Below are positions 1 through 64,000 of a DNA stretch of 64,000 nt, piece after piece. This DNA is from Fictibacillus solisalsi (lineage in GTDB: Bacteria; Bacillota; Bacilli; Bacillales; Fictibacillaceae), in contig NZ_FNHW01000001.1 of the NCBI RefSeq assembly GCF_900103485.1, forward strand, positions 2,377,057 through 2,441,056, in the 5' to 3' direction. Both the position numbers and the translations under genes were made by a program. The first letter of the stretch is position 1. Each line of letters starts with the position of its first letter. The notes under the pieces were generated by a model. It saw only the letters and a list, made by a program, of their open reading frames with translations, was not told where the DNA came from and made no database searches.

Positions 1-1
1 C

Positions 2-277
2 ATTGCGACCATCTGTTTTATCTGGGTATGGGGCATTATTCTGATCGCTCATCTTCGTTTCAGAAAGCAAAAACCCGAAGAGGCAGCAAAAAGCAAGTTC
101 AAAATGCCGCTCGCTCCCTTTATCAATTGGATAGTCCTTTTGTTCTTTGCCTTTGTTGTAGTGGTGCTCGGGTTTGCAAAAGATACCCGGATCGCCTTGT
201 TTGTCACTCCTGTCTGGTTTATCATCCTGTTCGTTGCTTACCTGTTAACCAAACGAAACAAGCCCAGCGCTTCCTGA
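2..277 (+). CDS. Amino acid permease (APC family), C-terminal fragment
   Basis: The frame is open from the left edge and ends at TGA 275-277, giving 91 residues. Two hydrophobic stretches (about residues 1-18 and 42-82) flank a basic cytoplasmic loop with FRKQKPEEAAKSKFKMP, and the protein ends in a short basic tail. This is the usual last part of APC-superfamily amino acid permeases of the GabP/RocE/AnsP type. The substrate cannot be told from the fragment. A hairpin terminator follows 9 nt after the stop. Confidence 0.75.
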   Translation: MATICFIWVWGIILIAHLRFRKQKPEEAAKSKFKMPLAPFINWIVLLFFAFVVVVLGFAKDTRIALFVTPVWFIILFVAYLLTKRNKPSAS

Positions 278-285
278 AAAATGGA

Positions 286-317
286 GGAACTGACATTAAC
301 CCGTCAGTTCCCTTTTT
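286..317 (+). terminator. Rho-independent terminator after the permease
   Basis: GGAACTGAC (286-294) pairs with GTCAGTTCC (303-311) and is followed by CTTTTTG. It closes the permease transcript. Confidence 0.85.
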
Positions 318-402
318 GATGCTAATCTAATGCTAGATACATATGAACAGGAAAATTTTCACTTTCCCTTTGAGCTCCTGGACCAGGCCATTAAAAAGTA
401 AA

Positions 403-431
403 TTTACCCGATTGCATGAAAGTGGTATAAT
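403..431 (+). promoter_or_regulatory. Sigma-A promoter of the formate dehydrogenase operon
   Basis: -35 TTTACC (403-408), a 17-nt spacer and a perfect -10 TATAAT (426-431). Transcription would start near 438, leaving an untranslated leader of about 180 nt before yjgC. Confidence 0.7.
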
Positions 432-437
432 CGAAAA

Positions 438-600
438 AGGAAACGTTCATTGTTCTTTGGTAACGATCAGCTGCCAGAAGTTCATGGCGTGCAAATCACA
501 TAGCGGGATGGATTGCTGGTATAAATAATGCTTAGCTATTAACCCACTGTAAAGGAATTTGTGTCAATCGGCACAGATTGTTTTATAGTGGGTTTTTTTA
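438..600 (+). promoter_or_regulatory. Long leader with terminator before yjgC (candidate attenuator/riboswitch)
   Basis: The leader ends in a very strong hairpin: AACCCACT (541-548) pairs with AGTGGGTT (587-594), with an inner stem AATTTGTG/CACAGATT, then seven T. The yjgC ribosome-binding site lies only 6 nt further on. No gene lies between the promoter and this hairpin, so it should act on yjgC itself. Upstream segments can pair with each other (ATCAGC 466-471 with GCTGGT 515-520; TGCCA 472-476 with TGGCG 485-489). I do not recognise a known riboswitch class. A molybdenum-cofactor or redox signal would suit the downstream enzyme but is inference. Confidence 0.6.
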
Positions 601-620
601 GTTTTAAGGAGGAAATTAGA

Positions 621-3578
621 GTGGAAAATACGTTAACCGTACAGATCAACGGTGTAACACAGCAAGTCAAAGAAGGAACAAGGGTACTCGATCACCTTTT
701 GCAGCAGGGAGTAGAGCATCCTCATATTTGTTATACGGAAACGCTTGGACCGATCCAGACATGTGATACATGCATGTGCGAGATTGATGGAAAAGTAATG
801 AGAGCCTGCTCCACCGAAATAAAAGAAGGGATGAACATTCTCACCTCTTCACCTGCAGCAAAAGAAGCGCAGAATGAGGCGATGGACCGTATCTTGGAGA
901 ATCACCTTCTCTACTGTACCGTATGCGACAACAACAATGGCAACTGCAAGGTCCATAACACCGCTGAATTGCTCGAGGTCGAACATCAGGAACGCCCATT
1001 CCGTGAAAAAGGTTATGAGGTGGATATGTCCCACCCTTTTTACCGCTATGACCCCAACCAGTGCATCCTTTGCGGAAAATGCGTGGAAGTCTGCCAGGAC
1101 CTGCAGGTTAATGAAACACTGACCATTGATTGGGAGCGCAACATGCCACGCGTTATCTGGGATAATGACACATCGATCAATGAATCTTCCTGTGTTTCTT
1201 GTGGCCAGTGTGCCACTGTCTGCCCTTGCAATGCCTTGATGGAAAAATCCATGCTTGGAGAAGCGGGCTTTATGACCGGAATCAAACAGGACCTGCTCAA
1301 CCCGATGGTCGACTTAATTAAAGAAGTAGAACCGGGCTATGGAAGTATCTTTGCCATTTCTGAAGTGGAAGCTGCAATGAGGGAAACACGTACGAAAAAA
1401 ACCAAAACGGTCTGTACCTTCTGCGGCGTAGGTTGTTCGTTTGAAGTATGGACAAAAGGAAGAAAAATTTTAAAAATTGAACCAACGGAGGATGCCCCTG
1501 TTAACAGTATCTCCACATGTATTAAAGGTAAATTCGGCTGGGATTTCGTGAACAGCGACCAGCGCCTGACTCACCCGCTCATCCGTAAAGGCGATGAATT
1601 TGTCACAGCGACATGGGAGGAAGCACTCTCAGTAATTGGGGAAAAAATGGGCAGCATTAAACAGCAGTATGGCGGCAATGCCTTTGGATTTGTCAGTTCT
1701 TCGAAAACAACCAATGAAGAAGCTTATTTGATGCAAAAGCTGGCACGTCAAATCTTTGAAACCAACAATGTGGACAACTGCTCACGCTACTGCCAGTCTC
1801 CTGCGACCGACGGATTGCTTTCCACAGTCGGTTATGGCGGTGATTCCGGTACCATTAAAGATATAGAATGCGCCGGACTGGTTATCATTATCGGTGCAAA
1901 TCCAACGGAGGGACACCCAGTTTTGGCCACCCGCGTCAAACGAGCGAAAAAATTGAACGGGCAAAAGCTGATCGTTTCTGATCTTCGCAAGCATGAAATG
2001 GCAGACCGTTCTGATTTATATCTTCACCCAAAACAAGGTTCCGACCTCGTATGGCTGGCAGCAGTAACCAAATACATCATCGACCAGGGATGGCATGACG
2101 AAGCGTTTATCCGAGAGCGGGTCAACCAGTATGACGAATATTTGGCAGTGCTTGAAAAGTATACTCTCGATTATGCGGAGGAAGTCACCGGCTTATCCAA
2201 AGAGCAGCTCATGGAAGCAGCCAAAATCATTCATGAAGCAGACGGCACATGTGTCCTTTGGGGAATGGGTGTCACTCAAAACATTGCCGGCTCTCATACT
2301 TCAGCAGCGATTGCCAACCTTCTTTTGGCAACCGGAAACTTTGGACGGCCCGGTGCAGGTGCCTATCCATTGCGCGGGCACAATAATGTTCAGGGTTCCT
2401 GTGACATGGGTACACTCCCGCAATGGCTTCCAGGCAATCAAAGACTGACAGATGCTGCGGCACGTGCCGTTTTTGAAGAAGCCTACGGTGTCTCCATTTC
2501 TCCCGAGGCCGGTCTCACTAACATTGAAATGCTTCAGGAAGTGGAAAAAGGCCGGTTGAAAGCCATGTACCTTATGGGTGAAGACATGGCGTGGGTGGAT
2601 TCGAACTCCAATCATGTTCATGAAATGCTTGGCAAGCTCGACTTTTTTGTCGTGCAGGATGTATTTTTTACAAAAACGGCCCAATTTGCGGATGTGGTTC
2701 TTCCAGCTTCACCGTCTCTTGAAAAAGATGGAACCTTTACAAACACCGAACGCCGGGTTCAGCGACTGTACCAGGCACTTGAACCGTTGGAAAAATCCAA
2801 GCCGGACTGGTGGATCATTCAGCAGGTCGCCAAAGCAATGGGAGCTGACTGGAACTATTCTCACCCGAGTGAAATCATGGATGAAATCGCAAGTCTGGCT
2901 CCGATCTTTGCCGGAGTTTCGTATGATCGCCTCGAAGGATGGGACAGCCTCATCTGGCCGGTTCAAAAGGATGGCAGCGATGAGCCTCTTCTCTATACCG
3001 AGCGCTTCAACTTCCCGGACAACAAGGCCAGATTTTCTCTTGTCGATTATGTTCAGCCGGTTGATTATGAAAAAGAATTTGATTTAACTTTGAACAACGG
3101 CCGCCTGCTCGAACATTTCCATGAAGGAAACATGACCAATAAATCCAAGGGTATTCAATACAAGCTCCCGGAAGTATTTGTAGAGGTTTCACCTGAGCTC
3201 GCACGAGAACGCGGCGTGCAGGACGGGTCCACTGTCCGTTTGATATCGCCATACGGATTCATTAAACTGCGCTCCATCGTAACCGACCGGGTACAAGGCA
3301 ACGAATTATATGTGCCGATGCATTCCGTCAGCCACGAAAATGCCATTAACATTCTGACCGGCAGTGTCGGTGATGTCAGGACCCAGACTCCAGCCTACAA
3401 ACAGACGAAGGTGCGTATGGAAGTGATTAACGTCAAAGGGCGGACTCCGCTTCCTATGTACAATCCGCGTTATGCGGAGCGAAATCCGCAAGCCGGTGTT
3501 CAGGTTGAACGCAAATGGGCACGTGCTGATTATGAACCGATTGCCGATGTCAATATACCTGTAGGAGGTCAGAGATAA
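621..3578 (+). CDS. yjgC: Formate dehydrogenase-like molybdoenzyme, alpha subunit (YjgC type)
   Basis: 985 residues, the length of B. subtilis YjgC. GTG 621 is the start because AAGGAGG ends 8 nt before it; the upstream in-frame GTG at 561 lies inside the leader terminator. Domain order: plant-type [2Fe-2S] ferredoxin (about 1-80, CDTCMC), an HxxxC-type and two [4Fe-4S] clusters (CILCGKCVEVC, CVSCGQCATVC), then the bis-MGD molybdopterin domain starting with CTFCGVGC. The residue at the FdhF active-site position is Cys (CSRYCQSP), so selenocysteine is not needed. Overlaps yjgD by one base. Family knowledge indicates a cytoplasmic NAD-linked or putative formate dehydrogenase; the substrate is not proven. 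Confidence 0.93.
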   Translation: MENTLTVQINGVTQQVKEGTRVLDHLLQQGVEHPHICYTETLGPIQTCDTCMCEIDGKVMRACSTEIKEGMNILTSSPAAKEAQNEAMDRILENHLLYCTVCDNNNGNCKVHNTAELLEVEHQERPFREKGYEVDMSHPFYRYDPNQCILCGKCVEVCQDLQVNETLTIDWERNMPRVIWDNDTSINESSCVSCGQCATVCPCNALMEKSMLGEAGFMTGIKQDLLNPMVDLIKEVEPGYGSIFAISEVEAAMRETRTKKTKTVCTFCGVGCSFEVWTKGRKILKIEPTEDAPVNSISTCIKGKFGWDFVNSDQRLTHPLIRKGDEFVTATWEEALSVIGEKMGSIKQQYGGNAFGFVSSSKTTNEEAYLMQKLARQIFETNNVDNCSRYCQSPATDGLLSTVGYGGDSGTIKDIECAGLVIIIGANPTEGHPVLATRVKRAKKLNGQKLIVSDLRKHEMADRSDLYLHPKQGSDLVWLAAVTKYIIDQGWHDEAFIRERVNQYDEYLAVLEKYTLDYAEEVTGLSKEQLMEAAKIIHEADGTCVLWGMGVTQNIAGSHTSAAIANLLLATGNFGRPGAGAYPLRGHNNVQGSCDMGTLPQWLPGNQRLTDAAARAVFEEAYGVSISPEAGLTNIEMLQEVEKGRLKAMYLMGEDMAWVDSNSNHVHEMLGKLDFFVVQDVFFTKTAQFADVVLPASPSLEKDGTFTNTERRVQRLYQALEPLEKSKPDWWIIQQVAKAMGADWNYSHPSEIMDEIASLAPIFAGVSYDRLEGWDSLIWPVQKDGSDEPLLYTERFNFPDNKARFSLVDYVQPVDYEKEFDLTLNNGRLLEHFHEGNMTNKSKGIQYKLPEVFVEVSPELARERGVQDGSTVRLISPYGFIKLRSIVTDRVQGNELYVPMHSVSHENAINILTGSVGDVRTQTPAYKQTKVRMEVINVKGRTPLPMYNPRYAERNPQAGVQVERKWARADYEPIADVNIPVGGQR

Positions 3579-4057
3579 TGGCACAGCCGATTACGAAAAT
3601 TGTACATCCTGCCCGTACGGAAAAAGAACTGCAGGAACAAAGTCTGGAAGCGATTCTGACAGATTTGGCAAAAAGCGCAGAAGGAATCAGAGAAATGATC
3701 AAGCTGTTCAATGAATTGCACGAAAGTGGGATTCTTGGATCGGTAAACGGTCTTGTTGAAGCAAAAGAAAAAGTGGCGGGCATTGCTGTAGAGCAGTTGC
3801 TCCGCCCGCAAATTACCAATGCCATCAACAACATGATGGCCGCAGCTGGTGCTTTGTCAGATACCAATCCGGATATGACCAAAAAACTAATGGGTGCCAT
3901 GGGCAACGGACTGGACAAAGCGGAAAAAGGACTGCAGGCCAAAGAAAAGGTAGGCGTTTTTGATTTGATGAAGGCACTGAAGGATCCTGACATCAACCGG
4001 GCCATAGGCTTTGGACTTAACCTTTTAAAAGGCGTTGGAGAAGGTTTGAAAGAATAA
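3578..4057 (+). CDS. yjgD: DUF1641 protein, YjgD-like partner of formate dehydrogenase
   Basis: 159 residues, soluble and mostly helical, with the DUF1641 pattern near residues 90-135 (DTNPDMTKKLMGAMGNGLDK). The start codon overlaps the stop of the dehydrogenase gene (TAATG), so the two are translationally coupled. B. subtilis has the same yjgC-yjgD pair. DUF1641 proteins regularly accompany FdhF-type subunits and probably act as an accessory or electron-transfer scaffold subunit, but the biochemical role is not established. Confidence 0.85.
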   Translation: MAQPITKIVHPARTEKELQEQSLEAILTDLAKSAEGIREMIKLFNELHESGILGSVNGLVEAKEKVAGIAVEQLLRPQITNAINNMMAAAGALSDTNPDMTKKLMGAMGNGLDKAEKGLQAKEKVGVFDLMKALKDPDINRAIGFGLNLLKGVGEGLKE

Positions 4058-4058
4058 T

Positions 4059-4463
4059 ATGAGACACATAATGGGATGGAAAACATTGAGTAAAGGGTTT
4101 CAATATCTGTTAAATCTTTCTCTTGTCCTGCTGGCTTTCGCTTTGCTGTTTTTTCTGTTCCGCGAGCTTTTCTATATCATCAGCGACGCCCTGCATCAAC
4201 AGACCAATGTGCATGTTATACTGGGAAAAGTATTGGTTTTCTTCCTCTACTTTGCCTTTATATCAATGATCGTGAAATATTTTAGTGAGAGCCATCATTT
4301 TCCCCTGAGCTACCTTTTATATATTGGCATTACTGCTAGCGTAAGGTTTATTATCGTGAACAACCAGAATCCGAAGGAAAACTTTTGGCTGTCGCTTGTC
4401 ATCCTTGTGCTCACTTTCAGTTACCTGCTGATGATGCGTAGGGGAAAACCTTTCGGCGGTTAA
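4059..4463 (+). CDS. psiE: PsiE family membrane protein
   Basis: 134 residues with four hydrophobic segments and the PsiE family hallmarks FRELFYIISDAL and RFIIVNNQNP. It begins one base after the yjgD stop and so sits inside the fdh operon. PsiE is named for phosphate-starvation induction in E. coli, but its function is unknown. Its repeated neighbourhood with formate dehydrogenase suggests a membrane role linked to that enzyme (inference). Confidence 0.85.
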   Translation: MRHIMGWKTLSKGFQYLLNLSLVLLAFALLFFLFRELFYIISDALHQQTNVHVILGKVLVFFLYFAFISMIVKYFSESHHFPLSYLLYIGITASVRFIIVNNQNPKENFWLSLVILVLTFSYLLMMRRGKPFGG

Positions 4464-4476
4464 AGGAGATGAAACA

Positions 4477-4836
4477 ATGAGCAGAAATATGGAACATCAA
4501 TTCAGTATGCTTGTACGTGAAATTCGAAAAGAATTTGTCGGCAACGGCCCTAAAGAAATCAGTACCCGCTTTATCGGTTCATGGGCGGTCAGTGAAATGA
4601 AGGGGAATCTCACAAATATCGAAAAGTTCATGATGAATTCTAAAGATGGCGAAAAAATGGTGCATGAAGCGCGGACTGAATTTGTTAAAAAAATCTACAA
4701 CGACAAAGGCGTGCGCCAGAGGTTTGAAGAACTTATGGGCGCCAATATCGTTCGTATCTTTTCAGATATCGATATTGAAGCTGATATTGCCATGACCGTT
4801 TTTGTCTTTGATAAGCCGCTGCATTCAAAAGAGTGA
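4477..4836 (+). CDS. DUF2294 family protein
   Basis: 119 residues, preceded by AAAGGAG 8 nt before ATG. The motif GPKEISTRFIGSWAVSEMKG and the later HEARTEFVKKIY segment match DUF2294. Such proteins are often encoded beside FdhF-type formate dehydrogenases, as here, where it is the last gene of the four-gene operon. No catalytic motif is visible and the role is unknown. Confidence 0.8.
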   Translation: MSRNMEHQFSMLVREIRKEFVGNGPKEISTRFIGSWAVSEMKGNLTNIEKFMMNSKDGEKMVHEARTEFVKKIYNDKGVRQRFEELMGANIVRIFSDIDIEADIAMTVFVFDKPLHSKE

Positions 4837-4953
4837 TGGTATTGTGAAATACCCGACATTTCAGATGCCATGCGAAAATAGACGGTTTACCGCCATTATC
4901 CAAGTTTCACCCGCCAAAGCAAGGTTATGTTAACCAACCACTTATCAAGCACG

Positions 4954-4993
4954 AAAAAAGAACTGATACCCGCATCGTATCAGTTCTTTTTTT
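4954..4993. terminator. Bidirectional terminator between fdh operon and aldo/keto reductase
   Basis: AAAAAAGAACTGATAC (4954-4969) pairs with GTATCAGTTCTTTTTT (4977 onward). Poly-A on the left and poly-T on the right let it stop both converging transcripts. Confidence 0.9.
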
Positions 4994-4997
4994 GTTG

Positions 4998-6008
4998 TTA
5001 AGAACGAACCGAGCTATTCACCATCAGGATGTCATCAATTCGCTGAAGTTCTTCATCACTAAAGTCAAGATTATCAAGGGCTTTCACATTGTCTTCGATT
5101 TGGCTCACCTTACTGGCGCCAATTAGTGCAGAAGTCACTTTCCCGCCGCGAAGCACCCAGGCCAGCGCCATCTGTGGAAGGCTTTGGCCACGATTGGCTG
5201 CAATATCGTTCAATCGCTTTACTTTTTCAATAACCTCTGGTGTTACACTGTTTTCATCAAGGGCTCCACTAGATTTAGCCGCCCTTGAATCTTCTGGAAC
5301 ACCGTTTAAATACTTTGGTGTCAGCAATCCTTGAGCCAGTGGACAGAAGGCGATGGAACCGACACCATTTTCCTCCAGTACATCCTGCAAGCCGTCCTCA
5401 ATCCAGCGGTTGAGCATGGAATAGCTCGGCTGATGGATTAAAAGAGGAGTTCCAAGGTCGTTCAGAATTCTGATTGCTTCTTCAGTCTGTTCCGGGCTGT
5501 AGCTGGAAATTCCCACATAAAGCGCTTTTCCCTGGCGGACAACCGCATCAAGCGCTGCCAGCGTTTCTTCAAGGGGCGTGTTTGGATCCGGACGGTGAGA
5601 ATAGAAGATGTCCACATAGTCCAGCCCCATCCGCTTCAAGCTCTGATCAAGGCTGGCGGTCAAATATTTCTTGGAGCCCCACTCGCCATATGGCCCTGGC
5701 CACATATAATAACCGGCTTTGGTCGAAATAATCATCTCATCGCGATAGGGTGCAAAGTCCGTTTTCAGGATATTGCCAAACATTTCCTCTGCTGAACCGG
5801 CTGGAGGGCCATAATTGTTTGCCAGATCGAAATGGGTGATGCCTAAGTCAAATGCCCGTCTCAACATGCCACGGCCGTTTTCATACGAATCGACTCCGCC
5901 GAAATTATGCCACAGGCCCAGTGAGATGGCGGGGAGCTGAAGGCCTGAACGGCCGCTCCGGTTATATTTCATCGTCTCATAACGATTGTTGTCTGCACTG
6001 TATACCAT
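4998..6008 (-). CDS. Aldo/keto reductase, YghZ (L-glyceraldehyde-3-phosphate reductase) type
   Basis: 336 residues. ATG 6008 is chosen because GAGGAGG lies about 8 nt upstream and the N-terminus (MVYSADNNRYETMKYNRSG) then matches E. coli YghZ; a longer frame to 6062 lacks a site. (beta/alpha)8 barrel with the AKR tetrad visible as D (FDLANNYGP), Y in the same motif, K (STKAGYYMWPG) and H (IFYSHRPDP). Family members reduce methylglyoxal or L-glyceraldehyde 3-phosphate with NADPH. Monocistronic; the 285 bases upstream to the next terminator hold no recognisable gene. Confidence 0.9.
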   Translation of the reverse strand: MVYSADNNRYETMKYNRSGRSGLQLPAISLGLWHNFGGVDSYENGRGMLRRAFDLGITHFDLANNYGPPAGSAEEMFGNILKTDFAPYRDEMIISTKAGYYMWPGPYGEWGSKKYLTASLDQSLKRMGLDYVDIFYSHRPDPNTPLEETLAALDAVVRQGKALYVGISSYSPEQTEEAIRILNDLGTPLLIHQPSYSMLNRWIEDGLQDVLEENGVGSIAFCPLAQGLLTPKYLNGVPEDSRAAKSSGALDENSVTPEVIEKVKRLNDIAANRGQSLPQMALAWVLRGGKVTSALIGASKVSQIEDNVKALDNLDFSDEELQRIDDILMVNSSVRS

Positions 6009-6292
6009 TAAAAAAGCCTCCTCTGAATGGTTAGATTTCTTCTCCATTTGTGTGGACCACATTTTTATACCAGTAATACCTCTTCTTTTTTATGCCCCCC
6101 GAGGTCATGTTCCCCTTCATCATGCTGGTTTAGTAGACAAAACCATATCTATGTATTGTATTGGGAGTCACCCTCGGCTGTATCACCTTCTTTCATTTCA
6201 TGATTCTCTTAATCTTGTACCTATTCAAATCGGGGAACTTGATCCGGATATAAGATAGCGCTTTCCATCTCTATTATAAGACTACCCCGATA

Positions 6293-6325
6293 AAATGAAA
6301 AATAGGGAGCATCGAAATGCTCCCT
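6293..6325 (-). terminator. Terminator of the yfiB-yfiC operon
   Basis: On the minus strand AGGGAGCAT, loop TTCG, ATGCTCCCT, then ATTTTTC. Confidence 0.85.
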
Positions 6326-6338
6326 TAATGGATCTCAC

Positions 6339-8120
6339 TTATCCTGTCTCGGAAGGAAGACGCTGAGAGTTATACAGCTTCCAATACCAGCCCCTTTTTC
6401 CAATCAGCTCTTCATGTGTGCCTTCTTCCACAATCCGCCCGTCATCAATATAGAGGATTCGGTCCGCATTTTGAATGGTGGAAAGGCGGTGGGCGATGAC
6501 AAAGGACGTTCTCTCTGCCAGCAGGCGCTCCAGTCCTTTTTGAATCGCAAGCTCTGTTTCAGTATCAATGGATGAAGTCGCTTCATCCAAAATAAGAATT
6601 TTCGGGTCGGCAAGCAGTGCCCTCGCAAATGAAATAAGCTGCCTTTGGCCCGTGGAAAGCCTGGTTCCTCTTTCATTTACTTCTGTGTAATATCCATGCT
6701 GCAAACCACTTATGAAATCATGGGCCTGAACAGCCTTGGCCGCTTCCAATACTTCTTCATCCGTAGCATCGAGTCTGCCATACCGGATGTTCTCCATAAT
6801 TGTTCCAGAAAAGATGAACGGATCCTGAAGCATGACGCCCATTTGTTTACGGAGTGAGGAAAGAGTCACACCCTGAATGTCCGTTCCATCGATTTTGATT
6901 CTGCCTAGCGTACAGTCGTAAAATCGGCTGATCAAACTGACAATTGTCGTTTTTCCAGAACCGGTTGCACCGACAAGAGCGACCGTTTCACCGGGATCGG
7001 CTTTAAATTGAACGTTCTTCAGTACTTGCTCTTTTTCTCCGTAACCGAAATCAACACTCTCAAACTCTACTTTTCCTTCAATGGTTTTCAAGACCTTTCC
7101 ATCGGGATTATCTTTAACGGCCGGCTGTTCATCCATCATTTCAAATATCCGTTCCAAATACGCCATAGCATTTATGATGGCATTGTAAAAGTTCCCGATA
7201 TTCGCAAGCGGCGTCCAAAACATCCAGATGTAGCCGATAAAGGCAATCAAAGCTCCCACTGTTACACTATGGCCGATCCAGGCGATCCCAAACACATAGA
7301 TGACAGATACAGTCAGTACCGAAATGTTTTCAATTGAGGGCCATAACAGGAATTGAACGTACATTGCCTTCAGCCACGACTGTTTATAACCGGTTGAAAC
7401 TCTGTGGAAAATTCGTTTGTTTTCTTGTTCACGTGTAAACGCCTGAGTCACCTTCATGCCGTTTATGCTTTCATGGATGTATGCGTTCATGTTGGACTGC
7501 TTGTTGCTCAGCGTCTGCCATGCTTTTCGTTGTGCCGTTTTAATAAAGAAGATAACCGCCGCAAGAACAGGAAATCCAGCCAGGGTAAGCAGCGTCAGCT
7601 TAACATCGATCGCGAGCATAAATCCGAAAATAACGGCCAGGCTGAATAGATCGGTAATCAACTGAATCAACCCATTGGATAACAGGTCACTTAATGAATT
7701 AACGTAGTTTACAACACGAACAAGAATTTTCCCGTGCGGACGGCTGTCATAAAAAGAGAACGACAAAGACTGCAAGTGCGAAAAGAGATCTTTGCGGATA
7801 TTTTGAATAATGCTCTGGCCGATTTCGGCCATCATCCTTATCCGCCACTTCATGCAAATGCCCGATATCACCAATGCGGCTAGAAAGACACCGGAAAGCA
7901 GGGTAAGACCTGTAATGTTCTTGTCCGGAATTTCACTATCGATTGCGTGTTTGATGATAAAGGGGCCAATCAGATTGGCCCCGCTGGCGATCAGCATAAT
8001 CAGCACGGTCAAAATCATTTTCTTTTTGTATGGCCGGATATACACGGTCAAGCGCTTTAAATGTTTGAGATTAAACGGTGTTTCCAATTCTTCATCCACA
8101 TTAAACGTATTGCGTGCCAT
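6339..8120 (-). CDS. yfiC: ABC multidrug-type exporter half-transporter, YfiC
   Basis: 593 residues: six-helix type IV exporter domain (about 25-320) then an ATPase domain with Walker A GATGSGKTT, a non-canonical signature LSTGQRQ, Walker B ILILDE with the catalytic Glu present, and the H-loop IAHRLST. Its ATG directly follows the yfiB stop (TAG ATG), so the two are coupled. Together they make a heterodimeric exporter in which the degenerate ATP site would be formed by this altered signature and the YfiB Walker B. Substrate unknown. Confidence 0.9.
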   Translation of the reverse strand: MARNTFNVDEELETPFNLKHLKRLTVYIRPYKKKMILTVLIMLIASGANLIGPFIIKHAIDSEIPDKNITGLTLLSGVFLAALVISGICMKWRIRMMAEIGQSIIQNIRKDLFSHLQSLSFSFYDSRPHGKILVRVVNYVNSLSDLLSNGLIQLITDLFSLAVIFGFMLAIDVKLTLLTLAGFPVLAAVIFFIKTAQRKAWQTLSNKQSNMNAYIHESINGMKVTQAFTREQENKRIFHRVSTGYKQSWLKAMYVQFLLWPSIENISVLTVSVIYVFGIAWIGHSVTVGALIAFIGYIWMFWTPLANIGNFYNAIINAMAYLERIFEMMDEQPAVKDNPDGKVLKTIEGKVEFESVDFGYGEKEQVLKNVQFKADPGETVALVGATGSGKTTIVSLISRFYDCTLGRIKIDGTDIQGVTLSSLRKQMGVMLQDPFIFSGTIMENIRYGRLDATDEEVLEAAKAVQAHDFISGLQHGYYTEVNERGTRLSTGQRQLISFARALLADPKILILDEATSSIDTETELAIQKGLERLLAERTSFVIAHRLSTIQNADRILYIDDGRIVEEGTHEELIGKRGWYWKLYNSQRLPSETG

Positions 8121-9872
8121 CTATATCACTTCCTCACCAAGCGGTGTCAGATCAAAATTGCCCAGCTGGTTGTTGTAGACATGCCAGTAATATCCTTTTC
8201 TTTTCATCAAATCAGCGTGTTTCCCTCTTTCGATAATGCACCCTCCCTGCATCACCAGGATCATGTCGGCATCCTTTACCGATGAAATCCGGTGCGCAAT
8301 GATAAAACAAGTTTTGTCCTTAAGAATAGATTTCAGCGTTTTTTGGATCTTGAACTCAGTTTCCATATCCACACTTGACGTGGTATCGTCCAAAATTAAA
8401 AGAGAAGGATTCCGCAACAGAGCACGGGCAAGAGCGATTCGCTGCTTTTGGCCGCCCGAGAGCCCCACGCCCCTTTCCCCGACCACTGTGTCATAGGCTA
8501 AAGGAAGCGACTCTATGAACCGGCTGGCTTCCGCCTTTTCCGCTGCATCATACACCTCGTCCATTGGTGCATCCGGATTTCCATAAGCGATATTTCCTTC
8601 GATGGTATCGGAAAAAAGAAAAATATCCTGCATAACCATCGCCATTTTTTCCCGCAGCTGATGAATGTTCCAATCCTTGATGTTGATGCCATCCACTCGG
8701 ATCTCCCCTGCATCAACCTCATAAAAGCGGCCAAGAAGGTCAACCAGTGTTGATTTACCGGCACCTGTAGGACCGATAATGCCGATGGTTTCGCCAGCAT
8801 GGGCCTGAAGTGTGATGTCACGAAGAACCGGGCCGTCTCCATAACTGAAATGAACATGATCAAATTCAAGAACGTTATTCGACGGCTGTACAGCCCTTTC
8901 TTCTGTTACCGATTTGATCTGTGGTTCTGTTTCCAGTAGCTCTTCCACTTTTTCGGCCGATGAGATAAACCGCTGCACATCATTGATCAGCCATCCAGCC
9001 AGCCTCATTGGATTGTTCAATGCCCAGATGAGAGAGTTAAAGGTTACAAGCTCTCCCAGGGAAAGGGATCCACGGATGACCATGATACCCCCGGCCAAGG
9101 TCATAACAACGGTCAATACACCTGCCAGCGAATCCAGTACCGGCAAATACTTTCCCCAAACTTGGGACGACATCAGATTCTTCTCTTTAAAGGCCTTGTT
9201 CTCAGCAGAAAACTTTTTAATCTCATACTCTTCTTTGGCAAAGGCTTTTACCACCCGGTTGCCTGAAATATTTTCCTGTACAACAGAATTCAGCCGGGCA
9301 AACTGGTTTCGTATCTCGGCAAAGGTTGGCCGTACATCTTTTGTCAGCCTGTAGGCAAAAAAACCAATGGCCGGTGTGATCGCCAGCATAGCCAGCGCCA
9401 AAGGCGGATGAATGTAGAACATGAAACAGAGAGCAGACAGCAGAATGGCCAGGTTTTCAACAACCATGTAAATGGTCCATGCGGCAAAATGCCGGACAGC
9501 CTCCAGATCACTTGTCATCCTCGCCATAATATCACCTGTTTTCGTCCGGTCATAAAAACCCGGTTCCAACTGGTTCAGATGGTCATACAGCTTCTCTCTC
9601 ATCGTAAAAATCACGTTCTGTGACAGGTTTTCAAACAACATCTGGTACCCGTAGCGGACACCTGTGCGAATAAGCGTGGAGCCGATCATGATGGCCAGCA
9701 GCTGCAAGAGCAGCCCATTCTGATTTCCATAAATGACCCGGTCCACAATTTTGCCCGCCACATAGGGATTGATCAGGTTCATGCACGCAACTGCCAGCAC
9801 GAGCAGCAGCCCCAAAGCCAATCGTTTGCGATAAGGCAGCAGGTTTCCCCAAATCCAGCGCAAGCTATGCAA
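8121..9872 (-). CDS. yfiB: ABC multidrug-type exporter half-transporter, YfiB
   Basis: 583 residues with six membrane helices (about 15-300) and an ATPase domain: Walker A GPTGAGKST, canonical signature LSGGQKQ, Walker B LLILDD. Asp replaces the catalytic Glu, the hallmark of the inactive site in heterodimeric exporters such as BmrC/BmrD. First gene of a two-gene operon with yfiC. The 268 bases between this start and potA carry divergent promoters. Confidence 0.9.
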   Translation of the reverse strand: MHSLRWIWGNLLPYRKRLALGLLLVLAVACMNLINPYVAGKIVDRVIYGNQNGLLLQLLAIMIGSTLIRTGVRYGYQMLFENLSQNVIFTMREKLYDHLNQLEPGFYDRTKTGDIMARMTSDLEAVRHFAAWTIYMVVENLAILLSALCFMFYIHPPLALAMLAITPAIGFFAYRLTKDVRPTFAEIRNQFARLNSVVQENISGNRVVKAFAKEEYEIKKFSAENKAFKEKNLMSSQVWGKYLPVLDSLAGVLTVVMTLAGGIMVIRGSLSLGELVTFNSLIWALNNPMRLAGWLINDVQRFISSAEKVEELLETEPQIKSVTEERAVQPSNNVLEFDHVHFSYGDGPVLRDITLQAHAGETIGIIGPTGAGKSTLVDLLGRFYEVDAGEIRVDGINIKDWNIHQLREKMAMVMQDIFLFSDTIEGNIAYGNPDAPMDEVYDAAEKAEASRFIESLPLAYDTVVGERGVGLSGGQKQRIALARALLRNPSLLILDDTTSSVDMETEFKIQKTLKSILKDKTCFIIAHRISSVKDADMILVMQGGCIIERGKHADLMKRKGYYWHVYNNQLGNFDLTPLGEEVI

Positions 9873-10030
9873 ATTTCTCCTACCTCCACTTCTATTGACG
9901 CTTGTGTTTGTTTTAACCGACCGTAATATTCTATAGAAGAAAAAAACAAATATTACTTTTTCATGTAAAAAGAAATAAATTGTGAATGGTTTACCAATTA
10001 TCGAGAAAGACGATATTTCCAGGTTTTTTA

Positions 10031-10059
10031 TTAAAAATGATCGGGTTTTCAGGTATAAT
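10031..10059 (+). promoter_or_regulatory. Promoter of potABCD
   Basis: -10 TATAAT (10054-10059) is perfect; the -35 TTAAAA (10031-10036) is weak, with a 17-nt spacer. The potR regulator gene found upstream of pot operons in some bacilli is not here. Confidence 0.55.
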
Positions 10060-10140
10060 TGTTCAGAACAAAAAAGTTCAGTTTATTTAACGATGGAACA
10101 GACAAACAGTCAATGAAATTGGGATAGATGAGGGGTTGCG

Positions 10141-11247
10141 ATGACAAACGCTATTATTCAATTTAAACAGGTTACCAAACAATACGATAATGATCCGGCT
10201 GTGCTGGATCAAGTAAGTTTTGAAATTGAACGTGGAAAGTTTTACACCCTGCTAGGCCCGTCAGGATGCGGGAAAACGACCATTCTTCGCCTGATTGCCG
10301 GATTTACGGAAGCCACAAAGGGAGACATCTTTTTTAATGGCAAAAAAATCAATGATGTTCCGGCCAATAAACGTCAAGTGAACACAGTCTTTCAGGATTA
10401 TGCTCTTTTTCCTCACCTGAATGTATTTGAAAATGTAGCTTTTGGGCTGCGCATTAAAAAAATGAAGAATGCTGATATTCAACAAAAGGTTAAGGAAGCA
10501 TTGAGTTTCGTAAACCTGGAAGGTTATGAAACTCGCGAAATCCGTGAAATGTCCGGCGGCCAGCGGCAGCGTGTGGCCATTGCGAGGGCCATCGTCAATG
10601 AGCCTGAAGTGATTTTGCTCGACGAGCCTCTTTCTGCTCTTGACTTAAAGCTGCGGACAGAGATGCAGTATGAGCTTCGTGAACTGCAGCGGCGGCTGGG
10701 CATCACCTTTATTTTCGTTACTCATGACCAGGAAGAAGCCCTTGCCATGTCTGACGAGATTTTCGTCTTGAACAAAGGAATCATCCAGCAAAGCGGCACT
10801 CCGATCGATATTTATGACGAACCCATTAACCGCTTTGTTGCTGACTTTATCGGAGAATCCAACATTGTCGAAGGAAAAATGATCAAAGATTACCTTGTGG
10901 AATTCGTCGGCGGCCAATTTGAGTGCGTGGACAGAGGCCTCAATCCGAATGAATCCGTGGACATCGTTATCCGTCCGGAAGATTTGGAAATCACTACGCT
11001 TGAACGCGGAAAACTTCAAGTAAGGGTAGATTCCCAGCTGTTCCGTGGCGTTCACTATGAAATCAGCTGCTATGACAAAGACGGCAACGAATGGCTTGTC
11101 CATTCCACCAAGAAAGCGGCAGTCGGTGATGAGATTGGATTGTACTTTGATCCGGAGGCGATTCACGTAATGCGGTTCGGGGAAACAGAAGCCGATTTTG
11201 ACCGGCGTCTAGAAGCCTACTCTGCGGGAGATGCTCATGAACAATAA
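10141..11247 (+). CDS. potA: Spermidine/putrescine import ATP-binding protein PotA
   Basis: 368 residues; GAGGGG precedes ATG by 7 nt. Walker [13 protein letters not shown]-loop [12 protein letters not shown], signature MSGGQRQR, Walker [13 protein letters not shown], then a C-terminal TOBE domain (about 260-355) with VIRPED. It powers polyamine import at the inner face of the membrane with PotB and PotC. It overlaps potB by 17 bases in a four-gene operon. Confidence 0.93.
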
Positions 11248-12040
11248 AGTAACCCGCAATTTGTACCTGTTTCCGTACGCCCTTTGGATTGTTCTGTTTG
11301 TAGTGGCTCCGCTGCTGCTCGTTCTTTATTATTCATTTTTTGATATCGAAGGACATTTTTCACTGGTCAACTACAAGACGTTCTTCACTCCGGTCTATTT
11401 AAAAATGACCCTGAGTTCCTTCTGGTATGCGTTTTTGATTACGGTTATTTCATTAATCATTGCGTACCCCACGGCCTACTTGCTGACAAAAACCATACAT
11501 AAGCAGCTTTGGCTACTGCTGATTATTGTGCCGTCGTGGATTAACCTTCTTCTGAAGGCTTATGCGTTTCTCGGTATTTTTGGCACAAAAGGCATTGCGA
11601 ACAGCTTTTTGGAAGCCGTCGGCATTGGTGCCAAGCAAATTTTGTTTACCGATTTCAGCTTTGTTTTTGTATCGGTCTATATTTTTATTCCATTTATGAT
11701 CCTGCCAATTTTCAATGCGCTGAATGAGCTGAATCCGACGCTGCTGGACGCGGCAAATGATTTGGGTGCATCCAAATGGATCACCTTCCGCCGAGTCATT
11801 TTCCCGCTGACGATTGACGGTGTAAAGGCAGGCTGCCAGGTCGTTTTTATACCGGCCTTGTCTCTGTTCATGCTGACGCGCTTGATCGCGGGAAACCGTG
11901 TCATCACACTTGGAACAGCCATTGAACAGCAGTTTCTCGTAACACAGGACTGGGGCATGGGCTCCACCATCGCTGTGTTCTTAATTCTTATCATGTTTCT
12001 GATCATCAGCCTGACCGGGAACCGAAAGCGTGGTGTATAA
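11231..12040 (+). CDS. potB: Spermidine/putrescine ABC transporter permease PotB
   Basis: 269 residues with six membrane helices. The EAA-type coupling loop is [22 protein letters not shown]. Overlaps potA at the start and potC at the end. Forms the transmembrane channel with PotC. Confidence 0.9.
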
Positions 12041-12845
12041 ATTGGATCAAAGAATCACACCTTTATCACGAATATTTCTTGTGCTCATCTTTTTTATCCT
12101 TTATGCACCGATTTTCTTTCTTGTGTTTTATTCATTTAACAGCGGCGGAACCATGTATAACTTTAAAAGTTTTACACTCGACTGGTACAGGGAACTGTTC
12201 CAGGATTCCAGGCTGCTGATCATTGTACTGAATACCCTGGTCATCGCACTCGTTTCTTCGCTGTTTGCAACGATCATTGGTACACTCGGTGCTCTGGGTA
12301 TCCACAGCATCCGCAAGCGTCAGACAAAGAATACGCTTCTCTCGCTCAACAATGTGCTGATCGTGAGTCCGGATGTTATTATTGGCGCGTCCTTTCTCAT
12401 TCTGTTTACGATGGCAGGGATTAAATTGGGGATGTATTCGGTGCTTCTTTCGCATATCGCGTTCAGTATACCGATTGTGGTGCTTATGGTATTGCCGAAG
12501 TTGTCTGAAATGAGCCCCACTTTGATTGATGCGGCAAGGGATCTGGGCGCAAGCCAGTGGAACGTGCTGACAAAGGTTGTGCTTCCATTCATTACACCTG
12601 GAATCTTTGCAGGGTTTTTCATGGCATTAACCTATTCACTCGATGATTTTGCTGTTACTTTTTTCGTGACCGGAAATGGCTTTACCACCCTTTCCGTCGA
12701 GATCTACTCGCTTGCACGCCGAGGAATATCGCTTAATGTCAATGCTCTGTCCGCCCTTCTGTTTTTATTTACACTTGTGCTCGTCGTTGTGTATTACTTT
12801 ATTTCACAGCGCAACCGGCCGGGAAGATGGGGGGTTAAAAAATGA
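12030..12845 (+). CDS. potC: Spermidine/putrescine ABC transporter permease PotC
   Basis: 271 residues, six membrane helices, with the EAA loop LIDAARDLGASQWNVLTKVVLP. Begins inside the end of potB and overlaps the potD start by 4 bases. Partner of PotB. Confidence 0.9.
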   Translation: MVYKLDQRITPLSRIFLVLIFFILYAPIFFLVFYSFNSGGTMYNFKSFTLDWYRELFQDSRLLIIVLNTLVIALVSSLFATIIGTLGALGIHSIRKRQTKNTLLSLNNVLIVSPDVIIGASFLILFTMAGIKLGMYSVLLSHIAFSIPIVVLMVLPKLSEMSPTLIDAARDLGASQWNVLTKVVLPFITPGIFAGFFMALTYSLDDFAVTFFVTGNGFTTLSVEIYSLARRGISLNVNALSALLFLFTLVLVVVYYFISQRNRPGRWGVKK

Positions 12846-13915
12846 GCAGCCTTCTCCGCTTTTTTCTGGGTATCATTCTTGTTTCTGCCGTTTTCTTTTA
12901 TACACTGTCTGAGCTTAATTCATCACAGGGTTATTCCGGCAAAAACACACTCACCATCTATAACTGGGGAGATTATATTGACACGGACTTGATTAAACGC
13001 TTTGAAAAAGAGACCGGCATTAAGGTCATCTATGAAACCTTTGACTCCAATGAAGCGATGCTGACCAAAATTGAGCAAGGCGGAACAACGTACGATATTG
13101 CTGTTCCATCTGAATATATGATCGATAAAATGCGGAAGGAGCATCTCCTGATTCCACTGGACCACTCCAAGCTTCCGAATCTGAAAAATATTGATCCGCG
13201 TTTTATGGACCTTCCGTTTGATGAAAACAACAAATATTCCGTACCTTATTTCTGGGGAACCGTCGGAATCGTCTACAATCCGAAAATGCTGAACGGCAAA
13301 AAAATCAACAGTTGGAATGACTTGTGGGATCCTGATTTGAGGAATAAAATTCTGCTGGTTGACGGCGCCCGCGAGATCATGGGGATGGGGCTGAACAGTC
13401 TTGGTTATTCCCTGAATGACACGAACCACGCCCACCTTCAGGAAGCGAAACGAAAGCTGGATACCTTAACGCCGAACATTAAGGCCATCGTCGGCGATGA
13501 AATCCGCCTGCTGCTTCAGAATGAGGAAGCTTCCATTGGTATCGTATGGTCGGGTGTTGCCTCCGAAATCATGAGTGAGAACGAGGACCTTGAATATGTC
13601 GTACCAGTAGAAGGTTCGAATCTCTGGTTTGACAACATGGTCATTCCAAAGACAGCAAAGAACAAAGAAGCTGCACTTAAATTCATGAACTTTATGCTCG
13701 ATCCGAAAGTAGCGGCACAAAATGCGGAATACGTGAACTATTCCACACCAAATAAAAAAGCCCTGGCATACATGCCGAAAGAAACAGTCAACGATGAGCG
13801 CTTTTACCCGTCTCCCAAACTGACGGAAAAACTTGAGGTGTATGAAAACCTCGGTAAAAAGAATTTAGCGTATTACAATGAGCTCTTCTTAGAATTTAAA
13901 ATGCACAGGAAGTAA
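12842..13915 (+). CDS. potD: Spermidine/putrescine-binding protein PotD
   Basis: 357 residues. The N-terminal hydrophobic segment (about 4-22) has no lipobox Cys, so it should be a membrane anchor or signal peptide rather than a lipoprotein. The mature part starts with the family pattern LTIYNWGDYID, and KMRKEHLLIPLDHSKLPN and FWGTVGIVYNP are typical of PotD/PotF. It captures polyamines outside the membrane. Last gene of potABCD. Confidence 0.92.
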   Translation: MSSLLRFFLGIILVSAVFFYTLSELNSSQGYSGKNTLTIYNWGDYIDTDLIKRFEKETGIKVIYETFDSNEAMLTKIEQGGTTYDIAVPSEYMIDKMRKEHLLIPLDHSKLPNLKNIDPRFMDLPFDENNKYSVPYFWGTVGIVYNPKMLNGKKINSWNDLWDPDLRNKILLVDGAREIMGMGLNSLGYSLNDTNHAHLQEAKRKLDTLTPNIKAIVGDEIRLLLQNEEASIGIVWSGVASEIMSENEDLEYVVPVEGSNLWFDNMVIPKTAKNKEAALKFMNFMLDPKVAAQNAEYVNYSTPNKKALAYMPKETVNDERFYPSPKLTEKLEVYENLGKKNLAYYNELFLEFKMHRK

Positions 13916-13956
13916 AAAAAGAGGGACTGCAGCCAGGCTGCTCCCTCTCTTTTTTG
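13914..13956. terminator. Bidirectional terminator of potD and the facing hydrolase gene
   Basis: AAAAAAAGAGGGA, inner stem GCAGC/GCTGC, TCCCTCTCTTTTTT. A-run on one side, T-run on the other. Confidence 0.9.
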
Positions 13957-13958
13957 CT

Positions 13959-14786
13959 TTAAAACAGACTCAATACCTGGTGCAATTTGTCCGAGAACTT
14001 CTTTGGATGCACGCTGCTTCCCAAATGATTGCCGGGGAAATCGATCACTGGTGTTCCGAGCTTTCCGGCAAGCCCTTGTGCATATTGATACGGAATGTAA
14101 CCCCTTGATTCTTCCCCACCGGCTGCAATGATCAGCCCTGGTTTGTCATATAATGCCACTTTTAATTTTCCTTCATCCATCGAATAGTTTCGTATGCCCG
14201 GAACTTCCTTCTTTATAAAATACTGAATGTTCCCCATTAACCGCTCCATGTTGCGGGGCGGCCTTGGCGGACCTTCTCCTGTCATTTTCAACCCCATCTT
14301 TTCCCCAAAGTCAGCCATAGCTGAAAGCCCGTTCCTGTTGTATCCTTCCTCAAGCTGGATTAGGCTGTCCATCGCAGCGGTCCTATCCTCTCCAGACAAA
14401 AGGAGGGGAAGCGGCGGCTCATGCGCAACCATCATACGTATTTGTTCAGGATACCGAATGGCAAGGTCCAGACCGACCACTGCTCCTGTACTTGCACCAA
14501 AAACATAAACTGGTTCCTCTGTAAGGTGTTCCAACAGGTACTGGGCATCATCCCCGTGAGTTTGGACACGATAGTGTTCATCAGGGTTTTCGGGCAGACT
14601 CCTGGAATGCCCCCGCCGGTCGTAGGTGATCACCGTATACCGGTCAGAAAGAAGAGTGGCCATCGGAAAAGACTGGGCATCGCCATTGCCTCCATGAACC
14701 ATAAGAAGCACTGGACCCGAGCCTTGCACCTCATAATAGAGTTGTGCTCCAGGAACCTTAAGCGTTCCTTCTTTTACAGCATCCAT
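13959..14786 (-). CDS. Alpha/beta hydrolase
   Basis: 275 residues. Oxyanion HGGNGD after strand 3, nucleophile elbow GASTG (Ser about residue 97) and a late His in FPGNHLG, which with an Asp would make the triad. Similar to small esterases and haloperoxidase-like hydrolases; the substrate cannot be read. Single gene; 246 bases of non-coding sequence separate it from the next start, holding the terminator of the M14 peptidase. Confidence 0.85.
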   Translation of the reverse strand: MDAVKEGTLKVPGAQLYYEVQGSGPVLLMVHGGNGDAQSFPMATLLSDRYTVITYDRRGHSRSLPENPDEHYRVQTHGDDAQYLLEHLTEEPVYVFGASTGAVVGLDLAIRYPEQIRMMVAHEPPLPLLLSGEDRTAAMDSLIQLEEGYNRNGLSAMADFGEKMGLKMTGEGPPRPPRNMERLMGNIQYFIKKEVPGIRNYSMDEGKLKVALYDKPGLIIAAGGEESRGYIPYQYAQGLAGKLGTPVIDFPGNHLGSSVHPKKFSDKLHQVLSLF

Positions 14787-14987
14787 TTGTCTCGCTCCTT
14801 TTCCTCAATAGTGCTCCTGTTTTTCTGCATATTGTTCCAATTCCTTTCGCTTTTTCACTTCCTTCGGAAGAATTTCCTCCGAAACTTGGACCAGCCGTTA
14901 CTGCCATGCTGCATGACACTCCTATTGGAACAAAATATCATTTTGTTTCAACAAAGATACGTATTTCGATTCAAAAAAGATTAATCC

Positions 14988-15026
14988 TTCAAAAAATAAA
15001 GCAAGCCTCTTTAACAGAGACTTGCT
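14988..15026 (-). terminator. Terminator of the M14 peptidase gene
   Basis: Minus strand GCAAGTCTCT, loop, AGAGGCTTGC then TTTATTTTTTG. Confidence 0.85.
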
Positions 15027-15032
15027 CATTCA

Positions 15033-17462
15033 TTACTTGCTATAAACAGCGTTGGAAAGCAAGCGGAACAGATAATCGGTATGATCCCGGAAACCTGCTT
15101 CAATTCCCATCAGGGTCACATCTTTGGACTGGTCCTTGATGATAACCGGTTGTCCTTGAGCGGCTTGGCGATTTTTCCAATGACCGGCCACAAAGAAATC
15201 GGAATTGTTTTTAAAGGCTGCCACTGTATCATAGCCATCAGTGTTGGAATACCATACTGGGCCATATACGAAGCCATAATCACTTGTTTTATAACCTTGT
15301 GTCAACGGATGGTTCTTATAGTCCACTTGTACAATACCATTAGAATCACCATTACCTTTGTTGATGGTTACGTTTGTCAGTCCAAGCGTTTTTGCCGCAC
15401 TGGCTGCTCCGGCTCCGACTGCGATATATTTTCCTCCGCCATTTACAAATTCGGTAATCTTCTTTTTGAAGGATTCGAACTGTGCTTCGTTTTCCAAACC
15501 AAACTCGGCATTGGCTTTGCTATTTTTGTAGGAAATCAGATTGGATGTTCCACTGTAGAAAAAGACATCGGTATTGCCAAGTCCTCGACTGGCAAGCTCG
15601 CTTGGTGTAAATTCTTTTACGTTGAAGCCCAGTCGTTCAAGAGCCAGCTTTGTTCCTGAATGCGACTGTGCCTTGTTCATCCCGCCATCTTTTAAAATGG
15701 CAACATTCACCGATTGCATTTTTTTCGCACCCGCTGGAATCTTGGCACTCTTGATCGTCAGCCCGGAATAACGGACAAGTCTCACAGCATCAAGGGTGAT
15801 TTTGCTATTAAGGTAGAAATCACCCTTTTCATCACGCTTGACCGCATATCCGTTGTTCACCAATTTATTGGCAAGCTCGACCGCCTTCACAGATGTATTC
15901 GGAATCTTGTATGGGCCTGTCCCTACTAGATGACCGTGATCGCCGGCTTCTTTTACCGGAGCAAGAGAAAAAGTTGCGCTGCTGTCGGCCGGTACTTGAA
16001 TCGCATCAAAGCCCCAAAGCTCAGGCAGGCTCCATGCCGAAATATCGTACATGGCCGGTGTATCATTCGTGATATCTTCCCCATCCCAGAGCATGGTGTT
16101 GGCCAAGCCTGCTTTTGCCTGGCTCATATTCACCACATACGTTCCTGCTGGATACGTTTTTCCGTTGAAGGTGAATGGCTTGACGGATTTGCTTACGTCA
16201 ATGTCATTCTTAATCAAGTGGTTGACCGCTTTTTCTGTCGCTGTTGAATCGTGTGGATCTGAAGGCAAAATATAGGCTTTCGGGAAAAATCCTTTTTTGT
16301 GGAAAGGATGGTCAAAATTAATGCCGCGCTTGAACACCTCGATCTGATCCTTCACCATTCCCGTTTTATTCTGCGCTGCATAATTCAGTGCACCCATAAC
16401 CGCATCATAATGCCACTTTACACCATCCCAGTCATTGGTCGGTGTTTCCAATGTATAGCCATAGGAACCGTGATACATGGCGTACATCGGGGTGAAAATC
16501 GGAGGATAATCATCCCAGCCTGCTGTATCATCACGCTGTGGTATGTACGCACCCGTCATGTTCTGGTAATCTACCTTTGAAGTAGAGGTATTGGTGTTTT
16601 GATAGTCGCTTCGGTTGCTGACAATTTCAGCTTCCATGGCTTCCGCCTGATTCATGGACCATTTGGAGAACAAATCATATTCATAGTTCGGGTTATGGGG
16701 CGGTGTGCATGGTTCAATCAATCCTGGATGCCCAGGCCCTCCATATGCTTTTACATAACCATGCAGATCCAGGAACACCATTGGGTTCCATTCCGTGATG
16801 AGCGACACCATTTGCTGTGTTTCCGGCTGTGATTGGGTGATGAAATCACGGTTCAAATCGATGCCATTGCCATTAAAACGAGTAGCATTCACGCGCCCAT
16901 CCGGATTCGCCACCACATTAAAAATTAATATTTGCGAGCTGAGGATTTTTTTAGTTTCTGCATCATTCTCTTTCGCAAATCGCTCGATCAGCTGAAGCAC
17001 GGCATCCGATCCCGAAAACTCTGTTCCATGAATGGAACCGTTGATCATGACCGGCACCTTTACATCGGGATGCTTCTCAATAAATTTCTGTGCCTTTTCG
17101 GGATTCTTAAACATTTGCTTTCTCAGTTTCTTGTAATATCCCATTTTTCCATTAGCGGACGGCTCTGCAATCGTCACGACATACATATCCTTGCCATCCG
17201 CTGATTTCCCCTGTTTTTCAACCTTTACACGCGGACTTTGTTTTTGAATGTCCATCAGCTTCTGTCCGATTTTGCTGTATTTCACAAAATCATAGTTTTC
17301 ACTGTTAAACAGGCTGCCATCTTTCTCATCTTGCGTTTCATAAACGTTGACATTATGCCATTGATTCTGTGCTTTGGCCGGTGACTCCGCCAGCGCCGCA
17401 TACGGTGCAGCCAGAATGCTGAGCCCGATTAATCCCGCGGCCGCCTTCTTCTTTAATCCCAT
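15033..17462 (-). CDS. Secreted M14 family zinc carboxypeptidase
   Basis: 809 residues. ATG 17462 is chosen because AAAGGAGATGGG lies just upstream and it gives a clear signal peptide MGLKKKAAAGLIGLSILAAP ending near ALAES. The peptidase domain (about 45-400) shows the HxxE zinc ligands in IHGTEFSG, the third ligand region DLHGYVKAYGG, NPDGR and LNRDF, with the likely catalytic Glu in YTLETPT. The C-terminal 250 residues look like a class I glutamine-amidotransferase-like fold, as in other large Bacillus M14 proteins. It acts outside the cell on peptides; no pathway is implied by neighbours. Confidence 0.88.
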   Translation of the reverse strand: MGLKKKAAAGLIGLSILAAPYAALAESPAKAQNQWHNVNVYETQDEKDGSLFNSENYDFVKYSKIGQKLMDIQKQSPRVKVEKQGKSADGKDMYVVTIAEPSANGKMGYYKKLRKQMFKNPEKAQKFIEKHPDVKVPVMINGSIHGTEFSGSDAVLQLIERFAKENDAETKKILSSQILIFNVVANPDGRVNATRFNGNGIDLNRDFITQSQPETQQMVSLITEWNPMVFLDLHGYVKAYGGPGHPGLIEPCTPPHNPNYEYDLFSKWSMNQAEAMEAEIVSNRSDYQNTNTSTSKVDYQNMTGAYIPQRDDTAGWDDYPPIFTPMYAMYHGSYGYTLETPTNDWDGVKWHYDAVMGALNYAAQNKTGMVKDQIEVFKRGINFDHPFHKKGFFPKAYILPSDPHDSTATEKAVNHLIKNDIDVSKSVKPFTFNGKTYPAGTYVVNMSQAKAGLANTMLWDGEDITNDTPAMYDISAWSLPELWGFDAIQVPADSSATFSLAPVKEAGDHGHLVGTGPYKIPNTSVKAVELANKLVNNGYAVKRDEKGDFYLNSKITLDAVRLVRYSGLTIKSAKIPAGAKKMQSVNVAILKDGGMNKAQSHSGTKLALERLGFNVKEFTPSELASRGLGNTDVFFYSGTSNLISYKNSKANAEFGLENEAQFESFKKKITEFVNGGGKYIAVGAGAASAAKTLGLTNVTINKGNGDSNGIVQVDYKNHPLTQGYKTSDYGFVYGPVWYSNTDGYDTVAAFKNNSDFFVAGHWKNRQAAQGQPVIIKDQSKDVTLMGIEAGFRDHTDYLFRLLSNAVYSK

Positions 17463-17740
17463 CAACCCATCTCCTTTTTCTTTTTTGTGGAAAACTATTA
17501 CAATATTCATAGTATCGCATGAATATTCAAATTCACATCGTAACAAAGTACTAATTATTTATTTTAAATAGGATTAAACAACTTAACCTAAAAGGATATT
17601 CTCATTCTATTTTACTATCAGAGACACATACGAAAATATGAATATACATGTATTAAGAAAAAGTTAAGGAAGTTCCTCCATACTAACTATACAAACAACA
17701 GCCTGTTTAACAGCTGAATAATAAAAGGATGGTGGAGAAC

Positions 17741-18955
17741 ATGGAACAAGAACGACGTTCAACTGGTAAAAGAAAAGGAATCTTGATGCCTTTTCTATCT
17801 GGACTGACAGGAGCTGTGGTCGGCGGAGCATGCGTCCTGTTTATGTACACGGGTGGTATCGCTCCATCCATTGGGCAAACCCAATCAACCAATACAAAGA
17901 ATATCATCACATCCCAACAGAATTCCAAAAACAACGCTGTCAAAACTCTTCCTGTTTCAACCCCGTCCAGTACAAAGGATGTTTCATCCATGGTGGAAAA
18001 AGCACTTCCGTCAGTGGTAGGTGTCAATAATTATCAAGCCTCCTCCTCTTTATCCGGCTCCGGTTCAAATGAACAGGAAGCAGGATCAGGGTCAGGGGTC
18101 ATTTACAAGAAAAGCGGAAATAAAGCGTACGTGGTTACCAACCATCATGTTGTGGATGGCGCAAACAAGCTTGAGGTGAAACTAAACGATGGGTCTACCC
18201 TTTCTGCCAAACTGCTTGGATCTGACCAATGGCTGGATCTTGCCGTTCTCGAAATTGACGGCAGTAAAGTAAAGAGTGTGGCGAACCTCGGAAATTCGGA
18301 CTCGGTAAAAGCCGGGGAGCAGGCCATAGCGATTGGGAACCCGCTCGGCTATTTGGAGGGATCCGTCACACAGGGTATCATCAGCAGCAAGGAACGTGAT
18401 TTGCCTGTCGATATCGACCAGGATGGCCAGGAGGATTTTACCGCCCAAGTGATCCAGACCGATGCATCGATTAATCCAGGTAATTCCGGAGGCCCTCTGC
18501 TTAATGCCAACGGTGAAGTTATCGGCATTAATTCCAGCAAAATTGCCCAGGAGGAAGTAGAAGGCATCGGCTTTTCCATACCCATCAACACAGCTAAGCC
18601 AATCATCAAAACACTGGAAAAGCAGGGAGAGATTAAGCGTCCACAAATGGGAATCGTCCCTCAGTCTCTGAATCAAATCCCAACAGCCTCCAGCCAGAAC
18701 TATTTGAATCTTCCGGATGCCGTTCAAAATGGCGCGGTGGTTCTGAATGTTGAATCAGGCAGTCCAGCAGAGAAAGCCGGTCTGCAAAATTACGATGTCA
18801 TTACTGGATTGGATGGGAAGGAAATTGACACTGCAGCGAGCCTGCGGGAATACATCTTCAAGAAACAGGCCGGCGATCACATTACTGTCACCTATTACAG
18901 GGATGGCCAAAAAGCTTCAGCAGAACTTACACTGGAAGACATATCAAAGGAATAG
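17741..18955 (+). CDS. HtrA-like membrane serine protease with PDZ domain
   Basis: 404 residues. ATG 17741 has GGTGGAG 6 nt upstream; an in-frame ATG at 17729 has no spacing for a site. Cytoplasmic basic N-terminus, one membrane helix (about 17-38), a Ser/Thr/Asn-rich linker, then the trypsin-like domain with His (TNHHVVDGA), Asp (LDLAVLEID) and Ser (NPGNSGGP), and a C-terminal PDZ domain (about 300-400). It equals the HtrA/HtrB/YyxA group, which degrades misfolded exported proteins; CssRS control is usual in the group, but I could not recognise the operator. Confidence 0.92.
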   Translation: MEQERRSTGKRKGILMPFLSGLTGAVVGGACVLFMYTGGIAPSIGQTQSTNTKNIITSQQNSKNNAVKTLPVSTPSSTKDVSSMVEKALPSVVGVNNYQASSSLSGSGSNEQEAGSGSGVIYKKSGNKAYVVTNHHVVDGANKLEVKLNDGSTLSAKLLGSDQWLDLAVLEIDGSKVKSVANLGNSDSVKAGEQAIAIGNPLGYLEGSVTQGIISSKERDLPVDIDQDGQEDFTAQVIQTDASINPGNSGGPLLNANGEVIGINSSKIAQEEVEGIGFSIPINTAKPIIKTLEKQGEIKRPQMGIVPQSLNQIPTASSQNYLNLPDAVQNGAVVLNVESGSPAEKAGLQNYDVITGLDGKEIDTAASLREYIFKKQAGDHITVTYYRDGQKASAELTLEDISKE

Positions 18956-18963
18956 GAAAGACC

Positions 18964-18997
18964 AAAAGAGCCGTTCACATTTGAACCGCTCTTTTTT
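18964..18997 (+). terminator. Terminator of the HtrA-like gene
   Basis: AAAAGAGC-C-GTTC pairs with GAAC-C-GCTCTTTTTT around a 6-nt loop. Confidence 0.85.
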
Positions 18998-19071
18998 CTT
19001 TCTTCTTTTTAAAGGTTAGCCTTCCCTCATGTAGAAACCGTTATTGTAGAAATTAGTTTAGGGAGGCCCTC

Positions 19072-20388
19072 ATGAACCGCCTGACTGACCATTTAATTGT
19101 CATCTCTTTTGATTGTCTTTCTTCACATGATTTCCCTGTTATTAAGAAGCTTCCCCACTTTCAAGAGCTTCTGAAGCGGGGATCATATTGCCCCAATGTT
19201 GAATCCATTTATCCTACCGTCACCTATCCATGCCATGCCACCATCGTGACCGGCAATTATCCGAAGCGCCATGGTGTTGTGAACAATACTTATCTTCAGC
19301 CTGGAAGAATTTCACCTGACTGGCATTGGCACCGGCGGCATATTCAGGGCACTACCCTTTTTGATGAAGCCAAGAAGGCGGGAATGAAGACGGGTGCACT
19401 GCTCTGGCCGGTCACAGCAAAAGCCGATATTGATTACCATATGCCCGAGATCTTTGCGAACCGGCCGTGGCACCACCAAATACCTGTCTCACTGATGAAT
19501 GGCAGTGTCTTTTACCAGCTTGACATGAACCGGCGTTTTGGCCATATCCGCAATGAGCTCAACCAGCCTGAGCTCGATGACTTTGTACTGGAATCAGCCG
19601 TTCATACGATCAAAACAAAAAACCCTCACCTTCTGCTAATTCATTTTACCGACCTTGATACCCAGCGCCATTACCATGGATTCTCTTCAGAGGAGGCTAT
19701 GAATGCACTAAAGCGCCATGATAACCGGCTGGGCAGGCTTCTGGCAGCGGTAAAAGAGAATGGTACTTCTGACAACACAACCATTGCGGCACTCGGTGAC
19801 CATAGTGCACTCGATGAAACAACCTGTATTCAACTAAACGTCCTATTTAAAGAACAGGGCTGGATTTCTGTTACTCCAATTGGAAAGGTGACAAATTGGC
19901 AGGTCTACTGCCATAGCTGTGATGGCTCGGCATATATATACATAAGAAGCAAAAGCGATAAAGACCTCACAAAAAGGGTCAATGCACTCCTTCTTCAATT
20001 AACAAGGGAGGAAGAAAACGGCATCGAACAAGTGCTGACTGGAGAGGAAGCCGGAGCATTGGGAGCCGATCCTCACTGCGATTTTATGCTGGAGGCGCGT
20101 GATGGCTATTATTTTAAAGAAAATCTGGAGGGAGACTTTCTTCACCACGTCACAAAGGAGGATGTTCGTGCCAAACGATATACGTATGCCTGTCATGGCT
20201 ATTCTCCCAAAAAAGAAAATTATGCCACATTTTTTGCCGCAGCCGGAAAAGGAATCAGACCCCATCAGAAGATTCCTGCGATGCGCCTGATCGACGAGGG
20301 TCCGACATTTGCCAGATTGCTCGGACTGGATTTGGGAGACACAGACGGCTCAGTGGTTGAAGGATTATTGACAGAAGAACGAGAATAA
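19072..20388 (+). CDS. Nucleotide pyrophosphatase/phosphodiesterase family (alkaline phosphatase superfamily)
   Basis: 438 residues, no signal peptide. Metal and nucleophile pattern of the type I phosphodiesterase family: Asp in LIVISFDCL, Thr nucleophile region in YPTVTYPCHATIVTGN, and GDHSALDE with HYHGF for the second metal site. GGAGG lies 8 nt before ATG. It should hydrolyse phosphodiester or phosphonate bonds in the cytoplasm; the substrate is unknown. 40 bases before a UMF1-type transporter on the same strand, so probably one operon. Confidence 0.87.
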   Translation: MNRLTDHLIVISFDCLSSHDFPVIKKLPHFQELLKRGSYCPNVESIYPTVTYPCHATIVTGNYPKRHGVVNNTYLQPGRISPDWHWHRRHIQGTTLFDEAKKAGMKTGALLWPVTAKADIDYHMPEIFANRPWHHQIPVSLMNGSVFYQLDMNRRFGHIRNELNQPELDDFVLESAVHTIKTKNPHLLLIHFTDLDTQRHYHGFSSEEAMNALKRHDNRLGRLLAAVKENGTSDNTTIAALGDHSALDETTCIQLNVLFKEQGWISVTPIGKVTNWQVYCHSCDGSAYIYIRSKSDKDLTKRVNALLLQLTREEENGIEQVLTGEEAGALGADPHCDFMLEARDGYYFKENLEGDFLHHVTKEDVRAKRYTYACHGYSPKKENYATFFAAAGKGIRPHQKIPAMRLIDEGPTFARLLGLDLGDTDGSVVEGLLTEERE

Positions 20389-20428
20389 CAAGCTAAGAAA
20401 AGAAGACGAAGGTAAAGGGGATATGAGA

Positions 20429-21763
20429 ATGAAACATTTCTCAAGGGAAGAAAGCAGCTGGATGTATTATGATTGGGCAAACTCCGCCTACTCGATTATT
20501 ATTACCACCGCTGTATTTCCGCTTTTTTACAAAAACGCTGCCATGAAAGCCGGTGTAAGCGCCGCGGATTCTACTGCGTATTTGGGATACACCATTGCCA
20601 TTACCACCTTTATTCTGGCAATGCTCGGACCGATACTGGGAACGATCGCTGATTATCGAGGGATGAAGAAAAAGTTTTTCGCCTTCTTTTTTACAGTTGG
20701 CATCGCTTCAACCGCTTCTCTCGTGCTTATTCCCAGTGAGCAATGGCTTCTATTGCTGATCTTGTATACGCTGACTGCTCTTGGCTTTAGCGGCTCCCTC
20801 GTTTTTTATGACGCTTTTTTGATCGATATTACCACCGCAGAGCGGATGAACAATGTATCTGCCCGTGGATTTGGCCTCGGCTATATCGGCAGTACCATTC
20901 CATTTTTAATCAGTATTGCAATCATCGTTCTCGCACAAACCAAAACGCTACCCCTTTCCACTGTCATCGCAAGCAAGCTGGCCTTCTTAATCACGGCTGT
21001 GTGGTGGGGGGTGTTTTCAATCCCGCTCTTCAAACATGTTCACCAAAAATATTATGTCGAGAGGGAACCCCGAATTGTTCGCAGCAGCTTCAAACGGCTC
21101 GGCCAGACCTTAAAACACATCCGCAGCTACCGTGCCCTCTTTTTGTTCCTGCTTGCCTATTTCTTTTATATCGATGGAGTCGGTACAATTATTTCTATGT
21201 CTACCGCTTATGGATCCGACCTTGGCATCAGCTCTACCTCCCTGCTGATTATTTTATTCGTGACCCAGGTAGTCGCTGCTCCATTCGCGGTATTGTATGG
21301 AAGACTGGCTGAAAAATTCACCGGCAAAAAAATGCTCTATGTTGGCATATTTATCTATATCATTGTTTGCATTTATGCCTATTTTTTAAAAACCACGCTG
21401 GATTTCTGGATCCTTGCCATGCTTGTCGCCACATCACAAGGCGGTATTCAGGCGCTGTCCCGTTCCTACTTTGCCAAACTTGTGCCAAAGCGGAACGCCA
21501 ACGAGTTTTTCGGATTCTATAACATTTTTGGAAAATTTGCTTCCATTCTTGGACCGCTCTTGGTAGGAGTGACCGCCCAGGTGAGCGGCAATTCGAGCAG
21601 CGGTGTGTTTTCCCTGATTCTTTTATTTATCATCGGCTTGATTTTGTTAAAGTTTGTTCCGGAAACCCGTACGGATGCTGCAGATCATGCAAATGATAAA
21701 AATGTAGACCCATCAGGCATAAATTTGCCGATAATGACTCATAATAATCAGGATATTCCTTGA
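20429..21763 (+). CDS. MFS transporter of the UMF1 (Atg22-like) family
   Basis: 444 residues, about 12 membrane helices. The N-terminal WMYYDWANSAYS and later SQGGIQALSRSYFAKLVP are signatures of UMF1 transporters. ATG 20429 is better spaced from AAAGGGG than the ATG at 20423. Probably a vacuole-Atg22-like amino acid or metabolite exporter; the substrate is unknown. Confidence 0.88.
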   Translation: MKHFSREESSWMYYDWANSAYSIIITTAVFPLFYKNAAMKAGVSAADSTAYLGYTIAITTFILAMLGPILGTIADYRGMKKKFFAFFFTVGIASTASLVLIPSEQWLLLLILYTLTALGFSGSLVFYDAFLIDITTAERMNNVSARGFGLGYIGSTIPFLISIAIIVLAQTKTLPLSTVIASKLAFLITAVWWGVFSIPLFKHVHQKYYVEREPRIVRSSFKRLGQTLKHIRSYRALFLFLLAYFFYIDGVGTIISMSTAYGSDLGISSTSLLIILFVTQVVAAPFAVLYGRLAEKFTGKKMLYVGIFIYIIVCIYAYFLKTTLDFWILAMLVATSQGGIQALSRSYFAKLVPKRNANEFFGFYNIFGKFASILGPLLVGVTAQVSGNSSSGVFSLILLFIIGLILLKFVPETRTDAADHANDKNVDPSGINLPIMTHNNQDIP

Positions 21764-21814
21764 ATATCACCCTTGTTTCTGGATTGTTACTCTTAGCGGA
21801 TGAGGTGAAAAGCC

Positions 21815-21967
21815 ATGAGTTACAAAGATCATTTAGATCCTCACTCTAGTAAGTTTCACCACAATTGGACACGGCCAAAGCGTCAAAAATCTCAAGTGAA
21901 TGGACATACTGAGATGTCTCAGCAGAACATCATCTTGAGAAGCAACGCCAAAGCCCACCACTGGTAA
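21815..21967 (+). CDS. ypzG: YpzG family small protein
   Basis: 50 residues, GAGGTG 8 nt before ATG. His-, Asn- and Gln-rich: begins MSYKDHLDPHSSKFHHNW and ends LRSNAKAHHW, the YpzG pattern of Bacillus. Function unknown; the family is restricted to endospore formers. Followed by its own terminator. Confidence 0.85.
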   Translation: MSYKDHLDPHSSKFHHNWTRPKRQKSQVNGHTEMSQQNIILRSNAKAHHW

Positions 21968-21986
21968 GCATGACGAAAAGGAAACA

Positions 21987-22020
21987 GAAAAAAGAAGGCC
22001 TCTTCGGTCTTCTTTTTTTG
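21987..22020 (+). terminator. Terminator after ypzG
   Basis: AAAAAGAAGGCC, loop TCTTC, GGTCTTCTTTTTTT. Confidence 0.8.
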
Positions 22021-22073
22021 TTTTTTCATAACATATAAAGGGATTAATGCTTCATCAAGAAAGATGGTGTCCT

Positions 22074-22532
22074 ATGAACGGAGACACAAGAAAGGTCAGA
22101 GTTTTTATCGCCGGTCCCTTTTTTGATCAGGAACAGATCGCCCGTATCCAAAGACTCGAGAATGCCTTGTCCCGCAATCCCCAGGTTGCTGAATTTTACT
22201 CCGCCCGGCTCCATCCGAACCAACAGTATCCGTGGGGTTCAAAGGAGTGGCGGAAAGTCGTGTTTAACTTCAATCTTTCCGCACTTCGCCGGGCTGATGT
22301 CGTCGTGGCGATTCACGATTACGAAGGAAAGAGCACCGATAGCGGGACAGCGTTTGAACTGGGCTACGCCTATGCTTATCAAAAGCCAATTATTTTAATT
22401 AAGGAAAAGGAAAGTGTCCCGAACCTGATGCTCATTGAAAGCCTTCATGCCTACTTTACCAATGTGGATAGCATGGCCACGTATAATTTTATCCGAATGC
22501 CTGCCTACCCCTACGAAGGTCCATTAATTTAA
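22074..22532 (+). CDS. Nucleoside 2-deoxyribosyltransferase family protein
   Basis: 152 residues from ATG 22074; ATG 22047 would add nine residues and is not excluded, since both have weak sites. VRVFIAGPFF is the family N-terminus, RADVVVAIHDY the middle strand, and DSGTAFELGYAYAY carries the conserved catalytic Glu region. The family swaps bases between deoxynucleosides or hydrolyses deoxynucleoside monophosphates (DNPH1-like); which applies here is not visible. Monocistronic. Confidence 0.82.
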   Translation: MNGDTRKVRVFIAGPFFDQEQIARIQRLENALSRNPQVAEFYSARLHPNQQYPWGSKEWRKVVFNFNLSALRRADVVVAIHDYEGKSTDSGTAFELGYAYAYQKPIILIKEKESVPNLMLIESLHAYFTNVDSMATYNFIRMPAYPYEGPLI

Positions 22533-22578
22533 TTTTTTCCCAATCCTGTAATGTGTCCAAGCCAATTCTAGCAATCCC

Positions 22579-22587
22579 CATAGGATA
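22579..22587 (+). promoter_or_regulatory. Sigma-K-like -10 element before the Arg/Ser-rich small gene
   Basis: CATAGGATA fits the sigma-K -10 consensus CATAnnnTA. A clear AC at -35 is missing, so the assignment is tentative, but late mother-cell expression would suit a spore-surface protein. Confidence 0.4.
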
Positions 22588-22645
22588 TAGAAGAGAAAAG
22601 AAATTTCCTTTTCTTATTTTTCGATTCAGATATGGGGGATGAAGT

Positions 22646-22795
22646 ATGTCAAGAAGAAGAAAAGCAGTGAGATGCAGAGTAAGAAACCGCCGCACAAGAG
22701 GTGGTAACGTGGTTACCATTCGTTGCCGAGTTAGAAATAACCGAAGACGACGCTCCAGCTCAAGCTCAAGTTCAAGTTCAAGTTCCAGCTTTTAG
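22646..22795 (+). CDS. Arg/Ser-rich small protein, putative spore coat component
   Basis: 49 residues. Starts MSRRRKAVRCRVRNRR, ends in eleven serines and a Phe. GGGGG lies about 9 nt before ATG, and a strong terminator follows. It shares its MSRRR start and the Arg then poly-Ser layout with the larger protein at 54138. Such Arg/Ser tracts resemble CotG/CotB tails that are phosphorylated by the CotH kinase, but homology is not shown. Confidence 0.7.
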   Translation: MSRRRKAVRCRVRNRRTRGGNVVTIRCRVRNNRRRRSSSSSSSSSSSSF

Positions 22796-22811
22796 GTAAC
22801 TCATAACATGC

Positions 22812-22850
22812 AAAGGATGCTGTCTCTATAAAGGACAGCATCCTTTGTCT
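22812..22850 (+). terminator. Terminator after the Arg/Ser-rich small gene
   Basis: AAAGGATGCTGTC pairs with GACAGCATCCTTT (13 bp), followed by GTCTTCTC. Confidence 0.85.
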
Positions 22851-23027
22851 TCTCAAAGCATTAGTAAAAAGTCCGCGGAGTTCCTTGGAGGTTTATTATG
22901 GCTGATTTACTGATAATCCATCGTCAAGTTGACTAACGTTGGTGCACAGCCGCTTGTGAATAAAGATTCGTTAAAAACAAACTGTCATTGAACCAAAGCT
23001 GCTATCCCTGCTGCGATTCAGTAATAA

Positions 23028-23486
23028 CTAAAAGAAATTTTCAATAAATTGTTCTTCTGAAATCACTTGTAAACCATTTCTTTTAAGTAAGGCTGCAGTA
23101 ACTCCGTTTCCAACCATTTTGTTACCCTTAAATTCACCGTTATAAATCATTAGACTGCCACAAGATGGGCTATTCTCCTTGAGAACAACTAGTGTTGCGT
23201 CCATTTTTTTAGCCTTTTCTAAAGTAGCATAAGCTCCTTTTATGTAGAGTTTGGTTACGTCGTCACCAGATTTCTCAACTACTTTAGCCTTCCCATCCAG
23301 TACATCTTCTCCGTCTCCGCCTACTATCTCAGCAGGTTCCCTTGGGGTTAATAACCCACCAAGCAATTCGGGACAGATAGTAACAGCTTTATTCTCATCA
23401 ACTAATTTACTTATCCTATTATCTAAGCTATGTGTACCGTTATACCTTACTTCTAATCCAGCTAAACAAGAACTGACCAAAATCAT
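23028..23486 (-). CDS. DUF523 family protein
   Basis: 152 residues. MILVSSCLAGLEVRYNG, CPELLGGL and LKENSPSCGS are the three conserved Cys motifs of DUF523 (YbbK-like), which suggest a metal- or thiol-dependent enzyme. The coding sequence is clearly richer in A+T than its neighbours and stands alone, so recent acquisition is possible. No function is known. The 177 bases after its stop and 265 bases before its start hold no supported gene. Confidence 0.85.
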   Translation of the reverse strand: MILVSSCLAGLEVRYNGTHSLDNRISKLVDENKAVTICPELLGGLLTPREPAEIVGGDGEDVLDGKAKVVEKSGDDVTKLYIKGAYATLEKAKKMDATLVVLKENSPSCGSLMIYNGEFKGNKMVGNGVTAALLKRNGLQVISEEQFIENFF

Positions 23487-23707
23487 TAATTACCACACAC
23501 CTCTCAAATAAATCCACACATTGCCGGCACCCAAGTGACATTGAAATGGACAGCCATTTTTTTACAACATTTTAAAGGAACATTACTTATTGTCCATTAT
23601 AAAATATCTATGCCAAAAATGAAAAAACAAGCTAAAAACCTTAATAAAATGACCTTTACCATTCACCTGTCATTTATTAAAAAAGCACCCGAAAACGAAA
23701 TCCTAAA

Positions 23708-23749
23708 AAAAAAAAGCTGACTTTCCCAAATGGAAAGTCAGTTTTTTTA
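23708..23749 (-). terminator. Terminator of the CoA transferase gene
   Basis: Minus strand CTGACTTTCC, 5-nt loop, GGAAAGTCAG, then a long T-run. Confidence 0.88.
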
Positions 23750-23752
23750 TGA

Positions 23753-25267
23753 TTAGACAAGCTGTACTGCCTTTTCGAGCATGGTTCCCTTCTTTTCAAA
23801 ATTGGTATGCCACGAAAGAGCCTTTTCAAGCACATGCGGCGTCTGTCCGCCTTTTTTTAACGCCTCTTGGTAATATTCATTCAGCTGGTCACGGTACAGC
23901 GGATGCGCACAATTTTGGATAATCTTCTGCACACGCTCTCTAGGCGCGAGCCCCCTTAAATCTGCGTATCCCTGTTCTGTGACAATCACATCCACATCAT
24001 GCTCTGTATGATCCACATGGGATACGAATGGAACGATGCTTGAGATTTTCCCGTCCTTTGCAATCGACTTGGTCACGAAGATGCCAAGTCGTGCATTGCG
24101 GGCAAAATCTCCTGAACCGCCAATGCCATTCATCATCTTCGTTCCCATCACATGGGTCGAGTTAACATTACCGTAAATATCCAGTTCGAGCGCGGTATTA
24201 ATAGAAATGAGCCCCATACGGCGGATAAGTTCCGGGTGATTGGAAATCTCCTGTGGTCTCAGGAGCAAACGGTCTCTGTACGTTTCAAAATTGGAAAACA
24301 CGCTTTTCATTTTCTCTGAAGACAGGGTGATCGAGCAGCAAGACGCAAATTTCACTTTACCGGCATCCAGCAAATCAAATACCGCATCCTGAAGAACCTC
24401 AGAATAGACTTCCAAATCCGTAAACTCCGAATCCAGCAATCCGTGAAAAACCGCGTTAGCCACCGAACCGATTCCTGACTGAAGCGGAGCCAGATTTTCT
24501 GTCAGACGGCCTGCTTTGATTTCTTCTCTTAAAAATGTGATCAAGTGCTGCGCCATGACAACCGTTTCCTCATCGGGATCAACGATGGTGGACGGCGAAT
24601 CCTCTTGATGGGTGAAAACAATTCCTTTGATCTTTTCCACATCCACCTGGATCCCTTTCACACCAATCCGGTCGGAAGGGGCAGAAAGCGGGATGGGCTG
24701 CCGTTCACCCTGCGGCCCTGGTTCGTACAAATCATGAATACCTTCTAGCAACTCTGTCTGTGCGGTGTTGATCTCAATGATGATGTTTTTGGCATGCTGT
24801 GAAAACACCATAGAGTTGCCAATTGATGTGGTTGGAATTACCATACCCTCCTCGGTAACTGCAATTGCTTCCAAAATCGCAAAATCGATCGTGTCCAGTA
24901 CATTTGAGCGGACCCATTCCGATGTATGGGACAAATGCTGATCAACAAATTGAAAATCCCCGGCATTGATGCCTTTTCTCATGGTCGCATCTGCCTGAAA
25001 CGGCAGCCGTTTGTTGATCATGTTCTTCTCGGCAAACAATTTATCAACATCTGATCCGAGGGAGGCACCTGTGAACACATTGACTTTCAGGGGACTTTCT
25101 TCCGCCCGTTTGGCAAGAGCAAACGGTACGGCTTTCACATCTCCTGCCCGCGTAAATCCGCTTAAGCCAAGTGTCATTCCATCTTCGATCCAGGATGCGG
25201 CTTCCTCTGCAGATACAATCCGATCATGTAAGCGCTGATCTCTAATTCGTTTGCAAACGCTTTCCAT
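23753..25267 (-). CDS. Acetyl-CoA hydrolase/transferase (succinate:acetate CoA-transferase type)
   Basis: 504 residues from ATG 25267, which has AAGGAG upstream; a longer frame to 25345 lacks one. Class I CoA-transferase fold: MTLGLSGFTRAGDVKAVP near the N-terminus, LQSGIGSVANAV, EVLQDAVFDLLDAGK holding the catalytic Glu position of Cat1/AarC enzymes, and GGSGDFARNA with IVTEQGYADLRG at the C-terminus. It would move CoA between acetate and succinate (or hydrolyse acetyl-CoA) in acetate metabolism. A LytTR regulator gene lies 129 bases upstream on the same strand. Confidence 0.9.
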   Translation of the reverse strand: MESVCKRIRDQRLHDRIVSAEEAASWIEDGMTLGLSGFTRAGDVKAVPFALAKRAEESPLKVNVFTGASLGSDVDKLFAEKNMINKRLPFQADATMRKGINAGDFQFVDQHLSHTSEWVRSNVLDTIDFAILEAIAVTEEGMVIPTTSIGNSMVFSQHAKNIIIEINTAQTELLEGIHDLYEPGPQGERQPIPLSAPSDRIGVKGIQVDVEKIKGIVFTHQEDSPSTIVDPDEETVVMAQHLITFLREEIKAGRLTENLAPLQSGIGSVANAVFHGLLDSEFTDLEVYSEVLQDAVFDLLDAGKVKFASCCSITLSSEKMKSVFSNFETYRDRLLLRPQEISNHPELIRRMGLISINTALELDIYGNVNSTHVMGTKMMNGIGGSGDFARNARLGIFVTKSIAKDGKISSIVPFVSHVDHTEHDVDVIVTEQGYADLRGLAPRERVQKIIQNCAHPLYRDQLNEYYQEALKKGGQTPHVLEKALSWHTNFEKKGTMLEKAVQLV

Positions 25268-25396
25268 TCTCTCCACTCCTTGTCTCTCTCTTTTCATAAG
25301 TGTAGCAAACCGGATGATAATCGAGAGAGAAAGGGAATAAATCACAAAAAATTGAGATAAGACAGAACATTCAGTTCACCAAACAGAAGGATCTGG

Positions 25397-26041
25397 TCAG
25401 AAGCCAAGCAATGTTCTGAAATAGCTTGCATAAGACTGGCTGACAGGCACTTGTTCACCGTTTTTCATTTTTAATAAAAAGGTTGAATGGCTGTCTGGAT
25501 AGATTTCCAAAATGTGATGAACATTTACGATGAACGAGCGGTGACAGCGGACAAAGTTATCCTTAGGCAAAAGAAAATCAAACTCATTCAATGTGTCCTT
25601 ATGGCTCCCCGTATGCTTTTCCCCTACGACGTAGGTCTTGCGGTCTTTGGCTTCCAAATAAAAGATATCCGAGAACGGGATTGGAATCCAGCCATCCTCG
25701 CTTTTTACGGTAACCACCGTTTTCCCGCTTGTCAGCGCCGGAAAAATTGCTGTCACACATCCTTGCAGATCTTCCTGATCAAATAACGGAACTGCCATCC
25801 CATAATAAGGCGTTCCAAAAATATCGCGGTTAATAAATTGCGAGACTTTTTGCCGGGACACCAGTGCTTTATGTGTAATGGTCCCCTCTTTGATCCCATC
25901 GCCTGGTTTAATTTTTAAATTGATTCGTCTGCTGGGCTGATAATAAATATAATGTTCGGTATCCGTAATCGCAATTGAAGCTTCGTTTGAAAACAATTCA
26001 CTGATGACATCAAGAAGGGCTGATGTTTTAAACCGTTCCAT
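25397..26041 (-). CDS. LytTR-domain transcriptional regulator
   Basis: 214 residues. N-terminal 110 residues form a small sensor-like domain (IAITDTEHYIYYQPSRRINL), not a receiver; the C-terminal 100 residues are a LytTR DNA-binding domain (VKSEDGWIPIPFSDIFYLEA, FVRCHRSFIVNVHHILEIYP). It resembles regulators that bind a small ligand directly rather than being phosphorylated. The same-strand CoA transferase downstream is the likely target. Confidence 0.88.
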   Translation of the reverse strand: MERFKTSALLDVISELFSNEASIAITDTEHYIYYQPSRRINLKIKPGDGIKEGTITHKALVSRQKVSQFINRDIFGTPYYGMAVPLFDQEDLQGCVTAIFPALTSGKTVVTVKSEDGWIPIPFSDIFYLEAKDRKTYVVGEKHTGSHKDTLNEFDFLLPKDNFVRCHRSFIVNVHHILEIYPDSHSTFLLKMKNGEQVPVSQSYASYFRTLLGF

Positions 26042-26090
26042 AGCTCACACCTTTTCTTTTTACCTTGTTGTTCCTCTGATATTGTAGCAC

Positions 26091-26118
26091 GAAAAAAGAG
26101 AACGGAAATCCCGCTCTC
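26091..26118 (-). terminator. Terminator of the DUF3219 gene
   Basis: Minus strand GAGAGCGG, loop, CCGTTCTC, then TTTTTTCG. Confidence 0.75.
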
Positions 26119-26127
26119 TTCGTGTTT

Positions 26128-26409
26128 TTACTCCTTTTCCGTAAGCTCCAGGTAAAAATCCCCTACCGCATTTTCCTCGTACAGGTTGGTAACGGAAGTA
26201 GAATAGTTGCTGATGGAAGCCCTGAACGAGAGTTTTTCTTCAGGAACCTTTACATCGAAATCATTTTTATACAACAGCGTGGTAATGTCGTGATAGTCTT
26301 TATGTTCGACCTGAAATAGAAAAGAAATTTGCCTTCGTCCGTTCACCGTTGTTTGTTGAAAATCACGGACCATGATTTTAGTGTCATTCAGAAAAACACT
26401 GTTCGCCAT
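26128..26409 (-). CDS. DUF3219 family protein
   Basis: 93 residues from ATG 26409, 8 nt after AAGGAG. Beta-rich small protein with VFLNDTKIMVRDF and FLFQVEHKDYHDITTLLY, matching DUF3219 (YkvR-like). Function unknown. 29 bases after the DsbA-like gene, so probably co-transcribed with it. Confidence 0.8.
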   Translation of the reverse strand: MANSVFLNDTKIMVRDFQQTTVNGRRQISFLFQVEHKDYHDITTLLYKNDFDVKVPEEKLSFRASISNYSTSVTNLYEENAVGDFYLELTEKE

Positions 26410-26438
26410 AAGTTTCACTCCTTATCAGAGGAATCAGA

Positions 26439-27158
26439 CTAGATGGTGCAGGAACCGTCACTGCAGTCATTTTCCTTGTTTTCTTGATTTCCTGTTTGGT
26501 TCAGCACTTGAATCGGAGAAGCTTCCTGTTCCTCCTGCTTCACCTTTTCAAGGACCTCAGTAAACACGTCCTCCGGCTGCGCCCCTGATACTCCGTATTT
26601 TTGGTTAAATACGAAAAACGGAACACCTGTAATGCCTAGCCGGGAGCCCTCTTCCTCATCGGCACGAACATCCTCAGCGAATTGTCCTTCTTTTAAAACA
26701 GCAAGGGTCTCCTGCTCATCAAGTCCCGCTTCTCCAGCTAGTTTTGCAAGGACCGTGTGATCATTAAGATCAAGACCTTCCGTAAAATACCCTTTCAAAA
26801 TCCGCTCTGTCACTTCTTTTAACCGCCCATTCTGTTTGGCAAAATGAGAGACCCTGTGGGCATCAAACGTATTGGCTGGAATCGCGCGGTCAAAGTCATA
26901 CGCCAACCCTACGTCCTTTGCCCGTTCTGTCATCTGGTCATTCATGCTTTTTCCCTGCTCATACGATGTACCGTATTTCTGGGCTAGCACAGCATGAATA
27001 TCCTGATCCGTCACTTGAAACGAAGGATCCAATTCGAAGCTTTTGTATACAACCTCTACCTGCTCGCGTCCTTCAAACGCGCTGAGTGCATTTTCGAAGC
27101 GCCGTTTTCCTATATAACAAAATGGGCAAACATAATCTGACCATATTTCTACTTTCAT
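26439..27158 (-). CDS. DsbA family oxidoreductase, FrnE-like
   Basis: 239 residues, no signal peptide, so cytoplasmic. Thioredoxin-fold with CPFC at residues 12-15 (SDYVCPFCYIGKRRFE), helical insertion with DAHRVSHFAK, and cis-Pro ITGVPFFV. An unusual extra C-terminal tail ends CSDGSCTI and could form a second cysteine pair. FrnE-type proteins act in thiol-disulfide exchange under oxidative stress. Confidence 0.9.
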   Translation of the reverse strand: MKVEIWSDYVCPFCYIGKRRFENALSAFEGREQVEVVYKSFELDPSFQVTDQDIHAVLAQKYGTSYEQGKSMNDQMTERAKDVGLAYDFDRAIPANTFDAHRVSHFAKQNGRLKEVTERILKGYFTEGLDLNDHTVLAKLAGEAGLDEQETLAVLKEGQFAEDVRADEEEGSRLGITGVPFFVFNQKYGVSGAQPEDVFTEVLEKVKQEEQEASPIQVLNQTGNQENKENDCSDGSCTI

Positions 27159-27355
27159 TATATACCTCCTCGTACCTTATTCTCCCCTATTGTAAAGGGA
27201 ATACGCCCATTTGGCTCTCATCCTGCTCACAAGAGTAGTTAATGACTTAAAGCTGACGTCGTCGTGTTGCGGGATTACTGTTACTTGCGATTGGACAAGA
27301 ACTAGTTGCATATCACGTCATTTTCATAAAAAAAGCTGGGACTCCTCGTTTCCAC

Positions 27356-27751
27356 TTACGCCAATTTTATATGCTTTTGAAGCTCCTGCCGGATGTCCAC
27401 CGGAATAGGCTCCGAGGTTTTGCTCTTCATATTATGATTTACATAGACGGCCGTTCCCCTGGCACAAAGCCTGTTTTCCTGATGAATTTCTTCATACAGC
27501 TCCAAACTTGTGTTTCCGATACGCTTGACCCACGTATAAACCTTGACATCCTGCCCGAAATAAATTTGGTCTACAAAATCAACATTCATATTTAAGAGGA
27601 TCATTCTCCAATTTTGAAACGAGCTGTCAGGCATGAATAATCTAAACAGCTGATTGCGCCCTGCTTCAAACCAAATGGGAATGGTTGTATTGTTAATATG
27701 ACCGACACCGTCTGTTTCAGATACACGCGGTTCAATGATGGTTGTATACAT
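27356..27751 (-). CDS. Acyl-CoA thioesterase, 4HBT hotdog family
   Basis: 131 residues from ATG 27751 (AAAGGGCAGG upstream); two longer in-frame starts would add non-homologous residues. YTTIIEPRVSETDGVGHINN is the YbgC/FadM-type N-terminus with the catalytic Asp, and NTTIPIWFEAGRNQLF completes the hotdog helix. Hydrolyses acyl-CoA esters in the cytoplasm; chain specificity unknown. Probably independent of katE, whose terminator lies just upstream. Confidence 0.85.
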   Translation of the reverse strand: MYTTIIEPRVSETDGVGHINNTTIPIWFEAGRNQLFRLFMPDSSFQNWRMILLNMNVDFVDQIYFGQDVKVYTWVKRIGNTSLELYEEIHQENRLCARGTAVYVNHNMKSKTSEPIPVDIRQELQKHIKLA

Positions 27752-27814
27752 AGATTCCTGCCCTTTCTTCTTTTGCTCCATAATTATTTCTCGGTATCCA
27801 TTCCTGTTTCCTTT

Positions 27815-27848
27815 AACGAAAAAGAAGCAGCAAAATTTGCTGCTCCTT
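27815..27848 (-). terminator. Terminator of katE
   Basis: Minus strand AGCAGCAAA/TTTGCTGCT stem then TCTTTTTC. Confidence 0.85.
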
Positions 27849-27861
27849 TCATAAGGTTTCT

Positions 27862-29931
27862 TTATACCTGGCGTGCCCAATGGCGGTGCTGGGCAACGGC
27901 TTGAATGAATTCATCGCTGTTTCCGCCTTGCAAAATCACGACACCATTTGCACCTGAGCTGGTTTCTACCCCAGCCGCCGCGAGAAGTTCTGTCCCTTCT
28001 GCTGAGGCACCTACAGCTTTATAGTGGCTGTATGCCTCATTCACAAACGTTGTCGCCTCTTTAATTCCTTTTAAGGTGCTGACACTGTCTGCTCCGCCTG
28101 CCACATATACGGCATCATACAGAACAGAATCACTGGTCAGCAACGTCTGATCCACCTGAAATTCCTCTCCTTGACTGCCCGAGATAGGAGCCAGTGTTTC
28201 ACTAATAATTTCAGAAGCAATTCCTGCATTTTTCAATGCATCCTGAAGTCCTTTTACTTCTTCTCCGTTAAATCCGTCTTCTGCCAGAATGGCTACTTTT
28301 CGGGTAGCTGGTATTTTTACCGTATTTACCTGGCTCAATGCTGGAGAAGACATGGTTTCATCGGATGGCTCAATCCCTTCCGGAGCTGTCACACCGATTC
28401 CTGCCGCCACCTGCTTGGCAAGTGCTGTATCCACATGACTGATCACCTCAACCACCTGTTGCTGAACACTTTTGCTTTTAACTTTTCCAAGCTCAAAACG
28501 GAAGGCTTTAATGATATGCTGTTTTTCCACATCAGACATACTGTTCCAGAAAAGTTTAGCCTGGCTGTAGTGGTCTTTAAAGCTTTCACTACGCTGTCGG
28601 ACCTTGCGCCCTTCTACTTTTTCCTGATAGTGAACATAGCCGCCTTCTTCTTCTGTTGCTGGCGCGGGATCATTATTGTCCAATGAATTTTTGTGATAAG
28701 CAACCGGTCCCTTGTTTATGGTCATGCGGTGCATGCCTTCGCGCTGATTGTTATGGAATGGACATACCGGACGATTAATCGGGATTTCGTGGAAGTTCGG
28801 GCCGCCCAATCGTGAAAGCTGGGTGTCCGTGTACGAGAACAATCGTCCTTGAAGAAGCGGATCGTTCGTAAAATCAATCCCTGGCACTACATGGCCCGGA
28901 TGGAATGCGACCTGTTCCGTTTCTGCAAAGTAATTATCCGGATTTTTGTTGAGCGTCATCTTCCCGACAATCTTCACTGGGACCAGCTCCTCCGGCCAAA
29001 CTTTCGTTGGGTCGAGCACATCAAAATTGAAGTTAAATTCATCCTTTTCTTCAATCATTTGCACGCCAAGCTCCCATTCCGGGTAATCGCCATTCTCGAT
29101 AGCCTCATAGAGATCCTGGCGGTGGAAATCAGGGTTTTTGCCGGCAAGGCGCTGGGCTTCATCCCATACCAGTGAATGGACGCCAAGCTTCGGCTTCCAG
29201 TGGAATTTAACAAAGCGCCCTTCGCCTTTTTCATTTACAAACCGGAATGTGTGTACACCGAAACCTTCCATCATCCGGTAGCTGCGCGGAATCGCACGGT
29301 CGGACATTGCCCACATCATCATATGAGCCGATTCGGTATTGTTGGCAATGAAATCCCAAAATGTATCATGGGCCGTGGATGCCTGTGGAATTTCATTGTG
29401 CTGCTCGGGCTTAAAAGAATGAACAAGATCTGGAAACTTCACTGCATCTTGAATAAAAAAGACTGGAATGTTGTTTCCGACAAGGTCATAGTTTCCTTCC
29501 TCGGTATAAAATTTTGTAGCAAATCCACGAACGTCGCGTACTGTATCTCCTGAACCGCGCGACCCTGCCACCGTTGAAAACCGGACGAAAACCGGTGTTT
29601 TTACGGATGGATCCTGCAAAAATCCTGCCTTTGTATATTCTTTCATGGATTCGTAGACTTCGAACTCTCCGTGTGCAGCATATCCTCTGGCATGGACAAT
29701 CCGCTCAGGAATCCGTTCATGGTCAAAGTGAGTCATTTTTTCACGAAAATGAAAGTCTTCCATTAAAGTAGGACCCCGCACACCCGCTTTTAACGAATGC
29801 TCGTCCTCGGAAACCTTGAGCCCCTGGTTGGTTGTAAGTTTCTTGCCTTTGTTGTTAACGCGGAATGCATCAAGCTGCTGATTTTTCTTGTTATCTGCTC
29901 CATTTTTGCTGGAATCGTTGGTATTGATAAT
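27862..29931 (-). CDS. katE: Large-subunit catalase KatE (HPII type)
   Basis: 689 residues if translation begins at ATT 29931. Homology to B. subtilis KatE runs well upstream of GTG 29781 (TTNQGLKVSEDEHSLKAGVR), yet the frame there has no ATG, GTG or TTG. AAGGAGG ends 5 nt before ATT 29931 and 8 nt before ATC 29928. Catalase core: distal His in HARGYAAHGEFE, Asn in GNNIPVFFIQD, haem-ligand Tyr in RLFSYTDTQ. The C-terminal 150 residues are the flavodoxin/GATase-like domain of large catalases. A sigma-B promoter precedes it, fitting general-stress control. Confidence 0.9.
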   Translation of the reverse strand: MINTNDSSKNGADNKKNQQLDAFRVNNKGKKLTTNQGLKVSEDEHSLKAGVRGPTLMEDFHFREKMTHFDHERIPERIVHARGYAAHGEFEVYESMKEYTKAGFLQDPSVKTPVFVRFSTVAGSRGSGDTVRDVRGFATKFYTEEGNYDLVGNNIPVFFIQDAVKFPDLVHSFKPEQHNEIPQASTAHDTFWDFIANNTESAHMMMWAMSDRAIPRSYRMMEGFGVHTFRFVNEKGEGRFVKFHWKPKLGVHSLVWDEAQRLAGKNPDFHRQDLYEAIENGDYPEWELGVQMIEEKDEFNFNFDVLDPTKVWPEELVPVKIVGKMTLNKNPDNYFAETEQVAFHPGHVVPGIDFTNDPLLQGRLFSYTDTQLSRLGGPNFHEIPINRPVCPFHNNQREGMHRMTINKGPVAYHKNSLDNNDPAPATEEEGGYVHYQEKVEGRKVRQRSESFKDHYSQAKLFWNSMSDVEKQHIIKAFRFELGKVKSKSVQQQVVEVISHVDTALAKQVAAGIGVTAPEGIEPSDETMSSPALSQVNTVKIPATRKVAILAEDGFNGEEVKGLQDALKNAGIASEIISETLAPISGSQGEEFQVDQTLLTSDSVLYDAVYVAGGADSVSTLKGIKEATTFVNEAYSHYKAVGASAEGTELLAAAGVETSSGANGVVILQGGNSDEFIQAVAQHRHWARQV

Positions 29932-29990
29932 GTTCTCCTCCTTTTTATTCGGTCAAATTTGATGATTGGGATTATGTACTACTCATAGAC

Positions 29991-30015
29991 GTACCCTTCA
30001 TGGCTGAAGTTAAAC
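29991..30015 (-). promoter_or_regulatory. Sigma-B promoter of katE
   Basis: Minus strand GTTTAA (30015-30010), 13-nt spacer, GGGTAC (29996-29991). This matches the sigma-B consensus GTTTAA-N12-14-GGGTAT at all but one base. B. subtilis katE is likewise sigma-B dependent. Confidence 0.8.
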
Positions 30016-30035
30016 TAGATGTTTAGCTTCCAAGC

Positions 30036-30075
30036 AAAAAAAGCCGGCTTACTCGTCATTCTGTAAGCCCGCCTT
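30036..30075 (-). terminator. Terminator of the molybdenum hydroxylase operon
   Basis: GGGCTTAC/GTAAGCC stem on the minus strand followed by TTTTTTT; its first arm overlaps the end of the iron-sulfur subunit gene. Confidence 0.8.
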
Positions 30076-30531
30076 ATCTTCCCGGTTTATTTTGAGCAGA
30101 GATTTTACCGCCTTCTCAATTTCCTGATACCCGGTACACCTGCAAATGTTAGAGCTTAAAAATTCTTTAATGGTGGAATCGTCCGCATTCGGATGCTTTT
30201 TCAGCAAACTGTTGATATTCATGATAAAGCCCGGCGTGCAATACCCGCACTGAAAGGCAAAATGTTCAATAAAGGCATGCTGAATGGGCGAATCCTTTAA
30301 CCCTTCAATTGTAAGTATCGTTTGGTTCACCCCTTCAACCCCAAGCATCAGGCACGATTTCATGGCAGTGCCGTTCACATTGACTGTACAGGCTCCGCAA
30401 TCGCCGTTCAGACAGCCCGGCTTTGCCCCAGTCAAACCAAGCTTTTCCCGGAGCACAAAAAGAAGTGTGTCTGATGGCCGAAACGCAACTTCTCTTTCTT
30501 CATCATTCACGGTTAATCGGGCTGAAATCAT
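30049..30531 (-). CDS. Xanthine dehydrogenase-type [2Fe-2S] subunit (PucE-like)
   Basis: 160 residues. First cluster CLNGDCGACTVNVNG with a fourth Cys at KSCLM; second cluster CGYCTPGF and CRCTGY. This two-cluster small subunit passes electrons from the Mo centre to FAD. It overlaps the FAD subunit gene by 4 bases and ends the operon. Confidence 0.92.
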   Translation of the reverse strand: MISARLTVNDEEREVAFRPSDTLLFVLREKLGLTGAKPGCLNGDCGACTVNVNGTAMKSCLMLGVEGVNQTILTIEGLKDSPIQHAFIEHFAFQCGYCTPGFIMNINSLLKKHPNADDSTIKEFLSSNICRCTGYQEIEKAVKSLLKINREDKAGLQNDE

Positions 30532-31364
30532 GGATGGTTCCCCTCCAGTTCCCTTAACATATCTTGAAGCATCTGTTCCAGAACGAACATCCGGTATCCG
30601 GAAGAACCTTCTACATCATCAAGCACTGGCTGCGGCACATGCCGAAGACCCTCTTGAATCCTGTCACCCAATGGACCACCTTGTTGAATGGCTTTTTCCA
30701 TTTCGAACGCCCGGAACGGAAATGGACAGAGACCGCTAATAGCTATCCTGGTTTCGTTTTCTGTTTTTATAACAGCGACCGTGATCAGCGGATAGCCTGT
30801 ATCCCATTGCTGTCTTCGTTTAACACACACATACGGCATCGTTAAAAAGCGCCGGTCCGTGTGCAGTTGAACGAGGAATTCTCCTTTTTGAAGCTTAAGT
30901 TTTTGATTGAAAAGCTGATGAATAGGCGCCTGCCTGAGTCCGCTTTTTCCTGCGATTACAGCATGGCTGTCAGTAAGCAAAAAAGGAAGCACGGCCTCGC
31001 GGTAAAAAATTTGTCCGCAAATATTTCCTCCCACCGTAATTTTATTTCTGGCCGTATGATCGGCAACCCCGCTTGCTGCTTTGCTTAACAATGGGAACAC
31101 ATTTTCTTCCTCAATTGCCGTTAAAGAGAGAGCAGATCCGACGATCAACCGCTGATCTTTTATGGTTAGCTCCTTGCATTCTCCAATGGCTTTAATGTCA
31201 ATAACCGCGTTTGTTTCCACAAGATTCAGGCGGCCCAGGGTAATAATTTCAGTTCCTCCAGAATAATAGACCGGATTCTTACCTTCACGTTCGAGCTGCT
31301 GAAAGAGCCGGACCCCCTCCCCCACGGTTTTGGGCAGGTAATAATCAAAATCATAAGGAAGCAT
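30528..31364 (-). CDS. Xanthine dehydrogenase-type FAD-binding subunit (PucC-like)
   Basis: 278 residues. FAD-binding pattern YYSGGTEIITLGRL and the second loop ARNKITVGGNICGQIFYREA match CoxM/PucC medium subunits. Overlaps the Mo subunit gene by 14 bases. Confidence 0.9.
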   Translation of the reverse strand: MLPYDFDYYLPKTVGEGVRLFQQLEREGKNPVYYSGGTEIITLGRLNLVETNAVIDIKAIGECKELTIKDQRLIVGSALSLTAIEEENVFPLLSKAASGVADHTARNKITVGGNICGQIFYREAVLPFLLTDSHAVIAGKSGLRQAPIHQLFNQKLKLQKGEFLVQLHTDRRFLTMPYVCVKRRQQWDTGYPLITVAVIKTENETRIAISGLCPFPFRAFEMEKAIQQGGPLGDRIQEGLRHVPQPVLDDVEGSSGYRMFVLEQMLQDMLRELEGNHP

Positions 31365-33687
31365 GGGAATGTCCTTCTTCTTGTTTCATTTTCCAGATCT
31401 TTTCCGGAATAAGGGGCAATTCGTTCAATTTCACACCCGCGGCCAGGGAAAGCGCGTTTCCAAGAGCAGCAGGCATCCCCAACAGACCATGTTCTCCAGC
31501 TCCTCTGGCGCCGTAAGCCGCATCAAGCTGTGGAGTTACAACAAATTCCACGTGATACCCTGGATGTTCCCCAAAACGGAGCGGCCTGTAGGTCCTTAAC
31601 TGTGGATTCAAAACCCTGCCCCACTTATCAAACACAAAGGTTTCCCTTCCTCCAAAGGCAAGCCCCATACTCATCGCCCCCATTACCTGTCCCCTTGCTG
31701 CTTTTTCATTTAAAACCGTTCCAATATCAATCGCTGAAAATGCACGGACGATTCTGTAGGTGAGATGTTTTTTGTCATATTCAATTTCGACGGCCTGGGC
31801 ACCGACCGACCATTCAGGTCCCGGCTTTCCTGCCCCCGTCTCTTTATCCAGATACGTAAGCCTTCTGAGGTTGTAATGTCCTCTTCCAATGATCTGGCCG
31901 CCAATACCGTTTCCGTTCGGATAAACATAGCCATAAGCTACATCTTTCACATCGACATGAGTTTCCGGTTCATCTCGTAAAAATACTTTTCCGTATCCTA
32001 CCTCCAAATCAGCGGCTTGAACCCGCAACACACACGAAGCAATGCTTTTTAACTGCGAAATCAAATCTTCAGCTGCCGATAGTACGGCGCGTCCCGCCAT
32101 AAACGTTCCCCGGCTGGCCACCGTTTTCCAATGTTCAGGTGTACTTTGTGTGTTTACTTTCATTTGGACATGAATCATCCGTATATCCATTTTTAGCCGT
32201 TCGGCCAAAATTTGTGCCAAAATCGTTTTTGTTCCTGTGCCAATTTCTATGACGCCAGAAATGAGGTTGATGCTTCCGTCAGGATTGAAGCTCAGGGTCA
32301 CTCCGGAACCTGCATCTGATTCAATCGTGGAGGTTTTCCATATACAGCTGACCCCTTTAACCCTTAGCTTATCGTTGCCGAGGTCCTGAATCATGCCCCT
32401 ATCCCAGTCAATCATTTTTTTTAAGCGATCAATGCATGCCGGTAAATTTCCTACATTGCTTTTATTCAGTTTCACTTGTGTCGGAGTGGTATCTCCCGGC
32501 CGGATCGCATTGATATACCTGAGCTGTAAACGGTCCATTCCAAGTTTATCAGCAAGCACATCCATAGTCCGTTCCACGGCGAACAGGAGCTCTGAATGGC
32601 TAAACCCTCGAAATGGAGCTGCATACGGATGATTTGTATAAACACAGAGTGAATCACACCATACATGATCAATATCATAGGGACCCGTACAGTCGACTGC
32701 TGCAGCGCGGTTTAAATCAGCACCTTTGTCAGAATACGCTCCTCCGTCAAATAAAAAAAGGAGCTCTGCCACCTGTATTTTCCCATCTCTGGTACTTCCG
32801 AGCTTCACGGTGGCATCCAGGCCTATATGGCATGGCGAAGTCAGCATATCTTGTTCCCTGATATTTAAAATCCGTACTTTTCGCCCTCCTACCGCCATGG
32901 ACGCGATAAAGGCAAGAAGTTCGAGCTGAATGGACGCCTTACCTCCATATGCACCTCCTACCAAGGGGGTTTCTACTATGATCTTCCCAATGTCCACGCC
33001 AAAGTATTCATGGATTAACCGTTTCACCATGAATGGCGCTTGTGATGATGTCATGATGTATACATTTCCATCAGGATGAATTTCAGCGGTTGAACACCTA
33101 GTTTCCATTGCCGCATGATCGGAGGGAGAAAATGAAAAGCGCTCTTCCACCACTACCTCTGACAGATTCCATCCTCTCTCCATGCTGCCTTTGCGGATTT
33201 TGGTCCGGTTGGCCACGTTGGTTCCCGGCTCAGGATACACCCGCTCTTCCTTTTTATAACTGCCGAGCTGTTCATGAACGAGTGGCGCGTTTGGGTTTAA
33301 GGCCTCTGTCGGTGAATGTACGACCGGCAATTGTTCGTATTCCACTTCAATCAATTCTGCTGCCCGTTTGGCCTGATGCGGAGTATCTGCCACCACAAGT
33401 ACGACAGCTTCTCCGTGATGTCTCACTTTATCTTTTGCCAGCACCGGACGGTCCCGAATTTCCTCACCGGTTAATGGAAAATGCTCGCCTGTTACAACGG
33501 CACGGACACCAAAAACCTCTTTGGCTTTTTCCGTATGAATACTCTTGATTACGGCATGGGCATAGGGACTTACAACAATTCTGGCATGGAGCGAGTCAGT
33601 TGCCGGATAATCCGCTGTATACCTGGCTGTTCCGGTGACTTTTTCCCATGCTTCTTTCCGAAACACACTTTTTCCGATCAACCCCAA
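31351..33687 (-). CDS. Xanthine dehydrogenase-type molybdopterin-binding subunit (PucD-like)
   Basis: 778 residues from TTG 33687 (GGAGGG upstream). GKSVFRKEAWEKVTGTARYT is the usual N-terminus. The Arg-bearing loop APFRGFSHSEL follows the xanthine dehydrogenase FRGFG type, not the CO dehydrogenase CoxL type, and the catalytic Glu lies in RGAGEHGLLG near the C-terminus. Probably a purine or aldehyde oxidising enzyme; the exact substrate cannot be told. Confidence 0.88.
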   Translation of the reverse strand: MGLIGKSVFRKEAWEKVTGTARYTADYPATDSLHARIVVSPYAHAVIKSIHTEKAKEVFGVRAVVTGEHFPLTGEEIRDRPVLAKDKVRHHGEAVVLVVADTPHQAKRAAELIEVEYEQLPVVHSPTEALNPNAPLVHEQLGSYKKEERVYPEPGTNVANRTKIRKGSMERGWNLSEVVVEERFSFSPSDHAAMETRCSTAEIHPDGNVYIMTSSQAPFMVKRLIHEYFGVDIGKIIVETPLVGGAYGGKASIQLELLAFIASMAVGGRKVRILNIREQDMLTSPCHIGLDATVKLGSTRDGKIQVAELLFLFDGGAYSDKGADLNRAAAVDCTGPYDIDHVWCDSLCVYTNHPYAAPFRGFSHSELLFAVERTMDVLADKLGMDRLQLRYINAIRPGDTTPTQVKLNKSNVGNLPACIDRLKKMIDWDRGMIQDLGNDKLRVKGVSCIWKTSTIESDAGSGVTLSFNPDGSINLISGVIEIGTGTKTILAQILAERLKMDIRMIHVQMKVNTQSTPEHWKTVASRGTFMAGRAVLSAAEDLISQLKSIASCVLRVQAADLEVGYGKVFLRDEPETHVDVKDVAYGYVYPNGNGIGGQIIGRGHYNLRRLTYLDKETGAGKPGPEWSVGAQAVEIEYDKKHLTYRIVRAFSAIDIGTVLNEKAARGQVMGAMSMGLAFGGRETFVFDKWGRVLNPQLRTYRPLRFGEHPGYHVEFVVTPQLDAAYGARGAGEHGLLGMPAALGNALSLAAGVKLNELPLIPEKIWKMKQEEGHSHASL

Positions 33688-33712
33688 TGCTACCCTCCCC
33701 TTTATCTGTTAC

Positions 33713-34693
33713 TTATATCTGCCGGCATGTTACTTGACGCGAAACTTTAATCATTTCGGCAAGGATGCTTACGGCTATTTCTTGAGGACCTCTCGAGCCG
33801 ATGGACAGACCCACAGGCGAATGAATAAAATCTGGCAGTTCTTTTGTTCCCAATAACCTTTCCGTACGCTCCTTCGGCCCCAGCACACCAACATAGAAAA
33901 GCGGTTCTTTCAGCAGACATGACAAAAAATCTTTATCTTTTTGAAAGTTATGAGACATTACTACGATAAAGTCCCGTTCATTTATCATACATAAATCACT
34001 TAAACCGTCCGATTCCAAACAGAAGGTCTCCACCGGAAATGAATAGTCCTCTTTGCACAAGAAAGCTGGCCGCCAATCAACCATCATGATCGTCCACCCT
34101 GTTTTATACGCCAGCTCAGCCACTGTTCTTCCATCAAACCCAGCACCAAATACGATCAATCGCGGTTTAGGTTCGTAAAGATGGGTATAAACCATTCCTT
34201 CATGGTCCATAAAATGAATACCGCTTGAAAACAAAGATGCCTGGTCCGTATCTTCCACTTTTATAAATTCATTGACTGTTGAGGGGTAGGGCATGAGAGA
34301 AATTTCTTTCCGGTGCAAAATCGACTTTCCCTTTTCCAGCATGGATTTCGCATAAAGGAGCTGACGCCTTAATTTATCATCGACCACCTCCAGCCAGACA
34401 TGCAGAACTCCATTGCAGCCGGCTCCCTGTCCCCAGGAAAGATCATCTTCCTCTTTCATGTTGTACATAACATATTGAGGGATACGATCTGCCGCAACTC
34501 TGCGGGCTCTTTCCATGAGATCAGCCTCTACGCAGCCTGCACTGATCATTCCCGCCTGGTTCTCTTCCCAGAAAAGCATCATCGCCCCTTCTTTCAGATA
34601 GGACGAACCTTCCACTTTAATTAACGTCGCTGCTACACACCCTGCTTTCAACTCATCCATCATAGAAATCAATTCATAAAAGCCAATCATCAT
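33713..34693 (-). CDS. XdhC/CoxI family molybdenum-cofactor sulfuration/insertion protein (PucA-like)
   Basis: 326 residues from ATG 34693; ATG 34690 is equally possible and GGGGGTG precedes both. N-terminal XdhC_CoxI domain (MLFWEENQAGMISAGCVEAD) and C-terminal Rossmann domain (RLIVFGAGFDGRTVAELAY, VVMSHNFQKD). Such proteins bind and sulfurate the Mo cofactor before insertion. First gene of the operon. The MobA-like pucB of B. subtilis is not present beside it. Confidence 0.88.
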   Translation of the reverse strand: MMIGFYELISMMDELKAGCVAATLIKVEGSSYLKEGAMMLFWEENQAGMISAGCVEADLMERARRVAADRIPQYVMYNMKEEDDLSWGQGAGCNGVLHVWLEVVDDKLRRQLLYAKSMLEKGKSILHRKEISLMPYPSTVNEFIKVEDTDQASLFSSGIHFMDHEGMVYTHLYEPKPRLIVFGAGFDGRTVAELAYKTGWTIMMVDWRPAFLCKEDYSFPVETFCLESDGLSDLCMINERDFIVVMSHNFQKDKDFLSCLLKEPLFYVGVLGPKERTERLLGTKELPDFIHSPVGLSIGSRGPQEIAVSILAEMIKVSRQVTCRQI

Positions 34694-34840
34694 GTTCACC
34701 CCCAGATGGTGCCGAGTCCATCCCTTCTTTCCATCAATGCAAATCGCCCATCAACACAATATATTCAGAGGATGACCCTGGTTAGAATACCGGATTTCAC
34801 ATGGTCATAAAAAGTTAACAATTGCTCATGAAAAAGTGTG

Positions 34841-34869
34841 TTGACATCACTATTCCAGGCGTATACAAT
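34841..34869 (+). promoter_or_regulatory. Sigma-A promoter of the Mn riboswitch transcript
   Basis: TTGACA (34841-34846), 17-nt spacer, TACAAT (34864-34869). Start point near 34876. Confidence 0.85.
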
Positions 34870-34930
34870 GGGTATCGAATCGATGAAGTGATGTACTAAA
34901 ACGACTATTAAATTGATATAAATTTGAAAC

Positions 34931-35024
34931 TCCAAAGGGGAGTAGCTGACAGTTATGTCGACATCCCGTGATTGTTTGATCACCGGCTTAACTGGCAACA
35001 TCTAGTTGTAGCGAGACCTTTGCC
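34931..35024 (+). ncRNA. yybP-ykoY manganese riboswitch aptamer
   Basis: AAAGGGGAGTAGC (34934-34946) and TAGCGAGACCTTTGCC (35009-35024) are the conserved 5-prime and 3-prime halves of the yybP-ykoY element, with a variable region containing CACCGGC between them. The aptamer senses Mn2+ in this RNA family. It lies between a consensus promoter and a terminator in front of a Spo0M-like gene. Confidence 0.92.
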
Positions 35025-35028
35025 ACCT

Positions 35029-35087
35029 GGTAAAGGTCTTTGTAGATGTTAAAACCTTTACCAGGATATACAGGTAAAGGTTTTTTA
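35029..35087 (+). terminator. Riboswitch expression platform: antiterminator/terminator
   Basis: Four segments can pair in two ways. A is GACCTTTGCC (35015-35024), B is GGTAAAGGTC (35029-35038), C is AACCTTTACC (35053-35062), D is GGTAAAGGTT (35073-35082) followed by TTTTTT. Without ligand A:B and C:D form and C:D terminates; with Mn2+ the aptamer holds A, so B:C forms and transcription continues. This predicts a Mn-on switch. Confidence 0.88.
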
Positions 35088-35140
35088 CTTGAACAATCAC
35101 TTTCTTCAATTGGCTATTATCAACTGGAGGTCTGATCGCC

Positions 35141-35527
35141 GTGTTAAAAAAATGTATGAGCTTCTTCAAGCTCGGGCAGGCAAGTATAGATTTAGTACTG
35201 GATTCTAACGAGCTGAAGCCCGGTCAAAATGTAAATGGCTACTTTCGCTTGAAAGGCAAATGGATGAAGCAGATTATTAAAAGGCTCGAGTGTGACCTTA
35301 TCCTTCATAACACCGAAGATAAAACGGAACACATGATTGAGTCTGTCACCACCATCTACATGTCCAAAGAGCTCGCCTCCGATGGCAGTATCGAAATTCC
35401 ACTCACGTACCAACTGCCAGAGAATCTTCTATCCTCCTCATCAACGGTCTCCTACCGTTTTCAAACAAGACTCATCTGTGACAACATGCGTTGTGTGGAT
35501 CACGATGAAATTACAATATGCAGCTAA
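35141..35527 (+). CDS. Spo0M-like (arrestin-fold) protein, half-length
   Basis: 128 residues; GTG 35141 is 10 nt after GGAGG, whereas ATG 35156 is 25 nt away. FKLGQASIDLVLDSNELKPG and MIESVTTIYMSKE, IEIPLTYQLPENL fit the N-terminal arrestin-like half of Spo0M, which is about twice as long. Spo0M influences sporulation entry and cell shape in B. subtilis. Placement behind a Mn riboswitch is unusual for this family. Confidence 0.78.
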   Translation: MLKKCMSFFKLGQASIDLVLDSNELKPGQNVNGYFRLKGKWMKQIIKRLECDLILHNTEDKTEHMIESVTTIYMSKELASDGSIEIPLTYQLPENLLSSSSTVSYRFQTRLICDNMRCVDHDEITICS

Positions 35528-35534
35528 ATTAAAA

Positions 35535-35573
35535 AACCCAATCGGTTATCCGATTGGGTTTCGTTTGTTTATT
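35535..35573. terminator. Bidirectional terminator
   Basis: AACCCAATCGG, loop TTAT, CCGATTGGGTT. T-rich in both directions, closing the Spo0M-like transcript and the facing zinc-ribbon gene, whose last codons overlap its edge. Confidence 0.85.
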
Positions 35574-35673
35574 TTCTTTTCATTCTCATTCCGCATTTGC
35601 AGCGGACACTGTGTTTTAATTGTTTAATTTCACTGTGGCATCGTGGACATTCAGCCGGAACAGGTACATTCAT
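35569..35673 (-). CDS. Small zinc-ribbon-like protein
   Basis: 34 residues: begins MNVPVPAECPRCHSEIKQLK, ends CKCGMRMKRK. Two knuckles CPRC and CKC are spaced 18 residues apart, as in minimal zinc ribbons. It starts 15 bases after the stop of the PerR/Fur-like gene on the same strand and ends at a strong terminator, so it should share that transcript. The site AGCGAGG lies 8 nt before ATG. Function unknown. Confidence 0.65.
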   Translation of the reverse strand: MNVPVPAECPRCHSEIKQLKHSVRCKCGMRMKRK

Positions 35674-35687
35674 GCAAAAACCTCGCT

Positions 35688-36065
35688 TTATTCGTTATTT
35701 TTTCTACTACATTCCTGACATAGGCCGTAAAACTCGAGCGTGTGACGGTTTACTTTAAAATGCGCCACCTGGGCGGCTGCGTACTCCACTTCATTCAGTA
35801 AAGGATAATTAAAATCTGCAATTCGCTGGCACGATTCACAGATTACATGGTAATGCCGGGAATTAGCCAGTTCATATTTACTGCATGAACTTCCAAATGA
35901 AAGCTCGTTAATGAGCTTAAGCTCTGCAAAATATTTCAAATTATTATAAACGGTAGCCAGAGTAATGAATGACGGGAGTTCCCTGTGAATTTCCTCAGCA
36001 GTTAAATGGCGGTTCATTGATATGATGGTTTTCAGGATCAGTACACGCTGAGGGGTGATCCGCAT
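35688..36065 (-). CDS. PerR/Fur family regulator with N-terminus in another frame
   Basis: 125 residues from ATG 36065, beginning at MRITPQRVLILKTI, so the first helix of the winged-helix domain (about 20 residues) is missing and no ribosome-binding site precedes it. The missing part is encoded upstream in a different frame from GTG 36103 (MDAEQVAKTKLKKCG, with AAAGGG 9 nt before). Zinc-site pairs CESC and CQEC and ligands HYH and ADF are kept; Glu sits where PerR has Asp85. It lies downstream of katA. Either a pseudogene, a frameshift-expressed regulator, or a base error. Confidence 0.8.
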   Translation of the reverse strand: MRITPQRVLILKTIISMNRHLTAEEIHRELPSFITLATVYNNLKYFAELKLINELSFGSSCSKYELANSRHYHVICESCQRIADFNYPLLNEVEYAAAQVAHFKVNRHTLEFYGLCQECSRKNNE

Positions 36066-36205
36066 TTTTTCAGCTTGGTTTTCGCTACTTGTTCCGCATC
36101 CACGATCAACATCCCTTTAAACATTTTTAAATACGCACCTGTACGTAGTATATTGCCATACGTACTACGCGCACATCAATTGAGAAAATCATTTGTAAAT
36201 GAGAA

Positions 36206-37663
36206 TTAACGAGTTTCTTGTGGAAGCGGTAAACCCAGACCTTCAGCCACTTTCCTTCCATATTCAGGATCAGCTTTAAAGAAATGCTGAATCTGTCGAA
36301 GCATGATTTCTTCTTTTTCAACAGGCTTCATAGCTTCTACAATATTATTTACAAGCCGTGTACGTTCTGCATCAGTCATTAGACGGTAAAGATCGCCTGC
36401 TTGAGTGTAGTGGTCGCTGTGGTCATAAGCCACACTGTCGGCAACTCCATAAACCGGGTAGGCAGCTTGCTTATTCTCAGGAGACTCTTGCGGTCCTCCA
36501 AAACTGTTTGGCTCATAATACACGGAGCCGCCGCCATTGTTGTCAAATCGCATCTGGCCGTCTCTCTGATAATTTTTCACTTCATTACGCGGACGGTTGA
36601 TCGGTAGAGCCTGATGGTTGGCGCCTACACGATAGCGGTGTGCGTCAGAGTAAGCAAACAATCGTCCCTGAAGCATCTTGTCAGGAGAAACGTCAATTCC
36701 CGGTACAAGGGTACCTGGTGAGAATGTCGCCTGCTCTACTTCAGCAAAATAGTTTTCAGGGTTTCTGTCCAATACCATTTTGCCCACCTCAATTAGCGGA
36801 TAATCTTTTTGGGACCACACTTTTGTTACATCAAATGGATCAAAACGATAGGTGTTTGCATCTTCAAGCGGCATGATCTGAACATACAGCTTCCATGCCG
36901 GGAAGTCACCTTCTTCGATGGCATTGAACAAATCCTCTGTATGATAATCAGGATTTTCCCCTGCAATTTTAGCGGCAGCATCAGGAGCAAGGTTCGCTAC
37001 ACCTTGTTCTGTTTTAAAGTGATATTTAATCCAGACCCCTTCTCCTTCTTTGTTCACCCACTTGAAGGTATGGCTCCCAAACCCGTGCATATGACGGAGT
37101 GTGGCCGGAATCCCACGATCTGACATCAGAATGGTCACCTGATGAAGAGATTCTGGAGAAAGCGACCAGAAGTCCCAAACAGCGGTTGGATTTTTGAGAT
37201 GTGTTTTCGGGTCTCTTTTCTGAGTATGAATGAAATCAGGAAACTTGATGGCATCTCTGATAAAGAACACTGGCGTGTTGTTGCCCACAAGGTCGTAGTT
37301 TCCTTCTTCAGTGTAAAATTTCACGGCAAACCCACGAGGGTCCCGAACGGTATCTGCAGAGCCGTTTTCTCCGGCTACCGTTGAAAAACGGACGAAAAGC
37401 GGTGTGCGTTTTCCGACTTCAGATAAAAAGTCTGCCTTTGTGTAATTGGAAACATCATTGGTGACTTCAAAAAATCCGTGAGCCCCCGCTCCTTTCGCAT
37501 GAACAACACGCTCAGGCACCCGTTCGCGGTTAAAATGTGCGAGTTTTTCCAAAAGGTGGACATCCTGGATGAGCGTTGGTCCTCTTGAACCTGCAGTCAT
37601 AGAATTTTGGTTATCTCCAACTGGTGCGCCCCAGCTTGTTGTTAAACGATTCTTGTTCGTCAT
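36206..37663 (-). CDS. katA: Vegetative catalase KatA
   Basis: 485 residues from ATG 37663, with GAGGTG 7 nt before. Clade 3 monofunctional catalase: distal His in [10 protein letters not shown], Asn in [10 protein letters not shown], haem-ligand Tyr in [12 protein letters not shown]. No C-terminal flavodoxin domain, unlike KatE in this window. It removes H2O2 in the cytoplasm. Two PerR boxes flank its promoter and a PerR-like gene follows 103 bases downstream. Confidence 0.95.
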
Positions 37664-37693
37664 TCGAATCACCTCGTAAGTTATTTAGAATTA

Positions 37694-37708
37694 TTATAAA
37701 TATAATAA
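37694..37708 (-). promoter_or_regulatory. PerR box 2 over the katA -10 region
   Basis: TTATAAATATAATAA matches TTATAATnATTATAA at 12 of 14 defined positions and overlaps the likely -10. Confidence 0.6.
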
Positions 37709-37732
37709 TAACAGCTATTACTATAAAATCAA
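37705..37732 (-). promoter_or_regulatory. Likely sigma-A promoter of katA
   Basis: Minus strand TTGATT (37732-37727), 16-nt spacer, TATTAT (37710-37705). Confidence 0.55.
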
Positions 37733-37924
37733 TACTTTTTTATAATAATTATAAACAAATAATTTGAATAGATAGAACTCAGAAATATGTTTGGCAAAAA
37801 TAAAAAAAACGAAACCGTTTACGATTTCGTTTACTGCAGCATGTTCCATCATGGTTGGCATCTCTCTTAATTGCTTCTGCTGCAAAAACAACCAAATGGC
37901 TCTGTTCCAGGAGAGATTATTCAC
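37721..37924 (-). CDS. Doubtful small reading frame downstream of the SOS box
   Basis: GTG 37924, 67 codons. The first 34 residues look protein-like (NNLSWNRAIWLFLQQKQLRE then MPTMMEHAAVNEIV), but the frame then runs through the terminator at 37798-37832 and into the katA promoter. If real, it is probably decayed at its 3-prime end. The AAGGTGG site is 13 nt before GTG, which is too far for good use. Confidence 0.22.
   Translation of the reverse strand: MNNLSWNRAIWLFLQQKQLREMPTMMEHAAVNEIVNGFVFFIFAKHISEFYLFKLFVYNYYKKVLIL
37740..37754 (-). promoter_or_regulatory. PerR box 1 upstream of katA
   Basis: TTATAATAATTATAA is a perfect 7-1-7 PerR box. It lies 8 bases upstream of the katA -35, as expected for peroxide-inducible repression. 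Confidence 0.85.
37798..37832 (-). terminator. Minus-strand terminator upstream of katA
   Basis: AAACGAAA/TTTCGTTT stem with a long T-run on the minus strand. It would end a transcript arising between here and the SOS box at 37962. Confidence 0.7.
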
Positions 37925-37961
37925 AAAAAATAAATTTCCACCTTTTTAAAAAAGGTATTTA

Positions 37962-37975
37962 CGAACACATGTTCC
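37962..37975. promoter_or_regulatory. SOS (LexA/DinR) box
   Basis: CGAACACATGTTCC fits the Bacillus consensus CGAACRNRYGTTYC at every position. It lies across the -35/-10 spacer of a plus-strand promoter (TTTACG 37958-37963, TATCCT 37981-37986, 17 nt) and also 38 bases upstream of a small minus-strand frame. Confidence 0.7.
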
Positions 37976-37989
37976 TATGTTATCCTTTA

Positions 37990-38016
37990 AAAGAAGGCGC
38001 GGATGGTAGCCGCACC
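37990..38016 (-). terminator. Terminator of the minus-strand toxin-like transcript
   Basis: Minus strand GGTGCGG, loop CTACCAT, CCGCGCC, then TTCTTTT. Confidence 0.6.
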
Positions 38017-38068
38017 TCCCCCGAATAACTCTCTTTGGCCAGTTGTTACCTAGCTGGCCGCTTTTTTT
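37993..38068 (+). ncRNA. Probable small RNA with SOS-box promoter (type I antitoxin-like)
   Basis: From the predicted start near 37993 the RNA holds a hairpin (GGCGCGG 37996-38002 with CCGCACC 38010-38016), a C-rich open stretch CTCCCCCG, and a terminator (GGCCAG 38037-38042 with CTGGCC 38054-38059, seven T). It is fully antisense to the 3-prime part of a minus-strand toxin-like transcript, the arrangement of BsrG/SR4-type modules. No coding frame is seen in it. Confidence 0.5.
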
Positions 38069-38113
38069 ACTATTGGTCTGCCACGATACCCAAAAATGGG
38101 TGTAGACACTCAA
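38054..38113 (-). pseudogene. Remnant of a holin-like type I toxin gene
   Basis: TTG 38113 begins LSVYTHFWVSWQTNSKK, recalling the MSVYEAL...KK layout of small holin-like toxins (Hol_Tox), but the central hydrophobic core is largely lost and no stop occurs where expected. The non-coding sequence after it (two GC-rich hairpins around TTCGGGGGAGGTG) resembles the 3-prime region of such toxin mRNAs as I remember them. No promoter fits between it and the terminator at 38136. Confidence 0.35.
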
Positions 38114-38135
38114 TAACCCATTAAGAGAGCAAACA

Positions 38136-38166
38136 TAAAAAAAGCACTGCATGAGCAATGCTTTTT
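38136..38166. terminator. Bidirectional terminator
   Basis: AGCACTGC (38143-38150) with GCAATGCT (38155-38162), A-run before and T-run after. On the minus strand it closes the 34-residue gene at 38229. Confidence 0.75.
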
Positions 38167-38228
38167 AAATAGATGAAACCGTATAATCAGTTCAAAAATC
38201 TTAAAATTTATGTAATCACCAAAATTTC

Positions 38229-38333
38229 CTAGCGCTGACGATTAGCTGTGACCAGTTGAGATAAGTAATCATTCAAGTCGAACGTTTCACCTTTAACGAA
38301 TTCACTGATTTCAACTTTGTTATAATTCAACAT
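38229..38333 (-). CDS. 34-residue small protein, function unknown
   Basis: ATG 38333 has a near-perfect AAAGGAGATG site 8 nt upstream; the stop is TAG 38231-38229 and a terminator follows 63 bases on. Begins MLNYNKVEISEFVKGETFDL and ends VTANRQR: an acidic, amphipathic start and a basic tail, no membrane segment, no Cys. I do not recognise a family; short peptides of this shape include regulators and peptide precursors, but nothing here decides that. Confidence 0.6.
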   Translation of the reverse strand: MLNYNKVEISEFVKGETFDLNDYLSQLVTANRQR

Positions 38334-38493
38334 CTCGTTTCATCTCCTTTAAAGGTATTATGAACTTAATATACCCCGACTATTAAATTTATAATCTATT
38401 ATTTTCAAATCCAAATTTAACCTTAACGTTCATCTTTTTTTGCCTAAGTACAGATTCTGTCACTCCTCATTAAACAAAATTTATTTGATAAAA

Positions 38494-38530
38494 CAAAAAA
38501 GCCTGCCCTCCATGGTGGAGGGCAGGCTTA
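38494..38530 (-). terminator. Terminator of the luciferase-like monooxygenase gene
   Basis: AAGCCTGCCCTCC with GGAGGGCAGGCTT, 13-bp stem, T-run on the minus strand. Confidence 0.92.
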
Positions 38531-38535
38531 AACCG

Positions 38536-39543
38536 TTACTTGCTAAATATTTCAGATACAATTTCAAAAGAACGAAGCCGGTCTTGATGATCAAATATTT
38601 GCGCGTTGATGATCATTTCATCCGCCTGTGTCTCATCCAGGAATGCCTGCAGTTTAGCTTTAACGGTTTCCGGGGTCCCAATCATCGTTGTGCGAAGCTG
38701 CTGGTCAATGGAAGCTTTTTCGTAAGGAGACCAGATACCTTCCATGCTTTCCACCGGCGGCTTCAGCTTAGAAGGAATTCCGCGCACAAGGTTTAGGAAC
38801 TGCTGCTGCATGGACGTCGCAAGATAAGCGGCTTTTTCTTCAGTATCTGCCGCTATAACGTTTACGCCAACCATCGCAAATGGCTTATCCAGCACCTCTG
38901 ACGGTTTAAAATTACGTCGGTACACATCCAACGCAGGCAACGTGTTATCCGGCGAAAAATGGCTGGCAAATGAGAATGGCAAACCAAGCTGTGCAGAAAG
39001 TCTTGCACTAAAACCGCTCGAGCCAAGAAGCCAGATTGGGATATCCAGTCCTTCTCCTGGAATGGCACGGACTCTGTTTCCGCCGCCATCAGCTTTTAAG
39101 TACGCACGGAGCTCATCAACCTGTTCCGGAAAATCTTCCCCGTTGCTCATATTCTCACGGCGTAAGGCATGGGCAGTGACCTGATCGGTTCCCGGTGCTC
39201 TTCCCAGACCAAGATCGATTCTCCCCGGATACAGGGATTCCAGTGTACCGAACTGCTCAGCAATGACAAGAGGGGCATGGTTTGGCAGCATGATCCCGCC
39301 TGAACCCACACGGATTCGTTCGGTTCCGCCTGCCACATGCCCAATCACAACAGAAGTTGCTGAACTGGCGATTCCGGGCATGCTATGGTGTTCTGCCAGC
39401 CAATAGCGGTTGAAACCCCACTTCTCCGCATGCTGGGCTAAGTCCAATGTTTTCTTTAATGAATCTGCAGGAGTTTCTCCCACAATGACTGGAGAAAGAT
39501 CCAGCACAGAGTATGGAATTTCATGAAGCTGCTTACTGGACAT
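38536..39543 (-). CDS. LLM-class flavin-dependent oxidoreductase (luciferase-like)
   Basis: 335 residues from ATG 39543 (AAAGGGGA about 10 nt upstream). [15 protein letters not shown] start, [42 protein letters not shown] and [14 protein letters not shown] are the motifs of the bacterial-luciferase family MsnO8 group. Oxidises an unknown substrate with reduced flavin and O2. A paralogue lies 98 bases upstream on the same strand. Confidence 0.88.
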
Positions 39544-39641
39544 TTGAATAGTCCCCTTTCTGTATATCAACGACAGATTAAATTATTTTTTACCTTCTTT
39601 TTGATTGTAACAAGTAAATGTAAAGCTTCTAAATTTTTTGC

Positions 39642-40646
39642 TCATGATGGATCGAGGCATACGTTTGAAAGCAGTTCATAGGAACGAATGCGGTCTTTGT
39701 TATCATGCGCAATAGTTACAATCATAAGTTCATCTGCCCCATAATGAGATTGCAACTCTTCAAGACGCCTTTTTACTTCTCCCGGACTGCCCGGTATGGT
39801 TCTGTTTTTCATCCGCGCAAGGTGTTCCTTTTCCTCTTCCGTCAGCGGATAACTTTTCGCTTCTGCCAAGGAAGGAACGCCTTTGCGACCTTCTCCCTTT
39901 TGCAGCTGCAGCTTCCATATGTGGTTTGGAAGAGCCAGTTCTTCTGCTCTTTCAGATGTTTCTGCACACAAGAGAGATACGGTTACGATCGTGTACGGAT
40001 CAGCCATCCAGGAACCTGCTTTATACGCCCAACGGTATTGCTGCAGTATTTCCAAACCTTCCTGATCACTCATAAACTGCCCGAAGACATAGGGCAATCC
40101 ATGCTTCGCCGCGAGAACAGCGCTCTTTTTACTCGTTCCCAGCATCCAGGGCAATGGTGCCATTTCAGGTACGGGAGAAGGAGATATCTTAGAAAACATA
40201 TGATCCTTTGGAAAATCATTTTTGAAAAAATGAAGCAGCTCTTCGACAGATTCTGGCATCCGGCGAACTTTTTCCAAATAGTTATCCGATAGAGCCATGG
40301 TCGCTTCGGCCGAACCACCAGGGGCCCGTCCGATCCCAACATCAATCCTGCCTGGAAATAACGTGGCCAGCAGATTATACGTTTCCGCCACTTTATAGGG
40401 TTTGTAGTGAGGAAGCAAAACAGCACCAGATCCGATTCGAATGGATTCTGTCTGACCTCCGATATACCCCAGCAACACTTCAGGAGCAGGGCAAGACAAT
40501 CCCGGAAAATCATGATGTTCAGCAATCCAGTATCGGGCGTAGCCCAATCGGTCTCCCGCCTGTGCCAAGGCGAGTGAACTTTCCAGTGCCTGCTTGGCCG
40601 TTCCCCCGCTTGATGCCGGTGACTGGTCAAGAATGCTTAATTTCAT
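39642..40646 (-). CDS. LLM-class flavin-dependent oxidoreductase (luciferase-like), paralogue
   Basis: 334 residues. Same motif order as its neighbour (SILDQSPASSG, ARYWIAEHHDFPGLSCPAPE, RIDVGIGRAPGGS), so the pair arose by tandem duplication or joint recruitment. Sequence divergence is high enough to expect different substrates. The region before its start holds an extra terminator-like hairpin. Confidence 0.87.
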   Translation of the reverse strand: MKLSILDQSPASSGGTAKQALESSLALAQAGDRLGYARYWIAEHHDFPGLSCPAPEVLLGYIGGQTESIRIGSGAVLLPHYKPYKVAETYNLLATLFPGRIDVGIGRAPGGSAEATMALSDNYLEKVRRMPESVEELLHFFKNDFPKDHMFSKISPSPVPEMAPLPWMLGTSKKSAVLAAKHGLPYVFGQFMSDQEGLEILQQYRWAYKAGSWMADPYTIVTVSLLCAETSERAEELALPNHIWKLQLQKGEGRKGVPSLAEAKSYPLTEEEKEHLARMKNRTIPGSPGEVKRRLEELQSHYGADELMIVTIAHDNKDRIRSYELLSNVCLDPS

Positions 40647-40703
40647 ATAAAGCCTTCTTTCTTATACTCTTTTTTACTATCATACCTCTCCAGTAGAAAA
40701 CCT

Positions 40704-40737
40704 AAAAAAAAATTGCCTGTCAGGATGGCAATTTTAT
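40704..40737 (-). terminator. Second minus-strand hairpin before the monooxygenase genes
   Basis: AAAATTGCC with GGCAATTTT and a T-run on the minus strand. It lies 53 bases after the nhaC terminator, so it is either a backup terminator or part of a leader of the gene starting at 40646. Confidence 0.6.
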
Positions 40738-40787
40738 AATTGACAATATTTCAATTGTTTTGTTTAATAAAACAAAATAATTATCTA

Positions 40788-40826
40788 AAAAAAAACTGCT
40801 CTCCAATTATTGCAAGAGCAGTTTTA
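40788..40826 (-). terminator. Terminator of the nhaC-family gene
   Basis: AAACTGCTCT with AGAGCAGTTT and a T-run on the minus strand. Confidence 0.85.
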
Positions 40827-40829
40827 ACT

Positions 40830-42146
40830 TCAGGCATGTTTCTTTTCTGTATGTTCTTTTCGTTCTTTCAGCTTGGGATAACCGATCAAAATGGCAATCA
40901 CTCCGCAAACGGCGATTAAAATCGGGTAAAACGAATACGGCAGCAGGCTCACTGGTGAGATCGAGCCGATTTTGGCCGCCGTCAGCATTTGAGCACCATA
41001 GGGGATCAAGCCTTGAACAGCGCACGAAAAGATATCAAGAAGACTCGCGGATTTGCGCTTATCTATGCCATATCGATCGGATATCTGCTTGGCGAGAGGG
41101 CCTGCTGTAATTATGGATATGGTGTTGTTGGCGGTGGAAAGGTTGGTTGCGCTCACCAATCCTGCAATGCCAAACTCTGCGCCCTTTTTTGTTCGAAGGT
41201 TCTTGGTTAATACATCAAGAAGATACTGAATTCCCCCGTTATAGCGGATAAGCTCTACCGTTCCTCCAATGAGTAAGGCCAAGAAAACAAGCTCAGACAT
41301 GCCAAACATTCCGTCGGTGATTGTTTTTAAAAAGGCTGATAGCGTATAGGCTCCATCCGCCAGGCCGATCACCCCCGCCAGTATGATTCCGCCGCTTAAT
41401 ACAACAAATACATTCATGCCAAGGAGGGCTGCCAGCAATACACCGACATACGGAAGGATTTTTACCGCTTGAAAGCTGTCAGCCGATACGCCGGAATTAC
41501 TGCCCATCGTTACGATAAAAAGGATCACGCACGTAACAATAGCGGCAGGAAGAACAATGAAAAAGTTCACCTTGAATTTATCCCTCATTTGGGTCTGCTG
41601 TGTGCGGACTGCAGCAATGGTGGTATCAGAAATAATGGATAAGTTATCTCCGAACATGGCTCCGCCTACGACGGCTGCCATGGTCAAGGCCATTGGAATA
41701 TCCGTTTGTCCGCTGATTCCTGCACCAATCGGTGCCAGTGCGGCAATAGTTCCCATTGATGTTCCCATCGACAACGATATAAAGGCACCGATTACGAAAA
41801 GCCCGACAATCAGGAAATTTTCTGGTACAACAGACAACGCGATATTCACTGTCGCTTCCACTGCTCCCATTCCTTTTGCGGCTTCCGAAAACCCACCGGC
41901 AAGGATAAAGATAAAGACCATAATGATAATATCAATATGCCCCGCGCCTTTGGCAAAACGCTCAATTTTACTGTTCAGCGTTTCCTTTCTATTCATCAAC
42001 AGGGCTGCCGCTGCCGCAACAAGTATGGCCACAACCACTGGCATTTTGTAAAAGTCACCGGTGATCAACCCTGAACCTATGAATAGTACGAGGAAGATAA
42101 CAAGCGGCAATAACGCCAGCCCACTCCCTTTTTTTACTGCATCCAT
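40830..42146 (-). CDS. NhaC-family transporter under SAM riboswitch (MetT-type methionine transporter candidate)
   Basis: 438 residues, about 11 membrane helices, NhaC superfamily (SMGTSMGTIAALAPIGAGI, GGAMFGDNLSIISDTTIA, SATNLSTANNTISIITAGPL). The family is annotated as Na+/H+ antiporter, but S-box control points to the group proposed as methionine transporters (MetT). SAM repression of a methionine importer makes physiological sense; the substrate is still inference. Basic C-terminal tail ends KEHTEKKHA. Confidence 0.88.
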   Translation of the reverse strand: MDAVKKGSGLALLPLVIFLVLFIGSGLITGDFYKMPVVVAILVAAAAALLMNRKETLNSKIERFAKGAGHIDIIIMVFIFILAGGFSEAAKGMGAVEATVNIALSVVPENFLIVGLFVIGAFISLSMGTSMGTIAALAPIGAGISGQTDIPMALTMAAVVGGAMFGDNLSIISDTTIAAVRTQQTQMRDKFKVNFFIVLPAAIVTCVILFIVTMGSNSGVSADSFQAVKILPYVGVLLAALLGMNVFVVLSGGIILAGVIGLADGAYTLSAFLKTITDGMFGMSELVFLALLIGGTVELIRYNGGIQYLLDVLTKNLRTKKGAEFGIAGLVSATNLSTANNTISIITAGPLAKQISDRYGIDKRKSASLLDIFSCAVQGLIPYGAQMLTAAKIGSISPVSLLPYSFYPILIAVCGVIAILIGYPKLKERKEHTEKKHA

Positions 42147-42190
42147 CTAAAAACACCTCTACGTTTGTTATTGCTGCATGTACAAATATG

Positions 42191-42349
42191 AAAAAAGACC
42201 CCTTCCAAGAAGAGGTCCTATATGCTCATAGGGAACCCTTCTCATCTCTCAAGCATGAACTGCTTGCTGGATTTGGCACAGCACCTTCAAACTTCAGGTC
42301 CGCTGCCGAGACGTCTCAGGGCCAGTCCCTCAGTCTCTCGTGATAAGAA
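42191..42349 (-). ncRNA. SAM-I riboswitch (S-box) with terminator
   Basis: Minus strand reads CTTATCACGAGAGACTGAGG, GGGACTGGCCC, CGGCAGCGGACC, AAGGTGCTGTGCCAAATCC, GAGAGATGAGAAGG: the ordered conserved blocks of the S-box aptamer. Its terminator is GACCTCTTC/GAAGGGGTC followed by TTTTTT at 42220-42191. High SAM would end transcription before the NhaC-family gene. Confidence 0.95.
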
Positions 42350-42381
42350 GTATCCAATTTTCAGTTATTACAGCTTTTACT

Positions 42382-42410
42382 ACTGTAAAGGGTTTATGCA
42401 TTCTTGTCAA
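42382..42410 (-). promoter_or_regulatory. Sigma-A promoter of the S-box transcript
   Basis: Minus strand TTGACA (42410-42405), 17-nt spacer, TACAGT (42387-42382). Confidence 0.75.
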
Positions 42411-42454
42411 AAGTTAGTTTTTGGCAATGCTTTTCTTTGCCTTTGATTGCCTAC

Positions 42455-43279
42455 CTACTTCTCTCCTGTAAACTTAATGCCTTTGACAAAATAGCGGTTA
42501 AAGAAAGCATACAGTATCAAAATCGGCAGGGTAAAGACCATAGAAGCTGCCATAATGTAATTCCAGAAGCTGATAAACTGTCCTTTGAATGAGTTCAGTC
42601 CTAATGGAAGTGTGAACATACTTTCATCAGACAGGATGATCAACGGCCGCATGAAATCATTCCAAAAGGCCATAAAGACGAAGATGGTTTGTGCCGCTAA
42701 TGCCGGCTTGGCAAGCGGGAGAACCATCCGGAAGAATGTACCGAATTTGCCCAATCCATCAATGGCTGCCGCTTCCTCCACTTCTTTTGGAAAGTTAATA
42801 AAGAACTGGCGCATCATGAATATGAAGGTAGCGTTGACTGCTCCGGGGATGATCATTCCCTGATACGTATTCAACCATCCGAATTCTTTTAGAATCAAGA
42901 AGTTAGGAATGAGGGTTACCTGAAACGGGATCATCAACACCGCCAAAATGATAATAAAGATACTTTTTTTACCCGGAAAGCTAAGGCGGGCAAGAGCATA
43001 ACCGGCCATTGAGTTAAAAATCAAGTTCAAAAAGGTTCCGATCACAGCAATAAACAAACTGTTAAACAACCAGCGGCCAAAAAGAGGCTCACGTGTGAAA
43101 ATCTCCCTATAGTTATCGATCGTAAAGTTTTTCGGTATAAAGTTGATGCTTCCGCTTACGATTTCTCCCAATGATTTAAAAGAAGATGAAAGAGCCCATA
43201 AAAACGGAACAAGGGTGATCACCGCGTAGACAATTAAGATTACATACAGAATGTTTTTTCCAATCGGTCGTTTTTTCAT
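42455..43279 (-). CDS. Carbohydrate ABC transporter permease (MalG-like)
   Basis: 274 residues from ATG 43279 (GGAGGGG upstream). Six membrane helices; EAA loop EEAAAIDGLGKFGTFFRMVLP. Pairs with the next permease to import a sugar, probably an oligosaccharide given the debranching enzyme in the operon. Last gene of the operon; no convincing terminator before the S-box promoter region. Confidence 0.9.
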   Translation of the reverse strand: MKKRPIGKNILYVILIVYAVITLVPFLWALSSSFKSLGEIVSGSINFIPKNFTIDNYREIFTREPLFGRWLFNSLFIAVIGTFLNLIFNSMAGYALARLSFPGKKSIFIIILAVLMIPFQVTLIPNFLILKEFGWLNTYQGMIIPGAVNATFIFMMRQFFINFPKEVEEAAAIDGLGKFGTFFRMVLPLAKPALAAQTIFVFMAFWNDFMRPLIILSDESMFTLPLGLNSFKGQFISFWNYIMAASMVFTLPILILYAFFNRYFVKGIKFTGEK

Positions 43280-43290
43280 GGTTCCCCTCC

Positions 43291-44193
43291 TCAATAAAGT
43301 GACTCTTCCTTGGAAAATTTCCGCTGCAGAAGTGTAGCGATCAAAATAATGATGGCAAGCATAAAGGCGAGTGCTGTCGCATAGCCCATGGTACCAAGTG
43401 ATTTAAAGGCATATTGATAGATCAGAAGAACAACCGTCAATGTCGAGTTGTTCGGTCCACCCGATCCTCCTGAGAAGATGTAGGATTGATCAAACAGCTG
43501 GAAGGTTCCAATCAGACCCATGATCACCACAAAAGAAGTCACCGGCCGCAAATTGGGAACCGTAATGTGCCAGAATTTCTGAAGTCCGGTTGCACCATCG
43601 AGTTCTGCAGCTTCGTAGTGGCTGTCCGGTATATCCTGAAGGGCTGCCAAATAAATGACCATGAAAAACGGCGCAGTCGCCCAAATGTTCATAATCATAA
43701 TCGCCAATAAAGCAACACTGGGGTCACCAATCCAGTTATAGGTTGGCAGGTGCAGCATGTGCAAAATGTGGTTGATCAGACCGTTCTGGTTGTACATCCA
43801 CATGAAAATCAAAGTTAGAACTGCTGATGAGGTCAGCGTCGGCAAAAAATAAACGATTCGGAAAAACTTCTGCCCCTTCATGCCCGCATTCAGGGAAGCT
43901 GCCAATACAAGCGCAAGCAGCGTCTGGAGCGGCACAACAATCACCACATAAAGGACAGTATTTTTAAGAGCGATATGTGCCCTGTCGTCGAACGTTATCT
44001 TCAGAAAGTTATCAAGTCCCCTGAATTCCAGGTGGGTACCGCCAAGCAACTCTACTTTATGGAAGGAAAGATAGATTGCACAAAGGATGGGAGCGATTAC
44101 AAAGATGCCAAGAATGATGAGTACTGGTGCCATGAAAAGGTACCCCTGCCCCGCTTCCCTTCTGCTTTTTTTGGAAGAATTGCCTTTTACCAT
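43291..44193 (-). CDS. Carbohydrate ABC transporter permease (MalF-like)
   Basis: 300 residues, six membrane helices, EAA loop YEAAELDGATGLQKFWHITVP. 11 bases before the MalG-like gene. No ATPase gene is in this operon; a shared MsmX-type ATPase elsewhere is the usual solution in bacilli. Confidence 0.9.
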   Translation of the reverse strand: MVKGNSSKKSRREAGQGYLFMAPVLIILGIFVIAPILCAIYLSFHKVELLGGTHLEFRGLDNFLKITFDDRAHIALKNTVLYVVIVVPLQTLLALVLAASLNAGMKGQKFFRIVYFLPTLTSSAVLTLIFMWMYNQNGLINHILHMLHLPTYNWIGDPSVALLAIMIMNIWATAPFFMVIYLAALQDIPDSHYEAAELDGATGLQKFWHITVPNLRPVTSFVVIMGLIGTFQLFDQSYIFSGGSGGPNNSTLTVVLLIYQYAFKSLGTMGYATALAFMLAIIILIATLLQRKFSKEESLY

Positions 44194-44215
44194 GTTTCTT
44201 CACCTCTCTTTTTTG

Positions 44216-45466
44216 TTATTCCGCTACTTTAATCTCTTTATTGGCCTGTTTTTGTGCGTCTTTCAAAGCTTTCTTCAGTGGCCGTTCACCAAGGTACGCA
44301 CTTAAAAACTGGTTGTTGAAATTATTCATAACGATCGGCAGCATCGGGCCGTCCTGCCATACGGTTGCATATTCGGCTCCTTTAACAAGAGGTCCGCGCA
44401 ATGGATCCTTGTCATAGCCGAGTTCTTCGGCTACTGACTTGCGGGTGGGCAAGGCAAAGCCTTTACTTGTCCACGTTTTCATGCCTTCTTTTCCGGTCAG
44501 GTACTTGATGAGTTCCCATGAAGCCTTCTTATGCTTGGATTCCGCATTCATGGCATAACCGACCGTGAAGGACATGGTTCCCTTCTTTCCGTTGACGGTT
44601 GGCAGCTCTGCCGTTCCATACTCTATTTGAGGAAACGTGTCTTTCATGAACGGAATGTTCCAGTTTCCTTCCATCACCATGGCAGCCCTTCCCTGCCCAA
44701 ACATTTCTCCACCAGAACCTGAACCAACCTCTGAAGCCTGAGCTGCGGTTTTATCTTTTAGATGCATGTCCAATATCGGCTGAAGTGCGCGCGACACACG
44801 GTCCTCTGCGAATGTCGCACGGTCATTGGTGATGACCTGCCCGCCCTCTGACTCAGCCATATAATACAAACGCTCGATCTGCGGCATTACACCCAATCCG
44901 TAGACTTTGTTGCCTTTGGTGAGTTTTTTCGCATCTCTCTCCAGCTCTTCCCATGTTTTTGGAGGACCGCCAATTCCCGCTTCCCGGAACATTTTTTTGT
45001 TGTAAAAAAGAGCAAGTGTAGAGTAGTCCTTTGGAAAGCCGTAAATTTTACCGTTGTCCTTAAACGCATCTAACATCGGCTTTTCAAAATCATCCACATC
45101 AAAATCATCAGTTACATATTTGTCCAGCGGTTCGATGGCACCTGTTTCGATAAGGCCGGGTGCTTCAAACGCATCCAGGTAAAAAACATCGGCTGCTGTT
45201 CCCCCAATCAGCCTGGTTTTCAAAACGTCCATGTACTGATCACTAATCTGATTAAACTTTACGTCGATGTTCGGGTGGGATTTTTCAAAATCGTCCAGCA
45301 CTCCTTCCAAAAGCTTTTTCTCGACCGGATTTCCTCCCCAGCCGCTCAGTGTAATGACCGTTTTACTGCTGTTTTCTGATTCACCCGGATGGCTGCATCC
45401 TGCAAGCAGAGAAGTAGCCAGCAGGGCAGTTAGCCCCGCTGTTGAAACATATTTTTTCAACTTCAT
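44216..45466 (-). CDS. Sugar-binding lipoprotein of ABC transporter
   Basis: 416 residues. Signal peptide with lipobox LLAGC (Cys about residue 24), then the MalE-type fold: ITLSGWGGNPVEKKLLEGVL, TAADVFYLDAFEAPGL, IYGFPKDYSTLALFYNKKMF. It binds an extracellular sugar and delivers it to the two permeases encoded next. Confidence 0.92.
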   Translation of the reverse strand: MKLKKYVSTAGLTALLATSLLAGCSHPGESENSSKTVITLSGWGGNPVEKKLLEGVLDDFEKSHPNIDVKFNQISDQYMDVLKTRLIGGTAADVFYLDAFEAPGLIETGAIEPLDKYVTDDFDVDDFEKPMLDAFKDNGKIYGFPKDYSTLALFYNKKMFREAGIGGPPKTWEELERDAKKLTKGNKVYGLGVMPQIERLYYMAESEGGQVITNDRATFAEDRVSRALQPILDMHLKDKTAAQASEVGSGSGGEMFGQGRAAMVMEGNWNIPFMKDTFPQIEYGTAELPTVNGKKGTMSFTVGYAMNAESKHKKASWELIKYLTGKEGMKTWTSKGFALPTRKSVAEELGYDKDPLRGPLVKGAEYATVWQDGPMLPIVMNNFNNQFLSAYLGERPLKKALKDAQKQANKEIKVAE

Positions 45467-45493
45467 AGAAACCTCTCCCTTCCTATGCGTATT

Positions 45494-47587
45494 TTATTTA
45501 TCGGTATGGATCGTATAGCCCGTTGTATTTTCATTTACGGTTAAGATACTCTTTCCACTTTCCTTTCGAACACCAACAGACAGGTGGCCGTTTCCTATTT
45601 TGATCGAATCTACGGTCAGTTCATTCACACCTTCCGGAAGCTCAGGAGAAACAGAGATCACTTCGTTCAAAGCATCTGGAAACAATCCAAGAATCGTCTG
45701 GATAAAGACAAGCGGTGTTCCGGCAGCCCATGCTTGAGGTGAACAGGCAACCGGGTACTTTACTGCACGCCCGCCAGAGGCACCATAACCGCAGAACAGC
45801 TCCGGCAGCCGGTCATATTCAAAGTGCTGTGCCGCGTCCATCAAGCCTTTAATCACCAGGTTCGCCTGTTTCTGATGGTTCAGCTTGCTCATGCCCAGCA
45901 AAATCATGCTGTTATCATGCGGCCAAATGCTGCCATCATGGTAGCTCATCGGGTTATAGCCGGCCTCGCCTTCTGCCATTGTGCGTATGCCATAACCGGA
46001 AAAGAATGCCGGTGATACGAGCTTGGATACGATCTGGTCTGCCTGTTCTTCCTCCAGCATGCCGGAAAACAACACATGGCCAGGATTGGAGGTTAACGTC
46101 CCAACTTTCCTTTTTTCATTATCGAGCGCAATGGCATAGAAGGATTCGTCCTCCATCCAAAATTGCTCGTGAAACTTGGATTTTAACTCTTCTGCTTCTT
46201 TACGCAGTCTCACCGATACATCTGTCCTGCCCTGTTTTTCATAGATGGAGGCAATCCCAGTCTTGGCCTGATACACATAGCCTTGGACTTCCGAGAGCGC
46301 AATCGGTGTCTCTGCATAATCGCCGTTTCTGTGAACAACTGAATCTGCGGAATCCTTCCAGCCCTGGTTAGCTATGCCCTTGCAGGATTCCTGATGATAT
46401 TCCACAAATCCGTCGCCGTCCCGGTCACCATACTGGTCGATCCACATGAGGGCATTTTCGATCGTTTGCTGAAGCTCTTCTGCCAGACATAGATCTCCGG
46501 TCCATTTCGTGTATTCCGTTAGCAGCATTAAAAATAACGGAGTAGCATCAATTGTTCCGTAATAAGGAGTGAATGGAATTTGCCCTGTCCCTGCCAGTTC
46601 TCCATAACGGATTTCATGCATGATTTTGCCTGGCTGTTCATCCCGCCAAGGATCCACTTTTGTGCCTTGTTGAGAGGCGAGAGTCCTTAGCGTGCCTTTT
46701 GCAATCTCTGCGTTAAACGGAAGCATCTGCAACGCAGCAATCAGGCTGTCACGCCCAAATGGGACACCGAACCAGGGAAGGCCTGCCACCGGAAACTGCC
46801 CGTACCCGATATCTGTCATTAACACCCTGAGGTCAAGGATTCCCCGGTCAACGAGGCGCTGCAAGCGGGAGGAATCGGTTTGAACACGTGCTGTATTCTT
46901 TCCCCAGTTTTCATAAGATGCCTTCAGGTTCTCAAGAGCTTGTTCTGGTGCCATAATTTCACCGGATACTCCATCCACTTCAGGAGCAATCGTGAAGGTG
47001 ACTGATTGGATTTCCTCATGCTCCAATGAAAAGTGGAAGGTGACTTCGGAATCTGAAGTGTTTATTGCCTCACGGTCCCAGCCCACGCGTGTAGACCGTT
47101 TGACTCCGTCGGCTCCTTCATAATGGTAAGTCATGCTCTTGGCTTTATGATCGATGCCCGTTCGTTTGCCGGTTTCCCCGGATTGAAAACCGCGGACAAT
47201 AAACATATCCGTAAAATCCACATCCAGCTGCATGCTGATATCAAACTCAACAGGCTTCGGATAAAAGCTTTTCACTTGAACGGTCTCATACAACACGCCA
47301 TCATAAATTAAGCGCTTTCGTTGGAGCTCTACTGACTCCCTCCAGAGAATCAATTCTCCGTTCTCTTCCATATGAGGATTGGTCATCAATATATTGGCAC
47401 TGTAATTTTCGTCGGCGGATGAAGAAAGCAGGATCGGGTTTTCGTTATTTATTTTTAAATCAAATTTGCTTAAAAAGCGTGTATCCTTTGTATATAGTCC
47501 TAACCCGTAATCGTTGTCCAAAGGAATGTTTCCTTTATCATCCGTTAATAAGAACAAATCATTTTCCTTTATTACTCGATAATCCAA
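45494..47587 (-). CDS. Glycogen debranching-type amylo-alpha-1,6-glucosidase
   Basis: 697 residues from TTG 47587, which has GGGAGGA close upstream; ATG 47602 lies in that site and would add five residues. N-terminal GDE_N-like beta domain (about 1-230: DNDYGLGLYTKDTRFLSKFD) and C-terminal (alpha/alpha)6 barrel (SWKD-type motif in NQGWKDSADSV, GIRTMAEGEAGYNPMSYHDG, IWPHDNSMI). Cytoplasmic hydrolysis of alpha-glucan branches or related glucosides taken in by the adjacent ABC system. First gene of the operon under LacI-type operators. Confidence 0.87.
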   Translation of the reverse strand: MDYRVIKENDLFLLTDDKGNIPLDNDYGLGLYTKDTRFLSKFDLKINNENPILLSSSADENYSANILMTNPHMEENGELILWRESVELQRKRLIYDGVLYETVQVKSFYPKPVEFDISMQLDVDFTDMFIVRGFQSGETGKRTGIDHKAKSMTYHYEGADGVKRSTRVGWDREAINTSDSEVTFHFSLEHEEIQSVTFTIAPEVDGVSGEIMAPEQALENLKASYENWGKNTARVQTDSSRLQRLVDRGILDLRVLMTDIGYGQFPVAGLPWFGVPFGRDSLIAALQMLPFNAEIAKGTLRTLASQQGTKVDPWRDEQPGKIMHEIRYGELAGTGQIPFTPYYGTIDATPLFLMLLTEYTKWTGDLCLAEELQQTIENALMWIDQYGDRDGDGFVEYHQESCKGIANQGWKDSADSVVHRNGDYAETPIALSEVQGYVYQAKTGIASIYEKQGRTDVSVRLRKEAEELKSKFHEQFWMEDESFYAIALDNEKRKVGTLTSNPGHVLFSGMLEEEQADQIVSKLVSPAFFSGYGIRTMAEGEAGYNPMSYHDGSIWPHDNSMILLGMSKLNHQKQANLVIKGLMDAAQHFEYDRLPELFCGYGASGGRAVKYPVACSPQAWAAGTPLVFIQTILGLFPDALNEVISVSPELPEGVNELTVDSIKIGNGHLSVGVRKESGKSILTVNENTTGYTIHTDK

Positions 47588-47606
47588 TCTTCTTCCTCCC
47601 ATTATT

Positions 47607-47620
47607 CCGAAACGTTTTGG
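47607..47620. promoter_or_regulatory. LacI-family operator 1
   Basis: CCGAAACGTTTTGG just upstream of the debranching enzyme start. Identical, on the other strand, to the operator before the regulator gene. Confidence 0.75.
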
Positions 47621-47633
47621 AAAGTGCTGAAAA

Positions 47634-47662
47634 AATATATTCTTTCATCCGAAACGTTTTCA
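47634..47662 (-). promoter_or_regulatory. Promoter and operator 2 of the debranching/ABC operon
   Basis: Operator CCGAAACGTTTTCA (47649-47662) overlaps the spacer and -35 of a minus-strand promoter with -10 TATATT (47639-47634). Occupancy would block polymerase directly. Confidence 0.65.
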
Positions 47663-47722
47663 GTTTTTTCTTAAAGTAAAACCAACAATCGTTTTATTTA
47701 AACGACCTTGTCGGTTTTATTC

Positions 47723-48742
47723 TCAAATATTCTTTGTTTTACTGGTTGATTCACGTTTTACTAATGAGGTTTTCAGCACTTTTTTGTGCGTTCCCTCTTT
47801 TCCTTCGAGCATATCGATCAGCAAAATAGCAGATTCAAAGCCAATCTGGTATCGGTCCTGAGCAATGGTTGTCAGGGTGGGCGATGAATAAGAAGCCAGC
47901 ATAATGTTATCAAAGCCTGCCACAGAGAGATCTTCAGGAATTCTTTTGCCCATCCGGCGTGCTGCCTTCATCGCACCGAGCGCCATGAGGTCACTTGCAC
48001 AAAAAACAGCCGTAATCTCCGGATGTGCATGGAGCAGCTTTTCAGCTTGCACTTCCCCTTCCGATTCCAAAAAAGAACCATTAACCACGTATTGCTCCTG
48101 ATAGCCGATCTTCGCTTGATCCAGTGCTTCCTGATACCCCTGTAACCGCTGTTTGCTGACAAAGGCTTGCTCGTGCCCATTGATCATGCCAATCTGCCGA
48201 TGTCCAAGCTCGATGAGATGATCCACTGCCATCTTTGCTCCTTGTTTGTTGTTGGTCGTAACATAACCCACACTTTCGCTTTCAATGGGGATATCGACAA
48301 GGACACAGGGAATGTCACTTTCCACAACTTCTTTTAAATAAGGATCATCCGTTTTAATCCCCTGCAGGATCACACCGTCAACCTTCCGCTCCTGACAAAG
48401 CTGATTGTACGTTTTTTGCTGTTGCTGCTCAGAATTGGTGCTGAAGAGAATAAGATCATATCCCCTCTCTCCCGCACAGTCATTGATCCCACAAAGAACT
48501 TCATACGTAAAATTATCTTTGCTGCCTTCGATCCGCATCCCAGAAACAAGCAAACCAATCGTTTTTGTTTTCTTCATGACCAGGCTCCTGGCCAATAAAT
48601 TTGGACTGTACTGAAGTTCACGAGCCACAGCTTTAATTTTTTCTCTTGTTTTCTCATTCACATCAGAGTATCCGTTCAATGCCCTTGAAACTGTGGTCAC
48701 AGAGACTCCAGCATGTTTTGCAATATCTTTGATTGTCGCCAC
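47723..48742 (-). CDS. LacI family transcriptional regulator of the debranching/ABC operon
   Basis: 339 residues from GTG 48742: GGAGG is 8 nt away and the protein then starts ATIKDIAKHAGVSVTTVSRAL, the exact LacI helix-turn-helix N-terminus. Periplasmic-binding-like ligand domain from about residue 60 (KTIGLLVSGMR, VDGVILQGI, MAVDHLIELGHRQIGMI). It lies upstream of the operon it should repress, and an identical operator sits at its own promoter, so autoregulation is likely. Confidence 0.92.
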   Translation of the reverse strand: MATIKDIAKHAGVSVTTVSRALNGYSDVNEKTREKIKAVARELQYSPNLLARSLVMKKTKTIGLLVSGMRIEGSKDNFTYEVLCGINDCAGERGYDLILFSTNSEQQQQKTYNQLCQERKVDGVILQGIKTDDPYLKEVVESDIPCVLVDIPIESESVGYVTTNNKQGAKMAVDHLIELGHRQIGMINGHEQAFVSKQRLQGYQEALDQAKIGYQEQYVVNGSFLESEGEVQAEKLLHAHPEITAVFCASDLMALGAMKAARRMGKRIPEDLSVAGFDNIMLASYSSPTLTTIAQDRYQIGFESAILLIDMLEGKEGTHKKVLKTSLVKRESTSKTKNI

Positions 48743-48752
48743 GTTCAATCCT

Positions 48753-48809
48753 CCAAAACGTTTCGGAAAGTGATGCTTATACTATACTCTTCTTAGAAGG
48801 CGCTTTCAA
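48753..48809 (-). promoter_or_regulatory. Autoregulated promoter of the LacI-family gene
   Basis: Minus strand TTGAAA (48809-48804), 17-nt spacer, TATAGT (48786-48781), and operator CCGAAACGTTTTGG (minus strand of 48753-48766) just after the start point. Confidence 0.75.
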
Positions 48810-48829
48810 CCCCTTTTTTCTTTGTTTCC

Positions 48830-49621
48830 CTAAAGTACTCCGAACTCTTCATCCGTCCAATTCGTGATAAACATATGTCCCGGTGAATGGGTAATCACGA
48901 GTTCAGGCTTAATGTTCATTACCACGGCCTGAGGAGTTACACCACAAGCCCAGAAAACGGGCACTTCTCCCTCGTTAATGGTCACTGAATCGCCAAAATC
49001 CGGTGCATCAATGGACTCGATCCCTATGGAGCTGGGATCACCGATGTGTACAGGTGCTCCGTGCACCGATGGAAACCGCGAAGTCACCTGAACGGCACGT
49101 ACCACATCTTTTTCGGGAATAGGACGCATGCTCACAACCATGGGACCTTCAAAACGTCCGGCTTTTGTGCAGCTGATTGAGGTTTTGTACATCGGAACAT
49201 TGCGGTTCTCCTGGATATGACGTACAGGAATTTTATTTTGCATAAGAGCTTGTTCAAATGAAAAGCTGCAGCCAATAAGAAAGCCGGTCATATCATCTGT
49301 CCAGTATGGATGAATATCCTGTACTTCATCAGTTAGGATGCCATTGCGGTAAACCCGGTAGCTTGGCAAATCACTCCGCAAATCTGCTGAAGGAGCGGCA
49401 AGCGCAGGAACTGGGCTGCCTGGCTCAGTTACATCCAAAACCGGACAAGACTTGGGATTCCGCTGGCAGAATAATAAAAACTCAAACGCCAGATCCTTGG
49501 GAAGGATGACCAGGTTCGCCTGTGTATAGCCGTTGCACATGCCCGCGGTGGGACGGTTCCATTGATTTTTCCGGATCATTTTACGGGCTTCTTCTGGGTG
49601 TAGCAGACTGTTGTTCAGCAA
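48830..49621 (-). CDS. YcsI family protein (putative hydro-lyase/D-glutamate cyclase)
   Basis: 263 residues. WNRPTAGMCNGYTQANLVIL, TDDMTGFLIGCSFSFEQAL, SMRPIPEKDVVRAVQVTSRF, FWACGVTPQ and ITHSPGHMFITN are the conserved blocks of the DUF1445/YcsI family. The family includes D-glutamate cyclase; the reaction here is not shown. Monocistronic. Confidence 0.88.
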   Translation of the reverse strand: MLNNSLLHPEEARKMIRKNQWNRPTAGMCNGYTQANLVILPKDLAFEFLLFCQRNPKSCPVLDVTEPGSPVPALAAPSADLRSDLPSYRVYRNGILTDEVQDIHPYWTDDMTGFLIGCSFSFEQALMQNKIPVRHIQENRNVPMYKTSISCTKAGRFEGPMVVSMRPIPEKDVVRAVQVTSRFPSVHGAPVHIGDPSSIGIESIDAPDFGDSVTINEGEVPVFWACGVTPQAVVMNIKPELVITHSPGHMFITNWTDEEFGVL

Positions 49622-49692
49622 GCTGTTTCCTCCTCATTTTTTGTTCTTTACAAATAGTCTAACACTTTTCTCGTTTTGTGCATGTCAGGATA

Positions 49693-49735
49693 AAAAAGAG
49701 ACCTCCATGGCCTTGTGCCATAAAAGTCTCCTTTT
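49693..49735 (-). terminator. Terminator of the GH18 gene
   Basis: Minus strand GGAGAC, ATGGC/GCCAT inner stem, GTCTCTTTTTT. Confidence 0.8.
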
Positions 49736-49737
49736 TC

Positions 49738-50910
49738 TTATTTCGCTTTTCTTACATTGAACTGGTCCTCAAGCATGCTCCAGTTTTGCGGGAAGGGCTC
49801 CCCGAGTACCCAATAGGCAATCCCTCGAAGATTGTAGTACTTAACTTGATTGAATTTCGCTTGTGCGCTTTCTTCATTTTCAAACCAAACGACGTGTTTC
49901 TTGCCTTGATCATCTGTGTAATTGAAATATGGAGAATGTGACTTATTGTCATATTTAATTTCAGCGCCTTCTTTAATCGCCAGTTCTGTTGCTTCCTGCG
50001 GCGCAATACGCTTGGCGAAAGGGTTTCCTTTTTTATAGGGAAGAATCCAGTCATACCCATACAGCGGCGCACCCATCACAATTTTTTTGCGCGGAATCAC
50101 AGATACCGCATAGTCAATGACTTTACGTACTTGGGGAACGGGTGAAACAGCCATCGGAGGACCGCCGGACCATCCCCACTCATACGTCATGAGAATAACA
50201 AAGTCAGCAAGCTCTCCATGGCGTTTGTAATCATGGGCTCCATGCCACGGGCCCGATTGCTCATCACTCGTTTTTGGGGCAAGAGCAGTAGATGTAATGA
50301 ATCCTTCTTTTTTCACTTTTGGTAATATCGTTTCAAGGAATCCATTATAAAGATCCCGGTCTTTTGCACGAATATGTTCAAAATCAATATTTAATGCTTT
50401 ATAGCCTTTTGCTTTCATGGTCTTGATTACATTGTTGATCAGACGATTGGATACGGTTTTATCCGTAAAAATGGTGTGTGCCACCTCAGGAGAAAAGTTC
50501 CCCTCCGTAAAGTTTGTGAGTACAAGCATCGGGACTGCGCCCTGTTTTCTGGCTGCAGCGAGCGCCTGATCATCTTTAATGCCGATCAAGGTGCCATCGG
50601 GTTTTACACGATAGCTGAAAAAAGCTACATACGATAAATGCCGTCCTACGTCCTTTACTTCTTTTACGGCTGCCTGGGGATCAACCGGCTCTAAAAACCC
50701 AATTGATGTAATTTTGGTCTTCTTATGTTTGGTCTCAGACGGTGTTACTTCCTTTTGTTTGCTGCCATTATACTTTACCTGCTGCAGTCTCGGATGCTCG
50801 CTGCCATTTTTCCCCGCATCTGCTGTTCCTTCCTGCTGCCCTTTTACATTTCCGCATCCCGAGAGAACAAGGGAAAACGTGAATAGTAGTGCTAAAATGG
50901 TTCTCAACAT
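49738..50910 (-). CDS. Glycoside hydrolase family 18 lipoprotein (spore-type chitinase/peptidoglycan hydrolase fold)
   Basis: 390 residues. Lipobox VLSGCG at residues about 15-20. GH18 barrel with GYKALNIDFEHI holding the catalytic Glu in the DxxDxE-type motif, FVILMTYEWGWSGGPP and MGAPLYGYDW. The LysM repeats of SleL/YaaH are absent; it most resembles YdhD/YvbX catalytic domains. Probably acts on N-acetylglucosamine bonds of peptidoglycan or cortex at the membrane surface. Confidence 0.85.
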   Translation of the reverse strand: MLRTILALLFTFSLVLSGCGNVKGQQEGTADAGKNGSEHPRLQQVKYNGSKQKEVTPSETKHKKTKITSIGFLEPVDPQAAVKEVKDVGRHLSYVAFFSYRVKPDGTLIGIKDDQALAAARKQGAVPMLVLTNFTEGNFSPEVAHTIFTDKTVSNRLINNVIKTMKAKGYKALNIDFEHIRAKDRDLYNGFLETILPKVKKEGFITSTALAPKTSDEQSGPWHGAHDYKRHGELADFVILMTYEWGWSGGPPMAVSPVPQVRKVIDYAVSVIPRKKIVMGAPLYGYDWILPYKKGNPFAKRIAPQEATELAIKEGAEIKYDNKSHSPYFNYTDDQGKKHVVWFENEESAQAKFNQVKYYNLRGIAYWVLGEPFPQNWSMLEDQFNVRKAK

Positions 50911-51063
50911 TCGGTGCCTCCTTTTTTCCTTATGCTTCCTTGCCCCTAATCCCGTTATACAGGAGAGAAACGAGAAAAATTTGGAAGACGAGGCTCCTCG
51001 TTTGAGAACTTGTTGATTGTAGGATACGCTAAGAGAGTCTAAACGCTATGGAGGTGGATTTGC

Positions 51064-51966
51064 TTGAAATGGCCGTATCTTTGGATTGCCGGGGGAGCAG
51101 CTTTGTGGGGGACGATCGGCATTTTTATCAAAGAACTATCTTCTATGGGATTTACTCCCATCCAAATTGTTGTTTTACGCGCTTTGAGCGCGGCAGTTTC
51201 CTTTTTCATTCTTACTTTTTTTCTAAACCGGTCACTTCTTAAAATACGCATCAGGGACAGCTATTATTTTATCGGAACCGGGCTTCTCAGCATCGCCTTT
51301 TTCAATTGGTGTTATTTCAAAAGCATGGAAGAAGTATCTTTGTCGGTTGCTGCTGTTCTGCTGTATACGGCGCCCGCCTTTGTCCTGATTCTATCGAGGA
51401 TTTTCTTCCGTGATTTTATTACAAAAAAGAAAGTGGCCGCGCTTTTGGTTACATTTCTCGGGTGTGTGTTTGTCGTGGGCTATTTGCCAGCCTCTAACGG
51501 CGGTATAACGTGGACCGGATTGCTCACGGGGCTCGGATCAGGATTAGGCTACTCGTTATACAGCATTTTCGGTAAGGCAGCCTCCGCCAAATACAAAACC
51601 TTAACCATCACAACCTATACGTTTATTTTTGCCGGGTGCGCACTCTTTCCGATCAGCGGATTATCTCATTCTGCCCACCTTTTTGAAGACACGAGAGTCT
51701 GGCTTTATATCATTGGGTTGGGTATAGTCCCCACTGTTCTTGCTTATATTTTATACACGGTTGGCTTACGCCAGGTAGAGCCAAGCAAGGCAGCGATTGT
51801 CGCAACGGTCGAGCCGGTGGTAGCGACTCTGGCCGGTTTCTTTCTTTTTCAGGAAAAACTTACACTTTGGCAATGTGCAGGAATCCTGCTCGTCATCTTT
51901 TCTGCTGTCCTCGTTCAGGACAAACAAAAGAAGACTCCCCTTGACAATGGGGCTTCACTTACTTAG
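51064..51966 (+). CDS. DMT superfamily (EamA) transporter
   Basis: 300 residues from TTG 51064, 9 nt after GGAGGTGG. Ten membrane helices in two EamA repeats (AGGAALWGTIGIF; GLGSGLGYSLYSIFGKAA). Likely metabolite exporter; substrate unknown. Confidence 0.87.
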   Translation: MKWPYLWIAGGAALWGTIGIFIKELSSMGFTPIQIVVLRALSAAVSFFILTFFLNRSLLKIRIRDSYYFIGTGLLSIAFFNWCYFKSMEEVSLSVAAVLLYTAPAFVLILSRIFFRDFITKKKVAALLVTFLGCVFVVGYLPASNGGITWTGLLTGLGSGLGYSLYSIFGKAASAKYKTLTITTYTFIFAGCALFPISGLSHSAHLFEDTRVWLYIIGLGIVPTVLAYILYTVGLRQVEPSKAAIVATVEPVVATLAGFFLFQEKLTLWQCAGILLVIFSAVLVQDKQKKTPLDNGASLT

Positions 51967-51975
51967 CGTTCATTA

Positions 51976-52015
51976 AAATAAGAGGCCCTTACACATGTTC
52001 AGGGGGCCTCTTTCC
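51976..52015. terminator. Bidirectional terminator
   Basis: AGAGGCCC with GGGCCTCT around a 15-nt loop, T-rich on both sides, between converging genes. Confidence 0.8.
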
Positions 52016-52017
52016 AC

Positions 52018-52338
52018 TTATTTTTTACTGGCCAGCCATGCAGCCACATTCTCTGCTTCATCACCATTGATCAAACCGGCTGGCATGCCGCCTCCGCCAT
52101 TTTTAATTTGCTTTAAAATTTCATCTTTACTGTGCTCTTTGCCAATCTCTTTTAAAGCAGGTCCTGTCCCGCCTTCCAGGTTGTTTCCGTGGCAGCTGGC
52201 ACAATTTTGCTTAAACGACTTTTCTGCTGCTGCGGAATCTACCGAGCCTCCGTCTTTTCCTCCTCCGCTATCGCCCCTGGAAGAACATCCTGCTATAAGA
52301 AAAACAATACCCGTTGCCATTACAATATTTTTTAGCAT
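52018..52338 (-). CDS. cccB: Cytochrome c551-type lipoprotein (CccB-like)
   Basis: 106 residues from ATG 52338 (GGGGGC upstream). Lipobox FLIAGC, a Gly/Ser/Asp-rich linker, then a single haem site CASCH with Met ligand in GGGMPAGL. Membrane-anchored electron carrier on the outer face, feeding cytochrome oxidase. Confidence 0.9.
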
Positions 52339-52486
52339 TATAAAATGCCCCCCATCCAAGAATATTAACCGATTCCACAACGATTAACCCATTAAACCTT
52401 TTTCTAATTTAATCACGTTCCTAGTGAAATTGATTCATTTTGTATACAATGAATCAGGAAACAATATTTGAAGTAAGGAGCATAAA

Positions 52487-53455
52487 ATGAAAGCACTGAC
52501 CTTCCATACATTTGGAGGACCTGAAGTCCTTCAGTATCAGGATGTTCCAACACCGGAACTTAATTCGAATGAAATTTTGGTTGAAATGAAGGCAATTGGA
52601 CTTAATTTTGCTGACGTTTACCGAAGAAAAGGAAACTATCACTTACTGGGGGATCCTCCCTATATTGCAGGCTATGAAGGAAGTGGCGTGGTCAAAAGCG
52701 TGGGTTTTTCCGTGCAGAATGTGAAAGAAGGTGACCGTGTCGCATTTGCGGATGTTCCATATGCCAATGCCGAATACGTTGCCGTGCCCGAGGATCATCT
52801 TATCCCTTTGCCAGAGGAAATATCCTTTGAAACTGCTGCTTCCATCCTTTTGCAAGGCTTGACTGCACAGTATTTAACAAGGGACAGTTATGCAGTCGGG
52901 CAAGGAACACTTCTTGCCCTTCATGCGGCAGCAGGCGGTGTAGGCCAGCTTTTGATCCAGATTTCAAAAGCGCTTGGAGCAGAAGTCATCGGACTCACTT
53001 CAACAGAAGCGAAAAAGGAAGCAGCCCTTGCTGCAGGAGCTGATCATGTTTTCCTGTACAATGAAGAGTGGGTCAAACAAGTAAAAAACGTTTCATCTGC
53101 CCAAAAAGGGGCTGATGTGATTTATGATTCTGTCGGCAGCACGCTTATGGACAGTTTTGAAGCGGTGAGAACTGGTGGTACTGTTGTTTTTTATGGTATG
53201 GCTGGCGGTGACCCCTCTCCAGTTGATCCCCGCATGCTGATGGATACGTCGAAAACCTTAACCGGAGGCGACCTTTGGAATGTCATTACCTCCCATAAAG
53301 AGCGTGTATCACGGTCACAGGAGCTTTTTGATCTGATTCTGTCCGGTTCGGTAAAAGTACCCGAAATGACCTGCTATCCACTTGAACAGGGAGCAGAAGC
53401 GCATCGTTTTTTGGAAAGCAGAAAAAGTACCGGAAAGATTTTACTTATTCCTTAA
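52487..53455 (+). CDS. NADPH:quinone oxidoreductase, zinc-independent MDR family
   Basis: 322 residues. GroES-like domain (MKALTFHTFGGPEVLQYQDV, no zinc-binding Cys) and Rossmann domain LLALHAAAGGVGQLLIQIS. Reduces quinones or related enones with NADPH. AAGGAG lies before ATG; monocistronic. Confidence 0.9.
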   Translation: MKALTFHTFGGPEVLQYQDVPTPELNSNEILVEMKAIGLNFADVYRRKGNYHLLGDPPYIAGYEGSGVVKSVGFSVQNVKEGDRVAFADVPYANAEYVAVPEDHLIPLPEEISFETAASILLQGLTAQYLTRDSYAVGQGTLLALHAAAGGVGQLLIQISKALGAEVIGLTSTEAKKEAALAAGADHVFLYNEEWVKQVKNVSSAQKGADVIYDSVGSTLMDSFEAVRTGGTVVFYGMAGGDPSPVDPRMLMDTSKTLTGGDLWNVITSHKERVSRSQELFDLILSGSVKVPEMTCYPLEQGAEAHRFLESRKSTGKILLIP

Positions 53456-53457
53456 AC

Positions 53458-53498
53458 AAAAAAAGCGGAGGGATCCGCATCGGATCCCTCCGCTTTTC
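53458..53498. terminator. Bidirectional terminator
   Basis: AAAAGCGGAGGGATCC with GGATCCCTCCGCTTTT, a 16-bp stem between converging genes. Confidence 0.92.
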
Positions 53499-53500
53499 TA

Positions 53501-53965
53501 TTAACTCATTAATAACCGTAAAGCCTTTAACCGCTCGTCCGTCATGTTAATCAAAAGCTGGTTGTTTAATGTTTTGGCCATCTTGTATGTTAAATTCAAA
53601 AAAGCCTCCAATCCTGCTTTGTATCCTTTATGAAACGCGAGCTCATCACATTTTTTCTCCGAATACAAATCAATATTCCCCTCGGTTACTGGAAATTCCG
53701 CATGGCCGATTTCGTGCCAGATAATGGCTTCTTTCATTTCCTGATCTTCACAAAAATATGAATAATCATATACAACAATGAACCGATCAAATGCCGGATC
53801 CAATGAATGATAACACAAAGTTAATATCCGGTTATCAATGTTCCAAAGCTGAAGCCAATCTTCCTTTTCAAGGCCAAAGGTTCTCATAATTTCATGCTTG
53901 TCTTCTATAATGGCAATCCGTTCACGATAGATTGCTTGATCCAGTACCTCGCCCAAACAAATCAT
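53501..53965 (-). CDS. Zincin-like putative metallopeptidase
   Basis: 154 residues. HEIGH (in IIWHEIGHAEFP) is an HExxH zinc motif, with an acidic third-ligand candidate 26 residues later in EKKCDELAFH, the layout of ImmA/IrrE-like and related minigluzincins. No signal peptide or membrane segment, so cytoplasmic. No regulator partner gene is adjacent, unlike ImmA-ImmR pairs. Substrate unknown. Confidence 0.7.
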   Translation of the reverse strand: MICLGEVLDQAIYRERIAIIEDKHEIMRTFGLEKEDWLQLWNIDNRILTLCYHSLDPAFDRFIVVYDYSYFCEDQEMKEAIIWHEIGHAEFPVTEGNIDLYSEKKCDELAFHKGYKAGLEAFLNLTYKMAKTLNNQLLINMTDERLKALRLLMS

Positions 53966-54137
53966 CAGAATTCCCCTTCCCTTGCCTCGTCTGAATTTTT
54001 TACTATGATATGTTGGCGGGTATCATTCTATTCACTATGTCATGGCCTTCCTGAGCCTTTTTTTCTCCTGATAGGATACTTGTCCCTGTCTATGAGACAA
54101 GGGGCTGAATATAGTATTTCGAAAGGGGTGAAATAAT

Positions 54138-54767
54138 ATGTCAAGAAGAAGAAGTGATTCCTCAAGCAGAAACCGGCGCAGCTCTTCCTCAAGCAGCAGC
54201 TCAAGCTCTGCCCGTTTCGAGTTTGAAATTGAATCATCATCAAGCAGTTCTCGGACCTCCAGCAGTTCACGTGGTCGACAGAGGGCACAGAATCGACGAA
54301 ACCGAAACCGAAATCGTCGTCAGGTTCAGATTGTTCAATGTAATTGCGGCGGCTCTCGACCCTCCAATGAAAATCCGGTGATGGGAGCTATGAATCAACG
54401 GCCAACGCAAGTCACTCAAAATTGCAACTGTGGCGGCTCAAGACCTACCAATGAATATCCGGTGATGGGAGCAATGAATGAGCGTCCAACACAAATTACT
54501 CAAAACTGTAATTGTGGAAGGCCTTCCAATGAAAGTCCGGCTCAAAACCGGCGGCCAAGCTGCCGACGCTTCTGTGAAAACGTTTGCCGTTCACAATTCG
54601 GCAGTCGCCGAAGGCAATGTATCCAGGATTGTCTTGCCTGCCGTGGCAATACAATGGGTGAGATGGATGACAATGATTGCGACTGGAGAAGTCCTGGCCC
54701 GCGAGGCGATGTAATGGGTGTTCAAAGCGACATGAATGACGGCCATTACTGGGATTTTGATTATTAA
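54138..54767 (+). CDS. Arg/Ser-rich repeat protein, putative spore coat/exosporium protein
   Basis: 209 residues, AAAGGGGTG 9 nt before ATG. N-terminal 60 residues are Arg plus poly-Ser (MSRRRSDSSSRNRR), then an Arg/Asn tract, then nearly identical repeats built on NCNCGGSRPTNEYPVMGAMN (three copies, the third shortened), a Cys-rich block CRRFCENVCRSQFGSRRR and an acidic tail ending DGHYWDFDY. Low complexity, Cys and repeats fit a cross-linked spore-surface protein; the poly-Ser/Arg part resembles CotH-kinase substrates. Not assigned to a named family. Confidence 0.8.
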   Translation: MSRRRSDSSSRNRRSSSSSSSSSSARFEFEIESSSSSSRTSSSSRGRQRAQNRRNRNRNRRQVQIVQCNCGGSRPSNENPVMGAMNQRPTQVTQNCNCGGSRPTNEYPVMGAMNERPTQITQNCNCGRPSNESPAQNRRPSCRRFCENVCRSQFGSRRRQCIQDCLACRGNTMGEMDDNDCDWRSPGPRGDVMGVQSDMNDGHYWDFDY

Positions 54768-54779
54768 TTGAATTAACCC

Positions 54780-54822
54780 AAAAATTCCACTGCCCGCTAA
54801 AGGCAGTGGAATTTTTTTTGGT
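54780..54822 (+). terminator. Terminator of the Arg/Ser-rich gene
   Basis: AAAATTCCACTGCC with GGCAGTGGAATTTTTTTT. Confidence 0.9.
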
Positions 54823-54884
54823 AGGATAGTTTCTATCAAACGCGGGCATTCTTTTGGTATAACCAAATGGAGGTGCATACATAT

Positions 54885-55028
54885 ATGAGAGCATTTGACC
54901 TGGCTCACTTAACAAGTGAACAAAAAGCAAAATTGGATGCCATGGAAAAGGAATTGGATGTCGTGCTGATCGCCTGGGATCAAAAAGAACAAAAAAATTC
55001 TCAGGAAAATATGAATTATGATATTTAG
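54885..55028 (+). CDS. 47-residue small protein, function unknown
   Basis: GGAGGTG 8 nt before ATG, stop TAG 55026-55028, terminator 3 bases later. MRAFDLAHLTSEQKAKLDAM then EKELDVVLIAWD: an amphipathic helix-rich peptide with an acidic/basic tail. Family not recognised. Confidence 0.72.
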   Translation: MRAFDLAHLTSEQKAKLDAMEKELDVVLIAWDQKEQKNSQENMNYDI

Positions 55029-55030
55029 TC

Positions 55031-55062
55031 AAAAAAGCTCTTCCGTGTCGGAAGAGCTTTTT
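55031..55062 (+). terminator. Terminator of the 47-residue gene
   Basis: AAAGCTCTTCC, loop GTGTC, GGAAGAGCTTTTT; also usable on the minus strand. Confidence 0.88.
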
Positions 55063-55077
55063 AACGAGTAAACCCCT

Positions 55078-56028
55078 TTAGGAGGCTGCCTTGGAAACCC
55101 GGAATGTGACAGGCTTCATGTTTTTTTCAATTCTCTTCATCGTATATCCATTTTTCTTTAAATAATCCAGCAGCTGGGGCAGATTTTCGAGCGTTTCTTT
55201 CCGTTCATGCATTAATATGACAATCGGCTCGGTACGGTGCTCCATTTTTTTTAATTGGCTGATTGAATTCTTCACATATTGCGGGCTTCGATATGACCAG
55301 TCCATGCTGTCAATCGTCCAGTCCCAGAGCTCATATCCTTTGTCTTTGACCGCCTTCTGGTAATCCGGCTTCATGTATGGAGCACTTCCGTACGGCGTTC
55401 GGATCAGCGCTGTTCTTTTGCCGGTAATCTTTTGGAGTGCCTGGTTGGCCTGATCCATTTCCCGAACGACGGTTTTCTTCGAGCGATAAATCTTTTTGGC
55501 ATCATGAGAAACTCCATGCAGCCCCAGACTATGTCCTTCCCGGTTCATCCGTTTCACTTGATCCTGAAACTGCAGCATATTGGGTTCAAGCATAAAGAAG
55601 GTTGCTTTCACTTGATATTTCTTGAGCACATCCATAATACCGTTTGAAACCCTTGACGGACCATCATCAAAGGTTAAATATACCGTTTTCGCCTGGTTTT
55701 GCCCGGTCGCCGTTTTTTTATGGACCGGTACTGCATCTGCGGCTTTTTCCTTGGTCTTTTTTTGTTTTTCCGAAACTCTTTTTGAAGAAACTTTGGAAGT
55801 TACTTTCTTTTCTTTATCGTTTTGTTTTGAAGCTCCCTTTAGTTTTGGATCGTATTTTTCCTTCTGAATCTTCTCGGTATAATGCTTCTCCTCCAAAGTG
55901 GTTGCTTTAATCTTATTGGCATGCCATGAACCAAAAATAAAAACCAGACCAATCACGGCCAAAACCAACAGAACCGCAGCTTCTCTTTTTCCTGCATTTT
56001 TTCTTGCTTCCCCTATGTAACCTTTCAC
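55078..56028 (-). CDS. Membrane-anchored polysaccharide deacetylase (NodB domain)
   Basis: 316 residues. N-terminal membrane helix (about 17-38), a Lys/Glu-rich linker to about residue 105, then NodB motifs: TFDDGPS, LGLHGVSHD (metal His pair), RTPYGSAPY, DWTIDSMDW and VILMHERKE. Acts outside the membrane, removing acetyl groups from peptidoglycan or another GlcNAc polymer (PgdA/YheN type). Confidence 0.9.
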   Translation of the reverse strand: MKGYIGEARKNAGKREAAVLLVLAVIGLVFIFGSWHANKIKATTLEEKHYTEKIQKEKYDPKLKGASKQNDKEKKVTSKVSSKRVSEKQKKTKEKAADAVPVHKKTATGQNQAKTVYLTFDDGPSRVSNGIMDVLKKYQVKATFFMLEPNMLQFQDQVKRMNREGHSLGLHGVSHDAKKIYRSKKTVVREMDQANQALQKITGKRTALIRTPYGSAPYMKPDYQKAVKDKGYELWDWTIDSMDWSYRSPQYVKNSISQLKKMEHRTEPIVILMHERKETLENLPQLLDYLKKNGYTMKRIEKNMKPVTFRVSKAAS

Positions 56029-56161
56029 CCTACCATCACCTTATCTTTACAAAACGTTTATACCCTTTAAGTATAACGGATTTTTTGTAAAAAAAGGTAA
56101 AAAAATAGGAAATTTTATGAAAAAATAACGAATTTTGTTGACAATCTTTGGTTACCCTGCA

Positions 56162-56410
56162 CTACTCTTGCTGATCTGGCGGCAAAAAGGATAGCACTTC
56201 TTTTACGATGGCATTGATTTTGTCATCAATAAAGTCACTTCCATATTTAGTTTTTGCTTTTTCGATTTCTTCCTGAACCTCCTTTTCAAAATTGATCAGA
56301 GGGATGTCATCCTCTGCTTCGTTATAGAGATCAATCATGGCCTCCAGCCCTTCTTGCATGCGATCAATGGCATCACTGTACAGCTTCTTGCTTTTTTTAT
56401 TTAGCTTCAT
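56162..56410 (-). CDS. Hypothetical helical protein, 82 residues
   Basis: ATG 56410 has AGGTGATAAC before it. MKLNKKSKKLYSDAIDRMQE, charged and helical throughout, ending FLPPDQQE. No motif or family recognised. Confidence 0.65.
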   Translation of the reverse strand: MKLNKKSKKLYSDAIDRMQEGLEAMIDLYNEAEDDIPLINFEKEVQEEIEKAKTKYGSDFIDDKINAIVKEVLSFLPPDQQE

Positions 56411-56477
56411 GTTATCACCTGTTCTCATTATCTCCTTTTTTCCCCGCCTAAATCCTATTTTATAGACAGGTACCCTT

Positions 56478-56505
56478 ACAGATTGTTAGCACCCGTCATA
56501 AATTA
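56478..56505 (+). promoter_or_regulatory. Sigma-K promoter of the CotD-like gene
   Basis: AC (56478-56479), 17-nt spacer, CATAAATTA (56497-56505): the sigma-K consensus AC-N16/17-CATAnnnTA. Late mother-cell expression fits a coat gene. Confidence 0.7.
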
Positions 56506-56555
56506 GGGAGTGAAGCAACAGTCAATAATGAAAGAGAAAAAGGAGAGAGCGCATT

Positions 56556-56783
56556 ATGTATTACGGCTATGGCTGCTACCGCCCGCAGGTCATTGTTCAC
56601 CCCACCCAGTGTTGTGTTCAGCAGTATTATCATACGGAAGAGGTTATCCACGTTCATCCTGTACAAATTCAGCATGTGAACCACGTCTGTTACCAGCATG
56701 TTCATGAATATCCTGTTTCCGAATACGAGACCTGTCAGGTTTATCATCAGAACATCTCCTGTGGTGCACCCCCTTGCTGCTAG
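56556..56783 (+). CDS. cotD: Spore coat protein, CotD family
   Basis: 75 residues, His-, Cys- and Tyr-rich. IVHPTQCCVQQYYHTEEVI, HPVQIQHVNHVCYQHVHEYP and the CC end match CotD. AAAGGAGAG precedes ATG. An inner spore coat protein; own sigma-K promoter and terminator. Confidence 0.9.
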   Translation: MYYGYGCYRPQVIVHPTQCCVQQYYHTEEVIHVHPVQIQHVNHVCYQHVHEYPVSEYETCQVYHQNISCGAPPCC

Positions 56784-56793
56784 ACCCGGTTTT

Positions 56794-56826
56794 AGCCTGC
56801 ATGCCAAAAGAGCATGCAGGCTTTTT
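56794..56826 (+). terminator. Terminator of cotD
   Basis: AGCCTGCATGC with GCATGCAGGCTTTTT. Confidence 0.92.
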
Positions 56827-56971
56827 ACATAATTCTGTTTGAAACCCGCTTCAAGGCATGATATATTGATTTCTGGATTCGTGAGCCGTTTATTTTCATT
56901 ATCATACACATGCAGCCAACCCTGTGCGGTTGGTTTCTTTGCTTGAATTTTTTTATTTAGGGGGTTTTACG

Positions 56972-57817
56972 ATGAACAGCACTGTAAAAGAGTTCACTCT
57001 CATTATTATTGGATCCTTTTTTTTCGCTCTCGGCGTGAACTGCTTTGCCATACCAAATGAACTTGGAGAAGGGGGAGTCACCGGTGTCTCCATGATTTTT
57101 TACTATCTTTTCTCCTGGTCGCCCAGTTATACGAACTTCATCATGAACGGAATTTTATTAATGATCGGCTATCGCCTGCTCAATAAGCGGGTAACAATCT
57201 ACACCGTTTTTTGCATTGTGTTTACTTCTGTATTTCTTCACCTGACTGAAGGTTGGGGTTCACCCGTTAAGGATACAATTCTAGGCACCGTTTTTGCCGG
57301 AATCTTTATCGGAATCGGGCTTGGTTTGGTGCTTCGTTCTGGAGGAACCACCGGAGGGTCAACCATCCTGGCACGGATGGCCAACCAATATTTTGGCTGG
57401 AGCATCAGCGGGGCTATGCTTGGCATCGACCTGTTGGTAGTCATGAGCTCTTATTTTGTTATCGGAGCGCAAAATACAATGTACACAGTGATTTCCATTT
57501 ATATTTCCACAAAGGTTCTTGATTATATTATTGAGGGCTTCGATACACGAAAAGCGGTCACGATCATCTCTCAGCATGCGGAGCAAATTGCCCAAAAGGT
57601 GAACAACGATATGAACCGGGGCGTAACGGTTTTTTCTGCCCATGGCAGTTATACGAAGCAATCAAAGGAGATTTTATACGTAGTCATCAATAAACAGGAA
57701 TTGTTTCAACTGAAAAAGATCGTTCAAAAAATGGATGAAAAAGCGTTTGTGGTCGTCCATGATGTCAGGGATGTTTTCGGTGAAGGGTTTACGTTCCCGA
57801 AAACAGAAGCTTCATAA
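56972..57817 (+). CDS. YitT family membrane protein (DUF2179)
   Basis: 281 residues from ATG 56972 (AGGGGG 8 nt upstream); the frame is open to 56924 but that part carries a hairpin (CCAACC/GGTTGG). Five to six membrane helices (NCFAIPNELGEGGVTGVSMI is the family hallmark) followed by the cytoplasmic DUF2179 domain (about 215-275). Function unknown; several copies are usual in bacilli. Confidence 0.9.
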   Translation: MNSTVKEFTLIIIGSFFFALGVNCFAIPNELGEGGVTGVSMIFYYLFSWSPSYTNFIMNGILLMIGYRLLNKRVTIYTVFCIVFTSVFLHLTEGWGSPVKDTILGTVFAGIFIGIGLGLVLRSGGTTGGSTILARMANQYFGWSISGAMLGIDLLVVMSSYFVIGAQNTMYTVISIYISTKVLDYIIEGFDTRKAVTIISQHAEQIAQKVNNDMNRGVTVFSAHGSYTKQSKEILYVVINKQELFQLKKIVQKMDEKAFVVVHDVRDVFGEGFTFPKTEAS

Positions 57818-57819
57818 AC

Positions 57820-57873
57820 AAAAAAAGGTCTGCCGTCACGCCCAAATAGGTTACGCCGGCAGGCCTTTTTATT
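57820..57873. terminator. Bidirectional terminator
   Basis: AAAAAGGTCTGCCG with CGGCAGGCCTTTTT between converging genes. Confidence 0.88.
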
Positions 57874-57874
57874 T

Positions 57875-58741
57875 TTACACCAATGCTTGTTTAAGGACAA
57901 ACTCCCGAATGGCATGAGCTACACCATCAGCATCGTTCTCAAGGGTGGTATAATGGCAGATTTCCTTAATTTCAGGAAGTGCATTTCCCATGGCAATAGC
58001 CATACCTGCTGTTTTCATCATGGGCCAGTCGTTCATATTGTCTCCGATAGCAACAGTGTTGTCTTGCTGAATTCCAAAGTGGTCAGCCATACCCAGTATC
58101 CCGTTGCCTTTGTTTGCCTTTTCATCGTTAATTTCAAGGTTGTGCTGAGCAGAACTCGTTACAGACAAACCTTCAAACTGTTTAGCAAAACGGAAGATTT
58201 CTTCCAGCTTTTTCTCGGAGTAAGAGAACGGAAGGATTTTATTGACGGTGAGGCCTTCTGTCCAGATGGACTGAAAAGAATCAATGGAAATCTGACCGAA
58301 TTGCTTTAAATAACCTTGAGCTGCATCCCACAATTCTTCTGCATGTAATTCCGGATTGGCTGATTTCGCCATATCGATTTCCACCTGAATTCCCTCCTGA
58401 CCGAATTCCGGGGTATGGATCCCTTTATTGGTATGAAGATGGTAAAAAACCTGAAGTTCCTCAAGCTTCGTTAGAATGGAAGCAGCATGTTCCTTATGAA
58501 GCGGATGGTGGTCCACCACCTTGCCATCAGCGTAAAGAACTGCTCCATTCGCACCGATGACTGGACATTCTACGTCCGCTTCCTGAAGCAGATTCATCAC
58601 ATCTTCCACTGCACGTCCTGTACAAATTGAAACAACATGCCCCATCTCCTGGGCTTCTTTTATGGCCAGCGCATTTTCATGACTGATTGAACCCTTTTTG
58701 TTCAACAATGTACCATCCAAATCGATTGCAATTAATTTCAT
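57875..58741 (-). CDS. Cof-type HAD-IIB hydrolase
   Basis: 288 residues. DLDGTLLN (nucleophile Asp), ISICTGRAV, and AIGDNMNDWPMMKTAGMAIAM at the C-terminus define the Cof/YkrA sugar-phosphatase group. 14 bases after a DeoR regulator gene, so probably one operon for dephosphorylation of a sugar phosphate. Confidence 0.92.
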   Translation of the reverse strand: MKLIAIDLDGTLLNKKGSISHENALAIKEAQEMGHVVSICTGRAVEDVMNLLQEADVECPVIGANGAVLYADGKVVDHHPLHKEHAASILTKLEELQVFYHLHTNKGIHTPEFGQEGIQVEIDMAKSANPELHAEELWDAAQGYLKQFGQISIDSFQSIWTEGLTVNKILPFSYSEKKLEEIFRFAKQFEGLSVTSSAQHNLEINDEKANKGNGILGMADHFGIQQDNTVAIGDNMNDWPMMKTAGMAIAMGNALPEIKEICHYTTLENDADGVAHAIREFVLKQALV

Positions 58742-58755
58742 AACTTCCTCCTTTT

Positions 58756-59511
58756 TTATAGTACGATGATTTCGATTTCAAACTGATCCAGCTGTTTTTT
58801 CAGTTTTGGCTCCATTTCCTGATCTGTTACCAGGATGTCGATCTTGTTCCACCCGCATACTTTTTGAAAATAGGTTCGGTTGAACTTAGAAGAATCAGCA
58901 AGCAGTATGACTTGGTCCGAGCGGCTGATCATTTCTTTCAGCAAAAACCCTTCTTCTTCAAAAGGAATGGTCAAGCCATCAGAAGAAATACCGCAAGCTC
59001 CCAAAAACAGCTTGTTTACTTTAAAATCCAACAGATGCTGTATGGTTCTTGATCCATAGATCGAACGATGGCTGTTATTGAGCAGCCCTCCAAGCAAATG
59101 AATGAAAATATCTTCTTTTTTGGATAAAATCCCTGCTATATCTATCGAATTTGTGACAACCACGTTGTCTTTTGTTTGAATATTTTCTGCTAAAAATTGA
59201 ACGGTGGTAGAGGCATCCAATAAAAGATGGTCGCCATCCAAAATCAAGCCAGCCGCATATTTACCGATACGCTTCTTTTCCTCAGAAGCTTTCTGCAGCC
59301 GCTCATCATAATTAGACACATCATGAAAAAGGGTTGGTGACTTTGCCCCACCGCGAAGCCGTATAATTTTCCCCTCTTCCTCCAGTTTCACCAGGTCGCG
59401 TCTGGCGGTATCCCGTGAGACATTATTCATGGAGCAGATGGTTTCCATATCGACCCTTTCGTGCTCTTTTAGGTAATGCAGAATTGCTTCCATGCGTTCA
59501 TCCTGATACAT
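58756..59511 (-). CDS. DeoR/GlpR family transcriptional regulator
   Basis: 251 residues. Helix-turn-helix RVDMETICSMNNVSRDTARR at 17-38 and DeoR C-terminal sensor (SNDERLQKASEE-type region, LLDASTTVQFLAENI, ACGISSDGLTIPF). AAGGGGG lies before ATG. Likely represses itself and the HAD gene in response to a sugar phosphate. Confidence 0.92.
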   Translation of the reverse strand: MYQDERMEAILHYLKEHERVDMETICSMNNVSRDTARRDLVKLEEEGKIIRLRGGAKSPTLFHDVSNYDERLQKASEEKKRIGKYAAGLILDGDHLLLDASTTVQFLAENIQTKDNVVVTNSIDIAGILSKKEDIFIHLLGGLLNNSHRSIYGSRTIQHLLDFKVNKLFLGACGISSDGLTIPFEEEGFLLKEMISRSDQVILLADSSKFNRTYFQKVCGWNKIDILVTDQEMEPKLKKQLDQFEIEIIVL

Positions 59512-59523
59512 GTCTCATTCCCC

Positions 59524-59564
59524 CTTACTTAAGTAAGTATAAGTAATATTAAGCAATTCTGCAA
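59524..59564 (-). promoter_or_regulatory. Promoter and palindromic operator of the DeoR-HAD operon
   Basis: Minus strand TTGCAG (59564-59559), 17-nt spacer, TATACT (59541-59536). The perfect 14-bp palindrome CTTACTTAAGTAAG (59524-59537) covers the start region. Confidence 0.65.
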
Positions 59565-59583
59565 TGAAATATGCATATCTTTA

Positions 59584-59626
59584 CAAAAAATAAGCAAAAG
59601 TAAGGAAAACTTCCCACCTTTGCTTA
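59584..59626 (-). terminator. Terminator of the NADPH-FMN reductase-like gene
   Basis: Minus strand AAGCAAAGGT with ACTTTTGCTT then ATTTTTTG. Confidence 0.75.
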
Positions 59627-59639
59627 AAAACAACTTAAC

Positions 59640-60179
59640 TTATTTTAGAAACGTTTCGTTCCAGCGTTTCGCTTCAGCAAGTGCCCTTTCATCTTTTAAA
59701 ATATCGTATGGTGCATTGGCTGCTCCAATGATGTAGTCAGCAAATGAAACACCCATAAAGCTGAATATGTATTGAAATTGCTGAATTAAAGGCAGTGCCT
59801 TTATTCTCGGCTGATCCCCGCCACAGGTAATTACATAGGCCGTCTTTTGGCTCATCTCTTTTTTAAAAGCAAAACGGTCATCACGTAAACTCTGGGACCA
59901 CCGATCCACAAAATTCTTCATAAGGCCGGACATCCCGTACCAATATACAGGTGTGGCAAAAATCAGGACATCATGCCCAAGTACAGTATCGATCACGTTC
60001 TCATAATCATCAGTGACGGGTTGAAAGCCGCCTTCTGCATGCCTCAAGTCATCGATGGGTATGATCTGTTTTTCTTTTAAAATAATCGGTGTGTAGTCTA
60101 TCCCTTTAAGTGCCAGCTTGGTTAACTGCTGTGTGTTTCCTCCCGCTCTCGAACTCCCGATAATTGCTGCAATTTTCAT
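59640..60179 (-). CDS. NAD(P)H-dependent flavin oxidoreductase (flavodoxin-like fold)
   Basis: 179 residues. IIGSSRAGGNTQQLT is the phosphate-binding loop for FMN, FATPVYWYGMSGLMKNFVDRW the second flavin loop. Quinone or FMN reductase of the NADPH_red family; substrate unknown. Confidence 0.87.
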   Translation of the reverse strand: MKIAAIIGSSRAGGNTQQLTKLALKGIDYTPIILKEKQIIPIDDLRHAEGGFQPVTDDYENVIDTVLGHDVLIFATPVYWYGMSGLMKNFVDRWSQSLRDDRFAFKKEMSQKTAYVITCGGDQPRIKALPLIQQFQYIFSFMGVSFADYIIGAANAPYDILKDERALAEAKRWNETFLK

Positions 60180-60251
60180 CGTTTACCCCCTGTTGTCTTT
60201 CTATGTGAATCATAATGCATCCTCCGATTTTTTTCCCAGCAACCGGCTCAG

Positions 60252-60551
60252 TTAGCGAAAATGTTCCTTTTTTCTCAGTTTCTCCTTAAAAGCATGCCAT
60301 GAATTCTTCGATGACGAGTAGCTGCCGATTGCCGCATATCCATAAAAAAAGCCCATAAACACCCCTGCGATCAAATGATGGCGGTGGCTGTACAAAATGG
60401 AAAGAAGAAGGCCAAGCAAAAGCGCAACCGAGGGGATTAATGCCTTGGGAACAGGCGTTATCCATTTGATGATTTGTGTCAGCAGGAGAACCAGCGGCAC
60501 GGCAAGCACTCCATCCCAAACGTTTGTATGTATGACCGGAAAAACTTCCAT
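60252..60551 (-). CDS. Small membrane protein, 99 residues
   Basis: ATG 60551 is 7 nt after GAGAGG. Three hydrophobic segments (VLAVPLVLLLTQIIKWI, ALIPSVALLLGLLLSILY, LIAGVFMGFFYGYAAIG) and a basic C-terminus, a layout like small holins, but there is no phage context. Function unknown. Confidence 0.72.
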   Translation of the reverse strand: MEVFPVIHTNVWDGVLAVPLVLLLTQIIKWITPVPKALIPSVALLLGLLLSILYSHRHHLIAGVFMGFFYGYAAIGSYSSSKNSWHAFKEKLRKKEHFR

Positions 60552-60610
60552 GCGCATTCCTCTCTTTTAGCTGAATTACTCCAAGTATCACCATATTCAT
60601 GAACTTTTAT

Positions 60611-60659
60611 CATAAAATAAGAGGCAAAAACCCACTGTTCATGACAGATCGTTTTGCCT
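60611..60659 (-). terminator. Terminator of the MerR-family gene
   Basis: Minus strand AGGCAAAA with TTTTGCCT, then CTTATTTT. Confidence 0.7.
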
Positions 60660-60666
60660 CCTTTCA

Positions 60667-61092
60667 TTAAACGTTTAGCAAGCTGTCCACCTTTTGGATC
60701 AAATCCTTTAATTCTTCCTGAAAGGATTTCATTTTCTCCATCTTCTGCTGAAGCATCTTCTCCTGCTCTTTCAGTCCGTCAGCAATCTCTTCCAATTCCG
60801 ACTGCTGAATGGTTGTATCTTTCGTCGACTCGTATTGATCCTTATGTTCGAGCACCCGTTCTTTTATACTTAAGAAGTGCTGCAATTCCTGCAACGAAAA
60901 ACCGAGTACTTCCTTTGCATCAACCACTCGCTTTAATTGTTTGATGTCTTCATCGGTATACAGGCGCACTTGCCCGTCACTTCTCTCCGGAGGCTGAATC
61001 AGCCCGATCTCTTCGTAATAACGGATAGCACGCTTGGTAATTCCAGTAATTTTTGCTGCTTCATCAATTTTAATCCAGTTCACCCGACTCAC
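60667..61092 (-). CDS. MerR family transcriptional regulator
   Basis: 141 residues. Winged helix IDEAAKITGITKRAIRYYEE, then a long dimerisation coiled coil (about 80-138). No Cys for metal binding, so it senses something other than Hg/Cu type metals. It lies alone with its own dyad, so autoregulation is likely. Confidence 0.9.
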   Translation of the reverse strand: MSRVNWIKIDEAAKITGITKRAIRYYEEIGLIQPPERSDGQVRLYTDEDIKQLKRVVDAKEVLGFSLQELQHFLSIKERVLEHKDQYESTKDTTIQQSELEEIADGLKEQEKMLQQKMEKMKSFQEELKDLIQKVDSLLNV

Positions 61093-61104
61093 TCCCTTAT
61101 GAAA

Positions 61105-61134
61105 AGTATACCTTTACTATGACGCGAACGTCAA
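61105..61134 (-). promoter_or_regulatory. MerR-gene promoter with dyad operator
   Basis: TTGACG (61134-61129), 18-nt spacer, TATACT (61110-61105) on the minus strand, with the dyad TGACGTTCGCGTCA (61133-61120) inside the spacer. The long spacer and central dyad are typical for MerR control. Confidence 0.65.
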
Positions 61135-61172
61135 AGGTGCCGGTTGTGGGTAGGCAATTTATGAAAATAACA

Positions 61173-61200
61173 TAAAAAAACCGCCACAGAAGCGGCGGTC
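61173..61200 (-). terminator. Terminator of the serine hydrolase gene
   Basis: ACCGCC with GGCGGT around an 8-nt loop and a T-run on the minus strand. Confidence 0.85.
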
Positions 61201-61209
61201 TTACATTTC

Positions 61210-62883
61210 TTAATGATTTCGTTTCGTCCACTGGCTGTCGGTTACCTTTTTTGCGATTCCTTTCCCCAGTGCATCCTGTGCTTTCACGTCTTTAATATAC
61301 CAGCCTCTTCCGTTAACACTGGCATCTGTCGTATATAGAAAACGGACAAACTGTGTGCCAGCCGGCAAGGCGGTGGTTTGCATCTTCCAGCCGTTGCTTT
61401 TTCCTGTAAAGGAAGAAGCTGTTTTCTTCCAGTTGACACCATCTGCGGACGCTTCAACGGTTCCATTGTCGCTTCCTTTTTCAATCTCAAACCATGTTTC
61501 AAAGCTTACCTTTGAGGCTGGTTTATTTAATGCATAAACCAACGGCCGGGAAACCTTATCGCCATAGCCCGCAAACCAGGCTTTTTCTTGATTAGGCAGA
61601 GATACAGGAATAGCATCTGCTGCAGCACGTGCCACATCTCTGCGAACCGGATTAATCGATGGCATTGTTCGTGTTGGATGTACACGGTTGGTTAATGTTA
61701 AAACAATAGTCTGATTTTTGGGACTGACGACCATCGTAGTTCCGGTAAATCCGGTATGGCCAAGTGTGGCCGGGTCAGACAGGGCATCCATATACCACCC
61801 CTGATCCAATTCCCAGCCAAGTCCGTGAGAGTCGGAAGGGAATTGAGGAAGCTGATTCTCTTCCAGTAATTTGACAGTTGAAGGTTTTAAAATCCTTGTG
61901 TGGCCATATTTCCCATCTTGCAGGAACATATGGGCAAAGACGGCAAGGTCATGTGCCGAAGAAAAGACACCGGCATGTCCCGCCACCCCGTCCAGAGACC
62001 ATGCGTTTTCATCGTGTACTTCTCCCCACACCATGCCTCTGTTAATATAAGGTTCATATTCGGTTGCGGCAATTCTTGGCTTCAAATAAGCCGGAGGGTT
62101 GTACATCGTATCCTTCATCTTCAACGGGCCGGTTATGACTTCTTTCACATATTCATCCAGACGTTTACCGGAAAGCCGCTCGACCAGCACCCCGAGGGTA
62201 ATCATGTTCAAGTCACTGTATGTATAGGTAGTTCCAGGCGCATTTTTAAGCGGATAGGTTAAAATAATATGCAGCCGGTCTTCCCGGTTTGTTCCCATCT
62301 TGTAGACCGGGATAAACGGCTCGAAACCAGATGTATGTGTGAGAAGCTGGCGGATGGTCACCTTTTCTTTTCCGTTTTCCTTAAATTCAGGAATATATTT
62401 GTATACAGGATCATCCAGTTGAAATTTTCCTTGTTCGTACAGCTTCATGGCAGCCGTCGTTGTAAAAATTTTGCTGATAGAGGCTAAATCAAATATTGTA
62501 TCTTTCCTCATGGGAACCGGATGTTCCAACTCCGTGTACTGATCGTCGGTATAACGGGAAGCATAACCATAAGCATCCCACTTGGCAATGGCTCCTTTTC
62601 TCGCGATTAAAACCACCCCGCCGGGAAACATCTTTGTTTCCATCGCTTTATTCATGGTCGTGTCAATACTGTTCAACGCTTCCGGATAAAGCCCGGCACT
62701 TCTTGGTGTGCCATTGTGGATAACAGGTGATGAGGAGCCAGGATAATTCCAGTCACCCGGCTTAAAAAAGCTGATCGGGCTGCTTTGCTCTTGCTTGCCT
62801 TGGGCGAATACTGGTGTCCCTGCCGACAAAATCATACTCAGGCCAACGATCACTACAGCCGGCTGTTTCCATTTTTTCATCAT
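61210..62883 (-). CDS. Secreted serine hydrolase of the class C beta-lactamase/penicillin-binding family
   Basis: 557 residues. Signal peptide MMKKWKQPAVVIVGLSMILS ending near VFAQG. Catalytic motifs: SISK (FDLASISKIFTT), YSDLN for YxN, and HTG (LGHTGFTGTT). The C-terminal 100 residues form a jelly-roll-like domain (VSFETWFEIEKGSDNGTV). Family members cleave D-amino-acid peptide bonds or esters of the wall (AmpH/YbbE type); the target is unknown. Confidence 0.9.
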   Translation of the reverse strand: MMKKWKQPAVVIVGLSMILSAGTPVFAQGKQEQSSPISFFKPGDWNYPGSSSPVIHNGTPRSAGLYPEALNSIDTTMNKAMETKMFPGGVVLIARKGAIAKWDAYGYASRYTDDQYTELEHPVPMRKDTIFDLASISKIFTTTAAMKLYEQGKFQLDDPVYKYIPEFKENGKEKVTIRQLLTHTSGFEPFIPVYKMGTNREDRLHIILTYPLKNAPGTTYTYSDLNMITLGVLVERLSGKRLDEYVKEVITGPLKMKDTMYNPPAYLKPRIAATEYEPYINRGMVWGEVHDENAWSLDGVAGHAGVFSSAHDLAVFAHMFLQDGKYGHTRILKPSTVKLLEENQLPQFPSDSHGLGWELDQGWYMDALSDPATLGHTGFTGTTMVVSPKNQTIVLTLTNRVHPTRTMPSINPVRRDVARAAADAIPVSLPNQEKAWFAGYGDKVSRPLVYALNKPASKVSFETWFEIEKGSDNGTVEASADGVNWKKTASSFTGKSNGWKMQTTALPAGTQFVRFLYTTDASVNGRGWYIKDVKAQDALGKGIAKKVTDSQWTKRNH

Positions 62884-63163
62884 TGCATTCCTCCATTTTC
62901 AGAAAATTCAATCCTTTATTAAAGAGTAGCAACGATATACTGAAAAAGCCATGGAACGAAGGTCCCGTTCTCATTCTAGTCCTTTCCTATCTTTTGGAAG
63001 CCCCCTGTCGGAAAATCTAGTAAGCTGTAATCATTACCAAACTTTTTTCCTCCCCACAAATCAATAAAGCACGACTATTGTACCTGTTTTTTTTTAACTT
63101 TCCATACTATAATCTGAGAGTTATTATTTTCTAAATATAGTACAGGAGAAATGGAGGGTGGTT

Positions 63164-63574
63164 ATGATCAGCTGGCTTAAACGGAGAAAAACGAATATCA
63201 AGACCCATTCATCACCTGACATTGCTTCCCGTTCTTCTGCTGCAGCTCATCTGCAAACGAAATCCATTTCACCAGATAAGGAAATCGAACATTACAAAAG
63301 CAGACTTTTGCAATTTGGCATTAAAGTTTACGAGATGCCAAAGTTAACTCCCCAATCGAAGAAAAGCAGACTCGATGCCTACACCATAGCCTCATACGTA
63401 GCAAACAATACAGAACTTAAATCTCTTTTTCTTACAAAAAAAGGTCTGCCTGCATCCCAGCTTTCAGAAAAATTTCCAAGCAAGTCCATTAAACGATACA
63501 CCCCTTATATTATTGCTGTTGCTCTCATTATTATTGAAGATTATGACTATCTTAAAGGCTATTTGCCGGAATAG
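63164..63574 (+). CDS. Sigma-I C-terminal-domain-only protein
   Basis: 136 residues from ATG 63164, 6 nt after GGAGG. Residues about 40-136 align with the C-terminal third of B. subtilis SigI: LLQFGIKVYEMPKLTP, NNTELKSLFLTKKGLPASQL, SIKRYTPYIIAVALIIIEDY, LKGYLPE. The sigma-2 domain (about 140 residues in SigI) is absent and replaced by a basic, Ser-rich 35-residue N-terminus; no sigma-2 remnant is seen upstream. A -10 like TATAAT lies at 63108-63113. 12 bases before an rsgI gene, as full-length sigI would be. Confidence 0.82.
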   Translation: MISWLKRRKTNIKTHSSPDIASRSSAAAHLQTKSISPDKEIEHYKSRLLQFGIKVYEMPKLTPQSKKSRLDAYTIASYVANNTELKSLFLTKKGLPASQLSEKFPSKSIKRYTPYIIAVALIIIEDYDYLKGYLPE

Positions 63575-63586
63575 GAGGCCCTTACG

Positions 63587-64000
63587 ATGACAAAAGGAAT
63601 TGTGGTAGAAGTCAAACGGCACCACATCATCGTTCTATCTGAGGGCGGTGTGTTTCGCAAGGTGAAGAACAATGGACAGCTTTACGCGGTAGGAAGTGAT
63701 ATTCTCCTGCCTAATGAACCGAACCGAAACTCAATGTTCAGCCTTCCCGTGTTTAACTGGAAATCTGCAAGCGTGTTTACCTTTGCCATCCTCTTATTAT
63801 TTTTCCAGCTCGCACCTAATACTGGTCAAGGGGTTTACGCTTATGTAGGCATAGAGATGAACCCAAGCATCGAATTGTCCATCGATGATGACATGAGGGT
63901 TCAGCAAATTACTGCCTATAATTCGGACGGTAAAAAACTAGTTGCACTACTGGAAAATTACCATGGGCAGCCTCTTGAGAAAGTGACTGAGGAAATTTTC
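63587..64000 (+). CDS. rsgI: Anti-sigma-I factor RsgI, N-terminal part (runs off the window)
   Basis: 138 codons to the right edge; TAGGAGG 8 nt before ATG. N-terminal RsgI_N domain (MTKGIVVEVKRHHIIVLSEG), one membrane helix (about 64-82), then the extracellular start YAYVGIEMNPSIELSIDDDM typical for RsgI. It should hold a sigma-I-type protein inactive at the membrane; here its partner gene is the sigma-I C-terminal fragment just upstream. Confidence 0.9.
   Translation, partial: MTKGIVVEVKRHHIIVLSEGGVFRKVKNNGQLYAVGSDILLPNEPNRNSMFSLPVFNWKSASVFTFAILLLFFQLAPNTGQGVYAYVGIEMNPSIELSIDDDMRVQQITAYNSDGKKLVALLENYHGQPLEKVTEEIF

Follow-up and report, generated by a model that had tools for sequence, protein, structure and literature searches.

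A conserved RsgI-paired protein of Fictibacillus and its sister genus that has the SigI C-terminal domain without sigma-2: a candidate pseudo-sigma

Introduction

SigI and RsgI are usually treated as a sigma/anti-sigma module. Sigma mimicry, in which a sigma-like domain binds an anti-sigma and does not start transcription, is known from PhyR and NepR of the alphaproteobacteria. PhyR, on which PMC8103513 has a passage, is a response regulator whose sigma-like domain is N-terminal. The same paper treats SigO and RsoA of Bacillus subtilis, two halves that jointly start transcription. For SigI itself, the portion of PMC10575876 drawn on here shows that Lys170, His171, Arg172 and Ser174 of SigI6 contact the minor groove, with helix–turn–helix residues reading the major groove. 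Activity of SigI6 is abolished by H171S and is reduced, yet detectable, when His171 is exchanged for Arg (PMC10575876, same portion). RsgI and the beta-flap tip of RNA polymerase are described there as binding one and the same surface of the SigI C-terminal domain (SigIC). Here we describe a conserved gene pair in which an RsgI follows a gene encoding SigIC only.

Results

The window analysed is a stretch of 64,000 nt from Fictibacillus solisalsi (contig NZ_FNHW01000001.1, positions 2,377,057 to 2,441,056), the end of which harbours the short gene and the beginning of its rsgI-like neighbour (Table 1). The open reading frame listing places the short frame at 63158–63574, from a GTG; this in-frame GTG, two codons 5′ of the ATG, is not conserved among relatives, and the ATG at 63164 was taken as the start because a start of the form M(I)xxW is common to them. 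The signals that the initial annotation had read here, namely a −10 sequence, a Shine–Dalgarno site and close coupling to rsgI, are all present, the rsgI ATG lying 12 nt 3′ of the short gene in the source genome.

Table 1. Features of the short gene, its upstream region and its partner, in window coordinates
Feature	Position	Strand	Remarks
Conserved upstream element	63072..63076	+	CGACT here, TGACT in the other 24 genomes; starts 36 nt before the −10 hexamer
−10 hexamer TATAAT	63108..63113	+	TATAAT in 24/25, TATACT in G013; no good −35 at normal spacing
Conserved block 3′ of the −10	63114..63139	+	From alignment of 25 upstream regions
Shine–Dalgarno GGAGGG of the short gene	63153..63158	+	Read from the sequence; GGAGG conserved in the upstream alignment
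Short gene, 136 aa	63164..63574	+	ATG 63164, stop 63572–63574; basic Trp-containing N-terminus MISWLKRRK, low-confidence linker, SigIC at residues 37–136, no sigma-2
rsgI-like gene, first 138 codons	63587..64000	+	ATG 63587; runs past the window end; full product 595 aa (L003 8644–10431)

The claim that the 136-residue product matches only the C-terminal part of SigI, with sigma-2 absent, is borne out by profile searches. NCBIfam SigI models align only with residues ~20–136 and always through the C-terminal part of the profile (best match E 3.8e-21, profile positions 129–248 of 252), a restriction to the C-terminal part that applies to the window protein and to the three relatives checked. The sole PDB matches up to E 1 are the C-terminal parts of Clostridium thermocellum SigI1 and SigI6, and the profile match to PDB SigI C-terminal domains has an E of 6.5e-19. 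The window protein has no Pfam match up to E 1. Its scores against every NCBIfam SigI model, like those of six other short SigIC proteins, fall far short of the cut-offs, so that annotation pipelines are likely to misname or overlook such proteins.

An AlphaFold model built from 25 relatives has mostly high confidence across residues 37–136 and no confident structure for residues 9–31, the five models being unequal in quality (mean pLDDT 80.5 to 47). Its best solved match is 6ivu_B, which is SigI1C in the SigI1C–RsgI1N complex (Z 14.9, 105 residues, 2.5 Å), whilst the best unrelated chain reaches only Z 4.7. Predicted structure and sequence profile both place the short protein in the SigIC fold. 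The Trp of the basic N-terminus (MISWLKRRK or MIRRWFxKK) is invariant in 25/25 short forms, and this segment perhaps contacts the membrane or polymerase.

The partner is an RsgI and is intact, in keeping with the coupling first noted. In the source genome both RsgI_N and RsgI_M exceed the Pfam cut-offs, and both domains recur in 25/25 partners (RsgI_N at E 0.001 or better). In a model of the first 245 residues, a barrel at the N-terminus is followed by a helix of low confidence and then by the RsgI periplasmic domain, the last matching 8hdj_F of C. thermocellum RsgI2 (Z 19.6, 145 residues, 1.7 Å) and the RsgI of B. subtilis (Z 19.3). A fold search with the barrel returns 6ivs, the RsgI1 N-terminal domain, only among many small barrels; as a fold match at Z ~5 proves nothing alone, this domain is assigned by its Pfam match.

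The Asn–Pro self-cleavage site directly precedes the cleaved chains of known structure, such as 8hep_B and 8hdj_B, which start at the Pro. It is kept in six of the 25 partners, including that of the source genome, and is replaced in 19, by Asp–Pro (17), Glu–Pro (1) or Asp–Ala (1). All 17 ordinary RsgIs retrieved from 26 loci have Asn–Pro, which is a mild control given that the retrieval motif itself allowed N, D or E at the first position and P or A at the second. Loss of the site is no proof of lost signalling, since C. thermocellum RsgI8 also has no self-cleavage motif and blocked cleavage does not fully stop signalling in B. subtilis (both from part of PMC12203970).

With regard to conservation, a search of related genomes for the short form beside RsgI_N, as the initial annotation had proposed, recovered the pair in each of the 25 genomes sampled from two genera (seven Fictibacillus, 18 of a sister genus). 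The other nine sampled genomes of the family (one of genus g3, eight of g4) contain full-length SigI only, with no short form. Every short frame is open and is followed by an RsgI at a gap of +13 to −4 nt, and in both genera the pair occupies one syntenic place, 5′ of a potassium channel–YugN–Pgi–alcohol dehydrogenase block; the divergent copy of G007 was found by profile, not by tblastn. The two relatives found in the species collection, F. enclensis at 95% protein identity and F. fluitans at 86%, mark the source genome as a Fictibacillus. In one genome of the sister genus, G015, the ordinary full-length sigI is apparently broken in two frames (C11:462621–462913) and the short pair is intact.

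The short gene has a dN/dS of 0.18–0.40 in seven Fictibacillus pairs, which indicates purifying selection within that genus. A frameshift or assembly error hiding a sigma-2 domain, raised at the outset as a possible flaw, was looked for by a six-frame profile search of the 25 loci, in which no sigma-2 remnant was detected (best matches E 6.2–7.8, compared with ~1e-48 for control sigI loci). A tree was built from 33 of 35 full-length SigIs, two C. thermocellum SigIs, 13 of the 25 short forms, five of eight unpaired short forms and the G105 copy described below. In it the 13 short forms are a single clade (97/93), separate from the resident SigI of their own genomes; the exact place of this clade is unsure, the branches being long. 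A third sigI copy is found on contig 12 of G006 (L025/L018), its sigma-2 and C-terminal parts lying in separate frames owing to a frameshift, with no rsgI among the long frames listed around it.

Synonymous divergence of the short gene is about one-third that of its neighbours (0.23 versus 0.64–1.03 in nine of ten neighbouring genes, for G000/G002); its dN, by contrast, is not low. A nearby S1-domain gene also has low synonymous divergence (0.17, same genomes). Neither an overlapping gene nor an RNA was found to account for this, as there is no long alternative frame common to the genomes and no Rfam match near the gathering score.

Between rsgI and the potassium-channel gene lie a CotH gene, a Ser/Arg-repeat gene and a further gene (L003 10469–13238); we take the second to be CotG-like and its companion to be CotB-like. 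CotH and the presumably CotB-like gene are at the locus in six of the seven Fictibacillus. A spore-coat link for the pair was set aside: CotH follows it in 6/7 Fictibacillus and in 0/18 sister-genus loci, where the potassium-channel gene stands instead, and CotH adjoins the channel gene in G025 too, a family genome that does not have the pair.

For the residues with which SigI reads DNA, the reference set was 33 full-length SigIs (35 rows less two odd ones), in which 34 columns are at least 80% conserved. The threshold for a kept column was 20 or more of the 25 short forms, and contact columns were those named in the portion of PMC10575876 cited above. None of the nine conserved contact columns is kept, versus 16 of the 25 other conserved columns (Fisher P 0.0011, a guide only, with related sequences and columns treated as independent and drawn from two genera and one clade). 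The fraction of columns kept by the short forms is 0.22 at contact positions and 0.64 elsewhere, set against 0.62 and 0.59 in five divergent full-length SigIs used as a control. The equivalent of His171 occurs in 0/25 short forms versus 32/33 full-length SigIs, its position being taken by Glu (9), Asp (8), Ser (3), Thr (3) or Arg (2; G003 and G007), and Lys170 has an equivalent in 13/25. The minor-groove residues and recognition helix of SigI are largely lost from the short forms, and the short protein has no SigIN (sigma-2) domain, through which SigI contacts core polymerase and the −10 element. On these two defining features it is a homologue of the SigI C-terminal domain but not a SigI sigma factor.

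Tyr223, Ile224, Ala226 and Ile230, together with a Leu at position 238 and a Tyr at 241 (SigI6 numbering), are kept in 25/25 short forms. These hydrophobic positions of the last helices may serve the core, the interface or both, and as they may be hydrophobic core they are no proof by themselves of a kept RsgI surface. Several replaced contact positions are still basic (K, R) in the Fictibacillus short forms, and so DNA binding of another kind would be possible on sequence grounds. The DNA-binding regulator that the initial annotation had entertained is unlikely in a version with the specificity of SigI itself, most of the −35 contact residues having been lost.

Upstream of the short gene, the pattern [TC]GACT-N31-TATA[AC]T is present in 25/25 regions versus 5 of 10000 letter-shuffled ones, the regions being related and not independent. 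A generic sigma-70 promoter scan did not report the TATAAT, for which there is no fitting −35, and gave other weak patterns nearby (6 versus 2.2 in shuffles); the want of a good −35 suggests an activator for this promoter. A SigK/SigE reading of CATACTATA, judged by what we take to be the consensus, fits Fictibacillus only and has the wrong spacing (counted by hand), and a SigI-type promoter finds no match either, CGAC/TGAC not being the SigI CGWA. Within the source genome, the block around [TC]GACT has no second copy above control (besides the short gene, two three-mismatch matches, fewer than for the reversed-pattern control), and the block after the −10 has none within three mismatches.

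Elsewhere in the source genome, a full-length SigI, sought at the suggestion of the initial annotation, was indeed found: one ordinary SigI of 247 aa with its own RsgI (433 aa) lies 80 kb from the short gene, and RsgI_M occurs twice, once per pair. The SigI model gives 11 matches, with the full SigI at 250 bits, the short gene at 65 and the others at 40 or below. Sigma70_r2 gives 22, of which 19 exceed the cut-off; two of these lie in frames of fewer than 189 aa (L081 and L082), neither of them SigI-like, and for the other 17 the assessment used frame length and SigI-model score alone. The companion search, for a protein with SigI sigma-2 only, came back empty: by the SigI-model and Sigma70_r2 searches the genome holds no such gene of SigI type, and hence no separate SigI-type sigma-2 protein of the kind a two-part sigma would have.

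The two short frames were considered as sigma-2 halves and rejected. The 129-aa sigma-2 frame L081 (G000 C4:3411807–3415004) is absent from the 11 SigI-model matches. A region-4-like frame overlaps it, and this is likely a frameshifted ECF-like sigma gene. L082 belongs to a region (G000 C4:1921526–1924690; L063, L082) with an N-terminal fragment of ~154 aa that contains a run of N; this fragment, which we take to be sigK-like, may come from a sigK into which an element has inserted, as is known in other spore formers.

A wider census comprised an order search of 397 genomes and a class search of 398, with ~10 candidates scored per genome. Outside the family, the rows among the best matches listed are full-length SigI, and short forms elsewhere may be missed. 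Sixteen genomes outside the family with at least two order-search matches were examined individually, and single-match genomes by their listed rows only, so the following counts are a lower bound: one paired short form (G105), eight unpaired short forms (one in G336, three in genus g85, four in g24), five second full-length SigIs and two genomes with broken matches. G105, of another family, has a SigIC-only gene (L136) with an RsgI (577 aa) 28 nt downstream, apparently an independent sigma-2-less pair; its short form keeps the PKHxxSR motif, so not every sigma-2-less SigI has lost its DNA contacts. The unpaired genes (L135 and L137–L143, in G336, G173, G368, G129, G183, G376, G269 and G053) are open frames of 115–150 aa from three other families, with no RsgI found nearby, and the tree puts the five of them that it includes at two positions, both on long branches. 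Sigma-2-less SigIC genes seem to have arisen several times, paired in the two genera and in G105 and unpaired in three families.

A sigma-70 family gene lies near all four unpaired SigICs of g24 (L139, L140, L141 and L143; G129, G183, G376 and G053) and has a weak match (E 5e-7 to 3e-5) to the SigI sigma-2 profile. The two of these neighbours that were examined (G183 and G129) have both region 2 and region 4 and so are not sigma-2 halves.

Discussion

We tentatively favour the reading that the short gene encodes a pseudo-sigma: a SigIC domain, formerly of a sigma factor, that is now the dedicated cytoplasmic partner of the neighbouring RsgI and acts through protein contacts. The predicted SigIC fold, the absence of sigma-2, the loss of most DNA contacts, the retention of hydrophobic positions in the last helices and the pairing with RsgI in 25/25 genomes all point this way. 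The third idea of the initial annotation, a protein that engages or titrates RsgI, would be the best of its proposals left standing. By analogy with the solved SigI1C–RsgI1N complex, and from the pairing of the genes, the short protein is probably bound by the barrel at the RsgI N-terminus and kept at the membrane. The barrel would keep the SigIC cargo there until RsgI is cut (19 of the 25 partners being without the usual Asn–Pro site), whereupon the freed domain could act by protein contacts, either competing for RsgI in the manner of a sigma mimic or binding at the beta-flap tip; it would not itself start transcription. We infer that such a contact after release, with the beta-flap tip or RsgI, is more likely than DNA reading. 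More doubtful is the extension that this represents a second mode of RsgI action, in which a released pseudo-sigma acts on the beta-flap tip or on another RsgI and retunes sigma use, and which may be a recurrent and unannotated class in the Bacillales.

Amongst the alternatives, a DNA-binding regulator of changed specificity, freed by RsgI and using a remodelled helix–turn–helix on its own or other promoters without sigma-2, is unlikely. Basic residues do remain in the helix–turn–helix (SKSIKRYTP in the source genome, QKLTMKRQR in much of the sister genus), two of the 25 short forms have the Arg at the His171 position, and the invariant [TC]GACT at fixed −10 spacing, with no recognisable −35, resembles activator-dependent promoters. 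The minor-groove His is, however, gone from all 25 and little remains of the recognition-helix residues that SigI conserves, no regulon is visible in that the upstream blocks have no second genomic copy above control, and the helix–turn–helix differs strongly between the genera whereas the upstream element does not.

Somewhat less probable again is a decoy or anti-anti-sigma, by which the short protein would occupy the ordinary RsgI and free full-length SigI, as PhyR does towards NepR. In its favour, RsgI is bound in 6ivu by SigIC alone, a fold that the short form is predicted to retain; loss of DNA contacts with the fold retained is what a mimic needs, and the genome does contain an ordinary SigI–RsgI pair. 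Against this, the short gene has its own RsgI encoded alongside, with a cytoplasmic domain unlike that of the resident RsgI, making the neighbour the likelier cognate partner, and RsgI is reported, in the portion of PMC10575876 cited, to bind its cognate SigI specifically.

An improbable reading is that of a non-signalling cofactor, the short domain stabilising or shielding the RsgI N-terminus (for example from proteolysis) whilst RsgI has a structural or sensing role and no transcriptional output. It would suit the absence of sigma-2 and of DNA contacts, the loss of Asn–Pro in 19/25 partners, where the usual release pathway may be gone, and the existence of an RsgI with no assigned sigI, RsgI9 of C. 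thermocellum (part of PMC12203970). The partner in the source genome nevertheless keeps Asn–Pro, RsgI8 lacks the motif and B. subtilis signalling persists despite a closed site (same source), and the fixed spacing of the promoter element speaks for regulated expression.

Half of a split sigma-I with its sigma-2 half elsewhere, another of the initial proposals, has the B. subtilis precedent of SigO/RsoA (PMC8103513) and the 129-aa sigma-2-only frame L081 to recommend it, but is very improbable: L081 is no SigI-model match and adjoins a region-4-like frame, nothing else in the genome gives the score of a SigI sigma-2, and few −35 contact residues remain. A decaying sigI duplicate, to which the missing sigma-2 and the broken third copy in G006 might point, is scarcely credible for a gene intact in 25/25 genomes of two genera, with dN/dS well below 1, an upstream element at fixed spacing and a clade separate from resident sigI, and the first impression that this is not random decay holds.

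For the favoured pseudo-sigma, no report of a sigma-2-less SigI paired with RsgI was found among the titles and abstracts that searches of open-access literature listed, and we rate the pair as a variant of SigI–RsgI without an earlier report found there. Its conservation suggests that the sensing arm of RsgI can stay while the output is replaced. The pair also opens to test what an anti-sigma holds when there is no sigma, whether competition between the beta-flap and RsgI serves as a regulatory device, and whether Asn–Pro cleavage is needed.

Compared with the ordinary SigI–RsgI pairs of B. subtilis and C. thermocellum (SigI1–8/RsgI1–8), the locus has the same gene order, coupling and SigIC fold (6ivu, 8i23), and its partner likewise consists of RsgI_N, a hydrophobic helix, the RsgI periplasmic domain and a low-complexity tail. 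Unlike them, the short form has no sigma-2 and few of the SigIC DNA contacts, carries the basic Trp-containing N-terminus where sigma-2 would be, and in most genomes (19/25) is joined to an RsgI that has no Asn–Pro. With SigO/RsoA it shares the encoding of one sigma region without the other; those halves, however, function together in initiation, whereas here no SigI-type second half was found and the −35 reading residues are mostly gone. RsgI9 and RsgI8 of C. thermocellum similarly depart from the ordinary pair or from self-cleavage, but RsgI9 has no assigned SigI and RsgI8 sits in an ordinary pair, and no sigma-2-less partner is described in the part of PMC12203970 cited. A further likeness, which we infer, is to PhyR and NepR, with the difference that a SigIC domain, coupled to the membrane protein RsgI, would here serve as the mimic.
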